A program made the translations under genes and the position numbers. 46,796 nucleotides of DNA from positions 1 through 46,796 of the forward strand of contig JAFYMW010000059.1 in the NCBI GenBank assembly GCA_017548165.1, in the 5' to 3' direction. Origin of the DNA: Bacteroidaceae bacterium (GTDB taxonomy: Bacteria; Bacteroidota; Bacteroidia; Bacteroidales; Bacteroidaceae). Below, piece by piece: positions 1-46,796 of the stretch; the stretch's first letter is position 1, and every line of letters starts with the position of its first letter. The notes under the pieces were generated by a model. That model searched no databases and had not been told where the DNA came from. It saw only the letters and a program-made list of their open reading frames with translations.

Positions 1-2268
1 CCTCCTCCTCCTCCTCCAATTCCTGTGAGTTATGGTCGAAGCAAGATGATTGGTGGCTTGTTTGAAATAGACTCTGATTTTGCACGCGACGATGCCCGTT
101 TTGTTGTTTTTCCTCGTGTAGTGTTTCCTGATCAGGATTCTGTTCTGTATCTTAAGCCTACAGTTGTTGATGGTGCTTTGTACAGAAAGGATATGCATAG
201 ACGAATGGGGTTAACCCCCGAAAACGATAAACTGGACCTTTATCGTTTGGATAACTCTTTCAATATGAAAGCCCATACCGACGACATGTTTGAATTTATT
301 CAATATGTTGATGTTGATAAGGGTGTTAGATATTATGCTGATGCACAGGTGTGGTATGAGGATTTTAATGGTATATATAATAGGTATGTGAAGAAGCTTC
401 AAGATGGTAAGGAGGCAGAGCCTATGCGTTTCTTGGATTGGGATGCTGCTAAACGTACTGTTAAAATTGATGCCGAGCAATATAAAAAGGAAGGAAAGCT
501 TGTTAAGGCCAACGATTCTCAAAATTTCCGTTTGGAATTTGAAGTAGGTAAGGAGAGCTTAAATCTATCCGATTCTGCGACCTTGGTTGAGCGTGATAAA
601 TTGATGGAGATGTTTCGTGGTTATAACTCTAATAGAGAGATAGAAGTCTTGGGCATTTCTGTTAAGGGTTATTCTTCTCCAGAGGGTCAGTATGCTCGTA
701 ATAGTGTTTTGTCTCATGGACGTGCAAATACTATTGTGAACATGCTTAAGAGGGAGTTTCCTCGATTTTCTCGTGAAATTCGCCCAGAATTTGATGAAAA
801 CAACAATGTTGTGACATGGGAAGCTGTTGCAAATACAATGGAAAATGGCACTGATCCTGTGGCTCTTCAGTATGCTTCGATTATCAAGGAGGTTGTTGCT
901 CAGAAAAAGGGATTTGATGCTCAGCAGGCAGAATTGAGAAAAAACAAGCAACTATGGGACTATGTGAAGGATAGTGTGTTGCCATCTGTTCGTCGAGTGG
1001 AAGTAAGCGTTGAACTATTGGTTTCCAAAGTGTTAACTTTGGAAGAGATTGTTAGTGGTTATCAAAAAGGCACTTTGTTTCAGCCTGGTCAGAAGACTAT
1101 GGACTATCAATATTATGAATTGATGCGTTGGCTGGCAGCCAATGAGAAATGGGACGAGTTGATGGTCATTTCAAAGATGGCATATGATGACAGAGGTATG
1201 ATAGAAACAGGTAGAAACAGGCACGAGTTATATGCTGCAATTAATCCCAAAGATGCGGAATTAAATTCAGATACCATAGAGTCATATTTGAATGGTCGTT
1301 CTGGATACTGTTATTTGCAAATTGATACAACAGAGGCAACTGGCGTGTATGCAGAAACCATAGATAATCCTAATGCACAGGTAAAGATATCGTACCGCTT
1401 GAACGGACGTACAATTAAGTCGAAATCAGCCCAAAAACCAGGCAGCTATTTGTTTGAAATTTATGTTGATGATGTAATTTCCCTATATCAGCAGAAAATA
1501 GAGTTGAAAGATTCAAAACCAATGGTTTTGCGTCTTGATTTGAAGAATAGTCTGGCTGATTATCCTTATCCTTTGGCAGCATATTATTATGCTACTTGTC
1601 TTCTTCAGCGTGGTGAGGTTGACACCGAGATTATGAAACAATATCTTGATGATGGTCGTCTCAACAAGAAGATTAACGGTAAGATTCAGTACAACGACAA
1701 AGCTATGATTGTCACCCAGATTCTGATGCATTGTCAAGATGGTGATTTTGAACCAGCCAACAAGTTGATTGTAAAATACGGACTTACCGACAAGGATCCT
1801 GAACTTAAGCCTTTGATCATGTTTGTGAGATGTCTTGCTGGTGATTTCGGTAAAAAGGAGATACAGGATTATATTAAATCAACTTCGCCAATGAACGAAG
1901 CTGTTATTCTTGCTGCATTACAAAAGTGGACAGATGCATTGAAGATATTGGTTAAATTGCCTCAGGATGATGCAAGAGTACAGTATCTAACCGCCATCTG
2001 TAAGTATAAAAGTCAAAATACCAGTTTGATTCAGTTGGATCAGCCCCCATATCAAAGTGGATTGATATCAACCATTGGTGAACCAATGCTGAAGGCTTTT
2101 GAACTTGATAAGGAGAATGTCCAGTATCTCGAAAACGATGGCTACTTCAATGATGCTTACAGATTGCTCGTATTCTATTTCTGGAAACGTATTAATGAGG
2201 GTGTTGACAGAGAGCAGATAGCTAAGGAGTACGATGCGCTTGTGAATAAGAATCGTGCAAATCAATAA
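1..2268 (+). CDS. OmpA-like envelope protein (5' end cut by window edge)
   Basis: The frame is open from base 1. The first codons read as six prolines, Ile, Pro, then a GTG at 25, so that GTG is internal and the real start lies upstream. About residues 165-345 (counted from the GTG) resemble an OmpA-type fold: a strand with LEFEVGKESL, then GISVKGYSSPEGQYARN and a SHGRANTIVNML helix, the pattern Bacteroidota OmpA-like domains use near peptidoglycan. The remaining 400 residues are helical and TPR-like, with no catalytic motif. The proline run could be a linker after a signal peptide or another domain. DUF3868-type proteins beside DUF3575 genes in fimbrial loci have a similar layout, which is recalled and not tested. 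It leads the envelope unit; the next ATG is 51 bases downstream. Role inferred: periplasmic anchor or scaffold. Confidence 0.7.
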   Translation, partial: PPPPPPIPVSYGRSKMIGGLFEIDSDFARDDARFVVFPRVVFPDQDSVLYLKPTVVDGALYRKDMHRRMGLTPENDKLDLYRLDNSFNMKAHTDDMFEFIQYVDVDKGVRYYADAQVWYEDFNGIYNRYVKKLQDGKEAEPMRFLDWDAAKRTVKIDAEQYKKEGKLVKANDSQNFRLEFEVGKESLNLSDSATLVERDKLMEMFRGYNSNREIEVLGISVKGYSSPEGQYARNSVLSHGRANTIVNMLKREFPRFSREIRPEFDENNNVVTWEAVANTMENGTDPVALQYASIIKEVVAQKKGFDAQQAELRKNKQLWDYVKDSVLPSVRRVEVSVELLVSKVLTLEEIVSGYQKGTLFQPGQKTMDYQYYELMRWLAANEKWDELMVISKMAYDDRGMIETGRNRHELYAAINPKDAELNSDTIESYLNGRSGYCYLQIDTTEATGVYAETIDNPNAQVKISYRLNGRTIKSKSAQKPGSYLFEIYVDDVISLYQQKIELKDSKPMVLRLDLKNSLADYPYPLAAYYYATCLLQRGEVDTEIMKQYLDDGRLNKKINGKIQYNDKAMIVTQILMHCQDGDFEPANKLIVKYGLTDKDPELKPLIMFVRCLAGDFGKKEIQDYIKSTSPMNEAVILAALQKWTDALKILVKLPQDDARVQYLTAICKYKSQNTSLIQLDQPPYQSGLISTIGEPMLKAFELDKENVQYLENDGYFNDAYRLLVFYFWKRINEGVDREQIAKEYDALVNKNRANQ

Positions 2269-2319
2269 TATCTATAAATCATTCAGTTGATTAATAATAA
2301 ATTAGATGTTTCAAGATAT

Positions 2320-3036
2320 ATGAGTAAGAATATAAGCAGAATAGCATTGTTGTTAATGATGTTGGTAACCATGCCATTAACAATATTGGCTCAAAAGCAA
2401 AAGTTGCAGGCTGTCGACCTTGGACTTAGTGTTAAATGGGCAAATATGAATGTTGGAGCTTCCTCTTCTTTTGAATATGGTAATTACTATGCTTGGGGCG
2501 AAATCGCAGAAAAGAGATTCTATTACAATTTAATAGAGTCTGTTCACATCAAGATAGATATTACAGGTAGCGGTGATCCAGCTAACTCTTCTGCCTTATT
2601 CAATATATTGAAGTACTCCCATGAGGATGCTCTTGTTCAGTTGGAATCGGTTGATGATGCTGCATACCAGAATTGTGGTAAGATTTGGCACATACCCACT
2701 CAGGCTCAAATGACTGAACTTGTTGAACAATGTGATTGGATTCCTTCTGTTCAAAATGGTACTAAAGGATATCTGGTTAAGAGTAGAGTGAATGGTAATT
2801 CTATTTTTCTGCCAATGACAGGTTATAAGACAGGTCATGGCACCAAGGGAACGCAACGTGAATATTGTTCAACACAAGGATACTATTGGACATCTACTTT
2901 AGCTGATAGTAAGGACAAAATGGATGCTACTGTGCTTAAAATCCAGAAGACAGAAGCAAAAGGAGATGAAGGTTACTATCTTATGATGCCTTTGCATAGA
3001 ACGACTGGTTGTGTAATAAGACCTGTGACCAAATAA
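2320..3036 (+). CDS. Small secreted FISUMP-like protein
   Basis: A 238-residue protein if it starts at the ATG at 2320. A longer frame from TTG 2287 would add eleven polar residues ahead of the signal peptide and is less likely. The N-terminus is a Sec signal peptide (SRIALLLMMLVTMPLTILAQ). The mature part opens with VDLGLSVKWANMNVGAS and later has NYYAWGE, IWHIPTQAQMTELVEQC, YYWTSTL and a C-terminal CVIRPV. These are hallmarks of the Fibrobacter succinogenes major paralogous domain (FISUMP), a widespread surface or periplasmic C-type-lectin-like fold of unknown ligand. No lipobox is seen. It sits between the OmpA-like gene and a helical secreted protein with 36 bases to the next start. Function unknown; a binding role in the envelope complex is an inference. 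Confidence 0.7.
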   Translation: MSKNISRIALLLMMLVTMPLTILAQKQKLQAVDLGLSVKWANMNVGASSSFEYGNYYAWGEIAEKRFYYNLIESVHIKIDITGSGDPANSSALFNILKYSHEDALVQLESVDDAAYQNCGKIWHIPTQAQMTELVEQCDWIPSVQNGTKGYLVKSRVNGNSIFLPMTGYKTGHGTKGTQREYCSTQGYYWTSTLADSKDKMDATVLKIQKTEAKGDEGYYLMMPLHRTTGCVIRPVTK

Positions 3037-3072
3037 AATATTATTAAAATATCAAAATAAACATACGATAAA

Positions 3073-4773
3073 ATGAGAGTTTATATCATTGTTATTTTTT
3101 GTTTGTTGTCCAATCTGTTCGTTCTACCTAAGGCCTATGGACAATATGCGACCAATGAATGGAGCCTGCGTATTGGTTCTGGCAAGGACAGTATTGATGT
3201 TTATAATATGTACTCTACTTTGTCTAGTTCATATACAAGGACACAAAGAGAGTTTGACCTAGGGGCTTATAGACTTGTAAGTGATATTCTAACTAAAGCT
3301 CCTCATATTGATTATCTTTTTTATACCACACAATGGATTGAGGCCTTTTGGAAACAACTTATTTCTAAAGAAGATGACAAGGCTATCAAGATGATCTATT
3401 TTGAGGACATGATGACAACCCTTGACCGATTGATTTGGGACAGAGATTATTTGAATAAACTCCGTTTTGAAACAAACCTTCGTAATCACCAAAGCGATGG
3501 TACTGCTCGAGTGAATAAGGCACATTATTATTTTACTGTTGGTAAAAAGGAGATGTCGGGATTAAATTACAATGCTGACAGTGCTTATCATTACTTTAAG
3601 GATGCCTTTACTGCTGTTCGTAATTCTGAGCAGGCAGAAGGTTCTGATGAGATTCTAGGTGTTTATCTTTGGGAATATTTCGATAGTAGTTACGATTTGT
3701 ATAAAAATGATAATGAACGTTATCAAGAGCAATTCCTTCAAGATTACTTGGATTGTATTGCTGCTTGTGATAAGATGTTGGAACCTGCATACGAGGAAAC
3801 TGATTCTGCAAAGCAAATGGACATTTTTGCAAAATACTGGCATCATAAGGATACTATTCAAAAGGTGTTCAATGCCAGTGGTTCTGCTTCTCCAGAGCGT
3901 TTGAATGATTTTTATGGTCGTAAATTTGCTGAAAATCGCAATAATCACGAGTATCTTGAAAGAGCCATTAACTTCATGAACGAGAACAATTGTGTTAATA
4001 TTGACGCATTTTATACATATAGTGAGACATCTTATGCTATAAAACCGACATATCTCAATAGTTTGGGTTGCGCTTATAGCAGTAAGGCATTAGGCATGCG
4101 TGATGAAATGTTTGAATATTATCGTAAGGCTATGGAGTTGTCCACAAACGACTTTATTAAGGGACAGGTTGCCAATATTATTGCTAATGAAATTACGATT
4201 ACTGGTCGTCCAAAAGATTATGCAACTGATACATTGAAGTATCAAGAGTGGATGCAGGATATGAATATAGCAGAAACTTATCTTAAAGAGGTAATCAACT
4301 ATAAGGAGGCTTTTTTCGCAACACAAAATGACAATCGATTAAAACCGGCTCATGCAGCTTACAAACTTGGTAACCTTAAATATTACCTTGCTGCAGCCAA
4401 TGTTTCTTTGGACGAAATTAATGCATCCATTAGTTATTACAATGAAGCAAAGGAGTTAGCTTCATTTGATCCTACTAGATACAAGGACGTTACTCGTGAG
4501 ATAGAGCGTTCAACTGAGTTGAAACGTAGAATTCAGTCCGCTAAATCTAGCTCTTCTTCTGGAAACAAGAATTTTCAACAGTATAGAGATGCACTCAATA
4601 GTCTAAGAAAGAGTGCTTTGGGTGAGATATTCATGAGTGGTAGAGTAACTGCAGAAGTTGTCAAGTATGAGGATTACTACAATCAATGTTTAAAAACCAA
4701 GGGCTTGATTGATACTAATCAGCGTAGACAGCACGAAGCATATTTAAAAACCAAGCGACAGAATGGCCTTTGA
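3073..4773 (+). CDS. Secreted helical (TPR-like) protein
   Basis: A 566-residue protein with a signal peptide (about 1-23, ending KAYGQ). The rest is almost entirely predicted helix rich in Tyr, Lys and Asn, with helix-turn-helix units spaced like tetratricopeptide repeats, for example around NSLGCAYSSKALGMRDEMFEY and AHAAYKLGNLKYYLAAANV. A Ser-rich linker (SSSSSG) at about 497 precedes a C-terminal helical segment of about 70 residues. No enzyme motif is seen. The 36-base gaps on each side fit co-transcription with the barrel genes. A periplasmic scaffold that binds the barrels or the OmpA-like protein is plausible but inferred. The family was not recognised beyond hypothetical Bacteroidales secreted TPR proteins. 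Confidence 0.6.
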   Translation: MRVYIIVIFCLLSNLFVLPKAYGQYATNEWSLRIGSGKDSIDVYNMYSTLSSSYTRTQREFDLGAYRLVSDILTKAPHIDYLFYTTQWIEAFWKQLISKEDDKAIKMIYFEDMMTTLDRLIWDRDYLNKLRFETNLRNHQSDGTARVNKAHYYFTVGKKEMSGLNYNADSAYHYFKDAFTAVRNSEQAEGSDEILGVYLWEYFDSSYDLYKNDNERYQEQFLQDYLDCIAACDKMLEPAYEETDSAKQMDIFAKYWHHKDTIQKVFNASGSASPERLNDFYGRKFAENRNNHEYLERAINFMNENNCVNIDAFYTYSETSYAIKPTYLNSLGCAYSSKALGMRDEMFEYYRKAMELSTNDFIKGQVANIIANEITITGRPKDYATDTLKYQEWMQDMNIAETYLKEVINYKEAFFATQNDNRLKPAHAAYKLGNLKYYLAAANVSLDEINASISYYNEAKELASFDPTRYKDVTREIERSTELKRRIQSAKSSSSSGNKNFQQYRDALNSLRKSALGEIFMSGRVTAEVVKYEDYYNQCLKTKGLIDTNQRRQHEAYLKTKRQNGL

Positions 4774-4809
4774 TTTCATATTATAATTCTAAAATAGAAC
4801 ATTATACCG

Positions 4810-6651
4810 ATGAGTCATTATAAATTTACCAACGCTCTACTTACAAAGATATTTGTAATACTATTGCTTTCTTTATGTGTTACAAATGTTTCTGCCCAAG
4901 TAGATGAACCTATATCTGTTTCAGTAGAGGCAGAGACTTACTTCAATAAACTTGTTCCTAAAAAGGATACCACAAATACAAGTCTTATTAATAAATACCG
5001 CGAGGACAAGTTTATCAAACGAGTAAGCATACATACTAATGTTGTTGACTGGGTAACTCTTGTTCCTAATGTAGGTTTTGAAATCGACTTGTCAGATTCT
5101 CCTAGAAATAATTATAGTATTTCTGTTTTTGGTAAGTATAATGGTAAATCCACTCATGGTTCATTGGTATACAATGTTGGTGCAGTTCGAATAGAAGGTC
5201 GTAAGTACTGGAGAACAGGTAAGCACGGTCGTGGTGGTGACGCTGGTAGCGTAGTTTATTTGATGCCAAAGTTCGATGCTGATAGTCTTGTTTCTGCGAG
5301 ATATCACTTGGACTCTGTTGGTGAGCAGGCCAAAATTCATGGTGTAAAATTTTCTGATATTTATGCTAATGATACTGCATGGACCAAGGAGAGAAAAGAC
5401 TCTTTGGATATGAAAATTGACTCTTTGGGATTGTCAACTAATTCATTGCGTAACTGGATATATAATACATATAATAAGGTAAGCCGTGAGTATACCTCTG
5501 GCCGTTCTTTGGATAATCCCCGTAACTGGCGTGCATACTATTTCGGACTTTGGGCTGGTTATGACAATTGGAATGTATCTCTTACTGGAAATGGAAAGCG
5601 TGGTAATGGCTTAGGTCTGGGTATTCTCGGTGGTTACACGTTGCCGTTATTGCCTCAGAAGTATCCCAAGGAGGGTAGTCTGGACTTGGATCTAGGTATA
5701 GCGCTTGGCGTAAAGGCTGTAAATTACGATGCCTATACATATGATCCCACACGCGAGGAGGGGCAGCGTTATGTTGACAATCCTGCAAAATCAACCAAGT
5801 CATGGAAGGTTGTGCCTTTCCCTGTAATTCAGGATATCCATGTTAGTTTGATTTGGCGTTTCCGTGGCATTAAGAATAAGGTTGACAAGTCTCTTATTGA
5901 TGACTACTTTAAGGAGGTTTCTGAATTTGAGTCTAATAGAGATGATAGAAACTTTAAAAAGGTTCAGAGAGAAGAGGATAAGGAAACTCTTGCACAATTG
6001 CTTAGAGACAGGTTGACAGTAAAATCTGATAGTGCTGCTTTCTGGAATCCTTTCCACTTGCGTCGTATAGAGAATGCTAAGCGTATCAATCCTGATACCG
6101 TTCTTACCGATGCTGACCAGTATCTGTATTTGAAGATTACAGAGAATCTGGATTCCACAGTTGCCAAGAAGAGATTGTTGGAATACAAGGATAGCGTAGT
6201 TGATGCTATTGAGAAAGCAGAGAAGCAGTTTATAAAGGATAGTATTCTCAATGCTAAACAGGCTGTTAAGGATAGTATCCTTAGAGTAAAGCAGGAGAAG
6301 GAAGATCGTAAGAGGTTCTTGAAAGATTCGCTTAAAGCTTCTAAGGAAAAGGTTGCTGATACGTTGAAGGTTGTTGTTGATTCTCTTCAGATGCAGACTG
6401 ATTCTGTTGGTATAGTGCTTGATAGCAAGGCTGCTAAGAAGGCAGCCAAGGCTGCACAAAAAGCAGAAAAGGAAAGATTGGCTCAGGAGAAAGATTCTAT
6501 AGAAGCGGCTGAGAAGGCAGCAAAGAAGGCCGAAAAAGAATCTAAAAAGAAGGATAAAAAGAAAAAGGAAAAGTCTAACACCCCTCAGGATGCAGAGGCT
6601 GTAGGGAAGGGGGCTGACGAAAATGTAGCTACTGAACCCAAGGAAGATTGA
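4810..6651 (+). CDS. DUF3575-type outer-membrane barrel with Lys/Glu/Ala-rich tail
   Basis: A 613-residue protein. A signal peptide (ends VSAQ, about residue 30) is followed by a barrel at about 72-360. Its opening strands, VSIHTNVVDWVTLVPNVGFEIDL, SVFGKYNG and RIEGRKYWR, match the DUF3575 pattern of a KTN strand, a PN-GLE strand and the Tyr-Trp strand. Glycine/aromatic alternating strands continue to DIHVSLIWRFRG. The last 240 residues are a highly charged helix or coiled coil with repeated KDS(I/L/V) steps and a terminal Lys-rich stretch (KKDKKKKEK). It follows the last barrel strand, so it should point into the periplasm, where such a tail could reach peptidoglycan or partner proteins (inference). 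Compared with the usual DUF3575 length near 180-200 residues, it has a large insertion and this tail. It is co-directional with a second, minimal DUF3575 gene 73 bases downstream. Confidence 0.7.
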   Translation: MSHYKFTNALLTKIFVILLLSLCVTNVSAQVDEPISVSVEAETYFNKLVPKKDTTNTSLINKYREDKFIKRVSIHTNVVDWVTLVPNVGFEIDLSDSPRNNYSISVFGKYNGKSTHGSLVYNVGAVRIEGRKYWRTGKHGRGGDAGSVVYLMPKFDADSLVSARYHLDSVGEQAKIHGVKFSDIYANDTAWTKERKDSLDMKIDSLGLSTNSLRNWIYNTYNKVSREYTSGRSLDNPRNWRAYYFGLWAGYDNWNVSLTGNGKRGNGLGLGILGGYTLPLLPQKYPKEGSLDLDLGIALGVKAVNYDAYTYDPTREEGQRYVDNPAKSTKSWKVVPFPVIQDIHVSLIWRFRGIKNKVDKSLIDDYFKEVSEFESNRDDRNFKKVQREEDKETLAQLLRDRLTVKSDSAAFWNPFHLRRIENAKRINPDTVLTDADQYLYLKITENLDSTVAKKRLLEYKDSVVDAIEKAEKQFIKDSILNAKQAVKDSILRVKQEKEDRKRFLKDSLKASKEKVADTLKVVVDSLQMQTDSVGIVLDSKAAKKAAKAAQKAEKERLAQEKDSIEAAEKAAKKAEKESKKKDKKKKEKSNTPQDAEAVGKGADENVATEPKED

Positions 6652-6724
6652 TGGTTTCGGCTTGCAATAATATAGAGAATAAAGGTATTAATACGTAGGT
6701 TTAAGGTCAAACATTAGACATAAG

Positions 6725-7258
6725 ATGAAGAAAATATTTATAGCATTCTTGTTGGCATTGTCATCAACTGTTGCTCATGCACAATTGATAGCAGTAAAGA
6801 CAAATGCGCTTATGGATGCGGCAATGACTCCCAATATTGGCTTGGAGGTAGCCTTGAGTAGTAATATTTCCGTTGCAGCAAATGGATTTGCAAGTTGGAA
6901 CATTTATGGCATGAAGGCCAAGACCTATGGTTTTACACCTGAGTTTCGCTATTGGTTGTATGGCAATACTTTCTCAAAGTTGTTTGTAGGTGCTGGTGCC
7001 ACATTGGCACACTATGATTTTAATGTATCTGACTATAATCATTTGGGTTCCACATGGGGTGTGGGTGTAAATGTCGGTTACAACATGTGGCTTGCCAAGC
7101 ATTGGAGTGTTGAATTCCATGGTGGTGTAGGTGCTTATCGTTATCATCATGCACGTAACCATGTCAACAGCATTCCTGCAGAGCCAGTGTACAATTCAGA
7201 AGGATGGACAGTCCTTCCCTATCAGTTAGGTATTAGTTTTGTTTATATTATAAAATGA
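6725..7258 (+). CDS. DUF3575 outer-membrane barrel protein
   Basis: A 177-residue protein of normal size for DUF3575. The signal peptide is MKKIFIAFLLALSSTVAHAQ. It continues with the family's opening strands LIAVKTNALMDAAMTPNIGLEVAL, then TPEFRYWLY, KLFVGAGATLAHYDF, GVGVNVGYNMWLAKHWSVEFHGGVG and a terminal aromatic strand (LGISFVYIIK). It is predicted to be a small 8-stranded outer-membrane barrel. DUF3575 genes recur in Bacteroidales fimbrial and surface loci; their molecular role is not known to me. The stop codon overlaps the start of the next gene (ATGA, 7255-7258), which suggests translational coupling with the giant multi-barrel protein and perhaps a stoichiometric partnership. Confidence 0.85.
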   Translation: MKKIFIAFLLALSSTVAHAQLIAVKTNALMDAAMTPNIGLEVALSSNISVAANGFASWNIYGMKAKTYGFTPEFRYWLYGNTFSKLFVGAGATLAHYDFNVSDYNHLGSTWGVGVNVGYNMWLAKHWSVEFHGGVGAYRYHHARNHVNSIPAEPVYNSEGWTVLPYQLGISFVYIIK

Positions 7259-10200
7259 GGTTAAGAGGTTTTATGATGACAAGAAAGCATCCCTTGGGTT
7301 TATGCTTTAAGGGAGTACTCTTGGTGCATTTCCTGTTATTTGGGTCGGTGAGCATGTATGCCCAGAACGACTCCACGTCTGTTGGGAAACAGCAGGATGA
7401 CATGGAATTCAATGCTCCAAAAACTTATGTAGATTTTACTCCAGAGGACGTTCAGCTCCAGAAGAGGTATCGTCCTACGGAGAATGATGTGTTGTTCCCG
7501 ACTAAATGGTGGAGACGTATGTATATTGGTGCAGGTGCAGGTGTAGACGGTATCTCCGACAATTTTGCCTCTGCTTTCCAACCTCAGTTCTTTGGCTATT
7601 TGGGATATAAGTTCTCTCCCATACATGGTATGAGAGCCAAGTTCACTTTGTCTGAGTACAGTCTTGGAACTTCTGCTCAAAAAGCAAAGATCTATGGTTT
7701 TGGACTGGACTATCTCGCTAATTTGAGCAATTTTGCGTTGGGTTACAACCAGTATCGTACATTCGAATTCAGTACAGTACTTGGTGCAGGTATGTTGTAT
7801 TCTTCACAGCCAATACCCAATAAGGTTGTGCCTTATGCACAATTGGGATTGCGTGTTGATGCACGTCTGTCAAGTAATTTTGATGTTTTTCTTGAACCTT
7901 ATGTTGGTTTGCAAGGATCAGTGGATGACGTTTTTGCAAATGCCAATCCCGAAAGCTGGAATCTTCAGTATGGTATAAGAGGTGGTGCCCACATTAACTT
8001 CAACGAGCGTTACAATCGCTTCCTCAAGTCTGATAGCGTTTATCGTCAGCCATTTATCGATGCCAGCATAGGTCTCGTAGGTTCTGGTCGTGCTGGTGGT
8101 ATAACACATCGTACTGGTGTAGGTTATCAAGCAGCATTGGGTATGTGGCTTAACCCTGTGTTTGGTTTGCGTGGCGGTCTTCAGGCCCAGTCACATCATT
8201 GGATGTCTCGCAAGGTTAATATGCAGGGGGTAAAGGTTATCGAAAACAGTGACCAGGTACTGGCAGGTGTTCGTGCTGAGGTGATGGTAAACCCTTTGAA
8301 TATCATTAAGTCATGGCGTGATAAGCAGGGTGGTCACGATTTTGACCTGAACTTGTTGGGTGGTGTTGACTTTGGTGCAACTCAAAAGGCCAACGTTACA
8401 GGTTCTTCTACAGGTGGTTATCGTTCTTATTATTACGGACTAACAGCTGCTATGCAGGTTTTGTACCGTATCAATAATCCTGGTACATATATTTATGTTG
8501 AACCTAGATTATCTACTGCCAACTATAATGTTCCTAACGCATCAGGTGTAGGTACACGCAATATGAGGAGTCCTTATTTGTCAATGAATGTAGGTACTCG
8601 TGTGTACATGAACCAGCATGCATTTACTTCCAACGATTATGAGTTGTTCTCACCACATTGGTGGATGGGTGTTGAGTTTGGTGGTGTCAAGTGGCAACGT
8701 TCAAGAACTTATACTACTGGTGGCCTTGGTTTCAATCCCACATTTGGTATGAGTATCGGTTATGACTTGAAACCTTTGGCCTCTTTCCGTGCTCAGTTGG
8801 TGTATCAGCGTATGTATGAGACTCATCAAGTTGGTTACAAGGGCATGACTGAAGACAATCGTGTGCAGAGAGGAACAGGATTGTTCAATTCTGCATATAA
8901 TGAGATGGATTTGCGTTTGTCTTATATGCTCAACCTGAGCACTGTATTGCAAGGATATAATGCTGATCGTAGAATGAATCTATGGTGGACTGTGGGTCCC
9001 AGTTTCAGCTATAACTTCAGTCAAAAGGACACTTATGTTGAGGATCAAAAGAATCCCAATCCCGAGCTTAAGGATGTTACTTTGAACGATAAGAAGGCAG
9101 GTAAGGCTTCTCCTGGTGTTGCTACATCATTGATAGCAGCATTGAAGGTAAATGATAGGATGGATGTTACTGCTGAAGCTTATGGTCAGTATAATTTCCT
9201 TCCAAGTGTCAATCCCGGCAATCGTGGTCGTCTGAATAGTGTGAAATATGGAGTTAGTGTTGGTACACGCTATCACTTTGAAGAGGGTGAGTCTCTCAAG
9301 TCTGGAAACACAGATCATAGCGACTTCTTCTTCGATGGTAGTATAGGTTGGACCACAAACAAGATCTCTCTTCATAATGCAGGTACAAAATATACAGCAG
9401 CAATTGGTAAGTGGATTAATCCTTTGTGGGGTCTGCGTGTAGGTATTAATACCAATACTCTTAAGCATAGCGCACCAGAGGTAAGTGTTGCTGGTGTTGA
9501 CCTTCGCCACAATAAGACTATGGTGATGGCTGGTGCAAGAGGTGAGTTACTGCTTAATCCTTTGAATTTCTTCAATGGTTGGCGCAATAAAGTAGGTGGT
9601 CATGATTTCGATTTGAACTTCTCTGCAGGTGCAGAACTCGGATACTTAGCAAAGAACGATTTTGGTAATGGTAGATTCCATAATTCATATTATGGTGTAA
9701 CAACAGCTTTGCAGTTCTTGTATCGTATCAACAACCCTGGTACGTATATCTACCTTGAGCCTCGTTACCTGTCAACATATTATACAGCACCTTACACAGG
9801 CACAAAGATTAATCATACAGTGTCCGACAACATGTTCTCAATGAATTTGGGTGTTCGTACTTATTTGACAGATCCCTCTTTTGTTCCTGCCAACTCTCAT
9901 AAAATGGAGAAAAGTTGGTGGGTCGGTGCAGATTTCGGTTCTATGTATGTGATGCGCTCTTCTGCATTTACTACTCCTGGTGGCTTGGGAATGAATCCCA
10001 GTTTGACCTTCTCTGCAGGTTATGACTACAAACCTTTGTTGTCTTTCCGTGCACAGTTGTCTTATCAGCATTATTCCGATTATCAGAACACCTCTTATAC
10101 AGGCTTGACAACTGATAATAAGTATATCAAGGGTAATGGTTTGTGGAATCGCAACTATAATATCATGGACTTGCGTTTTGCATACATGCTCAACATAAAT

Positions 10201-11841
10201 AACTTCTTCCAAGGGTATGATCAAAACAGAAAGTTTAACTTTTGGATGACTGCTGGTCCTGGTATGTCGTTCATGTTGGCTCAGAACAATGATTGGGTAG
10301 ACGGACAGAGCAACAATCTTAAGGTTGCTGAGGAGTATAGATTGCCAAACGATAGAAGTGGTAAAGTTTCTCCCACATTGCATGCTTCGTTCATGACATC
10401 ATATAAGGTTTCCAACAAGGTTGATCTTACAGCCGAGGCTTTGGGACAATTGAACTTGCTAGCATCTACCAATCCTGGTAACAAGGGGCGTGTGAATACA
10501 CTTAAGTATTCTTTTGCTCTCGGTGCAAGATATCATTTGGAGGAAGATGCTGTTAAAGAATTCTTCTCAAATTCTGGTTTGAAATCTTGGAATAGAGGAT
10601 GGATGCTTGAGGCTTCTTATGGGTGGGCATTCCCTGCTGGTACTGGCGCTAGAGGTGGTGGTAGCAGTATGCAACTCTCTTTGGGACGCTGGTTTACCAA
10701 TGTGGTTGGTATTAGAGCAGCAGTAGGTGGTAGTCAGGGCTATTGGAAGAAGGGAGATTATGCCGCAGTAGTTAATGCTGCTGGTGAGACAACAAGAACT
10801 GCATATTCACGTTTCTCTGAGCAGATGAAGATTGGTGGACGTGTGGAGTTACTTCTTAATCCCCTAAATCTTCTTTCATTCAGAAAGAATTTGGATGAAG
10901 CTCCCAAGTATGACATGAATATGTCTCTTGGTTTTGCCTTTGGTGGTTTTGCCAAGGTAAATGGTGCTCAGCGTGGTGGCTATACTGGTTTTACTGCTGC
11001 TGTAACAGGTCTGTATAGAGTGTCAAACAACACACAGTTGTTTGTTGAACCACGTATCGAGACCCAGAGTCACAGTTCTATCATCGAGGTTATGGGATTC
11101 AGAAAGAGATTCTCTGATAATATGTTCTCTCTTAATGTAGGTGCTCGTGTGTCTCGTCCTGGTGGTGAGTCTAAGGAGAGCAGAAGAGAGGTTGACCCTA
11201 GCAAGATGTCTCATCGTGGATGGTGGGTAGCTGGTAGTTTTGGTGGCAGCAAGATGAATCAGACCATCAAACTCTCAAATGGCGGTTTAGGACTGAATCC
11301 TTCATTTACCTTCACTTCTGGTTATGATCTAACTCGTCTGCATGGTTTCCGTGCTCAGTTGGCATATGATATACATTCACGTTTCCGTCCTAATCAGGCA
11401 TATTCCGTGCTGGTTAATGATAGAAGGGTAAAGTATACTGGTTCAATGAAGAGTAATTATCAGCAGTTTGATATCCGTCTTCAGTATATGCTAAATGTTT
11501 CTAATTGGTGGACAGGCTATGACAAGCGTAGCAAGTTCAATGCTTATTGGTCATTTGGTCCTTCTTTGTCTACTTTGGTTGCTGAAGGTCATTCTTTGGT
11601 TTCCAATGAAGTGGAGAGAGGCAGCGATATGGAGTATTTGGGTAGAAAATATTGCGGTAAGGTATCGTTTGGCTTGTCAACAAGTGCTTTGATGACACTC
11701 GCTATCACCAACCAATGGGATGCAACAGCTGAGGTAATGGGACAGTATCACTTCAATCGTGGTTACATGCCAGAGAACCATCACAAGTTCCTCAATGGTG
11801 TTAAAATCAACTTCAGCTTAGGTGCAAGATATAATTTCTAA
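7255..11841 (+). CDS. Giant tandem-barrel outer-membrane protein, seven modules
   Basis: A 1528-residue protein with a signal peptide ending at about 37 (SVSMYAQ). After a short acidic segment it is built of seven repeats of about 165-210 residues, each readable as eight amphipathic strands. Odd modules (about 85-249, 469-675, 888-1095, 1323-1528) begin with a Trp-Trp pair at 85, 469, 888 and 1323. Even modules (about 267-452, 691-871, 1116-1301) carry NPLN at 346, 768 and 1202 and RINNPGTYIY or its degenerate form at 405, 824 and 1255. Six modules end in a GxR strand like a C-terminal barrel signal (GTRYHF, GARYHL, GARYNF and relatives); the first ends in a diverged GGAHINF. The second and third pairs are the most alike; the fourth is more diverged. 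Whether it forms seven small barrels or one very wide barrel cannot be told. It overlaps the upstream DUF3575 gene by four bases. No catalytic motif was seen. Confidence 0.8.
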   Translation: MRLRGFMMTRKHPLGLCFKGVLLVHFLLFGSVSMYAQNDSTSVGKQQDDMEFNAPKTYVDFTPEDVQLQKRYRPTENDVLFPTKWWRRMYIGAGAGVDGISDNFASAFQPQFFGYLGYKFSPIHGMRAKFTLSEYSLGTSAQKAKIYGFGLDYLANLSNFALGYNQYRTFEFSTVLGAGMLYSSQPIPNKVVPYAQLGLRVDARLSSNFDVFLEPYVGLQGSVDDVFANANPESWNLQYGIRGGAHINFNERYNRFLKSDSVYRQPFIDASIGLVGSGRAGGITHRTGVGYQAALGMWLNPVFGLRGGLQAQSHHWMSRKVNMQGVKVIENSDQVLAGVRAEVMVNPLNIIKSWRDKQGGHDFDLNLLGGVDFGATQKANVTGSSTGGYRSYYYGLTAAMQVLYRINNPGTYIYVEPRLSTANYNVPNASGVGTRNMRSPYLSMNVGTRVYMNQHAFTSNDYELFSPHWWMGVEFGGVKWQRSRTYTTGGLGFNPTFGMSIGYDLKPLASFRAQLVYQRMYETHQVGYKGMTEDNRVQRGTGLFNSAYNEMDLRLSYMLNLSTVLQGYNADRRMNLWWTVGPSFSYNFSQKDTYVEDQKNPNPELKDVTLNDKKAGKASPGVATSLIAALKVNDRMDVTAEAYGQYNFLPSVNPGNRGRLNSVKYGVSVGTRYHFEEGESLKSGNTDHSDFFFDGSIGWTTNKISLHNAGTKYTAAIGKWINPLWGLRVGINTNTLKHSAPEVSVAGVDLRHNKTMVMAGARGELLLNPLNFFNGWRNKVGGHDFDLNFSAGAELGYLAKNDFGNGRFHNSYYGVTTALQFLYRINNPGTYIYLEPRYLSTYYTAPYTGTKINHTVSDNMFSMNLGVRTYLTDPSFVPANSHKMEKSWWVGADFGSMYVMRSSAFTTPGGLGMNPSLTFSAGYDYKPLLSFRAQLSYQHYSDYQNTSYTGLTTDNKYIKGNGLWNRNYNIMDLRFAYMLNINNFFQGYDQNRKFNFWMTAGPGMSFMLAQNNDWVDGQSNNLKVAEEYRLPNDRSGKVSPTLHASFMTSYKVSNKVDLTAEALGQLNLLASTNPGNKGRVNTLKYSFALGARYHLEEDAVKEFFSNSGLKSWNRGWMLEASYGWAFPAGTGARGGGSSMQLSLGRWFTNVVGIRAAVGGSQGYWKKGDYAAVVNAAGETTRTAYSRFSEQMKIGGRVELLLNPLNLLSFRKNLDEAPKYDMNMSLGFAFGGFAKVNGAQRGGYTGFTAAVTGLYRVSNNTQLFVEPRIETQSHSSIIEVMGFRKRFSDNMFSLNVGARVSRPGGESKESRREVDPSKMSHRGWWVAGSFGGSKMNQTIKLSNGGLGLNPSFTFTSGYDLTRLHGFRAQLAYDIHSRFRPNQAYSVLVNDRRVKYTGSMKSNYQQFDIRLQYMLNVSNWWTGYDKRSKFNAYWSFGPSLSTLVAEGHSLVSNEVERGSDMEYLGRKYCGKVSFGLSTSALMTLAITNQWDATAEVMGQYHFNRGYMPENHHKFLNGVKINFSLGARYNF

Positions 11842-11867
11842 ACCTCAAAACAAATAACTAATACACC

Positions 11868-11920
11868 AAGCGGCGACTATTCGTTTCAACCTCTAACGAT
11901 AGTCGCCGCTTATTTTATGT
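11868..11920 (+). terminator. Hairpin closing the envelope unit
   Basis: A perfect 13-bp inverted repeat: aagcggcgactat at 11868-11880 and its complement at 11899-11911. It lies 27 bases after the stop of the giant barrel gene and is followed by a weak T-rich tail (attttatgtt). It probably ends the + strand unit. Confidence 0.75.
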
Positions 11921-11940
11921 TCAAACCTGAGTATATATAA

Positions 11941-11968
11941 AAATACAGGGACGCTTCCCAGCGCCCCT
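11941..11968 (-). terminator. Terminator for the secG/kinase unit
   Basis: On the - strand, a stem of 4+4 bp with one internal mismatch (11947-11955 with 11960-11968, loop of four) is followed by GTATTTTT. It lies about 105 bases past the stop of the kinase gene. It probably ends the long - strand unit and prevents head-on read-through. Confidence 0.6.
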
Positions 11969-12073
11969 ATACCATTCTTTAGGTATTAGTTTGTTTAAGG
12001 TAAAAAGATTGTTTTCAGGATAACTGATGCAAAGGTAGTGAAATTTTCATTACATCCCAAATATTTAAACATG

Positions 12074-12913
12074 TTAAATAACACATAAATGGAAACGTAG
12101 TATCTCTTCTGCAGGACGGTTTATGATTCTACCCAATTTAAGTCCATTCTCCTTGCAGGCATTGGCAATTTCTTCTTTAAAATTATTTGCTACTCCACCA
12201 ACAAAGTTCACAGGTAGATCTAATCTGTTGTATGGTATTACGTTTCTTTTTAGGAATTGGGTGAATTCTGATACTACCAAATTCTTTACAGTGATATGAT
12301 GAAGGTTCTTTTTTATAAAAGGAACAATAGAGGCAAGGAATCGATTGGCTTGTGGTTGTCTGTATACTTTATTGATTACATCTGCAACTTCAAGTTGATA
12401 CTCTTCGGAGAACGAACTCCATAATTCTTTTAACTCGCCTTTAAGCATTTCTGCCAACATCTTCCTACCTAAGACGGCTCCACTGCCTTCATCGCCAAGG
12501 ATATAGCCCAGTGGAGAAATATTTTGAATTATTTGTCCGTCTTTACAAAGGCATGAGTTGCTTCCAGTTCCAAGGATACATGCAATACCTTCCTCCCTGC
12601 CGCACAAGGCACGTACAGCTCCCAGAAGGTCGCTATAAACATATACTTTTGCTTTGGTAAAAGTATTTTCTATAGCTCTACGAACACTTTGAAGGAATGG
12701 TTCTATACATCCTGCTCCATAGAAGTGGATTTCTGTTACTTCATCTGCATTCTGTTGAGATTCAGAAAAAAGCAAAGGCATTAACTCTGTGTTTATGATA
12801 CTTAGAATCTCTTCGTAAGAATCACGCACAGGGTTAATGCCCTTTGTAGTAACAGATAGTCTTTCTGTAATCCACTCTGTTTTTGTAGATCCGCTATCTG
12901 CAACGATAATCAT
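12074..12913 (-). CDS. BadF/BadG/NAGK-type ATPase (putative amino-sugar kinase)
   Basis: A 279-residue protein of the ASKHA fold. The phosphate-1 loop is at the very N-terminus (ADSGSTKTEW), the second glycine-rich motif is CILGTGSNSC near 110, and GYILGDEGSGAVLGRK follows, the signature of the BadF/BadG/BcrA/BcrD and N-acetylglucosamine kinase family. No iron-sulfur cysteine motif of the benzoyl-CoA type activators is present, so a sugar kinase acting on GlcNAc or a related amino sugar in the cytoplasm is the better reading. Substrate cannot be fixed from sequence. It is the last gene of the - strand unit, 28 bases after secG, and is followed by a terminator. Confidence 0.8.
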   Translation of the reverse strand: MIIVADSGSTKTEWITERLSVTTKGINPVRDSYEEILSIINTELMPLLFSESQQNADEVTEIHFYGAGCIEPFLQSVRRAIENTFTKAKVYVYSDLLGAVRALCGREEGIACILGTGSNSCLCKDGQIIQNISPLGYILGDEGSGAVLGRKMLAEMLKGELKELWSSFSEEYQLEVADVINKVYRQPQANRFLASIVPFIKKNLHHITVKNLVVSEFTQFLKRNVIPYNRLDLPVNFVGGVANNFKEEIANACKENGLKLGRIINRPAEEILRFHLCVI

Positions 12914-12941
12914 TCTTATCTTGTTCTGTGAGAATGAATTT

Positions 12942-13280
12942 TTATTCAGCAGGAATAGGAGTAGGATCTGCTGTTTCTGTTGCAGGAGCAGAAGGCATGG
13001 TGGGTGCTACTACCGCTGCAGGATCTTCCATATCCAATACGCTTGTGTTAGCGTTAGTGCTAGGAAGGAAAGCTGCACTGGCAATACTCAAAATAATCAT
13101 TGAACCTGCCAGAATGATGGTAACCTTCTGGATGATGTTTGTTGTCTTGGGAGCTCCCAAAAGAGTGTTGCCGCTAGCATAATCTGCTGCCAAACCGCCA
13201 CCCTTGCTTTCCTGGATGAGAACAACAAGGCACATAAGCACGCTTGCCAGGATGATTAAAGTTAGTAAAATTGTGTACAT
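12942..13280 (-). CDS. secG: Preprotein translocase subunit SecG
   Basis: A 112-residue protein with two membrane segments (about 3-22 and 50-72) joined by the diagnostic SecG loop: VLIQESKGGGLA, then LGAPKTTNIIQKVT. SecG is the small auxiliary subunit of the SecYEG channel in the inner membrane. The C-terminal 40 residues are a Pro/Ala/Thr/Glu-rich low-complexity tail, common in Bacteroidota SecG. One base separates it from the upstream TPR-like gene, so the two are likely co-translated. Confidence 0.93.
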   Translation of the reverse strand: MYTILLTLIILASVLMCLVVLIQESKGGGLAADYASGNTLLGAPKTTNIIQKVTIILAGSMIILSIASAAFLPSTNANTSVLDMEDPAAVVAPTMPSAPATETADPTPIPAE

Positions 13281-13281
13281 A

Positions 13282-14004
13282 TTACGATTGTTGATTTATG
13301 ATTAATTTCTCAAGAAAACGTATTTGGTCTGCAAAGTAACGATTTTTTTTCGGATATTTCAAGGAAATACGTCGAATAATTTCTATTGCCTTGTCATATT
13401 TGCCTTGTTTTATGTATATACGTGCCATAGCTTCAGTAAGTACCCCATTTCCAATATCATTTTTGGGGTCATGTATATTGCGGGGAGTCTCTTCTTCGGG
13501 TAAATCTTCAAGGTCAAATCTACCTTCATTTTTTATAAGGAAGTCGTCAATGTAACTTTGACCAGCCATCTGTGGTGTTGGTGCGTTAGATGAAGGTGTT
13601 TCCATCTGCAGCAAGTATGCCATGTAGTCAACTGTAGCGTCGACAATGCGTGGTGTTTGACGTTGTTGGGGAATGGTGTCAAGGAAACTGTTTATGAGTG
13701 TTTCTGTACGTTTATCGCTATTGTCTGCATTTTCTGCCTTGGCAACTCTTTTGGTAGGAGATTCTGGCATCAATGTGCTGGATTGGAACATTTGGAACAA
13801 TGTATGCCTAGAGGGTACATAGATTGCAGCCTTGCGCAACTGTTCATCAAATGCAGGGTCGTGCATCTGATATAGACTTCGAAGCAGCAATATTCGTGCA
13901 GCATGATAGTAGGGGTATTTCTCAACCACAACCTTTAGATGCTCCAACGACTGGCTGTCCAAACTTTCTGGTTGTCTAATGTAATCTATTACTTGTTTTC
14001 CCAT
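13282..14004 (-). CDS. TPR-like conserved protein beside secG
   Basis: A 240-residue protein if started at the ATG at 14004 (MGKQVIDYIRQ). A TTG at 14037 would extend it by eleven residues into the heptamer repeats and is less likely. No signal peptide, so probably cytoplasmic. It has an N-terminal helical hairpin set (EHLKVVVEKYPYYHAARILL), a polar linker around 95-175, and a clear C-terminal TPR unit (VLTEAMARIYIKQGKYDKAI, then IIRRISLKYPKKNRYFADQI). This gene type regularly lies between lptE and secG in Bacteroidales, as I recall. Function unknown. The lptE side has an 87-base gap filled by 7-bp repeats. Confidence 0.75.
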   Translation of the reverse strand: MGKQVIDYIRQPESLDSQSLEHLKVVVEKYPYYHAARILLLRSLYQMHDPAFDEQLRKAAIYVPSRHTLFQMFQSSTLMPESPTKRVAKAENADNSDKRTETLINSFLDTIPQQRQTPRIVDATVDYMAYLLQMETPSSNAPTPQMAGQSYIDDFLIKNEGRFDLEDLPEEETPRNIHDPKNDIGNGVLTEAMARIYIKQGKYDKAIEIIRRISLKYPKKNRYFADQIRFLEKLIINQQS

Positions 14005-14035
14005 ATTGGTTGATATTTGCGCTAGGCTTTTTGCC

Positions 14036-14084
14036 AATCACTAATCTTTCATCTTCAATCTCTCACCGCTATCGTTAATCGCTT
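14036..14084 (-). repeat. Degenerate heptamer tandem repeat, seven units
   Basis: The + strand reads as seven consecutive 7-mers: aatcact, aatcttt, catcttc, aatctct, caccgct, atcgtta, atcgctt. They fill the spacer between lptE and the TPR-like gene. Related repeats occur at 18358-18378 and 19483-19531 in the same unit. Confidence 0.65.
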
Positions 14085-14091
14085 GGACTCC

Positions 14092-14622
14092 CTACCAATT
14101 CGCCACCGTAGCGTTGAATATTTGTTCGGTAATATCTTTACACATTTCTGTTACAAGTTCTTCCTGTACGTTAACAAGTTGCTGTGTGGCATCGTATGTT
14201 GTTGTAGCAGTAAACTTCTGTTCAAAGTCTTCCGAATGATTGTTGTTGTTGGTATACCTCACATTCACAGTCATCTTCAATTGGACCTGATTAGAATAAC
14301 CGCTGTTTGAAACACCTTTGTTGAATTGGTCAAATCCTACAATCTCTCCTTCCACAATAAGGTCACCATTTCTCTTTACTTGCTTAAGTCTTGTTTGTGT
14401 GGCATAGATATCTGTAAGTTTATTTTGAAAGATAGATTGCATGGGAGCCCATACATATACACTTCGTATGGGGAAATCACCAATCTGTATAGTTTTGGTC
14501 TTGGCGTAGTTTATGCTTGCACCATTGAACTTGTAACTGATGCTACAAGAAGTGTATATTGCAATACATGAAAGGCACATGAGTATGCTTACAAGTTCAT
14601 GAATATATTTTTTACTTCTCAT
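14092..14622 (-). CDS. lptE: LPS-assembly lipoprotein LptE
   Basis: A 176-residue protein from the ATG at 14622 (MRSKKYIHEL); a TTG at 14640 overlaps the upstream stop and is less likely. A hydrophobic signal segment ends with a lipobox (YTSC, then SISYKFNGASI), so it should be a lipoprotein. The mature start SYKFNGASI, with QIGDFPIRS and a C-terminal helix VNVQEELVTEMCKDITEQIF, is the Bacteroidota LptE pattern. LptE plugs the LptD barrel and helps place lipopolysaccharide in the outer leaflet. It lies 7 bases after the sigma-54 regulator and upstream of the TPR-like gene and secG. Confidence 0.85.
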   Translation of the reverse strand: MRSKKYIHELVSILMCLSCIAIYTSCSISYKFNGASINYAKTKTIQIGDFPIRSVYVWAPMQSIFQNKLTDIYATQTRLKQVKRNGDLIVEGEIVGFDQFNKGVSNSGYSNQVQLKMTVNVRYTNNNNHSEDFEQKFTATTTYDATQQLVNVQEELVTEMCKDITEQIFNATVANW

Positions 14623-14629
14623 AGATGTA

Positions 14630-15904
14630 TTAAATGTCAAGATTGTATTCTTGTATTTTTCGGTATAATGTACGTTCGCTTATCTTAAGTTCGTCTGCAG
14701 CTTTCTTTCTATTGTGACGATGTTTTTCTAAAGCCTTGATAATGTATTTTTTCTCTATTTCGGCAAGATTGAGAGATTCTTCTTCCTCAACTTCTACTAT
14801 GTCATCTATATGTTGGTGAGTGTTTGAATGGAGTGGGGTAGTAACGTGTATTACAGGAGTCGTTCCTGTAGATATCATTCCTGTTCCTGACTCTTTATCT
14901 CCATATGTGTTATGTATAACAGCAGGTCCTTCAAGCATGGGAGGTGAAACAACAGTAGTACTATGCCCATGCTCTCCGTGTATGTAGAGTTTCAATTCGT
15001 CAACTTCCTTGCGCAGGTTTATAACAGCACTAAGCAGGAAGGAGATCTGTTTTTCCATATCGCTTCTGGAACCTTCGCTGGAGTGGTCCGTAACAACAAC
15101 ATCATATCTTGCTCCCTTTCCTGCAATAATACCATATTTATATAGTATATCAGGAGTTATCTGTACCCCTCTCTCTAGAATGCTCATTTGTTCTACGACA
15201 TTCTTTAGCTCACGTATGTTGCCAGGCCATTTGTATCCCATCAGTGCCTGTTCTCCTTCAACACTTAGGCGTATAGGCTCTGGGATATGGTATTTGCTTG
15301 CTGTAAGCATGGCAAACATTTTGAACAGCAACACACAGTCTATGCCACGCTCTCTGAGGGGAGGCATCTGTATGTTGATAGTGCATAGTCTGTAGTAAAG
15401 ATCCTGACGAAAGCGTCCTTCGCGTATGGCTTTGGGTATGTCTACATTTGTGGCAGCTACTATGCGTACATTTGTTTTGCGTGGTGTGTCGCTACCTACT
15501 CTAATGTACTCTCCAGTTTCCAACACTCTCAGTAGGCGTGCCTGTGTGGTCATCGGTAGTTCGCCAACTTCGTCGAGAAACAATGTTCCGCCATCAGCAG
15601 CTCCAAAGTAACCCTCGCGCTCTGCAATGGCACCAGTATACGAACCCTTTTCGTGTCCGAATAGTTCCGAGTCTATAGTACCTTCTGGTATGCTGCCACA
15701 GTTTATAGCGATGTATCTTTTATTCTTTCGTAGGCTGTTGTCGTGTATGATGCGCGGAATAACCTCCTTGCCCACACCGCTTTCACCCTGTATCAGTACG
15801 CTCAAGTCTGTTCTTGCCACTTTTATGGCAGTTTCTAGCGCCCTGTTCAGTTTTTCGTCACGACCGACGATATTATATCTAACCTTTATATCTTTCAGTT
15901 CCAT
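14630..15904 (-). CDS. Sigma-54-dependent transcriptional activator
   Basis: A 424-residue protein. An AAA+ domain starts almost at the N-terminus: Walker A GESGVGKE at 40-47, the sigma-54 contact loop as GSYTGA at 87-92 (a variant of GAFTGA), and Walker B GGTLFLDEVGEL at about 105-116. A Ser/Thr/His-rich linker spans about 290-375. A Fis-type helix-turn-helix ends the protein (KKAADELKISERTLYRKIQE). There is no receiver or sensory N-terminal domain, so activity may be constitutive or set by partners. It sits directly before lptE, which points to control of envelope genes, but its targets cannot be read here. Confidence 0.92.
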   Translation of the reverse strand: MELKDIKVRYNIVGRDEKLNRALETAIKVARTDLSVLIQGESGVGKEVIPRIIHDNSLRKNKRYIAINCGSIPEGTIDSELFGHEKGSYTGAIAEREGYFGAADGGTLFLDEVGELPMTTQARLLRVLETGEYIRVGSDTPRKTNVRIVAATNVDIPKAIREGRFRQDLYYRLCTINIQMPPLRERGIDCVLLFKMFAMLTASKYHIPEPIRLSVEGEQALMGYKWPGNIRELKNVVEQMSILERGVQITPDILYKYGIIAGKGARYDVVVTDHSSEGSRSDMEKQISFLLSAVINLRKEVDELKLYIHGEHGHSTTVVSPPMLEGPAVIHNTYGDKESGTGMISTGTTPVIHVTTPLHSNTHQHIDDIVEVEEEESLNLAEIEKKYIIKALEKHRHNRKKAADELKISERTLYRKIQEYNLDI

Positions 15905-15930
15905 AAGTTTTTGCTATGCCAACATGTATA

Positions 15931-16653
15931 TTATCGTTCCTGTTCATGAAGTATGGCACGGAAGATGGTGAAATCAGAGGGTAGTGTTAGTTTGAAGTTT
16001 AGAACATCTCCTTCGGCAACGTGCAGTGGCACATGTCCCAATTCGTTTGCAAGGGTGAATATGGACTGAGAATACGAAATGCCTTTCTCGTTTGCCTCAT
16101 GCATCATTGCAGACAATTCTTTGAGTAGGAAAGTATGTGGTGTCTGTGCTCTTAACAATTTCTCTCGAATGATATAGGACGATGATGTTAAGGCGTTGTC
16201 ATTGGAAGGTGAGTCCATTACCATATAACTCTCCTGGCTTGGCAATGCTGTTATAGCATTCCCTCTTGATAGGCATACCGCAATGTTTCTGCTTATGATG
16301 TCTTGGGATACCAATGGACGTACAGCATCGTGTATAAGTACAACGGTGTTATCCTTTTCCATCTCGTGTAATGCCAATATTCCATTTTTGGCAGAGAGAA
16401 AACTATTTTCTCCACCTTTGATGCATGATGTGAATTTTGTTATTCCAGCTTCTCTTGCCTGTTGACTTATGCTTTCATGCCATTCAGGTGATGTTACAAC
16501 ATATATGGCGCTTATTAGTTGGTGTTTCTGGAAGGCCAGCATTGTGTGTTGTAGTATGGTAAGACCATCTACAACAGCAAACTGTTTTGGAATAGATAGT
16601 TTCATTCTACTACCAATTCCACCAGCCAATATTAACGCTATACTTTTATTCAT
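15931..16653 (-). CDS. IspD/TarI-family cytidylyltransferase
   Basis: A 240-residue nucleotidyltransferase. The CTP-binding N-terminus reads LAGGIGSRMKLSIPKQF, followed by TILQHTMLAF, VLIHDAVRPLV, LLRAQTPHTF and LNFKLTLPSDF; these place the catalytic Arg/Lys pair and the later Arg and Lys of the IspD superfamily. The usual TDDAS segment is replaced by SYSQSIF. Two readings are open: IspD itself (methylerythritol phosphate route to isoprenoids), or a CDP-alcohol-forming relative such as a TarI-like or inositol-phosphate enzyme. The neighbour 91 bases upstream is a CDP-alcohol phosphotransferase, which favours a role in supplying a CDP-alcohol, though a housekeeping IspD in a mixed operon is equally possible. 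Confidence 0.75.
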   Translation of the reverse strand: MNKSIALILAGGIGSRMKLSIPKQFAVVDGLTILQHTMLAFQKHQLISAIYVVTSPEWHESISQQAREAGITKFTSCIKGGENSFLSAKNGILALHEMEKDNTVVLIHDAVRPLVSQDIISRNIAVCLSRGNAITALPSQESYMVMDSPSNDNALTSSSYIIREKLLRAQTPHTFLLKELSAMMHEANEKGISYSQSIFTLANELGHVPLHVAEGDVLNFKLTLPSDFTIFRAILHEQER

Positions 16654-16744
16654 GTATCTAAGATTTCTCCCTCATACAATCTCTACAGAAGAGATATGTG
16701 TGTATACAACTTATGCCTTTTATTAAATGTGATACGTAAGTAGC

Positions 16745-17677
16745 TCAACTCTTAGCGTTCATAAGAATGCTTCGGCATAACTTTTCATGTCTTGTTGTAA
16801 CATAATATCTAACAACTTCCAAGACTGTTATTTCAAACAGTAAATATATCCAAGGAAGGTTGAATCCAATACTCAAGAATAGTACTGCTACGCGTGTGTC
16901 GAAGTTTATGATATTGGTCCATGGCATCAGTGGCTTGCTCCCTTTACAGAAGTCTTCTCGCACTTCTTGTGGAATATTGTCACCATATCTTTCTTGCAGA
17001 CGTGCCATCATCTTGTGGAATTCTGTCACCTGAGCCTCTTGCGATCCAGTGTAGCGGGCATAGAAGTATAAATATAGTTTGTGAAACCACTCCTTGCTAT
17101 TCCACCTCAATGCCTTCATCTCTTTTTTGATTTTGACGGATGAATCTAGCTCAGCTTTGTCGCTTCCCAACAGAAAGAACATATGTATGTTTCTGTAATA
17201 GTCGCCAATGGCACATTGTCTGCCATGGCATCTAAATCCTGCCCATGCTGCCATAATCCATATCCATATTCCCCATTGGGTGTCGGTAAAAGGGATGTTC
17301 TGGTTTTGCATTCTTAGACAAAGGAAAAAATATATTGAGAAGAACCATACATCTCCGCAGAACCCATCCAGAATTCTTCCGATAAGGGTCCTTTTATTGG
17401 TCATACGTGCCAATTGACCATCGGCACAGTCATACCAATTGGCCCATATAAGCAATAACATGCCAACGAGGTTTGTTGTCAGGTCAGTACTATAGAAGAA
17501 CCATCCGCTGGCACCACCAATGACAATGCTAATCAAAGTCACCACCACAGGGTGCACTCCCATCCATTTGAAAAGGCATGCCCAGAGATAACCAGGAGTT
17601 CTTGTTACGTATAGTTCAAATGCTCCCTCTGTATCCTTACTTTTCAGAGTTGCTTTGACGTTGTCTATCAGACTCAT
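16745..17677 (-). CDS. CDP-alcohol phosphotransferase family membrane protein
   Basis: A 310-residue inner-membrane protein with about six hydrophobic segments. The active-site motif is DCADGQLARM, then GRILDGFCGD: the D-x2-DG-x2-AR-x8-G-x3-D core is intact, but the last step is D-x4-D instead of the usual D-x3-D. These enzymes move a phospho-alcohol from a CDP-activated donor onto an acceptor to make phospholipids or related lipids. The long amphipathic insert at about 165-235 is atypical for PgsA or PssA. From memory, Bacteroidales homologues with this WANxYDxADGQ text occur near inositol-lipid genes, so a phosphatidylinositol-phosphate or other unusual head-group synthase is a reasonable guess. 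Three bases separate it from the PdxA-like gene. Confidence 0.8.
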   Translation of the reverse strand: MSLIDNVKATLKSKDTEGAFELYVTRTPGYLWACLFKWMGVHPVVVTLISIVIGGASGWFFYSTDLTTNLVGMLLLIWANWYDCADGQLARMTNKRTLIGRILDGFCGDVWFFSIYFFLCLRMQNQNIPFTDTQWGIWIWIMAAWAGFRCHGRQCAIGDYYRNIHMFFLLGSDKAELDSSVKIKKEMKALRWNSKEWFHKLYLYFYARYTGSQEAQVTEFHKMMARLQERYGDNIPQEVREDFCKGSKPLMPWTNIINFDTRVAVLFLSIGFNLPWIYLLFEITVLEVVRYYVTTRHEKLCRSILMNAKS

Positions 17678-17680
17678 ACG

Positions 17681-18325
17681 CTATCTATTCTTTTTGTCCT
17701 CTCTTTTTTCTATGAATAACTTTGGCAAAGGGTTGTGATGTGCTTCATCGTAACGATTTCTGTTCCAGATGATATCCTTTGCTAAATATATACTTTCTCT
17801 AAACGATTCTGGCGAGAACGGACTGGTACACACCAATTCTCTGCCAGTGGTATATGCAACACCGTGTCCATTGGTCAGTGCTAAAAAGTCCTTTAGTCCT
17901 TGTTCGCTATCCTTTGTCAATATCACATCGTATAACCTATAGTTCTCAGCATCCAGTTGTGTCACTATGCGTGCATGATCTACGTCGAACTCTCTTGCCA
18001 TAGCAAGACGCAACATTTCCAATTGCTGTTCAAAGTCCTCCTCTTCATCTGCAAATGCCATGCGCAAATCGCCCCATACAATCATATTTAGTCCATTAAT
18101 GCTTGCAGGGTTAAGTTTCTCTTCTCCTTCTGCTGGTACAACAAGAATGGCATCTGTTTCGCCTTCTTCCCATTTGTTAAGAGCCTCGTCTATGCCTTCT
18201 TCTCCTTGTTGCTCATATATTGTCTTTGTGCATATTTCGTCCAATAGGATATCTTCAAAAGCGTCAGTTATTATCTCTTGTCCTTTTTGGTCGTAATACA
18301 CTATGCCAATTTTCAATGCATCCAT
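17681..18325 (-). CDS. Short, probably non-catalytic PdxA-like protein
   Basis: A 214-residue protein; PdxA (4-hydroxythreonine-4-phosphate dehydrogenase, pyridoxal phosphate synthesis) is usually about 330-365. Blocks still align with PdxA: LKIGIVYYDQKGQEI at the start, EGETDAILVVPAEGEEKLN, MIVWGDLRMAFA, and a C-terminal block GLKDFLALTNGHGVAYTTGR, ELVCTSPFSPESF and RNRYDEAHHNPLPKLFIEKR. The three metal-binding histidine sites are gone: the TGHTE segment is absent, TTHLPL is replaced by acidic residues, and YHDQG reads KDSEQG. The frame is intact, so the gene is maintained. It lies between a DUF4837 gene and the lipid-enzyme pair, a spot where I recall a full pdxA in Bacteroides. Either a regulator/binding protein or a slowly decaying relic. 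Confidence 0.65.
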   Translation of the reverse strand: MDALKIGIVYYDQKGQEIITDAFEDILLDEICTKTIYEQQGEEGIDEALNKWEEGETDAILVVPAEGEEKLNPASINGLNMIVWGDLRMAFADEEEDFEQQLEMLRLAMAREFDVDHARIVTQLDAENYRLYDVILTKDSEQGLKDFLALTNGHGVAYTTGRELVCTSPFSPESFRESIYLAKDIIWNRNRYDEAHHNPLPKLFIEKREDKKNR

Positions 18326-18356
18326 ATGTTGTTCCTAGTATAGTAGTTATATATTA

Positions 18357-19406
18357 TCACTGCTCATCGCTCACCGTTTTTATTTCTTCCTCTTCCACTC
18401 CAGGTATTATCTCTGCAACGAACTGCTCCTCGGGCAACTTTAGGGTGTAGAGCGAACCTTCTAGTCTGCGGATGAAACCACGCTTCATCTTTTCGGGTGC
18501 GTATACAAAACCCTCAATTACCACCACGCGGTTGTTTTCGGTATCTACACGATGATGGCTAACGTACGGACCACCCATACAATCGTTCTCCATGTACCAC
18601 AATCCGCGCATTTCCATGGCGTATTTTCCATGCACAACAATTGGCTTTACTACAGTGCACAAGGTGTCAGTTTTCATAAACATGTTGTCTTTGGCACCAG
18701 GGATGTTAACCTTCATTACAGAGTCGCGTTTTTCTGTCAAATATTGCTTGTTGAATATTTGGGGACCCTCATAAGGGAAGGAGTACATCACTATACTCAT
18801 CATTCCACCAGCTGTATTGTTGGAAGTCCAAAGGAAATTCTCTCCTTTCTTGTATGATGCCAATTCTTTGGGTACATATGCTTCACAAGAGAAAATCTCT
18901 TTTGCCAATTCGTGTGTAATTTTCGAATTCTCTACCATCAATTCCTTCACCAATCGATTCATCTCCATTTTGGTGAAAAAATCTACGATGTCCTGTCTGT
19001 GGTCTATGCAAAACTGTCGGAAATCCTCCTTGGAGGGTGAGTTTATTGTTAGTACAATCTGTCCTGTTGCATATTTGTCGCGTGCATACTTCATCCTTGT
19101 ACGAGTGAACTGAGTTTTGTCGATGTTCACTATGATGATATTTCTGAATATATTGAGAATTCTGTCGAAATATTTCTTCTCGATTTGCGAAATGCGGAAC
19201 GAACGCTCGCTTTGAGGCAACATGGGTACGTCTGTATCCAATACATCAAAGAGGGCACGACCGTGAGGTGCTTTCCACTCTACAGAATCCATCACCACAA
19301 GAACCTCATAAGGTCTTCCGCTCGCTTTGGGCATAAAGGGTGAATTCTCGCAACTGCTGATTATCATTGCCAGCAAAGGCAACAAGTAATATATTATTTT
19401 TTTCAT
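18357..19406 (-). CDS. DUF4837-family lipoprotein
   Basis: A 349-residue protein with a lipoprotein signal peptide (MKKIIYYLLPLLAMIISSC) and a lipobox Cys at 19. The mature part starts ENSPFMPKASGRPYEVLVVMD and continues with LFDVLDTDVPMLPQSERSF, NIIIVNI and later GLWYMENDCMGGPYVSHHR, the pattern of the DUF4837 family of Bacteroidales. The function of the family is unknown. It lies between rlmN and the PdxA-like gene, a recurrent arrangement in this order as I recall. Its last residues (VSDEQ) are encoded by the 7-bp repeat at 18358-18378. Confidence 0.8.
   Translation of the reverse strand: MKKIIYYLLPLLAMIISSCENSPFMPKASGRPYEVLVVMDSVEWKAPHGRALFDVLDTDVPMLPQSERSFRISQIEKKYFDRILNIFRNIIIVNIDKTQFTRTRMKYARDKYATGQIVLTINSPSKEDFRQFCIDHRQDIVDFFTKMEMNRLVKELMVENSKITHELAKEIFSCEAYVPKELASYKKGENFLWTSNNTAGGMMSIVMYSFPYEGPQIFNKQYLTEKRDSVMKVNIPGAKDNMFMKTDTLCTVVKPIVVHGKYAMEMRGLWYMENDCMGGPYVSHHRVDTENNRVVVIEGFVYAPEKMKRGFIRRLEGSLYTLKLPEEQFVAEIIPGVEEEEIKTVSDEQ
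18358..18378 (-). repeat. Heptamer repeat at the 3' end of the DUF4837 gene
   Basis: Three 7-mers on the + strand: cactgct, catcgct, caccgtt. They encode the final residues VSDEQ and the stop of the lipoprotein. Same consensus as the longer array at 19483-19531. Confidence 0.5.
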
Positions 19407-19482
19407 CGTTGTGTTCTTAATAATTTAACTTCATATTTATCGCTCAGTGAACCAAGGTCTTTTTTAGGAATCAATCTCCTCT

Positions 19483-19531
19483 AACTGTTCACCGTTCACT
19501 GTTTGCTACTCATTGCTCACTATTCACCGCT
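19483..19531 (-). repeat. Heptamer tandem repeat across the rlmN stop
   Basis: Seven 7-mers on the + strand: aactgtt, caccgtt, cactgtt, tgctact, cattgct, cactatt, caccgct. The array starts inside the last codons of rlmN (giving VNSEQ) and runs past the stop into the spacer. Confidence 0.7.
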
Positions 19532-20550
19532 CTTTTCGTATTCAATAGCCCACAAGCTGCCCAAATATCTTGTCCGCGAGAGGCTCTTATTGTTGTTGTC
19601 ACTCCGTGTTGAGTCAAATAGTCTCTCATCCACGTCATAGTTCCTTCTGAAGCACCCTTGAATGGCGTGTCTGGTATCTCGTGGAAGCGTATCAAATTCA
19701 TTCTGCATTCTATGGGAGAGAGTAGACGGATAAGTTCCTTTACATGGCGTGTCGTGTCGTTCAATCCTCCAAACACGATGTACTCGAAAGACAAACGACG
19801 TTGGTGTGTCCAGTCACGCTGTGCAAGTAAAGGAATGAACTCTTCAAGAGAGAAAGCATTCTCGGCAGGCATCATCTCCTTGCGCTCGTTGGCGAACGGA
19901 TTGTGTAGTGATACAGCCAAATGGCATGGACTTTCATCAAGGAATCTCAGCATGCCTTTCTTCACTCCTACCGTACTCACCGTGATACGTTTGGGGCTCC
20001 ATGCCCAACCATCTGGATGCATCAGCAGTTCGGTTACCTTCAGTATGGTGTCTATATTGTCAAACGGTTCGCCTTGCCCCATGAACACGATGTTTGTCAG
20101 TTTGTCTCTTTCTGGCAAGGCGTATATCTGGTTTAGAATATCTGTTGCTGTTAGGTTACCTTGAAATCCTTGACGTCCGGTCATACAAAACTTGCATCCC
20201 ATTCTGCATCCTACCTGACAGCTAACGCATAGTGTGCCACGTTCCTTGTCTGGGATGAAAACACTTTCCACGGTGTGACCCGATAGGGTGGGGAAGAGGT
20301 ATTTTACCGTCCCGTCCACGCTGCGCTTTGTTTCAACGGGTGGCATCAGGCCAATGGTATACAATTCCTCCATAGCACTGCGAGCCTTCTTCGCAATATT
20401 TGTCATGTCAGCAATGGCTGTTGCGTGCTTTTGATATATCCATCCGAACATCTGTTTGGCAGTAAACGAAGGTAATCTTAGATTGTCGGTAACCTCCTTT
20501 AGTTCGTGTATGTTCATCCCCAGTAGGGGCTTAAGTGTTTCCTTATTCAT
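19510..20550 (-). CDS. rlmN: 23S rRNA (adenine2503-C2)-methyltransferase RlmN
   Basis: A 346-residue radical-SAM enzyme from the ATG at 20550 (MNKETLKPLL). The frame extends to 20589, but that stretch contains the promoter, so the inner ATG is chosen. The CxxxCxxC cluster is CRMGCKFC (Cys 115, 119, 122), followed by NIVFMGQGEPFDN, the SAM GEP motif. Near the C-terminus the essential second cysteine is in IWAACGLL. The enzyme methylates A2503 of 23S rRNA, and in some bacteria A37 of certain tRNAs. It heads the long - strand unit; the last residues come from a 7-bp repeat. The predicted transcript start lies only a few bases upstream of the ATG. Confidence 0.95.
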   Translation of the reverse strand: MNKETLKPLLGMNIHELKEVTDNLRLPSFTAKQMFGWIYQKHATAIADMTNIAKKARSAMEELYTIGLMPPVETKRSVDGTVKYLFPTLSGHTVESVFIPDKERGTLCVSCQVGCRMGCKFCMTGRQGFQGNLTATDILNQIYALPERDKLTNIVFMGQGEPFDNIDTILKVTELLMHPDGWAWSPKRITVSTVGVKKGMLRFLDESPCHLAVSLHNPFANERKEMMPAENAFSLEEFIPLLAQRDWTHQRRLSFEYIVFGGLNDTTRHVKELIRLLSPIECRMNLIRFHEIPDTPFKGASEGTMTWMRDYLTQHGVTTTIRASRGQDIWAACGLLNTKRAVNSEQ

Positions 20551-20559
20551 ATCCGTGGA

Positions 20560-20590
20560 CAAAGTTACACCTTTTTTATATAATATCAAA
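20560..20590 (-). promoter_or_regulatory. Promoter of rlmN
   Basis: On the - strand: TTTG (20587-20590), 19 bases, TAACTTTG (20560-20567), matching the Bacteroidota -33/-7 consensus. The start would fall near 20553, almost at the ATG at 20550, implying a very short or absent leader. Confidence 0.7.
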
Positions 20591-20596
20591 ATATTC

Positions 20597-20628
20597 TTTG
20601 GCGGTTAACGATAAATTTGCTAACTTTG
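20597..20628 (+). promoter_or_regulatory. Promoter of the GH109-like gene
   Basis: TTTG at 20597-20600, 20 bases, TAACTTTG at 20621-20628, a full match to the Bacteroidota consensus. The predicted start near 20635 leaves a leader of about 50 bases. Its -33 element is six bases from that of the divergent rlmN promoter. Confidence 0.8.
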
Positions 20629-20686
20629 CCAACGAGAATTTTTAACAAACAATAAGTATTTATTAACCTAATTACAAAGAAAGAGA

Positions 20687-22318
20687 ATGAAACTGAAGAA
20701 TCTTCTTGTTGTTGCTCTTGCTGCTCTCTCTGTTGCAGCTGGTGCTCAGTCCCTTTCTCCCAGCACCAAATGGCATTGGGATAAGGGTACTATCGTAGTT
20801 GAATCTCCTCAGCGTCCCGCTGGTCAGGAGCATGTAATTGGCCTTACTGCACCCAAGATGGAGACTGTACGTGTGGCCTTCGTTGGTCTTGGTATGCGTG
20901 GTCCTTGGGCGGTAATGCGTTTCTGTCACATCCCTGGTGTAGAAATTGTTGCTCTTTGCGACTATGAGGCAGAGCGCGCAGAAAAGTGTCAGGATTTCCT
21001 TCGTAAGGCTGGTTTGAAGCCTGCAGACATTTATTCTGGCGAGAAGGGTTATGAGGAACTTTGCAAGCGTGACGACATTGACCTCGTTTACATCGCTACC
21101 GACTGGAACCACCACTATCCCGTGGCTAAGTTTGCTATGGAGAATGGTAAGCACACAGCTATTGAGGTTCCTTCTGCAATGAATTTGGAACAGTGTTGGA
21201 GCTTGATTGATCTTTCTGAGAAGACTCGTTTGCACTGCTTCATCCTGGAGAACTGCTGCTATGACTACTATGAGATGAACGCTCTGGCTATGGCTCAGGA
21301 TGGTATCTTCGGTGAGATTATCCGTGCAGAGGGTGCTTACATCCACGCTTTGGATGGTTTCTGGGGGTCGTACTGGCAGGATCCTGCTGACAACGACAAG
21401 GACAACCTCCACTGGCGTCTGAAGTACAACCAGGAGAACCGTGGTGACGTTTATGCTACTCACGGCCTTGGTCCCGTTGCTCAGTGCATGGACATTCACC
21501 GTGGCGACCGCTTCACCACTCTCGTTGCTATGGATACCGAGAGCTTCTTCGGTAAGGATTTCGTAGAAAAGAAGACCGGCAAGGAGTGCAAGGACTTCCG
21601 TAATGGTGACCACACTACTACTTTGATGCGTACAGCCAAGGGTAAGGTTGTTGAGATTCAGCACAATGTAATGACTCCCCAGCCCTACAACCGTTTGTTT
21701 AAGCTCACCGGTACCAAGGGTTATGCTACAAAGTATCCCACTCCAGAGTATGCTCTCTCCGGCGATGCTCTCAAGGGTACTGGTGCTCCTCAGATGGACA
21801 ACTTGAACGCTCATGGCTTTATGAATGCCGCTCAGAAGGCTGCCCTCGAGAAGAAGTACTATCATCCCATCCTTACCAAGTATGGTGAGAAGGGTCGTGA
21901 GATGGGTCACGGTGGTATGGACTATATCATGGATGCTCGTTTGGTTTACTGTCTCCAGAATGGTCTTCCTTTGGATATGGACGTATACGACATGGCTGAG
22001 TGGTGTTCACTCGCTGAGTTGGGTGCTATCTCAATGGACAACAATTGTGCTGCTGTTACATTCCCTGATTTCACTCGTGGTTACTGGAATATGGTAAAGG
22101 GTTACAAGCATGCTTATGCTCCTGCTGAGGAAGAAGCTAAGACCGAAGCTGCAGCAGAGGCATATACTGCAGCTCAGAAGAAAGCAACTGCTGACTTTAA
22201 TCTTTGGGCATTGTATGATGCTACAAAGACTGCTAAGAACCCCAAGTCTGCTTTGAAGAAGTACAATGCTGCTGTTGTTAAGGCAGAGAAGGCAATAGCC
22301 AAGCAGTTGGCTAAGTAA
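20687..22318 (+). CDS. Secreted Gfo/Idh/MocA oxidoreductase, GH109-like
   Basis: A 543-residue protein. A Sec signal peptide (LLVVALAALSVAAGAQ) precedes an NAD-binding Rossmann domain starting VRVAFVGLGMRGPWAVMRF at about 65, with VYIATDWNHHYPVAKFAMENG and HTAIEVPSAMN, then a C-terminal dehydrogenase-type domain. GLGMRGP and the length match Bacteroides GH109 proteins, NAD-dependent alpha-N-acetylgalactosaminidases, but the specificity of this copy is inferred. The last 75 residues are an unusual Ala/Lys/Glu helical tail (EEEAKTEAAAEAYTAAQKK). Codon use is strongly biased to C/G-ending codons compared with neighbours, a sign of high expression. It has its own promoter and terminator, so it is monocistronic. 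Confidence 0.8.
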   Translation: MKLKNLLVVALAALSVAAGAQSLSPSTKWHWDKGTIVVESPQRPAGQEHVIGLTAPKMETVRVAFVGLGMRGPWAVMRFCHIPGVEIVALCDYEAERAEKCQDFLRKAGLKPADIYSGEKGYEELCKRDDIDLVYIATDWNHHYPVAKFAMENGKHTAIEVPSAMNLEQCWSLIDLSEKTRLHCFILENCCYDYYEMNALAMAQDGIFGEIIRAEGAYIHALDGFWGSYWQDPADNDKDNLHWRLKYNQENRGDVYATHGLGPVAQCMDIHRGDRFTTLVAMDTESFFGKDFVEKKTGKECKDFRNGDHTTTLMRTAKGKVVEIQHNVMTPQPYNRLFKLTGTKGYATKYPTPEYALSGDALKGTGAPQMDNLNAHGFMNAAQKAALEKKYYHPILTKYGEKGREMGHGGMDYIMDARLVYCLQNGLPLDMDVYDMAEWCSLAELGAISMDNNCAAVTFPDFTRGYWNMVKGYKHAYAPAEEEAKTEAAAEAYTAAQKKATADFNLWALYDATKTAKNPKSALKKYNAAVVKAEKAIAKQLAK

Positions 22319-22334
22319 ATATCTATGACTAAAA

Positions 22335-22357
22335 ATGATTTCATCTCTTGAAATCAT
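22335..22357 (+). other. Perfect hairpin after the GH109-like gene
   Basis: A 9-bp perfect stem (atgatttca with tgaaatcat) and 5-base loop, 17 bases after the stop and before the true terminator. It may protect the 3' end of the mRNA. Confidence 0.5.
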
Positions 22358-22384
22358 ATAAGTCAGAATATACATTCAATAATT

Positions 22385-22420
22385 GAGGATGTGCCTATTA
22401 GGGTACATCCTCTCTTTTTT
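22385..22420 (+). terminator. Rho-independent terminator of the GH109-like gene
   Basis: An 11-bp stem with one G-U pair (gaggatgtgcc at 22385-22395 with ggtacatcctc at 22402-22412) followed by TCTTTTTT. A strong intrinsic terminator. Confidence 0.85.
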
Positions 22421-22899
22421 GCCTATACCACGCTTATAGCTGTGGTAAATGTGTCAGGATATTTTGCCAAAGAATTTTGTATCTGTTGTAGTTATTCTGT
22501 GCTGTCTTCTTATCGCTTGATATGCAGAATTCATTCAATAAGCATGCTTCAGTATGCCGTTTTTTTACAAATTGTCTAAAAAATTACTATATTTTGGGAC
22601 TATTTTTCTTTAAGAAAATTGAAAATAGCACATTAAACTGATATATCGTCTTTGTGGAGAAGTAGTACTTACTTTGCCAAGTAAGTATACTGACTTGAGC
22701 AAGTAACCGCGGTGTTATGGGAAAGTAAGTACATTGACTTCTATTTCTTTGTTTGATGTTGCTTCTGAGAAGTGGATATTGATGTTCGAACAAGATAATG
22801 GTCGTAAACATGCGATTCTCAAGAGATGTTTTGTCATGTTTTTGGAGTTCTCGGGACATTCTTTATCTGCTTACAACCAAATCTCTCTTAGATTGTAAC
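22421..22899. other. Gene-free region with hairpin and AAGTAAGTA repeats
   Basis: About 480 bases between two converging terminators, with no convincing coding frame; the small frames lack family features. It holds a 9-bp stem-loop at 22666-22687 (tacttactt, loop tgcc, aagtaagta) and a near-identical 18-base direct repeat at 22679-22696 and 22723-22740 (aagtaagtatactgactt and aagtaagtacattgactt, 16 of 18 the same). Confidence 0.5.
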
Positions 22900-22938
22900 A
22901 AAAAAATCACGGGAAAGCATTTTGTGCTCTTTCCCGTG
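22900..22938 (-). terminator. Terminator of galE
   Basis: A perfect 10-bp stem (cacgggaaag at 22908-22917 with ctttcccgtg at 22929-22938), followed on the - strand by GATTTTTTTG. It lies about 57 bases after the galE stop. Confidence 0.85.
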
Positions 22939-22994
22939 AAGAATTTTATGACAAAAATAAGTTATCTTATTTGTTGTTTTGTCGCTAAATTGCT

Positions 22995-24011
22995 TTACTC
23001 TTCAAATCCGTTAGGATTGTTCTTTTGCCAGTTCCAACTGTCGCGACACATTTCCTCAATGCCGAATTCTGCCTTCCAACCGAGTTCTGCTTCTGCTTTT
23101 GCAGGATTACAGTAGCATGTGGCGATATCGCCTGGACGACGTGGCTTGAGAGAATATGGTACAGGCACACCATTGGCTTTTTCAAATGCCTTGACAACAT
23201 CAAGAACAGAGTAACCATGACCAGTACCTACATTGTAAATAGCAATGCCTTTCTTTGCAACAATAGCCTTGAGAGCTGCTACGTGTGCACGTGCAAGGTC
23301 AACAACATGAATGTAGTCGCGAACACCAGTACCATCGTGTGTGTCGTAGTCGCTACCGAATACACCAAGCTCTGGACGTTTGCCAACGGCAGTCTGTGTG
23401 ATGTATGGCATCAAGTTGTTGGGGATACCATTGGGGTTCTCGCCGATAGTACCGCTCTTGTGTGCGCCAATGGGGTTGAAGTAGCGGAGCAATACAATAT
23501 TCCATTCGTTGTCTGCCTTCTGTACGTCCATCAAAACCTCTTCAAGCATAGACTTTGTCTGACCATAGGGATTGGTGCAATGTCCTTTGGGGCACTCTTC
23601 TGTGATGGGAATCATTGCGGGATCGCCATATACAGTAGCACTAGAAGAGAAAATCATGTTCTTGCAACCATTCTTGCGCATAACATCAACAAGAACGAAA
23701 GTACCGTTCATATTGTTTTCGTAGTACTCCAAAGGCTTAGCACAACTTTCGCCAACAGCTTTCAAACCTGCAAAGTGGATACATGCATCGAATTTGTGCT
23801 CGTCAAAAACTTTCTGCAAGCCTTCGCGGTCACGGATGTCCACCTTGTAGAATGGAACTTCCTTACCAATAATCTTGGCAACACGCTTCAAAGAAATGGG
23901 AGAAGAGTTGTCAAGATTGTCGACAACAACAGCCTCATGACCAGCCTCGGTGAGTTCAATCAAGGTGTGGCTACCAATGAAACCAGCACCACCAGTGAGA
24001 AGGATTTTCAT
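22995..24011 (-). CDS. galE: UDP-glucose 4-epimerase GalE
   Basis: A 338-residue short-chain dehydrogenase-type epimerase of normal length. The NAD-binding motif is MKILLTGGAGFIGSH. The active site has the serine run FSSSATVYG (122-124) and Tyr149-x3-Lys153 (YGQTK). AGLKAVGES, the FNPIGAH segment and the C-terminal WKAEFGIEEMCRDSWNWQ are typical of GalE. It interconverts UDP-glucose and UDP-galactose in the cytoplasm, feeding surface glycans and galactose use. It stands alone, with its own promoter upstream and terminator downstream. Confidence 0.95.
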   Translation of the reverse strand: MKILLTGGAGFIGSHTLIELTEAGHEAVVVDNLDNSSPISLKRVAKIIGKEVPFYKVDIRDREGLQKVFDEHKFDACIHFAGLKAVGESCAKPLEYYENNMNGTFVLVDVMRKNGCKNMIFSSSATVYGDPAMIPITEECPKGHCTNPYGQTKSMLEEVLMDVQKADNEWNIVLLRYFNPIGAHKSGTIGENPNGIPNNLMPYITQTAVGKRPELGVFGSDYDTHDGTGVRDYIHVVDLARAHVAALKAIVAKKGIAIYNVGTGHGYSVLDVVKAFEKANGVPVPYSLKPRRPGDIATCYCNPAKAEAELGWKAEFGIEEMCRDSWNWQKNNPNGFEE

Positions 24012-24055
24012 TTTTTGTATACTATTTAAAGTTAAATTTTATTTTCTTTCGTCAC

Positions 24056-24086
24056 AAAGTTATACAATCTTTTCTATAATGCAAAG
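24056..24086 (-). promoter_or_regulatory. Promoter of galE
   Basis: On the - strand: TTTG (24083-24086), 19 bases, TAACTTTG (24056-24063). The predicted leader is about 38 bases. Confidence 0.75.
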
Positions 24087-24140
24087 ATTTTGAAGTGATA
24101 TTGTTGGACGTGCCTTGCAAAAAACGTGTTTGGTAGGAAG

Positions 24141-24791
24141 TTATTGTTGCAGATATGGGTTGGAATCCACTTCTTGTCCTATAAAACTCTCTGGGCCATG
24201 GCCAGGCAGAATCTTTGTGTCGGGGGAGAGTGTGAAAAGTTTTTCTCTTATGCTGGATAGTTCTTGCTCGTAGTTTCCTCCGGGTAGGTCGGTTCTTCCT
24301 ATACTCATGTTGAACAATGTGTCTCCAGTGAGTACAATGCGAGCTTGGGGGATGTAGTAGCATAGACCGCCAGGTGTGTGGCCAGGTGTGTGTAGTATCT
24401 GTATAGCCACTTCTCCTAGTTTCAACATGGTGGTTTCTGTAAGAGTGGCATTTACTTCGGGTAATGAGTCGCTGATGTCTATTCTGAACCATTTCATGAC
24501 CATCTCTGGGGCGCTATTGTATACAGAAAGGTCATCCTTGTGACACATGGGCGTGATATCATATTCTTGTGATAAGAAACCCAGTCCGAGGCAGTGGTCG
24601 AAATGCATATGAGTCTGTAGGGCATACTTTAGCGAGATATTGTTGTCTCTGATAAAAGTTGCGATACTGTTGTTTTCGCCCTTGGACCATGTCCCGCAGT
24701 CTATGATAGCTCCTTCACGACTGATGTCGTCCCATATAATATAACAATTCTCCTCAATGGGGTTTACTACAAAGCGTTTATAACGAAACAT
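24141..24791 (-). CDS. MBL-fold metal-dependent hydrolase, GloB-like
   Basis: A 216-residue protein from the ATG at 24791 (MFRYKRFVVNP), which overlaps the end of rsmG by 14 bases; the longer frame to 24836 is unlikely. Metal ligands are visible: THMHFDH (His61, His63, Asp65, His66), HTPGHTPGG (His137), LTGDTLF (Asp157) and LPGHGPES (His198). This is the glyoxalase II-like branch, often annotated as hydroxyacylglutathione hydrolase, but it lacks the extra C-terminal glutathione-binding domain. The substrate is therefore open; a small thioester is the family expectation. It is the last gene of the fabI unit. Confidence 0.85.
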   Translation of the reverse strand: MFRYKRFVVNPIEENCYIIWDDISREGAIIDCGTWSKGENNSIATFIRDNNISLKYALQTHMHFDHCLGLGFLSQEYDITPMCHKDDLSVYNSAPEMVMKWFRIDISDSLPEVNATLTETTMLKLGEVAIQILHTPGHTPGGLCYYIPQARIVLTGDTLFNMSIGRTDLPGGNYEQELSSIREKLFTLSPDTKILPGHGPESFIGQEVDSNPYLQQ

Positions 24792-25398
24792 ATACAACTT
24801 TTTTTGTTTCAAAGAATTCTTCGTCAAAATAGTCACTGAGGTCGGTTATGAGGGTGTGCGACTTCATAGGCATTACCTCGTGTGCCAATTCTCCTCCCTT
24901 GAGGCATATAAGACCGTTGGGCATGGCATTCTTTGAATCTTTGTCTATATTCTTTCGGACAAGTTTCACCAAATCTGCCAATGGCATTACGGCTCGTGAC
25001 ACGACAAAGTCGTACTTTTCCTTCACATTTTCGGCACGTGCCCACTCTGTGGTAACATTGGTTAGTCCAAGGGCTGCTATCACCTCGTTGCATACGCGTA
25101 TTTTCTTTCCAATACTATCCACAAGATGAAACTTCACTTCGGGAAACATTATCGCCAAAGGGATACCTGGGAATCCGCCTCCTGTGCCTAAGTCCATGAC
25201 ACGTGAACCAGGTTTGAAACTTATCAATTGGGCAATTCCCAATGAGTGTAATATGTGATGCTCGTAAAGATTGTCGATATCCTTGCGCGAGATGACATTG
25301 ATTTTGGCATTCCATTCACGATACAAGGAATCCAGTGCAGCAAAGTGCTGGAGTTGTTGATCGGATAGATTATTAAAGTATTTTTTTATTATGTCCAT
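24778..25398 (-). CDS. rsmG: 16S rRNA (guanine527-N7)-methyltransferase RsmG
   Basis: A 206-residue SAM-dependent methyltransferase of expected length. Motif I is VMDLGTGGGFPGIPLA, the diagnostic RsmG text, preceded by LYREWNAKINVISRKD and HHILHSL. VVSRAV and the ICLKGGEL segment follow. It methylates G527 of 16S rRNA; loss of this enzyme elsewhere gives low-level streptomycin resistance. It lies 25 bases after the antiporter gene and overlaps the MBL hydrolase gene. Confidence 0.95.
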   Translation of the reverse strand: MDIIKKYFNNLSDQQLQHFAALDSLYREWNAKINVISRKDIDNLYEHHILHSLGIAQLISFKPGSRVMDLGTGGGFPGIPLAIMFPEVKFHLVDSIGKKIRVCNEVIAALGLTNVTTEWARAENVKEKYDFVVSRAVMPLADLVKLVRKNIDKDSKNAMPNGLICLKGGELAHEVMPMKSHTLITDLSDYFDEEFFETKKVVYVSL

Positions 25399-25423
25399 GT
25401 TTCTTGTCGTGTGTTATTCGGTC

Positions 25424-26569
25424 TTATTGTTGTGCTTTGCGAAAAGGTAGTCTAATCTCCTTCTTGTAAAGGATTATATTTACTAATGTTATGAATCCCA
25501 AAATGAATGGATAGAAAAGGTATGGGATGATTTCTAAAGGGTTTATGGCAGCCAGTCCAGCTGCTATCAGCAATTGTGCTCCCCATGGAATGATACCTTG
25601 AGCAAAGCACGACATTGTATCTAGAATAGATGCAGAACGTTTGGCTTCGATGCCATATCTAAAGGCAATGCTTCGTGCTACTGGCCCCACAGCCAGAATG
25701 GCAATAGTGTTGTTGGCTGTAAGCATGTCCACAGCAACTACGGCACCAGCTATGCTGAGTTCTGCACCACGGCGAGATGAAATGAGGCGTCCCATGTTCA
25801 TTATCAGCCAGTCAATAGCTCCGCGCTTGCGCAGTTGGTCTATGATAACCGCTGCAATAATAGTGACGATAATGAGGTCGTGCATCCCTAAAACACCATC
25901 TTGAGCAGAAGACCAAATGGTATCAATGGTAAGGGTGCCTTCATAAATACCAATTAACGATGCGGAAAGTATGCCCATTATCAGTACCCATATGACATTC
26001 ATGCCAGCCAGGGCAAGAATAAAGACTATTAAATAAGGTGTGATGTTTAGCAGATTGCCTATTTCTGGATTTGTTTGCGATTCTATTCCAAGTCCGAGAA
26101 ACAAGTAAGTTATTAAGGTGAGTATAGCTGCAGGAAGGGCTATGATAATGTTAGCCTTGAATTTATCCGACATGGCACATCCTTGGGTTTTGGTGGCCAT
26201 GATAGTGGTATCGGAGATGAAGGAAAGATTGTCTCCAAATAGACTGCCTCCGACAACCACAGCAGTGACCATAGGCAGACTGGCAGATGTGCTCGTGGCG
26301 ATGCCTACTGCTATAGGGGTGAGTGCTGCGATGGTGCCACAACTGGTTCCTATGCTTAAGGAAACTACACAAGCAGCTATGAACATACCCACCAAGATGA
26401 AGTTGCCAGGCAGTATAGACAATGTCATATTCACCACATTGTCCACGCACCCCATTTCTTTGGCAATAGCAGAGAATGCTCCGGCCAAAATGAATATCAA
26501 CAGCATAAGCATAATGCCTCCATGGTCCTCGGTCTTGCGTGGCGGAACTTTGTGGGAAGTTTCTTTCAT
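25424..26569 (-). CDS. NhaC-family Na+/H+ antiporter, apparently N-truncated
   Basis: A 381-residue inner-membrane protein with about nine to ten hydrophobic segments. SLSIGTSCGTIAALTPIAVG, VVVGGSLFGDNLSFISDTTI and AVDMLTANNTIAILAVGPVA are conserved NhaC-family stretches with the polar residues thought to line the ion path. Family members in Bacteroides, as I recall, are about 430-440 residues and begin with two extra membrane segments. Here the protein opens with a polar stretch (MKETSHKVPPRKTEDHGG) directly before what would be the third segment, and the 84 bases to fabI hold no missing part. Either a natural short form or a loss of about 55 residues. Probable role: sodium/proton or substrate/proton exchange. 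Confidence 0.75.
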   Translation of the reverse strand: MKETSHKVPPRKTEDHGGIMLMLLIFILAGAFSAIAKEMGCVDNVVNMTLSILPGNFILVGMFIAACVVSLSIGTSCGTIAALTPIAVGIATSTSASLPMVTAVVVGGSLFGDNLSFISDTTIMATKTQGCAMSDKFKANIIIALPAAILTLITYLFLGLGIESQTNPEIGNLLNITPYLIVFILALAGMNVIWVLIMGILSASLIGIYEGTLTIDTIWSSAQDGVLGMHDLIIVTIIAAVIIDQLRKRGAIDWLIMNMGRLISSRRGAELSIAGAVVAVDMLTANNTIAILAVGPVARSIAFRYGIEAKRSASILDTMSCFAQGIIPWGAQLLIAAGLAAINPLEIIPYLFYPFILGFITLVNIILYKKEIRLPFRKAQQ

Positions 26570-26653
26570 TGATGTATTGTTGTTTAAAACTTTCGTAGCG
26601 TTTTATTTAAATCACAATTGTGATGAGGCATGCCCAATATGTATGGTGCAGTT

Positions 26654-27511
26654 TTATCCGTAGATTATATTGCCGTCTTCATTCATATACTCTTCCAATC
26701 CTTTCTCATAAGTGGACATGGCGCGCAGGCTCATACCCATGCTGGAGAAACCACCATCGTGGAAAAGGTTTTGCATTGTTACCTTACGGGTGAGGTCTGA
26801 GAACATGACTATGCAGTAATCGGCACATTCTTCGGCGCTGGCATTTCCCAAAGGAGACATTCTGTTGGCAAAATCAAATAGTCTATCCATACCCTTGATG
26901 CCACTACCTGCAGTGGTCATTGTTGGTGATTGCGATATAGTGTTGATGCGCACATTGCGTTCGCGACCATATATATAGCCAAAACTACGTGCGATGGATT
27001 CGAGCAATGCCTTGGCATCAGCCATATCGTTATAACCGAACATAGTACGTTGTGCAGCCATATAACTTAGTGCAATTATAGAACCATATTCTGCTATAGC
27101 ATCTTGCGACTTAGCCGCTTGAAGCATTTTGTGAAATGATAAGGCACTGATGTCCAACGTCTTGTTGTACATGTTGTAGTCAAGGGCGTCATATGTGCGT
27201 CCCTTGCGTACATTGGGCGACATGCCTATGGAATGCAAAACAAAGTCTATTTTGCCCCCAAGCACTTCCTGTGAGCGACGGAATACTTCATAAAGGTCCT
27301 CGTAGTTGGTGGCATCGGCAGGAATGACTTCGCAACCTAATTGTTGTGCCAGTTCGTTGGTTTGCCCCATGCGTATTGCAATGGCGGTGTTTGATAGTGT
27401 TATTGAAGCTCCTTCTTCAGCAGCCTTGACTGCAACCTTCCATGCAATGGACTGGTCGTTAAGCGCTCCGAAAATAATACCACGCTTTCCTTTTAATAAT
27501 CCGTAACTCAT
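26654..27511 (-). CDS. fabI: Enoyl-[acyl-carrier-protein] reductase FabI
   Basis: A 285-residue short-chain dehydrogenase. The N-terminus GLLKGKRGIIFGALNDQSIAW is the FabI cofactor motif. Active-site residues are Tyr150, then Tyr160-x6-Lys167 (YNDMADAK). SQSPTMTTAGSGI is the substrate-loop region. It performs the last reduction of each fatty-acid elongation cycle in the cytoplasm and is the triclosan target in many bacteria. It is the first gene of a unit with the antiporter, rsmG and MBL genes, behind a clear promoter. Confidence 0.95.
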   Translation of the reverse strand: MSYGLLKGKRGIIFGALNDQSIAWKVAVKAAEEGASITLSNTAIAIRMGQTNELAQQLGCEVIPADATNYEDLYEVFRRSQEVLGGKIDFVLHSIGMSPNVRKGRTYDALDYNMYNKTLDISALSFHKMLQAAKSQDAIAEYGSIIALSYMAAQRTMFGYNDMADAKALLESIARSFGYIYGRERNVRINTISQSPTMTTAGSGIKGMDRLFDFANRMSPLGNASAEECADYCIVMFSDLTRKVTMQNLFHDGGFSSMGMSLRAMSTYEKGLEEYMNEDGNIIYG

Positions 27512-27546
27512 ATTTGGAATGTTTAATTTGCATTGTTATTGCTCTA

Positions 27547-27578
27547 CAAAGATACATAGAAATGCCGATATACCCAAA
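27547..27578 (-). promoter_or_regulatory. Promoter of the fabI unit
   Basis: On the - strand: TTTG (27575-27578), 20 bases, TATCTTTG (27547-27554), a full consensus match. The predicted leader is about 29 bases. Confidence 0.8.
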
Positions 27579-27619
27579 AAACAGTTTATATTTTTGATTT
27601 AATGATGTTTAAAATGTTA

Positions 27620-27673
27620 AGCAAGAAAATAATAGCGCCAACCTGTTTTGAAAATTTTTGACAGATTGGCGCT
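27620..27673 (-). terminator. Terminator of glyA
   Basis: A 13-bp stem with one non-Watson-Crick position (27634-27646 with 27661-27673), followed on the - strand by ATTATTTTCTTGC. It lies 36 bases after the glyA stop and upstream of the fabI promoter. Confidence 0.75.
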
Positions 27674-27708
27674 CGAAATTTATGTGTGATATAATGCTCT
27701 TTCCTTTT

Positions 27709-28983
27709 TTACCATGCGAAAAGAGGATATTCTGCCATCATGGCATTTACTTCAGCACGAACAGCAGAGATGTTCTCTTCGTTTTCTGGGTCATTGAGCA
27801 CACGCTCTATGAGAGAGGCTATGATTGCCATCATATCTTCCTTGACACCACGTGTGGTAATTGCTGGTGTGCCAAGACGGATGCCAGAGGTCTGGAAGGC
27901 AGAACGGCTATCGAAGGGAACCATGTTCTTGTTTGCGGTAATGTCGGCAGCGACGAGAGCTTTCTCGGCAACCTTGCCAGTAAGGTCGGGGTACTTGGTG
28001 CGGAGATCAACAAGCATGGAGTGATTGTCGGTACCACCGCTTACGATGAAGAAACCACGTTTTTGCAATTCTTCGGCCAATACGGCAGCATTCTTTTTCA
28101 CCTGTGTGGCATACTCCTTGAATTTGGGCTCGAGAGCTTCGCCAAATGCAACAGCCTTGGCAGCGATGACGTGTTCCAATGGACCACCTTGAGTACCAGG
28201 GAATACAGCACTGTTCAAGAGTGCAGACATCATCTTTATTTCGCCCTTTGGAGTGGTCTTACCCCAGGGATTGGGGAAATCTTTGCCCATTAGGATAATA
28301 CCACCACGAGGACCACGAAGTGTCTTGTGTGTGGTAGAAGTGACGATGTGTGCATACTTGACGGGATTTTCTAATAAACCAGCAGCAATGAGACCAGCAG
28401 GGTGTGCCATGTCAATCATTAGCAGAGCTCCTACCTTATCGGCAATTTCGCGCATACGACGATAGTCCCACTCACGACTATAGGCAGAACCACCACCCAC
28501 GATGAGCTTGGGTTTGTGCTCAAGAGCCAGTTGTTCCATTTCGTCATAGTCTACACGACCAGTCTCTTTGTTGAGATTGTATCCTACAGGCTTATAGTTG
28601 ATGCCAGAGGTGTTTACGGCAGAACCATGGGAGAGATGGCCACCGTGATCGAGATTGAGACCCATAAATGTGTCGCCAACATTAAGACATGCCAAAAATA
28701 CCGCAGCATTGGCTTGTGCGCCAGAGTGGGGTTGCACATTGGCATATTCTGCATCAAAAAGTTTGCAAATGCGCTCTATAGCAAGTTCTTCTACCTTATC
28801 CACAACCTGACAACCGCCATAATAGCGCTTGCCTGGATAGCCTTCGGCATATTTGTTGGTAAGAACACTGCCCATAGCCTGCATTACCTGATCTGATACG
28901 AAATTTTCGCTAGCGATGAGTTCTATGCCACGCATCTGGCGGGAACGTTCATCGTTGATTAAGTCAAAGACAATCTTGTCCAT
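27709..28983 (-). CDS. glyA: Serine hydroxymethyltransferase GlyA
   Basis: A 424-residue PLP enzyme of normal length. [17 protein letters not shown] and [17 protein letters not shown] open the protein; the PLP lysine is Lys220 in [40 protein letters not shown] and [13 protein letters not shown] are further family blocks. It converts serine and tetrahydrofolate to glycine and methylene-tetrahydrofolate, the main one-carbon source. It is monocistronic, with a hairpin in its leader and a terminator behind it. Confidence 0.97.
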
Positions 28984-29020
28984 AGTATTTTAGTTATAAT
29001 TGTTATAATCCGTATTTTGC

Positions 29021-29044
29021 GCATGGTCACGCTATCGACCATGC
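29021..29044 (-). other. Stem-loop in the glyA leader
   Basis: An 8-bp perfect stem (gcatggtc with gaccatgc, loop acgctatc) within the predicted 70-base 5' leader of glyA. No T-run follows, so it is not a plain terminator. Possible leader-based control; no known riboswitch class was recognised. Confidence 0.5.
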
Positions 29045-29061
29045 TTTACTAACATGGAGCA

Positions 29062-29069
29062 CAAAAGTA
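29062..29069 (-). promoter_or_regulatory. Probable -7 element of glyA
   Basis: TACTTTTG on the - strand fits TAnnTTTG. No TTTG lies 19-21 bases upstream, so the promoter is incomplete by the consensus. Confidence 0.5.
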
Positions 29070-29175
29070 AGAAAAATTATTCTTACACGATAATTAAGTA
29101 GACGTTTTTTGTGTAAATAAATGTTTAAAATTAAAATCTTCTAATGTAGCAATGTCTTTTTAGGTTTAATTTTCG

Positions 29176-29183
29176 TACCTTTG
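29176..29183 (+). promoter_or_regulatory. Probable -7 element of pyrB
   Basis: TACCTTTG fits TAnnTTTG; the expected -33 TTTG is not clear. A start near 29190 leaves a leader of about 24 bases and rules out a start codon at 29181. Confidence 0.55.
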
Positions 29184-29213
29184 GCAAGAAATGATGTTAG
29201 GTCTAATAAAATC

Positions 29214-30158
29214 ATGAAGAATAGAAGTCTTGTGACCCTTGCTGGTCATTCCAGAGAGAAAATCGAGTATCTTATAAAGATGGCTCAGGAGTTTGAAAAG
29301 CACCCAAATCGCAGAATATTGGCTGGTAGGGTGGTGGCAACATTGTTTTTTGAGCCATCAACTCGTACCCGTCTTAGTTTTGAAACAGCCGCTAATCGTT
29401 TGGGAGCCCGAGTGATTGGTTTTGCAGATCCAAAGGTTACGAGTGGAACCAAAGGTGAGACACTGAAGGATACAATAATGATGGTGTCTAGTTATGCTGA
29501 TGTCATTGTTATGCGACATTATCTGGAAGGTGCTGCACTCTATGCCAGTGAGGTAGCACCTGTTCCTGTTGTGAACGCTGGTGACGGTGCTAATCAGCAT
29601 CCTTCTCAGACAATGCTTGACCTTTATACCATATACCAGACTCAGGGCACATTGGACAATTTGAACATATATATGGTAGGCGACCTTAAATATGGTCGAA
29701 CCGTGCATTCTCTTCTGATGGCCATGCGTCATTTTAATCCCACTTTTCATTTCATCGCTCCAGACGAGCTTGCGATGCCTTTGACCTACAAACGCTATTG
29801 CGATGAATATGGTATAAAATATATCGAACATCAGGATTTTGATGCCGATACAATTAGTGACGCCGACATCCTTTATATGACCCGAGTGCAAAAGGAACGA
29901 TTTGCCGATTTGGACGAATATGAGCGAGTAAAGGATCGTTACCTGTTGAAGAAGGATATGTTGTGTAAGGCCAAGGACAATATGAAGATTCTACATCCAT
30001 TACCACGTGTCAATGAAATAGAATATAGTATTGATGATACACAGTATGCGTATTATTTCCAACAGGCTCAAAATGGTCTGTATGCACGCCAGGCATTGAT
30101 TTGTGATGTTCTCGGTATCAGTCTTGAGGATGTCATCAATGATAATACTATAATGTAA
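29214..30158 (+). CDS. pyrB: Aspartate carbamoyltransferase catalytic subunit PyrB
   Basis: A 314-residue protein from the ATG at 29214 ([13 protein letters not shown]). Carbamoyl-phosphate binding motif [12 protein letters not shown] (Ser-Thr-Arg-Thr-Arg at 49-53), then [23 protein letters not shown] and [11 protein letters not shown]. It catalyses the first committed step of pyrimidine synthesis in the cytoplasm, forming carbamoyl aspartate. The regulatory subunit gene follows 45 bases later, indicating a class B (pyrB-pyrI) holoenzyme. Confidence 0.97.
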
Positions 30159-30203
30159 TACCATCTACCGCATTCTTTATTTTACGAAAATCCATATCCC
30201 AAT

Positions 30204-30668
30204 ATGAACAAGAAGGAAATGATGGTCGCCGCCATAGAGAACGGCACCGTGTTGGATCACATACCCAGCGAAAGACTATTTGATGTAGTTCGTATGTTGC
30301 ATTTGGAGAATATGCCCAATGCAATAACCATTGGTTTCAACCTTAAGAGTGCCGTAATGGGCAGTAAGAGTATTATCAAAATAGCAGATAAATATTTTAC
30401 TGATGAGGAACTCGACCAATTGTCGGTGGTGGCTCCAAATATTACAATGTGTGTTATTAAGGACTATGAAATAATAGAAAAACGACCTGTAGTGATGCCT
30501 GATGAACTTGTAGGTTTAGTGCGCTGTCCAAATTCAAAGTGCATCACTAATAATGAGCCTATGCAGACACGCTTCAGACTTGTGACTCCTGGTGCTCATG
30601 CACTTAGATGTAGCTATTGCAACAAGGATGTTGAATTGGGTGATGTTTGCATCGTAGAAAATGTTTAA
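30204..30668 (+). CDS. pyrI: Aspartate carbamoyltransferase regulatory subunit PyrI
   Basis: A 154-residue protein of standard length. The N-terminal allosteric domain has GTVLDHIPSERLFDVVRML, the nucleotide effector site. The C-terminal zinc domain has Cys108 and Cys113 (RCPNSKC) and Cys136 and Cys139 (CSYC). It binds PyrB trimers and gives feedback control by CTP and activation by ATP. Partner gene pyrB is directly upstream. Confidence 0.96.
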   Translation: MNKKEMMVAAIENGTVLDHIPSERLFDVVRMLHLENMPNAITIGFNLKSAVMGSKSIIKIADKYFTDEELDQLSVVAPNITMCVIKDYEIIEKRPVVMPDELVGLVRCPNSKCITNNEPMQTRFRLVTPGAHALRCSYCNKDVELGDVCIVENV

Positions 30669-30724
30669 ATCAGACGAGCGTAGTAGTCCTGTAATTAACC
30701 AAATTTATATTATATAAGGTATAT

Positions 30725-33046
30725 ATGAGAAAAGCGATATTCATTTTGCTGTGGATACTGCTAATTAGTGGGGTTGCTGGCATAGGCTGGGTATTTTGGT
30801 CCATAAACGAAGGCAAAATTGGTTATATGCCTGACATGGAACAGATGTCAAACCCTGTGGATAAGTTTGCAAGTCAGATAATCACTAGCGATGGTGAATT
30901 GATGGGAACTTATAGTTATGGCAGTAATAATCGTATTTTTACTGACTATGATTCCATAGCTCCATCATTGATACAAGCCTTGGTGGCCACAGAAGATGAA
31001 CGCTTTTATGAACATGCTGGTATAGATTTTAAAGCTCTGTTTCGTGCAGTCATCAAGAGAGGTGTGTTGCGTCAGAAAAGTGCTGGCGGTGGTTCTACCA
31101 TAACTCAGCAGTTGGCAAAGCAACTCTATAGTGAGCGTGCCAATACCACACGTGAACGTCTCTTTCAGAAGCCAATAGAGTGGATGATAGCTTTAAGATT
31201 GGAAAAGCACTATACGAAGAAAGAGATACTTACCATGTATCTCAACTATTTTGATTTTCTGCATAATGCCGTGGGTATTAAGACGGCTTCGCGTACATAT
31301 TTCAGTAAGGAACCAAGTGAATTGTCAATAGAGGAGGCTGCTACTCTAGTGGGAATGTGTAAGAATCCTTCATATTTCAATCCTGTTCGTAGACCAGATA
31401 GAACAAAGAACAGAAGAAATACGGTTCTTGGACAGATGGTTCGTTCTGGATATCTCGATCAGGCGGATGCTGACAGCCTAATGCAACTTCCTCTTGAGTT
31501 GAATTTTAGAAGGTCAGACCATAAAACAGGTATGGCAATGTACGTGCGAGAGCGTTTGCGCCGTATGTTAATGGCTAAAGAACCTAAAAAGGAGGACTAT
31601 CAGTCATGGCAAATGCAGAGTTATTACGAAGATTCTGTAGCATGGGCAGATGATCCTGTTTATGGTTGGTGTAATAAGAATGTAAACAAAGAAGGACGTC
31701 ACTACAATCTATACACCGATGGACTGAAGATATATAGTACTATAGATAGTCGTATGCAACGCTATGCCGAGCAGAGCATGCGTGAGCATGTTGTTGGATA
31801 CCTTCAACCTGCTTTTGATAAAGAACAGAAGAATAATCCTCGCAGACCATATTTCAAAGGATTGCCTGCAGATAGGGTAAAAGATGATTTGGAACGTGCC
31901 AAGAGGCAGAGTGCCAGATATGTTACTATGAAGGCGGCAGGTGTTCCCATCAAACAGATAGAAGAGTCGTTCAATATACCTATAGAGATGACTGTGTATT
32001 CTTCAAAGGGCGAAGTGGATACAGTGATGACTCCTCTGGATTCTTTGAAATATTACAAGGGGTTTCTGCATTCAGGTTTTGTATGTATGGATACAGAATT
32101 TGGTGATGTCAAAGCATATGTGGGTGATATAGATTATTCTCATTTCCGCTATGACATGGCAGGTCAAGCCAGAAGACAAGTGGGTTCAACAATCAAACCA
32201 TTTCTTTACGCTTTAGCCATGGAAAGTGGTTATAGTCCTTATGATCTCGCACCCAATGTGGAAGTAACTTACCAGGTAGGTGATAAGGAATGGACTCCGA
32301 GAAATGCCAGTAGAAACAGGTATGGTGAGGAGGTGACACTGAAATGGGGATTGGCTCAGTCCAATAATTGGATTTCTGCATGGCTCATGAATCAGTTGAG
32401 TCCAGAATTGTTGGTAAGTCTTATTCACGAGTTTGGTGTACTTAACCAGGAGATTGAACCAGCGATGTCATTATGCTTGGGTGCATGCGAAATCAGTGTT
32501 CTGGAGATGGTTAGTGCATATACAGGATTTGCTAAGGAAGGTATGCGCCGCACACCTCGCTTTATTACTAAGATAGAGGATTCTGATGGAAATGTTCTTG
32601 CTACATTTGTTCCTCAAATTCGTCATGTCATCAGTCGCGATGCTGCATGGAAGATGGTAGAACTGATGCGTGGTGTTATGGATGGAGGTACAGGTTCAAG
32701 AATGCGTTTTAAGTATAACATCAAGTCTCCTATGGCTGGTAAAACGGGTACTACCAACGACAATTCTGATGGTTGGTTTGTTGGCTATACTCCCAGTCTC
32801 TCTTTTGGTGCTTGGGTGGGAGGAGACGAGCGTGATGTCCATTTCTCTTCTATGAATTATGGTCAGGGAGCTGCTTCTGCCTTGCCTGTAGTGGCTTTGT
32901 TCCTCAATAAAGTATATGGTGATCAAAGTTTACCTTATAGTATGGAGGAAAAATTCGAGATTCCACAAGAGATTGCTTCTGCTTGGCTTGACGCAGAGAG
33001 TGATGTGGAAGAGGTAACAGAAGAGGAAGAAGTAATGAATCCATAG
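30725..33046 (+). CDS. Class A penicillin-binding protein (PBP1A type)
   Basis: A 773-residue bifunctional cell-wall enzyme anchored by one N-terminal membrane segment (about 4-27). The GT51 glycosyltransferase has its catalytic Glu in ATEDERFYEHAGIDF (Glu90-Glu92 region) and GGGSTITQQLAKQLY. The transpeptidase has the serine motif STIK (Ser488, Lys491), SNN at 546 and KTGT at 673. It polymerises and cross-links peptidoglycan in the periplasm. The C-terminus is an acidic tail (EEVTEEEEVMNP). It lies 56 bases after pyrI and 25 bases before the GH92 gene, so transcription may continue through all of them. Confidence 0.95.
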   Translation: MRKAIFILLWILLISGVAGIGWVFWSINEGKIGYMPDMEQMSNPVDKFASQIITSDGELMGTYSYGSNNRIFTDYDSIAPSLIQALVATEDERFYEHAGIDFKALFRAVIKRGVLRQKSAGGGSTITQQLAKQLYSERANTTRERLFQKPIEWMIALRLEKHYTKKEILTMYLNYFDFLHNAVGIKTASRTYFSKEPSELSIEEAATLVGMCKNPSYFNPVRRPDRTKNRRNTVLGQMVRSGYLDQADADSLMQLPLELNFRRSDHKTGMAMYVRERLRRMLMAKEPKKEDYQSWQMQSYYEDSVAWADDPVYGWCNKNVNKEGRHYNLYTDGLKIYSTIDSRMQRYAEQSMREHVVGYLQPAFDKEQKNNPRRPYFKGLPADRVKDDLERAKRQSARYVTMKAAGVPIKQIEESFNIPIEMTVYSSKGEVDTVMTPLDSLKYYKGFLHSGFVCMDTEFGDVKAYVGDIDYSHFRYDMAGQARRQVGSTIKPFLYALAMESGYSPYDLAPNVEVTYQVGDKEWTPRNASRNRYGEEVTLKWGLAQSNNWISAWLMNQLSPELLVSLIHEFGVLNQEIEPAMSLCLGACEISVLEMVSAYTGFAKEGMRRTPRFITKIEDSDGNVLATFVPQIRHVISRDAAWKMVELMRGVMDGGTGSRMRFKYNIKSPMAGKTGTTNDNSDGWFVGYTPSLSFGAWVGGDERDVHFSSMNYGQGAASALPVVALFLNKVYGDQSLPYSMEEKFEIPQEIASAWLDAESDVEEVTEEEEVMNP

Positions 33047-33071
33047 AAACGGAATAATATTTGCCAAGCAG

Positions 33072-35390
33072 ATGAAGAGAGGTTTATTTCTGGGTTTACT
33101 GGTATTTATAGCATGTGATTTATTTGCGCAGGTACAATATGTGAATCCCTTCATCGGAACTGATGGCATGGGGCACACATTTCCTGGTGCTTGTGTTCCT
33201 TTTGGAATAGTGCAATTGAGTCCGGATACGGATACAATTCCTCATAATGTTAATGGTAAGTATCAAAAGCGTGCCTACGAATATTGTGCAGGATATAGGT
33301 ATGACGACACTACAATAGTTGGTTTTAGTCATACCCATTTTAACGGCACTGGACATTCCGATCTTGGAGACATATTACTCATGCCAACAACAGGCGAGTT
33401 AATGCTCAACCCAGGTACGGAAGATAATCCTGAAAGCGGATATCGTTCACGTTTCTCTCATAGTACAGAGAAAGCTTGTCCAGGATATTATGAAGTCATG
33501 CTTGACGATTATAATGTAAAGGTTCAACTTACAGCGACACAACGTGTCGGTGTACATAAATATTCATTTCCACATGATAGAGAAGGGCACGTTGTCCTTG
33601 ATTTGAATCATGGTATATACAATTATGATGGTAAGACTTTGTGGGCACAGTTGCGTGTGGAAAATGATACTTTAATTACAGGTTATCGTATCACCAACGG
33701 ATGGGCTCGAACTAATTATACTTATTTTGCTATGTCATTCTCTAAACCGATAATGAATTATGGTTACAGAGACATGCTTAAGATTCCTTATAATGGTTTT
33801 TGGCGTAAATTTCCTGTAAACAGAAATTTCCCAGAAATGGCAGGCAGGAAGGTGATCGCTTATTTTGACTTTGATAACAAGATAGATTCTGAACTTGTTG
33901 TAAAAGTAGCCTTGTCTTCCACAAGTACAGAGGGAGCATTGATGAATTTGAGAAGTGAGGCTGCAGGGAAAACTTTTGAAACCATTGCCAGTGAAGCCTC
34001 ATCGTTATGGAATTCCCATCTTTCTTCTATAGAGGTTGAGGGTAATGATGACCAAAAGACCATGTTCTATACATCATACTATCACACGTTGATAAATCCT
34101 TCTGTATATATGGATGCTGACGGAAGCTATAGGGGTGTTGATGGTAATGTCCATAAGGCCGATGATTTTGTAAATTATACTATATTTTCTTTGTGGGACA
34201 CATATCGTGCCGAACATCCTTTCTTGATGTTAATGAAACCCAAGGAAGCGCGTGATATGGTGATGTCTATGGTCAGGCATCAGCAACAAAGTGTTCATGG
34301 ATTGTTGCCAATATGGAGCCATATGGCTAACGACAATTGGTGCATGAGCGGATACCATGCAACGTCTGTCTTAAGTGATGCCATCACCAAAGGTGCTGAT
34401 ATAGATGTTGAGGAGGCTTTTGATGCAATGCTTGAAACCTCCAACGTACCATATCTTGATGGTCTTGGTGAGTATGTTAAGCGTGGCTATGTTCCGTTTG
34501 ATGTTAGTACAACAGCAGCGTCTACTACTCTAGAGTATTGCTACGACGATTGGACTATATATCGCATTGCCCTTCTTCTTGGAAAGGATGATATTGCAGA
34601 GAAATATAGACATAGAGCCTTGAACTACCGAAATATCTATGATGCAGAGATTGGTTTCGCGCGCCCCAAACATAAGGATGGGCAGTTTAAAGCCAACTTT
34701 GATGTTCTGCAGACACATGGCGAGGGATTTATAGAAGGAAATTCATGGAACTTCTCTTTTCATGTTCCACATGATATTATGGGACTGATGACACAGATGG
34801 GTGGTGAGCAGGAGTTCGTAAGAAAGTTAGAGACATTGTTTGATATGCATCTCCCCGAGAAATATTATGAGGCTAATGAAGATATAACTTCTGATTGTCT
34901 CATCGGTGGGTATGTTCATGGTAACGAACCGAGTCATCATATACCTTATCTTTTTGCGTGGACCTCAAAGCCTTGGAAAACTCAGTATTGGGTAAGAGAG
35001 GTGATGAATCGCATGTATAAAAATCATATCAAGGGACTTAGTGGCAATGATGATTGTGGACAGATGTCAGCATGGTATATATTCACGGCAATGGGGTTCT
35101 ATCCTGTATGTCCAGGTAGCGAAGAGTATGTTCTTGGTGCCCCATATCTACCTTATATTAAACTATCATTACCTAACGGCAATGTCTTTGAAATAAAAGC
35201 TCCCAATGTAAGTGATAAGAATAGATATGTTCGTTCTGTGAAACTGAATGGTAAATCCTACACTCGTATGTTTATTACTCATGATGATATAGTAAAAGGT
35301 GGCTGCCTAGAGTTTGTTATGGGTACTTCTCCCAATAGAAAACGTGGCATAAAGTCAGAAGATAAGCCATACTCCTTAACAAAAAGATAA
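33072..35390 (+). CDS. GH92 family alpha-mannosidase
   Basis: A 772-residue secreted protein with signal peptide ending CDLFAQ. The mature start VQYVNPFIGTDGMGHTFPGA is the GH92 signature. Catalytic region: GGYVHGNEPSHHIPYLF with the acid Glu619, and GNDDCGQMSAWYIFTAMGF with the Asp pair 660-661 near the general base. GH92 enzymes are calcium-dependent exo-alpha-mannosidases, often alpha-1,2, acting on high-mannose glycans. The exact linkage cannot be read. No SusC/SusD genes or other glycan enzymes lie nearby, so it is outside a classic polysaccharide-use locus. A terminator follows. Confidence 0.93.
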   Translation: MKRGLFLGLLVFIACDLFAQVQYVNPFIGTDGMGHTFPGACVPFGIVQLSPDTDTIPHNVNGKYQKRAYEYCAGYRYDDTTIVGFSHTHFNGTGHSDLGDILLMPTTGELMLNPGTEDNPESGYRSRFSHSTEKACPGYYEVMLDDYNVKVQLTATQRVGVHKYSFPHDREGHVVLDLNHGIYNYDGKTLWAQLRVENDTLITGYRITNGWARTNYTYFAMSFSKPIMNYGYRDMLKIPYNGFWRKFPVNRNFPEMAGRKVIAYFDFDNKIDSELVVKVALSSTSTEGALMNLRSEAAGKTFETIASEASSLWNSHLSSIEVEGNDDQKTMFYTSYYHTLINPSVYMDADGSYRGVDGNVHKADDFVNYTIFSLWDTYRAEHPFLMLMKPKEARDMVMSMVRHQQQSVHGLLPIWSHMANDNWCMSGYHATSVLSDAITKGADIDVEEAFDAMLETSNVPYLDGLGEYVKRGYVPFDVSTTAASTTLEYCYDDWTIYRIALLLGKDDIAEKYRHRALNYRNIYDAEIGFARPKHKDGQFKANFDVLQTHGEGFIEGNSWNFSFHVPHDIMGLMTQMGGEQEFVRKLETLFDMHLPEKYYEANEDITSDCLIGGYVHGNEPSHHIPYLFAWTSKPWKTQYWVREVMNRMYKNHIKGLSGNDDCGQMSAWYIFTAMGFYPVCPGSEEYVLGAPYLPYIKLSLPNGNVFEIKAPNVSDKNRYVRSVKLNGKSYTRMFITHDDIVKGGCLEFVMGTSPNRKRGIKSEDKPYSLTKR

Positions 35391-35419
35391 TTGCACTAAG
35401 ATATATTACCATAGGTAAG

Positions 35420-35465
35420 GCCTCAGAGGTTTACATGGCAAAATGTGACCTTTGAGGTCTTTTTA
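35420..35465 (+). terminator. Terminator after the GH92 gene
   Basis: An 11-bp stem with two G-U pairs (35420-35430 with 35448-35458, large loop) followed by CTTTTTAAT. It closes the unit from pyrB to GH92. Confidence 0.75.
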
Positions 35466-35507
35466 ATAGAATTGTTGATGTTTTTTGCGTTAATATAATG
35501 AAAAAAA

Positions 35508-35539
35508 TTTGTAATACTGATATGTTTTGCTTAATTTTG
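35508..35539 (+). promoter_or_regulatory. Promoter of the MORN gene / glgB unit
   Basis: TTTG at 35508-35511, 20 bases, TAATTTTG at 35532-35539, a full consensus match. The start near 35546 leaves a leader of about 28 bases before the TTG at 35574. Confidence 0.8.
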
Positions 35540-35573
35540 TAGGCGAATATATAAATGTATTAAAATACTCAAG

Positions 35574-36638
35574 TTGCGTACAATTAATTTTTATACGAAG
35601 CGTATCTTTTCTGCGGCCATCTTGTTTTTGATGACTGCTAGTATGGTGGACGCTCAAAATATCAAAATCAGCTCTTACGAATTTTCCGATGGTGCCATAT
35701 ATCAAGGGGAAATGTTTAGAGGAAAACCCTATGGCAAAGGAGTTACTCATTTTAAGAATGGAGATAAATATGAGGGTAACTATGTCAAGGGTAAGCGACA
35801 AGGGCAAGGAATATACCAATTTTCAGACGGAGAGAAATATGTAGGAGAATGGTTCCAAAACCAGCAACACGGTTTGGGTACTTATTATTACATCAACAAC
35901 AATAGGTACGAAGGATTATGGTTCCGCGATTATCAACATGGTCAAGGGAAAATGTTCTATTACAATGGTGACGTATATGTTGGTAGTTGGGAGTATGACA
36001 AACGTGAAGGAGAGGGTACCTATACTTTCTCTGGAGGGGCATCTTATGTCGGTCACTGGAAAAACGATATGCGAGAAGGGTATGGCGTTTTTGATTGGGG
36101 CGATGGTAATAAATACGATGGTCATTGGAAAAATAATCAAAAGTCAGGTAAAGGAACATTTGTTTATTCTACAGGAGACAAGTATACCGGTGAGTGGGCT
36201 AATGATCAACAGCATGGTTCTGGTATTTATGTTTTCAGCGATGGTAATGTCTATGAGGGAGCTTATGTCAATGGTCAGCGTACTGGAGAGGGGATATTTA
36301 CCTTTAAGAATGGAGATAAGTACGTAGGTTCCTTTTATGAAGGTGACCAAGATGGTATGGGGACATTTACTTGGAGTAATGGATCTGTTTATGTTGGTGG
36401 TTGGAAGCATAATCTCCAACACGGCAAAGGAAAGTATACGTCAAGTAATGGCGATGTCTACGAAGGTGATTGGGTTAACGGACTCATGGAAGGTGAAGGT
36501 ATATTGCGCCAGACAGATGGAACAAAATACAAAGGACAATTTAAGGCCGGACAGAAGAATGGCCATGGAATACAAGAAGATAAAGATGGTAACCGATTTG
36601 AAGGGGAATTCAGAGATGGTATCATGGTTATCAAGTAA
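35574..36638 (+). CDS. Secreted 14-repeat MORN protein
   Basis: A 354-residue protein. It appears to start at a TTG (35574): an upstream in-frame stop at 35532 and no earlier ATG leave this as the only start that keeps the signal peptide (FSAAILFLMTASMVDAQ). The rest is MORN repeats of 23 residues with the pattern YxGxW and GxGxxxFxNGDxY; fourteen repeats can be counted (IYQGEMF, KYEGNYV, KYVGEWF and so on to RFEGEFR), filling the mature protein. MORN repeats form elongated beta-sheet spirals; in eukaryotes they link to membranes and proteins. The bacterial role here is unknown and the location is periplasm or surface. It lies 49 bases before glgB and shares its promoter. Confidence 0.9.
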   Translation: MRTINFYTKRIFSAAILFLMTASMVDAQNIKISSYEFSDGAIYQGEMFRGKPYGKGVTHFKNGDKYEGNYVKGKRQGQGIYQFSDGEKYVGEWFQNQQHGLGTYYYINNNRYEGLWFRDYQHGQGKMFYYNGDVYVGSWEYDKREGEGTYTFSGGASYVGHWKNDMREGYGVFDWGDGNKYDGHWKNNQKSGKGTFVYSTGDKYTGEWANDQQHGSGIYVFSDGNVYEGAYVNGQRTGEGIFTFKNGDKYVGSFYEGDQDGMGTFTWSNGSVYVGGWKHNLQHGKGKYTSSNGDVYEGDWVNGLMEGEGILRQTDGTKYKGQFKAGQKNGHGIQEDKDGNRFEGEFRDGIMVIK

Positions 36639-36687
36639 AAAAACGAAATATCTATACTTTAGAATAATACCAAAAAAACAATAACAT

Positions 36688-38844
36688 ATGGCAACCAAGA
36701 AGACAGATGCCTCAAAGGTGTCTAAAACCACGAAAACCGCAACTGCCACAAAGAAGACTACAACCAAAAAGTCTTGTGTCAAGAAGAGTGCGACAAAGAA
36801 AGTTGAAACTGTGGAGGAAGTTAAGGCTCCTAGTGTTCTTCGACTTATCAAGAATGATAAGTATCTTGCAGAGTACGCAGAGGCAATTAACGGACGTCAT
36901 CAGTCTGCATTAAACAAAATTGCAGAACTTACCAACAATGGTGAAAAGACTCTTGCCGAATTTGCTACTGGATATTTGTATTTCGGTTTGCACAAAGAGG
37001 GCAAGAATTGGGTAATTCGAGAATGGGCCCCAAATGCTACTGCAATTTACCTTATCGGTGATTTCAATGGATGGAAGGAAGATGGCCATTACGCATTCAA
37101 GAAATTGGGTGATACTGGTAATTGGGAACTTCAACTCCCCGAGAAGGCACTTAAACATGGAGAACTTTATAAAATGAGTGTCCATTGGGATGGTGGTCAA
37201 GGTGAACGTATTCCAGCATGGGTGCGTCGTGTTGTTCAAGATGAGCAGACAAAGATTTTCTCTGCTCAGGTTTGGGAACCAGAACAGAAATACGAATGGA
37301 AGAACCTTAAGTTCAAACCCAATACCAGTCCATTGCTTATATATGAATGCCATATTGGCATGGGACAGGATGCTGAAAAGGTTGGATCGTACGAGGAGTT
37401 CCGTGTAAATGTTCTTCCACGTGTACATAAGGCTGGTTACAATTGTATCCAGATAATGGCTATTCAGGAACATCCTTATTATGGAAGCTTTGGTTACCAT
37501 GTCAGCAATTTCTTTGCTGCTAGCAGTCGTTTCGGTACACCCGAGGAATTGAAGGCTCTTATTGATGAGGCTCATGGCATGGGTATAGCAGTGATTATGG
37601 ATATCGTTCACAGTCACGCCGTGAAGAACGAAATAGAAGGTCTTGGTAATCTTGCTGGTGATCCTTGCCAGTATTTCTATCAAGGTGATCGTCGCGAACA
37701 TCCAGCATGGGACAGCCTTTGCTTTGACTATGGCAAGAACGAGGTTTTGCATTTCCTTCTGAGCAACTGTAAATACTGGATGGATGAATTCCACTTTGAT
37801 GGTTTCCGTTTTGATGGCGTAACTTCAATGTTGTATTACAGTCATGGTTTGGGACAGGCATTTGGCGGTTATGGCGATTATTATAATGGTTCTCAAGATG
37901 ATAATGCTATAGTTTATCTCACACTTGCAAATTGTCTCATACATCAGGTCAACAAGAAGGCTATCACTATTGCTGAGGAGGTGAGCGGTATGCCTGGTCT
38001 GGCAGCTTCATTCGAGTCAGGTGGTTATGGTTTCAATTATCGTATGGCTATGAATGTACCTGATTATTGGATTAAGATAATCAAGGAACTTCGTGATGAG
38101 GACTGGAAACCCAGCAGTATGTTGTGGGAAACCACCAATCGTCGTGCAGATGAGAAAACAATCAGCTATTGCGAAAGTCATGACCAAGCTCTAGTAGGTG
38201 ATAAAACAATTATCTTCCGTCTTGTTGATGCCGACATGTATTGGCATTTCAAGAAAGGTGATGAAAACTTTGCTGCTGAGCGTGGTATAGCGCTTCACAA
38301 GATGATAAGATTGCTTACTTGTAGTACAATCAATGGTGGATACCTTAATTTCATGGGCAATGAGTTTGGTCATCCCGAATGGATTGATTTCCCACGCGAA
38401 GGCAATGGATGGAGTCACAAGTATGCTCGCCGTCAATGGAATCTTGTTGATAATAAGGAACTTTGTTTCCATTGGTTGGGCGATTTTGACCGCGCCATGC
38501 TAAAGGTTATCAAGAGCGAGAAGGATATCCAGAAGACCAATGTGACAGAAATATGGCACAACGATGGCGATCAGGTATTTGCTTTCCAACGTGGTGAGTT
38601 GCTCTTCTTCTTTAACTTCAGTCCTAATCGTAGTTATACAGACTATGGCTTTATGGTAAAAGCTGGTACTTACAAGTATTTGCTCAATACCGATGATGTT
38701 AAGTTTGGTGGCAAGGGTTTCAATGATGACTCACTCAAGCATTTGACTATTTACGATCGTGATCTGGCAAAAGATGGTAAAGGCTGGCTTAAACTTTATC
38801 TACCAGCACGTAGTGCATGCGTTTTGAAGATAAGTAACGATTAA
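36688..38844 (+). CDS. glgB: 1,4-alpha-glucan branching enzyme with Lys/Thr-rich N-terminal tail
   Basis: A 718-residue GH13 enzyme of the eukaryote-like (GBE1-type) branch. A CBM48-like domain lies at about 105-200 (WVIREWAPNATAIYLIGDFN), followed by the catalytic barrel: nucleophile Asp376 in GFRFDGVTSM, acid/base Glu430 in IAEEVSG, and His498-Asp499 in CESHDQ. It makes alpha-1,6 branches in glycogen, in the cytoplasm. Odd feature: residues 1-38 hold 13 Lys and 11 Thr with almost no hydrophobics (KKTTTKKSCVKKSATKK), a histone-like tail not needed for catalysis. The gene follows the secreted MORN gene in one unit and is followed by a long hairpin. Confidence 0.93.
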   Translation: MATKKTDASKVSKTTKTATATKKTTTKKSCVKKSATKKVETVEEVKAPSVLRLIKNDKYLAEYAEAINGRHQSALNKIAELTNNGEKTLAEFATGYLYFGLHKEGKNWVIREWAPNATAIYLIGDFNGWKEDGHYAFKKLGDTGNWELQLPEKALKHGELYKMSVHWDGGQGERIPAWVRRVVQDEQTKIFSAQVWEPEQKYEWKNLKFKPNTSPLLIYECHIGMGQDAEKVGSYEEFRVNVLPRVHKAGYNCIQIMAIQEHPYYGSFGYHVSNFFAASSRFGTPEELKALIDEAHGMGIAVIMDIVHSHAVKNEIEGLGNLAGDPCQYFYQGDRREHPAWDSLCFDYGKNEVLHFLLSNCKYWMDEFHFDGFRFDGVTSMLYYSHGLGQAFGGYGDYYNGSQDDNAIVYLTLANCLIHQVNKKAITIAEEVSGMPGLAASFESGGYGFNYRMAMNVPDYWIKIIKELRDEDWKPSSMLWETTNRRADEKTISYCESHDQALVGDKTIIFRLVDADMYWHFKKGDENFAAERGIALHKMIRLLTCSTINGGYLNFMGNEFGHPEWIDFPREGNGWSHKYARRQWNLVDNKELCFHWLGDFDRAMLKVIKSEKDIQKTNVTEIWHNDGDQVFAFQRGELLFFFNFSPNRSYTDYGFMVKAGTYKYLLNTDDVKFGGKGFNDDSLKHLTIYDRDLAKDGKGWLKLYLPARSACVLKISND

Positions 38845-38875
38845 GTTTATAATAAATTGATATAGAACTTACATT

Positions 38876-38920
38876 ATATCCGCACGGTTTATACCTTGGT
38901 GTATATTTCCGTGTGGATAT
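38876..38920 (+). terminator. Long hairpin after glgB
   Basis: A 12-bp stem with one G-U pair (38876-38887 with 38909-38920) and a further small inner stem. It is followed by taaatacg, so the T-run is weak. Probably a terminator or mRNA-protecting hairpin. Confidence 0.65.
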
Positions 38921-38992
38921 TAAATACGATAGATAGGCACGTCTTTAGGAAACTTATTCTGTTGCCAAAATATAAGTATTAGGGAGCCAGCG

Positions 38993-40192
38993 ATGAGATA
39001 TCACTATAAGAGCACTCAACAAGCGGCAATGGTAATTAATTTTGCCTGTTTGCTGTTATTTATAGTTTATTCATGCTACATGTACCTTAGATATCAATAT
39101 GGTATTGTAGCTTTGACGTATTTTGTGCAATCCGAGCAGGGACTAATGTCTTCAACTTCCAATTCAACTTGGATTAGTGCTTTGTTAGGTACAACATTGG
39201 CTTTGATTCCTGCTTTGGTGCTTATGCGTTGTATGCATTTTTCGGTACGATTTAAGGCTTTGATGTTTCTGCCCTCTTATGTTGTACTAGGTCTGCTTAC
39301 AGGTATTTCTCCACAGTTGGTATCTTCTACAGAAAATACAATCCCTCTTTTATCCACTGTATTATTATTGCTATTGTCGTTCTCACTGATATTTCTAAGT
39401 CACTTTTATCATGAGGGCCGTAATGAACATTCTTCTTTTCCTGACTATTTGTGGAGCAACGCTTTACTGACAGCTCTTGGTATTGCGTTTACCATTTCTA
39501 TAACCAATACAGATTGTCCTCTTCATGTACAGCTTTCTATGGCTCGTTCTCTTCATGAAGGTGATTATGCTGCTGTTGAACGTATTTCAAAAGGTGAAAC
39601 TTCAACCAACAACACCATCACCGCCATACAAGCACTTGCTTTAAGCAAACAAGGTAGAATTGCCGATGACCTTTTTTCAATATCTTATCTTAAAGGAAGT
39701 GCTAGTTTGTTGCCAGATTCCACACCAGCTTCTTATTTATACCATACACCAACATTGGTTTATACGCACCTTCGTGCGGTTCCTGTTGGTAGGGTTGGCA
39801 ATGCAAGGTCGTTTCTGGAAAAAGCAATAGAACAACGCCAACTGAATGCATTATCAACACACACAGATAGTATACAAAGTAAACCACTGATAGACTACTA
39901 TTTGTGTTCTCTTCTTTTGGACAAAGAGTTAAAAGTCTTTTCCTCTAAATTACCAGAATATTATTCTCTTTCTACCCCCCTTCCTCGTCACTATCGTGAA
40001 GCATTAACGTTGTTTTATTCTCTCTATGTTGAAGAGAATAATCAATTTATAGATGCAGAAATGGATAGTTTGTATAGCGAGTATAATAAAATCCTACACG
40101 AACACGAAAATTCTTTGGTATTAGGACACAAGAAGTGTGTCGCTGCCTATCCACATACATATTGGAACTATTATCACTTCACAGATTTATAA
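38993..40192 (+). CDS. Membrane protein resembling DUF6057
   Basis: A 399-residue protein with an N-terminal half of about five membrane segments (14-33, 56-78, 88-106, 118-137, 150-168) and a C-terminal half that is soluble and helical, TPR-like (LSMARSLHEGDYAAVERIS, ITAIQALALSKQGRIADDLF). It recalls the DUF6057 family of Bacteroidales membrane proteins; this is from memory. No catalytic motif was found. It lies 22 bases before the aminotransferase gene. Function unknown; a gene pair link is only spatial. Confidence 0.6.
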   Translation: MRYHYKSTQQAAMVINFACLLLFIVYSCYMYLRYQYGIVALTYFVQSEQGLMSSTSNSTWISALLGTTLALIPALVLMRCMHFSVRFKALMFLPSYVVLGLLTGISPQLVSSTENTIPLLSTVLLLLLSFSLIFLSHFYHEGRNEHSSFPDYLWSNALLTALGIAFTISITNTDCPLHVQLSMARSLHEGDYAAVERISKGETSTNNTITAIQALALSKQGRIADDLFSISYLKGSASLLPDSTPASYLYHTPTLVYTHLRAVPVGRVGNARSFLEKAIEQRQLNALSTHTDSIQSKPLIDYYLCSLLLDKELKVFSSKLPEYYSLSTPLPRHYREALTLFYSLYVEENNQFIDAEMDSLYSEYNKILHEHENSLVLGHKKCVAAYPHTYWNYYHFTDL

Positions 40193-40214
40193 ACATATTA
40201 AAGTACATAAATAT

Positions 40215-41414
40215 ATGCCACAGATATCTGCCCGCGGTCAGGAAATGCCCGAATCACCTATTAGAAAATTAGCTCCTTTGGCTGACGATGCAAAAAAGCG
40301 TGGGGTGCACGTATATCATTTGAATATTGGTCAACCGGATCTTCCAACTCCCAAGTCGGCTCTTGAAGCTATACGTAACATAGACCGTACGATATTGGAG
40401 TATAGCCCTTCACAAGGTTATCTTAGTTATCGTAAGAAATTGGTAGGTTATTACGCTTCGTATAACATCAATCTTTCACCAGACGATATTATTATTACCA
40501 GTGGAGGTTCCGAGGCAGTGTTATTTTCATTTTTGGCATGCCTTAATCCTGGTGACGAGATTATTGTACCAGAACCAGCTTATGCCAACTACATGGCTTT
40601 TGCCATTTCTGCTGGAGCTAAAATCCGTACTATTTCCACCACAATAGAAGAGGGATTCTCATTGCCTAAAGTGGAGAAGTTCGAGGAACTGATAAACGAG
40701 CACACACGTGCCATACTTATCTGCAATCCCAACAACCCCACTGGTTATCTCTATACACGTAGAGAGATGAACCAGATTCGTGATCTTGTCAAGAAGTACG
40801 ACCTGTACCTCTTTTCCGATGAGGTGTACCGTGAGTTTATATATACCGGTTCACCATATATTTCTGCATGCCATCTAGAAGGTATTGAGAATAATGTTGT
40901 TCTTATTGACTCTGTTTCTAAGAGATATTCAGAATGTGGTATCCGTATCGGAGCACTCATTACCAAGAATGCAGAAGTACGTAAGGCTGTAATGAAATTC
41001 TGTCAGGCACGTCTCAGTCCTCCATTGATAGGACAGATTGTTGCCGAAGCATCTTTGGACGAACCTGAGGAGTATAGTCGTGAAGTTTATGACGAATATG
41101 TAGAGCGTCGTAAATGTCTCATTGATGGTCTTAACAGAATCCCTGGAGTTTATAGTCCTATTCCTATGGGAGCCTTTTATACAGTAGCGAAATTACCTGT
41201 AGACGATGCTGATAAGTTCTGCGAATGGTGTCTTAGAGATTTCCAATACGAGGGTGAGACTATAATGATGGCCCCTGCTTCTGGCTTCTATACAACACCC
41301 GGAGCTGGTCGCAATCAGGTACGTTTGGCATATGTGCTCAAGAAGGATGATTTGACCAGAGCTCTTTTCGTGCTCAGAAAAGCTCTTGAGGCATATCCTG
41401 GTCGTGTAGAGTAG
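40215..41414 (+). CDS. Class I PLP-dependent aminotransferase
   Basis: A 399-residue protein from the ATG at 40215 (MPQISARGQEMPESPIRKL); a longer frame from 40137 overlaps the preceding gene and is unlikely. Fold-type I features: NIGQPDLPTP, SPSQGYLSYRKKL, TSGGSEAVLFSF, CNPNNPTGYLYT, LFSDEVYREFIY and the PLP lysine in DSVSKRYSECGIRIGA. It resembles aspartate/aromatic aminotransferases of Bacteroidales. The exact amino-acid substrate cannot be assigned. The Ser-Lys-Arg-Tyr-Ser active-site text with Cys after it (SECG) differs from the usual SKxFSxxG only mildly. Confidence 0.9.
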   Translation: MPQISARGQEMPESPIRKLAPLADDAKKRGVHVYHLNIGQPDLPTPKSALEAIRNIDRTILEYSPSQGYLSYRKKLVGYYASYNINLSPDDIIITSGGSEAVLFSFLACLNPGDEIIVPEPAYANYMAFAISAGAKIRTISTTIEEGFSLPKVEKFEELINEHTRAILICNPNNPTGYLYTRREMNQIRDLVKKYDLYLFSDEVYREFIYTGSPYISACHLEGIENNVVLIDSVSKRYSECGIRIGALITKNAEVRKAVMKFCQARLSPPLIGQIVAEASLDEPEEYSREVYDEYVERRKCLIDGLNRIPGVYSPIPMGAFYTVAKLPVDDADKFCEWCLRDFQYEGETIMMAPASGFYTTPGAGRNQVRLAYVLKKDDLTRALFVLRKALEAYPGRVE

Positions 41415-41433
41415 GCTCAACCTATTTTATCTT

Positions 41434-42669
41434 ATGCTTTTCATAGCCAAAAGGATATATCGTGATGGAACGCAGGGGCGTGTTTCTGCCTCTGCCGTTC
41501 GCATTGCTACTGCAGGTGTTGCAGTAGGCATTTTGGTTATGATCTGTAGCATCTGCGTAACCATTGGATTTCAAAATGAAATCAAGAACAAGGTATCTTC
41601 TCTTGTTGGCGATGTTCAGATTGTTAATACTCGCTCTTTATATAGTTCCAATTCCGCTCCAATACAGCTATCCGATTCTCTAGTTTCCTCTATTTCCGTA
41701 TTACCGGGAGTTGTTGACATACATCGTTTTGTCATTTGCCCAGGTATGTTGAAGACAGAGGATGCATTTAGGGGAGTATTTTTCAGGGGAGTAGATTCTG
41801 CTTTCAATAAAAACTTTATTTCTGCTCACATGTTGTCTGGTCATGTTCCTTCATTTGGACAGACCGAAGCACCTTCTGATAGCATACTCATCTCTGCCAG
41901 CTTGGCATCGACGCTCCAACTTCATACAGGCCAAAGAGTTTATGCCTACTTTTTTGACGAGAGTTTGCGTGCTCGTCGTTTCGTCGTGGCAGGTATCTTT
42001 CAGACGCATATGGCAGATTTTGATATTAAGATGTGCTATGCCGATTCACGAATAGTACAGAAATTGGCAAAGTTGGAGCACGACCAATATAGCGGAGCAG
42101 AAATTAGATTAGTTAATACGGAGTATACAGATAGTGTTACCTCTGCTTTATATTCCATGCTTTCGTTGAGGGAAGATGCGTATGGACAATATTATTCTTT
42201 TCCACGCGTCAACGAACTCTTTCCACAAGTATTTTCATGGCTGACATTGCTGGATACCAATGTTATAGCCATCCTTATTATCATGATTGCTGTAGCATGT
42301 GTGACAATAATCAGTGGTTTGCTCATTATTATTTTGGAACGAACCAGATTCATAGGAGTCATGAAAGCCATGGGAGCAACAAATGTTCAGTTGCGCCATG
42401 TATTTCTATATCTGTCAGCTATGATAGTGGTAAAGGGACTTGTTATAGGCAATGCCTGTGCATTCTTTCTTCTTGCCCTTCAGCATTTTTGTGGCATTCT
42501 CTCACTTGATCCTGCAGCTTATTATCTTGCCAAAGTTCCAGTTGCTTTCCCTTGGATGTGGATTCTGCTACTCAATTTCATTACCTTTATAGTCTGTGTT
42601 CTTGCACTCATTATTCCCACTTTTATCATCAGCCGTATTCATCCTGCCAAAAGTATTAGGTTTGAATGA
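41434..42669 (+). CDS. LolC/LolE-type ABC transporter permease
   Basis: A 411-residue inner-membrane protein. One N-terminal membrane segment (about 24-47, IATAGVAVGILVMICSI), a large periplasmic domain (about 48-270), then three membrane segments in the FtsX-like domain (about 272-297, 325-345, 370-395) with ERTRFIGVMKAMGATNVQLR, the coupling-helix region. This is the lipoprotein-releasing (LolC/E) layout with 4 segments and about 410 residues. It would act with a LolD-type ATPase, not in this window, to extract lipoproteins from the inner membrane. It lies 19 bases after the aminotransferase and 47 before prmA. Confidence 0.85.
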   Translation: MLFIAKRIYRDGTQGRVSASAVRIATAGVAVGILVMICSICVTIGFQNEIKNKVSSLVGDVQIVNTRSLYSSNSAPIQLSDSLVSSISVLPGVVDIHRFVICPGMLKTEDAFRGVFFRGVDSAFNKNFISAHMLSGHVPSFGQTEAPSDSILISASLASTLQLHTGQRVYAYFFDESLRARRFVVAGIFQTHMADFDIKMCYADSRIVQKLAKLEHDQYSGAEIRLVNTEYTDSVTSALYSMLSLREDAYGQYYSFPRVNELFPQVFSWLTLLDTNVIAILIIMIAVACVTIISGLLIIILERTRFIGVMKAMGATNVQLRHVFLYLSAMIVVKGLVIGNACAFFLLALQHFCGILSLDPAAYYLAKVPVAFPWMWILLLNFITFIVCVLALIIPTFIISRIHPAKSIRFE

Positions 42670-42716
42670 TATTATTGTTGCACACAGATTGTTTGTTAAC
42701 ACCATATTGTATTTTT

Positions 42717-43628
42717 ATGAAATATTTTGAAGTCAACTTCCAAATTACCCCAAATAGCGAAACTGCCTCAGACATACTCAGTGCTCTTCTTGCTGACGTT
42801 GGTTTTGAAGCATTCGAATCATCAGACCATGGACTTTTGGCATGGATTCAGCAACCCTTATACGATTCTATGGCATTGGAGGATGTTGTGTCTTCTTTTC
42901 CTTTAACAGGAGTATCTGTTTCATATTCTGTAAATGAAGCTCCAGATGAGAATTGGAATCAACAATGGGAACAGGAAGGATTTCGCCCCATAATTATAGA
43001 GAATAAAGATTCTGACGATGCCAAGGCTCTCATCGTCATCCACGATACGTCCCATTCCGATGTTCCAAAAGCTTTGTATGACATATGTATCAATCCTTGC
43101 CAAGCCTTCGGAACAGGATCTCATCAGACAACACGGATGATTTTATCCCAACTTCTGACAATGCCTCTCAAGAACCGTTTTATTGTTGATGCAGGAACTG
43201 GTACTGGCATTCTGTCCATTATGTGTATGATGCTGGGAGCATCAAAAGTTCTAGCATATGATATTGACGAATGGAGTGTACGTAACGCACAGTCCAATCT
43301 TCTCCTAAATGGAATAAAAACAGGAGTAGATGTACTTTTGGGTGATAGTTCTGTACTCACATCATTTCAGTCTGAAAAAGAAAGTATTACCACCCAAAAG
43401 CACCCATCGCTTCTTATTGCCAACATCAATCGTAATATCCTGCTTGCCGATATGCAGGTATTTGCACAGACTTTGGAAGAGGGTGGGGAACTTCTCCTCA
43501 GCGGTTTCTTCACGGAAGACGCTCCCGTATTGCTTGCCGAGGCTTCAAAACACGCTTTAGAACCTTTTTTACAAAAAGAAGATGACAATTGGTGTTTACT
43601 TTTGCTAAAAAAGGGAAAATCCTATTAA
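42717..43628 (+). CDS. prmA: Ribosomal protein L11 methyltransferase PrmA
   Basis: A 303-residue protein from the ATG at 42717 (MKYFEVNFQITPN); the longer frame from 42666 overlaps the permease stop and is unlikely. The N-terminal domain holds NWNQQWEQEGFRPIII. The SAM-binding core is PCQAFGTGSHQTTRM and IVDAGTGTGILSIM, followed by LLIANINRNILL, the NxNxxxL version of motif IV in PrmA. It trimethylates L11 of the ribosome. Normal length. Confidence 0.94.
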   Translation: MKYFEVNFQITPNSETASDILSALLADVGFEAFESSDHGLLAWIQQPLYDSMALEDVVSSFPLTGVSVSYSVNEAPDENWNQQWEQEGFRPIIIENKDSDDAKALIVIHDTSHSDVPKALYDICINPCQAFGTGSHQTTRMILSQLLTMPLKNRFIVDAGTGTGILSIMCMMLGASKVLAYDIDEWSVRNAQSNLLLNGIKTGVDVLLGDSSVLTSFQSEKESITTQKHPSLLIANINRNILLADMQVFAQTLEEGGELLLSGFFTEDAPVLLAEASKHALEPFLQKEDDNWCLLLLKKGKSY

Positions 43629-43630
43629 GA

Positions 43631-43660
43631 ATAGGAGTATACCTATGATTTTTTGTTGAC
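43631..43660 (+). terminator. Weak terminator after prmA
   Basis: A 5-bp stem (atagg / cctat, loop agtata) just after the stop, followed by GATTTTTTG. An overlapping alternative stem (cctatt / aatagg) spans the stop codon. Modest strength. Confidence 0.5.
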
Positions 43661-43667
43661 AAATAAC

Positions 43668-43675
43668 TATCTTTG
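43668..43675 (+). promoter_or_regulatory. Probable -7 element before the aromatic-rich gene
   Basis: TATCTTTG fits TAnnTTTG. The expected -33 TTTG is replaced by tatg at the right distance. The predicted leader is about 33 bases. Confidence 0.5.
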
Positions 43676-43714
43676 AGGCAGAAAACCTAATATACATACG
43701 TAAATTCTATATTT

Positions 43715-44830
43715 ATGATGAAGCATTTATATCTGTTTATAACGTTGACTATCTTCGCTCTCTCTTCACCAGCATGGGCGCAAGAAGACGATATGTATTT
43801 CACTCCCACGAGGTTGAAGAAGACAAAGAATGCCTCAAAGGAGCAAGTTACTCGTCAGATACAGCTGATATATGAGGATGAAACTCCATTGCAGCAATCT
43901 GCAGTTAGGTCACAACCACAATCTGTCACTCGTGATGTTGACGAGTATAACAGACGTTCGCGCAGTTCTCTGTCCTCAGTTACGGTAGATACTTTGACAT
44001 TCAACGAAGAAAGTCAAACCTATCAACTATCTGCACAGAGTCTGTACGACTTGGGTTATACCGAGGGTTATAGCCAGGGATATTCTGATGCAGACGATTT
44101 TGACTTCTATTATGCCACACGTCTGGCTCGTTTCCATGGTGGTCATTACTATTCCCCATGGTATTGGAGTCATGTATCATACATCTACAACCCTTGGCAC
44201 TGGGATCCTTGGTTCTACGATCCATGGTATCGTCCATATTACTATGGTGGTTGGTATTCCGTAGGGTGGGGAATAGGCTATTGTGGCAGCTATTGGAATC
44301 CCTATTGGCCTGGTTATCATTCCTTCTATCCACATCACCATCATCACTATTGGGGGCATGCCAATATTCACACTCCTCGTATCTCCACCGTGCGCAATCG
44401 CGACTATGGTCGTTCACGCATAGTCAGCAGAACATCACGTGTAGGTGAACAGGGACGAACCAATAGAGGTACGACATTAGGTAGTGGTCAGCAAACTCGT
44501 CGTAGCGATGCCTCATCTCGTTTCACAGAAAGGTCTGCTAGTCGTAGCACCAGAGTTACCGATCGCTCTCAGCGTTCTACCTCAACCAATCGTTCTACTT
44601 CAAACACTGTACGACGCAATTCCGAACGAACCAATACTACTCAACAACGTAGCTCATCAAGTTCTACAATGCGCAGTAATAGTAATACTCGTATGTCTGA
44701 ACGTAACAATTCTCGTATGGGTGGCAGCATGGGCTCTTCTTCAAGAGGTGGCGGTATGGGTGGCGGTACCTTTACAGGAGGAGGTTCGCGTAGCGGTGGT
44801 GGTTCACGTGGTGGCGGACGAGGCAGGTAA
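43715..44830 (+). CDS. Secreted low-complexity protein: aromatic/His middle, Ser/Arg/Gly tail
   Basis: A 371-residue protein with signal peptide ending SSPAWAQ. Three parts follow. Residues 24-115 are a polar, acidic region. Residues about 116-225 contain an extreme run of Tyr, Trp, His, Gly and Pro (SPWYWSHVSYIYNPWHWDP, FYDPWYRPYYYGGWYSVGWG, YPHHHHHYWGH). The last 145 residues are Ser/Arg/Thr/Asn rich, ending in Gly-Arg repeats (GGGSRSGGGSRGGGRGR). No enzyme motif was recognised. Such a mix suggests a disordered, possibly self-associating or metal- or aromatic-stacking surface protein (inference). Probably conserved as a hypothetical in Prevotella; I cannot assign a family. It lies 61 bases upstream of a FadL-like barrel gene. 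Confidence 0.7.
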   Translation: MMKHLYLFITLTIFALSSPAWAQEDDMYFTPTRLKKTKNASKEQVTRQIQLIYEDETPLQQSAVRSQPQSVTRDVDEYNRRSRSSLSSVTVDTLTFNEESQTYQLSAQSLYDLGYTEGYSQGYSDADDFDFYYATRLARFHGGHYYSPWYWSHVSYIYNPWHWDPWFYDPWYRPYYYGGWYSVGWGIGYCGSYWNPYWPGYHSFYPHHHHHYWGHANIHTPRISTVRNRDYGRSRIVSRTSRVGEQGRTNRGTTLGSGQQTRRSDASSRFTERSASRSTRVTDRSQRSTSTNRSTSNTVRRNSERTNTTQQRSSSSSTMRSNSNTRMSERNNSRMGGSMGSSSRGGGMGGGTFTGGGSRSGGGSRGGGRGR

Positions 44831-44891
44831 TTGATGTTCACTGCAACGACATGATAAGATAACTAGATACACCTTATATATAATATATATT

Positions 44892-46454
44892 ATGAAGAAA
44901 TTATTCTTATTGCCCCTCTCCTTATATAGCATATTCTCCTTTGCCCAGGATCCATATCTCAATAACACTCTCGTCAACACATCCGACCTTCGTGGTACAT
45001 CACGTTTTGTTGCTATGGGTGGAGCTATGGGAGCACTTGGCGCTGACATTTCTACCATAAGTGCCAACCCTGCAGGCATAGCCATGTTTACCAAGAATGA
45101 TATGTCTTTTACAGCCGGTGCTTCATGGCTTGGAAACAATAGTGCACGAGGCATGGCAAGCGGAACACAAGGTCACTTTGACCAGATTGGTGCCTTAGCA
45201 TGTTTCAAAGGAAATGGCAGTATTCGCAACTTTAATCTTGCCGTTAATTATCAAAAGAAGATAGACTATAACAACTGTTTCTATGGCGAAATAGCAACAC
45301 AGGCATCCTGGGCAGACCAACTGGATGGTCTTGCAGCTGAGGCTTTTGATAATAGAGGCTATCTCTATGGACGTCCCGACACATATTATAACACTCTCTA
45401 TGGCCTTGCAGATGGTTGTGGTTTGTTTAACGATAATATTGTGAAATCCCCCCACGATTTGAATAGTACCCTTTCTATTACCCGAGGCTCTTTGAGTGCT
45501 TGCGATATAAACTTTAGCGCTAACGTTGATAATCGTTATTTCTTTGGTGTCACATTGGGTATAGACAACATGGACTTCCGTCGTGGTACTGACTATTGGG
45601 AGCAGAGAACTGATGCCCTAGGTGATATTCACGATTTTGGATATATCAACGAACAGGTAATTACTGGTACAGGTTTCAATTTCAAGTTTGGTGCCATTGT
45701 GCGTCCATTCGAGACAAGTCCTTTCCGCATTGGTGTAACAGTAGAGACTCCTACTTGGTACAGACTTAAATATGTCGACGACCAGAGTTTGACAACAAAA
45801 TACTATTGGGACGAAAAACAACAACAGTTGATTTACGACCCAGCCCAAGGTGTTTACTATGACCACTATGTCTACGACCTCTCCGATTCTTATATCAATT
45901 ATCTCGAATATCGTCTTAATACACCATGGAAGGTGAGAGCACAGATGGGTAGCACCATTTCCAATAATTTTGCATGGGGTGTTGAATACGAATTCGCCAA
46001 CTATCCTGGAACAACCATGCGTTATCCTTCCGAATATGGTGGTACCCATTTCGATGAGGACTTTAAGTTTATGACCAAGACAATGCTATTGCCTCAGCAC
46101 ACCCTTCGTGCCGGTGTCGAGTTCAAACCTGTTTCCAACCTCTCTCTACGACTTGGCTACAACTACATTACCTCAACCACAGGCAAGGACTCTTATTGGG
46201 ATCCATATTATTCCGATAATTCACTGTCATACCCCACAGGTCTTGATTATATGAACCTTTCTGATACCCATATAATCGCATGTGGCGCAGGTTATCGCTA
46301 CAAGTCTTTCTATTTGGATCTTGCATACAAGTACAGACACCAAAGTGCGGAGTATTATCCTTTTGATTCTTTCTATAGCAATGTGGATATGTCTCCTCTT
46401 CCACTAGACCTAACCCGTCACTCTTTGACCGCCACTCTTGGTGTTAGATTCTAA
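44892..46454 (+). CDS. FadL/OmpP1-like outer-membrane transport protein
   Basis: A 520-residue protein with signal peptide ending FSFAQ. The mature N-terminus holds LRGTSRFVAMGGAMGALGAD and ISTISANPAGIAMFTKNDM, the FadL-family plug signature. The rest is alternating beta strands rich in Tyr and Gly. It ends SLTATLGVRF with a C-terminal Phe, as expected for an outer-membrane barrel. FadL-family members carry hydrophobic compounds across the outer membrane; some Bacteroidota relatives are called hemin receptors. The ligand is unknown. It is the last gene in the window and follows the aromatic-rich gene closely. Confidence 0.85.
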   Translation: MKKLFLLPLSLYSIFSFAQDPYLNNTLVNTSDLRGTSRFVAMGGAMGALGADISTISANPAGIAMFTKNDMSFTAGASWLGNNSARGMASGTQGHFDQIGALACFKGNGSIRNFNLAVNYQKKIDYNNCFYGEIATQASWADQLDGLAAEAFDNRGYLYGRPDTYYNTLYGLADGCGLFNDNIVKSPHDLNSTLSITRGSLSACDINFSANVDNRYFFGVTLGIDNMDFRRGTDYWEQRTDALGDIHDFGYINEQVITGTGFNFKFGAIVRPFETSPFRIGVTVETPTWYRLKYVDDQSLTTKYYWDEKQQQLIYDPAQGVYYDHYVYDLSDSYINYLEYRLNTPWKVRAQMGSTISNNFAWGVEYEFANYPGTTMRYPSEYGGTHFDEDFKFMTKTMLLPQHTLRAGVEFKPVSNLSLRLGYNYITSTTGKDSYWDPYYSDNSLSYPTGLDYMNLSDTHIIACGAGYRYKSFYLDLAYKYRHQSAEYYPFDSFYSNVDMSPLPLDLTRHSLTATLGVRF

Positions 46455-46796
46455 CAATACCGATTTTACGAATATGGTTAAGTTGTACCATTTCTAAAAC
46501 GAAAAATAAATTAAACCCAAATCGGTCATTAGCGTTATGATGGTAATAGTCTTATTTTTGAAACAGATGTTTTGCTACTTTGAGGGCGCAATGGGGTTTC
46601 ATTGTAACCGAGAAGTAACGAGACAGATGACAAAAAGATGGCTTCCTTAGCGCGTAACAGTCTAATGAACTGTAATAAAAAAAATGTATGCTGTTAACAA
46701 TTATTAGCGTTTTGTACCGATTTGTACTCTCTCATGGGGGCTTCTCGCCCCCAAACCCCTCGGTGTTTTCAGGTATTAGACTATCTATGCTGATAC
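46455..46796. other. Gene-free right edge with repeated motifs and a GC hairpin
   Basis: No credible coding frame. The motif accgattt occurs at 46460-46467 and 46716-46723, with its complement at 46519-46526; attagcgtt occurs at 46528-46536 and 46703-46711. A 6-bp GC stem (gggggc, ttctc, gccccc) is at 46736-46752. Nothing recognised as tRNA, rRNA or a known ncRNA; it may be the upstream region of a gene outside the window. Confidence 0.35.

Follow-up and report, generated by a model that had tools for sequence, protein, structure and literature searches.

A Bacteroidaceae outer-membrane protein predicted to form a string of seven separate eight-stranded barrels

We analyzed a 46,796-nucleotide stretch of a Bacteroidaceae genome (contig JAFYMW010000059.1 of assembly GCA_017548165.1; the whole stretch is referred to as the window), in which one gene encodes a protein of seven tandem modules of approximately 200 amino acids each. 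The AlphaFold2 models indicate, with a probability that we put at about 0.8, that this is one outer-membrane protein built as a string of seven separate eight-stranded barrels of the OmpA/OmpW kind.

The gene is an uninterrupted open reading frame of 1528 amino acids (positions 7255-11841, plus strand), and its ATG overlaps the stop codon of the upstream DUF3575 gene by 4 bp. The N-terminal segment is signal-peptide-like, with a putative cleavage site after AQ; both are readings by eye. The preliminary description of this DNA listed Trp-Trp pairs at residues 85, 469, 888 and 1323 and NPLN at 346, 768 and 1202, and all of them are present at those residues; further Trp-Trp pairs are located at 577 and 1418. 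The motif RINNPGTY is found at 405 and 824, and its diverged form, RVSNN, begins at 1255, as had been described. An origin of the reading frame in an assembly artefact is unlikely, because orthologues of 1527-1565 amino acids, built from the same seven modules and sharing 46-62% identity with the window protein, occur in five further genomes of the genus.

The order of the modules is B0-A1-B1-A2-B2-A3-B3, and the repeat period is approximately 420 residues, i.e., one A-B pair; such a period had been expected, and a protein lacking it was not what we found. The coordinates of the modules and of the neighboring genes are given in the table.

Table. Features of the multi-barrel gene and its operon in the window
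Feature	Position	Strand	Remarks
c3, OmpA-domain-like, open at contig start	1..2268	+	PF00691 E 6.3e-4, below cut-off; cluster of 17
c7, FISUMP-domain-like, 249 aa	2287..3036	+	PF09603 E 6.2e-6, below cut-off; cluster of 4
c5, 566 aa, conserved set, no clear family	3073..4773	+	cluster of 11
c4, 613 aa, DUF3575-like part	4810..6651	+	PF12099 E 4.7e-10; cluster of 13
DUF3575 gene, 177 aa, directly upstream of multi-barrel gene	6725..7258	+	PF12099 E 2.7e-37
Signal-peptide-like N-terminal segment, residues 1-37, ending ...SVSMYAQ	7255..7365	+	read directly from sequence
Barrel module B0, residues 89-248, eight strands	7519..7998	+	
Barrel module A1, residues 267-451, eight strands	8053..8607	+	
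Barrel module B1, residues 468-674, eight strands	8656..9276	+	
Barrel module A2, residues 691-870, eight strands	9325..9864	+	
Barrel module B2, residues 887-1095, eight strands	9913..10539	+	AlphaFold2 strands; 96/209 identical to B1
Barrel module A3, residues 1115-1300, eight strands	10597..11154	+	
Barrel module B3, residues 1322-1527, eight strands, C-terminus GARYNF	11218..11835	+	

Pairs of modules were aligned, and each alignment was scored against 200 shuffles. Modules of the same type are clearly related: A1-A2 share 75 of 180 positions (z 62), A1-A3 61 of 170 (z 31) and A2-A3 61 of 181 (z 29), and the corresponding values are 96 of 209 (z 83) for B1-B2, 78 of 203 (z 56) for B1-B3 and 79 of 209 (z 47) for B2-B3. 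B0 is a weak relative of the B modules, with z of 9.1 against B2, 6.6 against B1 and 5.2 against B3; in the last comparison, one of the 200 shuffles (score 68) exceeded the real score of 63. Pairwise alignment detected no similarity between A and B modules (z of 4 or less), and it should be noted that the z of 4 for B1-A2 arises from 11 residues common to the overlapping module cuts. At the level of sequence profiles, the three types are tied together: profile-profile comparison gave E 1.2e-11 for B-B0, 1.5e-5 for A-B0 and 0.0034 over 186 columns for A-B, the weakest of the three links, for which the reversed control gave 0.03.

The structure was modeled with AlphaFold2 in two overlapping pieces, residues 38-686 and 457-1528 (mean pLDDT 81.2 and 76.9). 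Each of the seven modules is predicted to have eight main strands, and the linkers between barrels are 16-21 residues long. Using VIA-align, six of the seven modules were separately matched to single eight-stranded barrels (OmpA, OmpW, NspA, OmpX and CarO), with a best Z per module of 12.8-18.1; B2 is the sole module for which no separate match is listed. The 56 predicted strands alternate in hydropathy, with a mean of 3.85 compared to 2.65 +/- 0.13 for shuffles within strands, and none of 500 shuffles reached the real value. When B-A-B triples of the family were scanned alone, 18 of 29 matched PF13505 (OMP_b-brl) at E <= 1, the best at 6.5e-11; neither the window protein as a whole nor its first triple had a PF13505 match. 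A profile match to the OmpA barrel 2jmm (E 0.0041) covers 39 positions. Searches of the whole window protein against Pfam, NCBIfam, PHROGs and PDB sequences returned nothing useful, and no match was found in the viral contigs searched. In two of four relatives, NCBIfam matches to PorT/SprT were far below the cut-off, and we took them as general barrel similarity. The claim of seven tandem eight-stranded units is supported by the module repeats, the models and the separate structural matches; more than one closed barrel per chain is a property of the predicted structure only.

The preliminary description left two architectures side by side, a string of small barrels and one exceptionally wide barrel. 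The models support the former and do not support the latter, and they contain no single ordinary barrel accompanied by non-barrel repeats. If all modules were joined edge to edge, the protein would be a single closed barrel of 56 strands; the even number of strands per module and the short linkers make such edge pairing conceivable, and large single barrels are known, with up to 36 strands in SprA. A plain Foldseek search of the model was uninformative; the top-ranked matches to a three-module model were large barrels, with very low TM-scores. However, the modules are predicted, and matched, separately as single barrels, which makes a giant barrel highly improbable.

As described before, GxR closes every module except the first, which diverges from it: in all six orthologues the six ends are kept, and B0 is without the R. 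In these orthologues, the B modules have Y as the next residue, and the A modules have V, L, I or T there. Conservation, computed for B0, A1 and B1 in six seven-module orthologues, with loops and turns sorted on the assumption of a periplasmic N-terminus, was lower in extracellular loops (0.607, 111 positions) than in periplasmic turns (0.747, 66 positions; permutation p 3e-4), and was 0.732 in strands. In A1, the turn between strands 4 and 5 contains NPLN; in B0 and B1, the motif at this turn is GY-x3-R.

Homologues with different module numbers were sought and found, with 3, 4, 5, 7, 8, 9 or 13 modules per chain. Within the genus, 25 of 139 genomes, including the window's own, had a match at E <= 1e-20, and none of the 18 genomes with a completeness of 90% or more and a contamination of 5% or less had one; the distribution is patchy. 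Counting B0 from the approximately 190 residues before the first A module (the B0 profile was scored in the family-level stretches only), there are eight proteins with three modules (601-711 amino acids), two with five (1121 and 1135 amino acids), seven with seven, the window's included, and one with nine (1966 amino acids), along with a B-rich branch of 997-1385 amino acids, for which the module count is less clear. At the level of the family, matches at E <= 1e-15 came from 122 of 399 genomes, representing 22 of 30 genera; among them are proteins of approximately 370-420 amino acids matched at the first barrel only. Twenty family-level stretches, chosen from the search list mostly for long frames and thus not a random sample, hold chains with 13 modules (2563 amino acids), 9, 8, 7 (two), 5 (six), 4 (two) and 3 (six); two further proteins are single barrels carrying an OmpA domain. 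Sampling across the class gave matches at E <= 1e-25 in 4 of 395 genomes, namely that of the window and three others from its family; this cut-off is stricter than that used for the family, and weaker kin may exist elsewhere. Ruminant gut is the sample source for 8 of 15 related loci, labelled Bacteroidaceae, Prevotellaceae or Bacteroides sp. The 13-module chain (L109:2496-10184, minus strand; modules counted by profile) is the longest relative among the loci read, and its gene adjoins c3 and DUF3575 genes.

The alternation of A and B modules holds in the window protein and in the seven-module clade, but not in relatives composed of B0/B-like modules without a clear A: L120 (3213-7808, plus strand) has eight of them, L113 and L126 have five, and L115 and L118 have four. 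These relatives suggest that the alternation is a local elaboration. The rule that the number of modules is always odd, B0 plus A-B pairs, is true of the close relatives and fails with L115, L118 and L120. The same proteins bear on the reading that A-B pairs form 16-stranded, porin-like barrels next to B0 alone (8+16+16+16). Alternation, and duplication as pairs in the seven-module clade, would fit such pairs; however, both module types match closed eight-stranded barrels on their own, the AlphaFold2 models likewise disfavor the larger ones, and the relatives without a clear A have no such pairs to offer, so that we give this reading very little weight.

Module trees were built from 48 A and 39 B modules of 20 hand-chosen proteins, each module scoring at least 35 bits over more than 60% of the model; this filter dropped several diverged B modules, and many forks are open. 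In the seven-module clade, A1, A2 and A3, as well as B1, B2 and B3, mostly group by position, and therefore the seven-module build predates these species. Inside a 14-row group shared with A1, the A2 modules make up a clade. Two proteins have amplifications of their own: the four A modules of L110 group together (support 100/99), and so do A2-A4 of L056 (100/100). According to these trees, the amplification of A-B pairs was not a single event.

The operon of the window has the order c3, FISUMP-like, c5, c4 (DUF3575-like), DUF3575, multi-barrel gene. The later part of c4 is rich in lysine, alanine and glutamate, and the gene is kept in related operons. A gene for an N-acetylglucosamine-kinase/BadF-like ATPase (12074-12913, minus strand; scores below cut-off) is convergent with the operon. 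We compared the neighborhoods of 42 multi-module genes of at least 550 amino acids, located in 43 of 48 stretches, the window included, which are not a random sample; L020, L021, L026, L027 and L063, being short or cut, were left out. DUF3575 is at most two genes away on the same strand in 38 of the 42, and c3 is at most two genes away in 31, the window's c3 being farther upstream. For 20 of the 42, the fetched stretch was found to include a fimbrillin-like gene. In several related loci, such genes follow the multi-barrel gene or separate c4 from DUF3575, and three of four tested members of the fimbrillin-like cluster in L015 match PF13149. Near the multi-barrel gene of the window contig, the fimbrillin profile built from the genus detected none. 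In the window's genome, four PF13149 matches over the cut-off are located on another contig (C109), beside a second DUF3575 gene and away from the operon. This second locus of fimbrial type (L139, G000:C109:12000-30000) contains Mfa_like_1 genes and a 424-amino-acid DUF3575 protein, and no multi-barrel gene was recognized in the stretch read. For comparison, DUF3868 and DUF3575 genes (BT4233-36) of B. thetaiotaomicron are reported near an Mfa1-type gene, BT4227 (PMC10434189). The open-licence papers searched yielded no literature on a fimbrial setting of multi-barrel arrays.

Taken together, the gene neighborhood is the basis for a tentative, fimbria-related reading of the job, in which the multi-barrel protein would be an anchor or scaffold other than a pore. 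Eight-stranded OmpA-type barrels have no wide lumen, and because they leave no wide pore, transport is an unlikely role. The protein, with a putative location in the outer membrane, would be secreted via its signal-peptide-like segment, and BAM would then fold the barrels one after another, with six of them bringing a terminal-strand signal of their own in the form of the putative GxR signal. Because eight is an even number of strands, every barrel would start and end in the periplasm, and the linkers would never cross the membrane. As the likeliest job, the protein may, together with the DUF3575 and OmpA-domain-like proteins, anchor or scaffold a surface system of the fimbria type in the membrane, its conserved periplasmic turns being offered to partners and its variable loops facing the outside.

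A comparably uncertain possibility is that the same string of barrels has another job, as a general structural element of the outer membrane or as an adhesin or receptor array, and that fimbrillin genes are mere neighbors, in some lineages only. The 22 multi-module genes without a fimbrillin found in their stretch, next to the 38 with DUF3575 nearby, and the window contig itself speak for such a job. Conversely, many loci hold several fimbrillin-like genes in the same gene run, some fetched stretches stop no more than two genes away from the operon, and the genus-built profile misses some genes, e.g., it flagged one gene in L139 compared to the four over-cut-off Pfam matches. A stronger version of the anchor reading is unlikely in our estimate: the arrays would be a dedicated fimbria platform of membrane-embedded beads, in which tandem amplification of A-B pairs changes the number of barrels and, with it, the number of subunits or fibres anchored next to each other, and the conserved periplasmic turns dock the DUF3575 and OmpA-domain-like partners.

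In the class of Solan et al. 2021, combinations with eight-stranded barrels reportedly prevail, and are said to have arisen by lineage-specific amplification. The preliminary description knew of no protein with this build; as a kind, the build is already described, since 2021 saw the introduction of multi-barrel outer-membrane proteins as a new class (Solan et al., PNAS, doi 10.1073/pnas.2104059118, according to the same authors' PMC11494523; see also PMC8592465). Like the proteins of this class, the window protein is predicted to have more than one transmembrane barrel per chain, and, by the class description in the citing papers, it would be a member. The DUF3575/fimbrial setting and the 13 barrels of the window's family are absent from the accounts of the class given in those papers. 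GfcD (12 + 13 strands) belongs to the largest multi-barrel cluster (PMC11494523). AlphaFold predicts two barrels in one chain for GfcD/YjbH of the E. coli group 4 capsule, and limited proteolysis gave two stable 30-kDa pieces; the abstract of the same paper mentions an HHomp prediction of a single 26-strand barrel (PMC8592465). GfcD/YjbH share with the window protein the prediction of more than one barrel in one chain (PMC8592465), but have 12- and 13-stranded barrels, a periplasmic domain between them and a capsule export setting (PMC8592465, PMC11494523).

Single-barrel proteins are found closer by. Two OmpA-family proteins of 401 amino acids (L127 and L128) have a barrel akin to the modules of the window protein (E 7.5e-10) followed by a PF00691 domain at 304-390, whereas the window protein, with its seven predicted barrels, lacks a C-terminal OmpA domain (no PF00691 match at E <= 1). 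DUF3575 (PF12099) is similar to one module in size and has a weak PF13505 barrel match of its own (E 0.002); however, it is a single domain encoded by a separate gene, and the window protein has no DUF3575 match.

Specialists would be interested in how many barrels there are, in the alternation of A and B and in the DUF3575/fimbrial company, and also in the protein as a test case for BAM, which has been studied mostly with one-barrel clients. With a chain of seven or thirteen barrels, it can be tested whether barrels are folded by BAM in succession, which end comes first, and how BAM hands over. To our knowledge, no usher is known for the fimbriae of the host group. The family, with relatives of three to thirteen barrels, extends a known but little-studied class and provides a natural series of barrel numbers, often beside fimbria-type genes.
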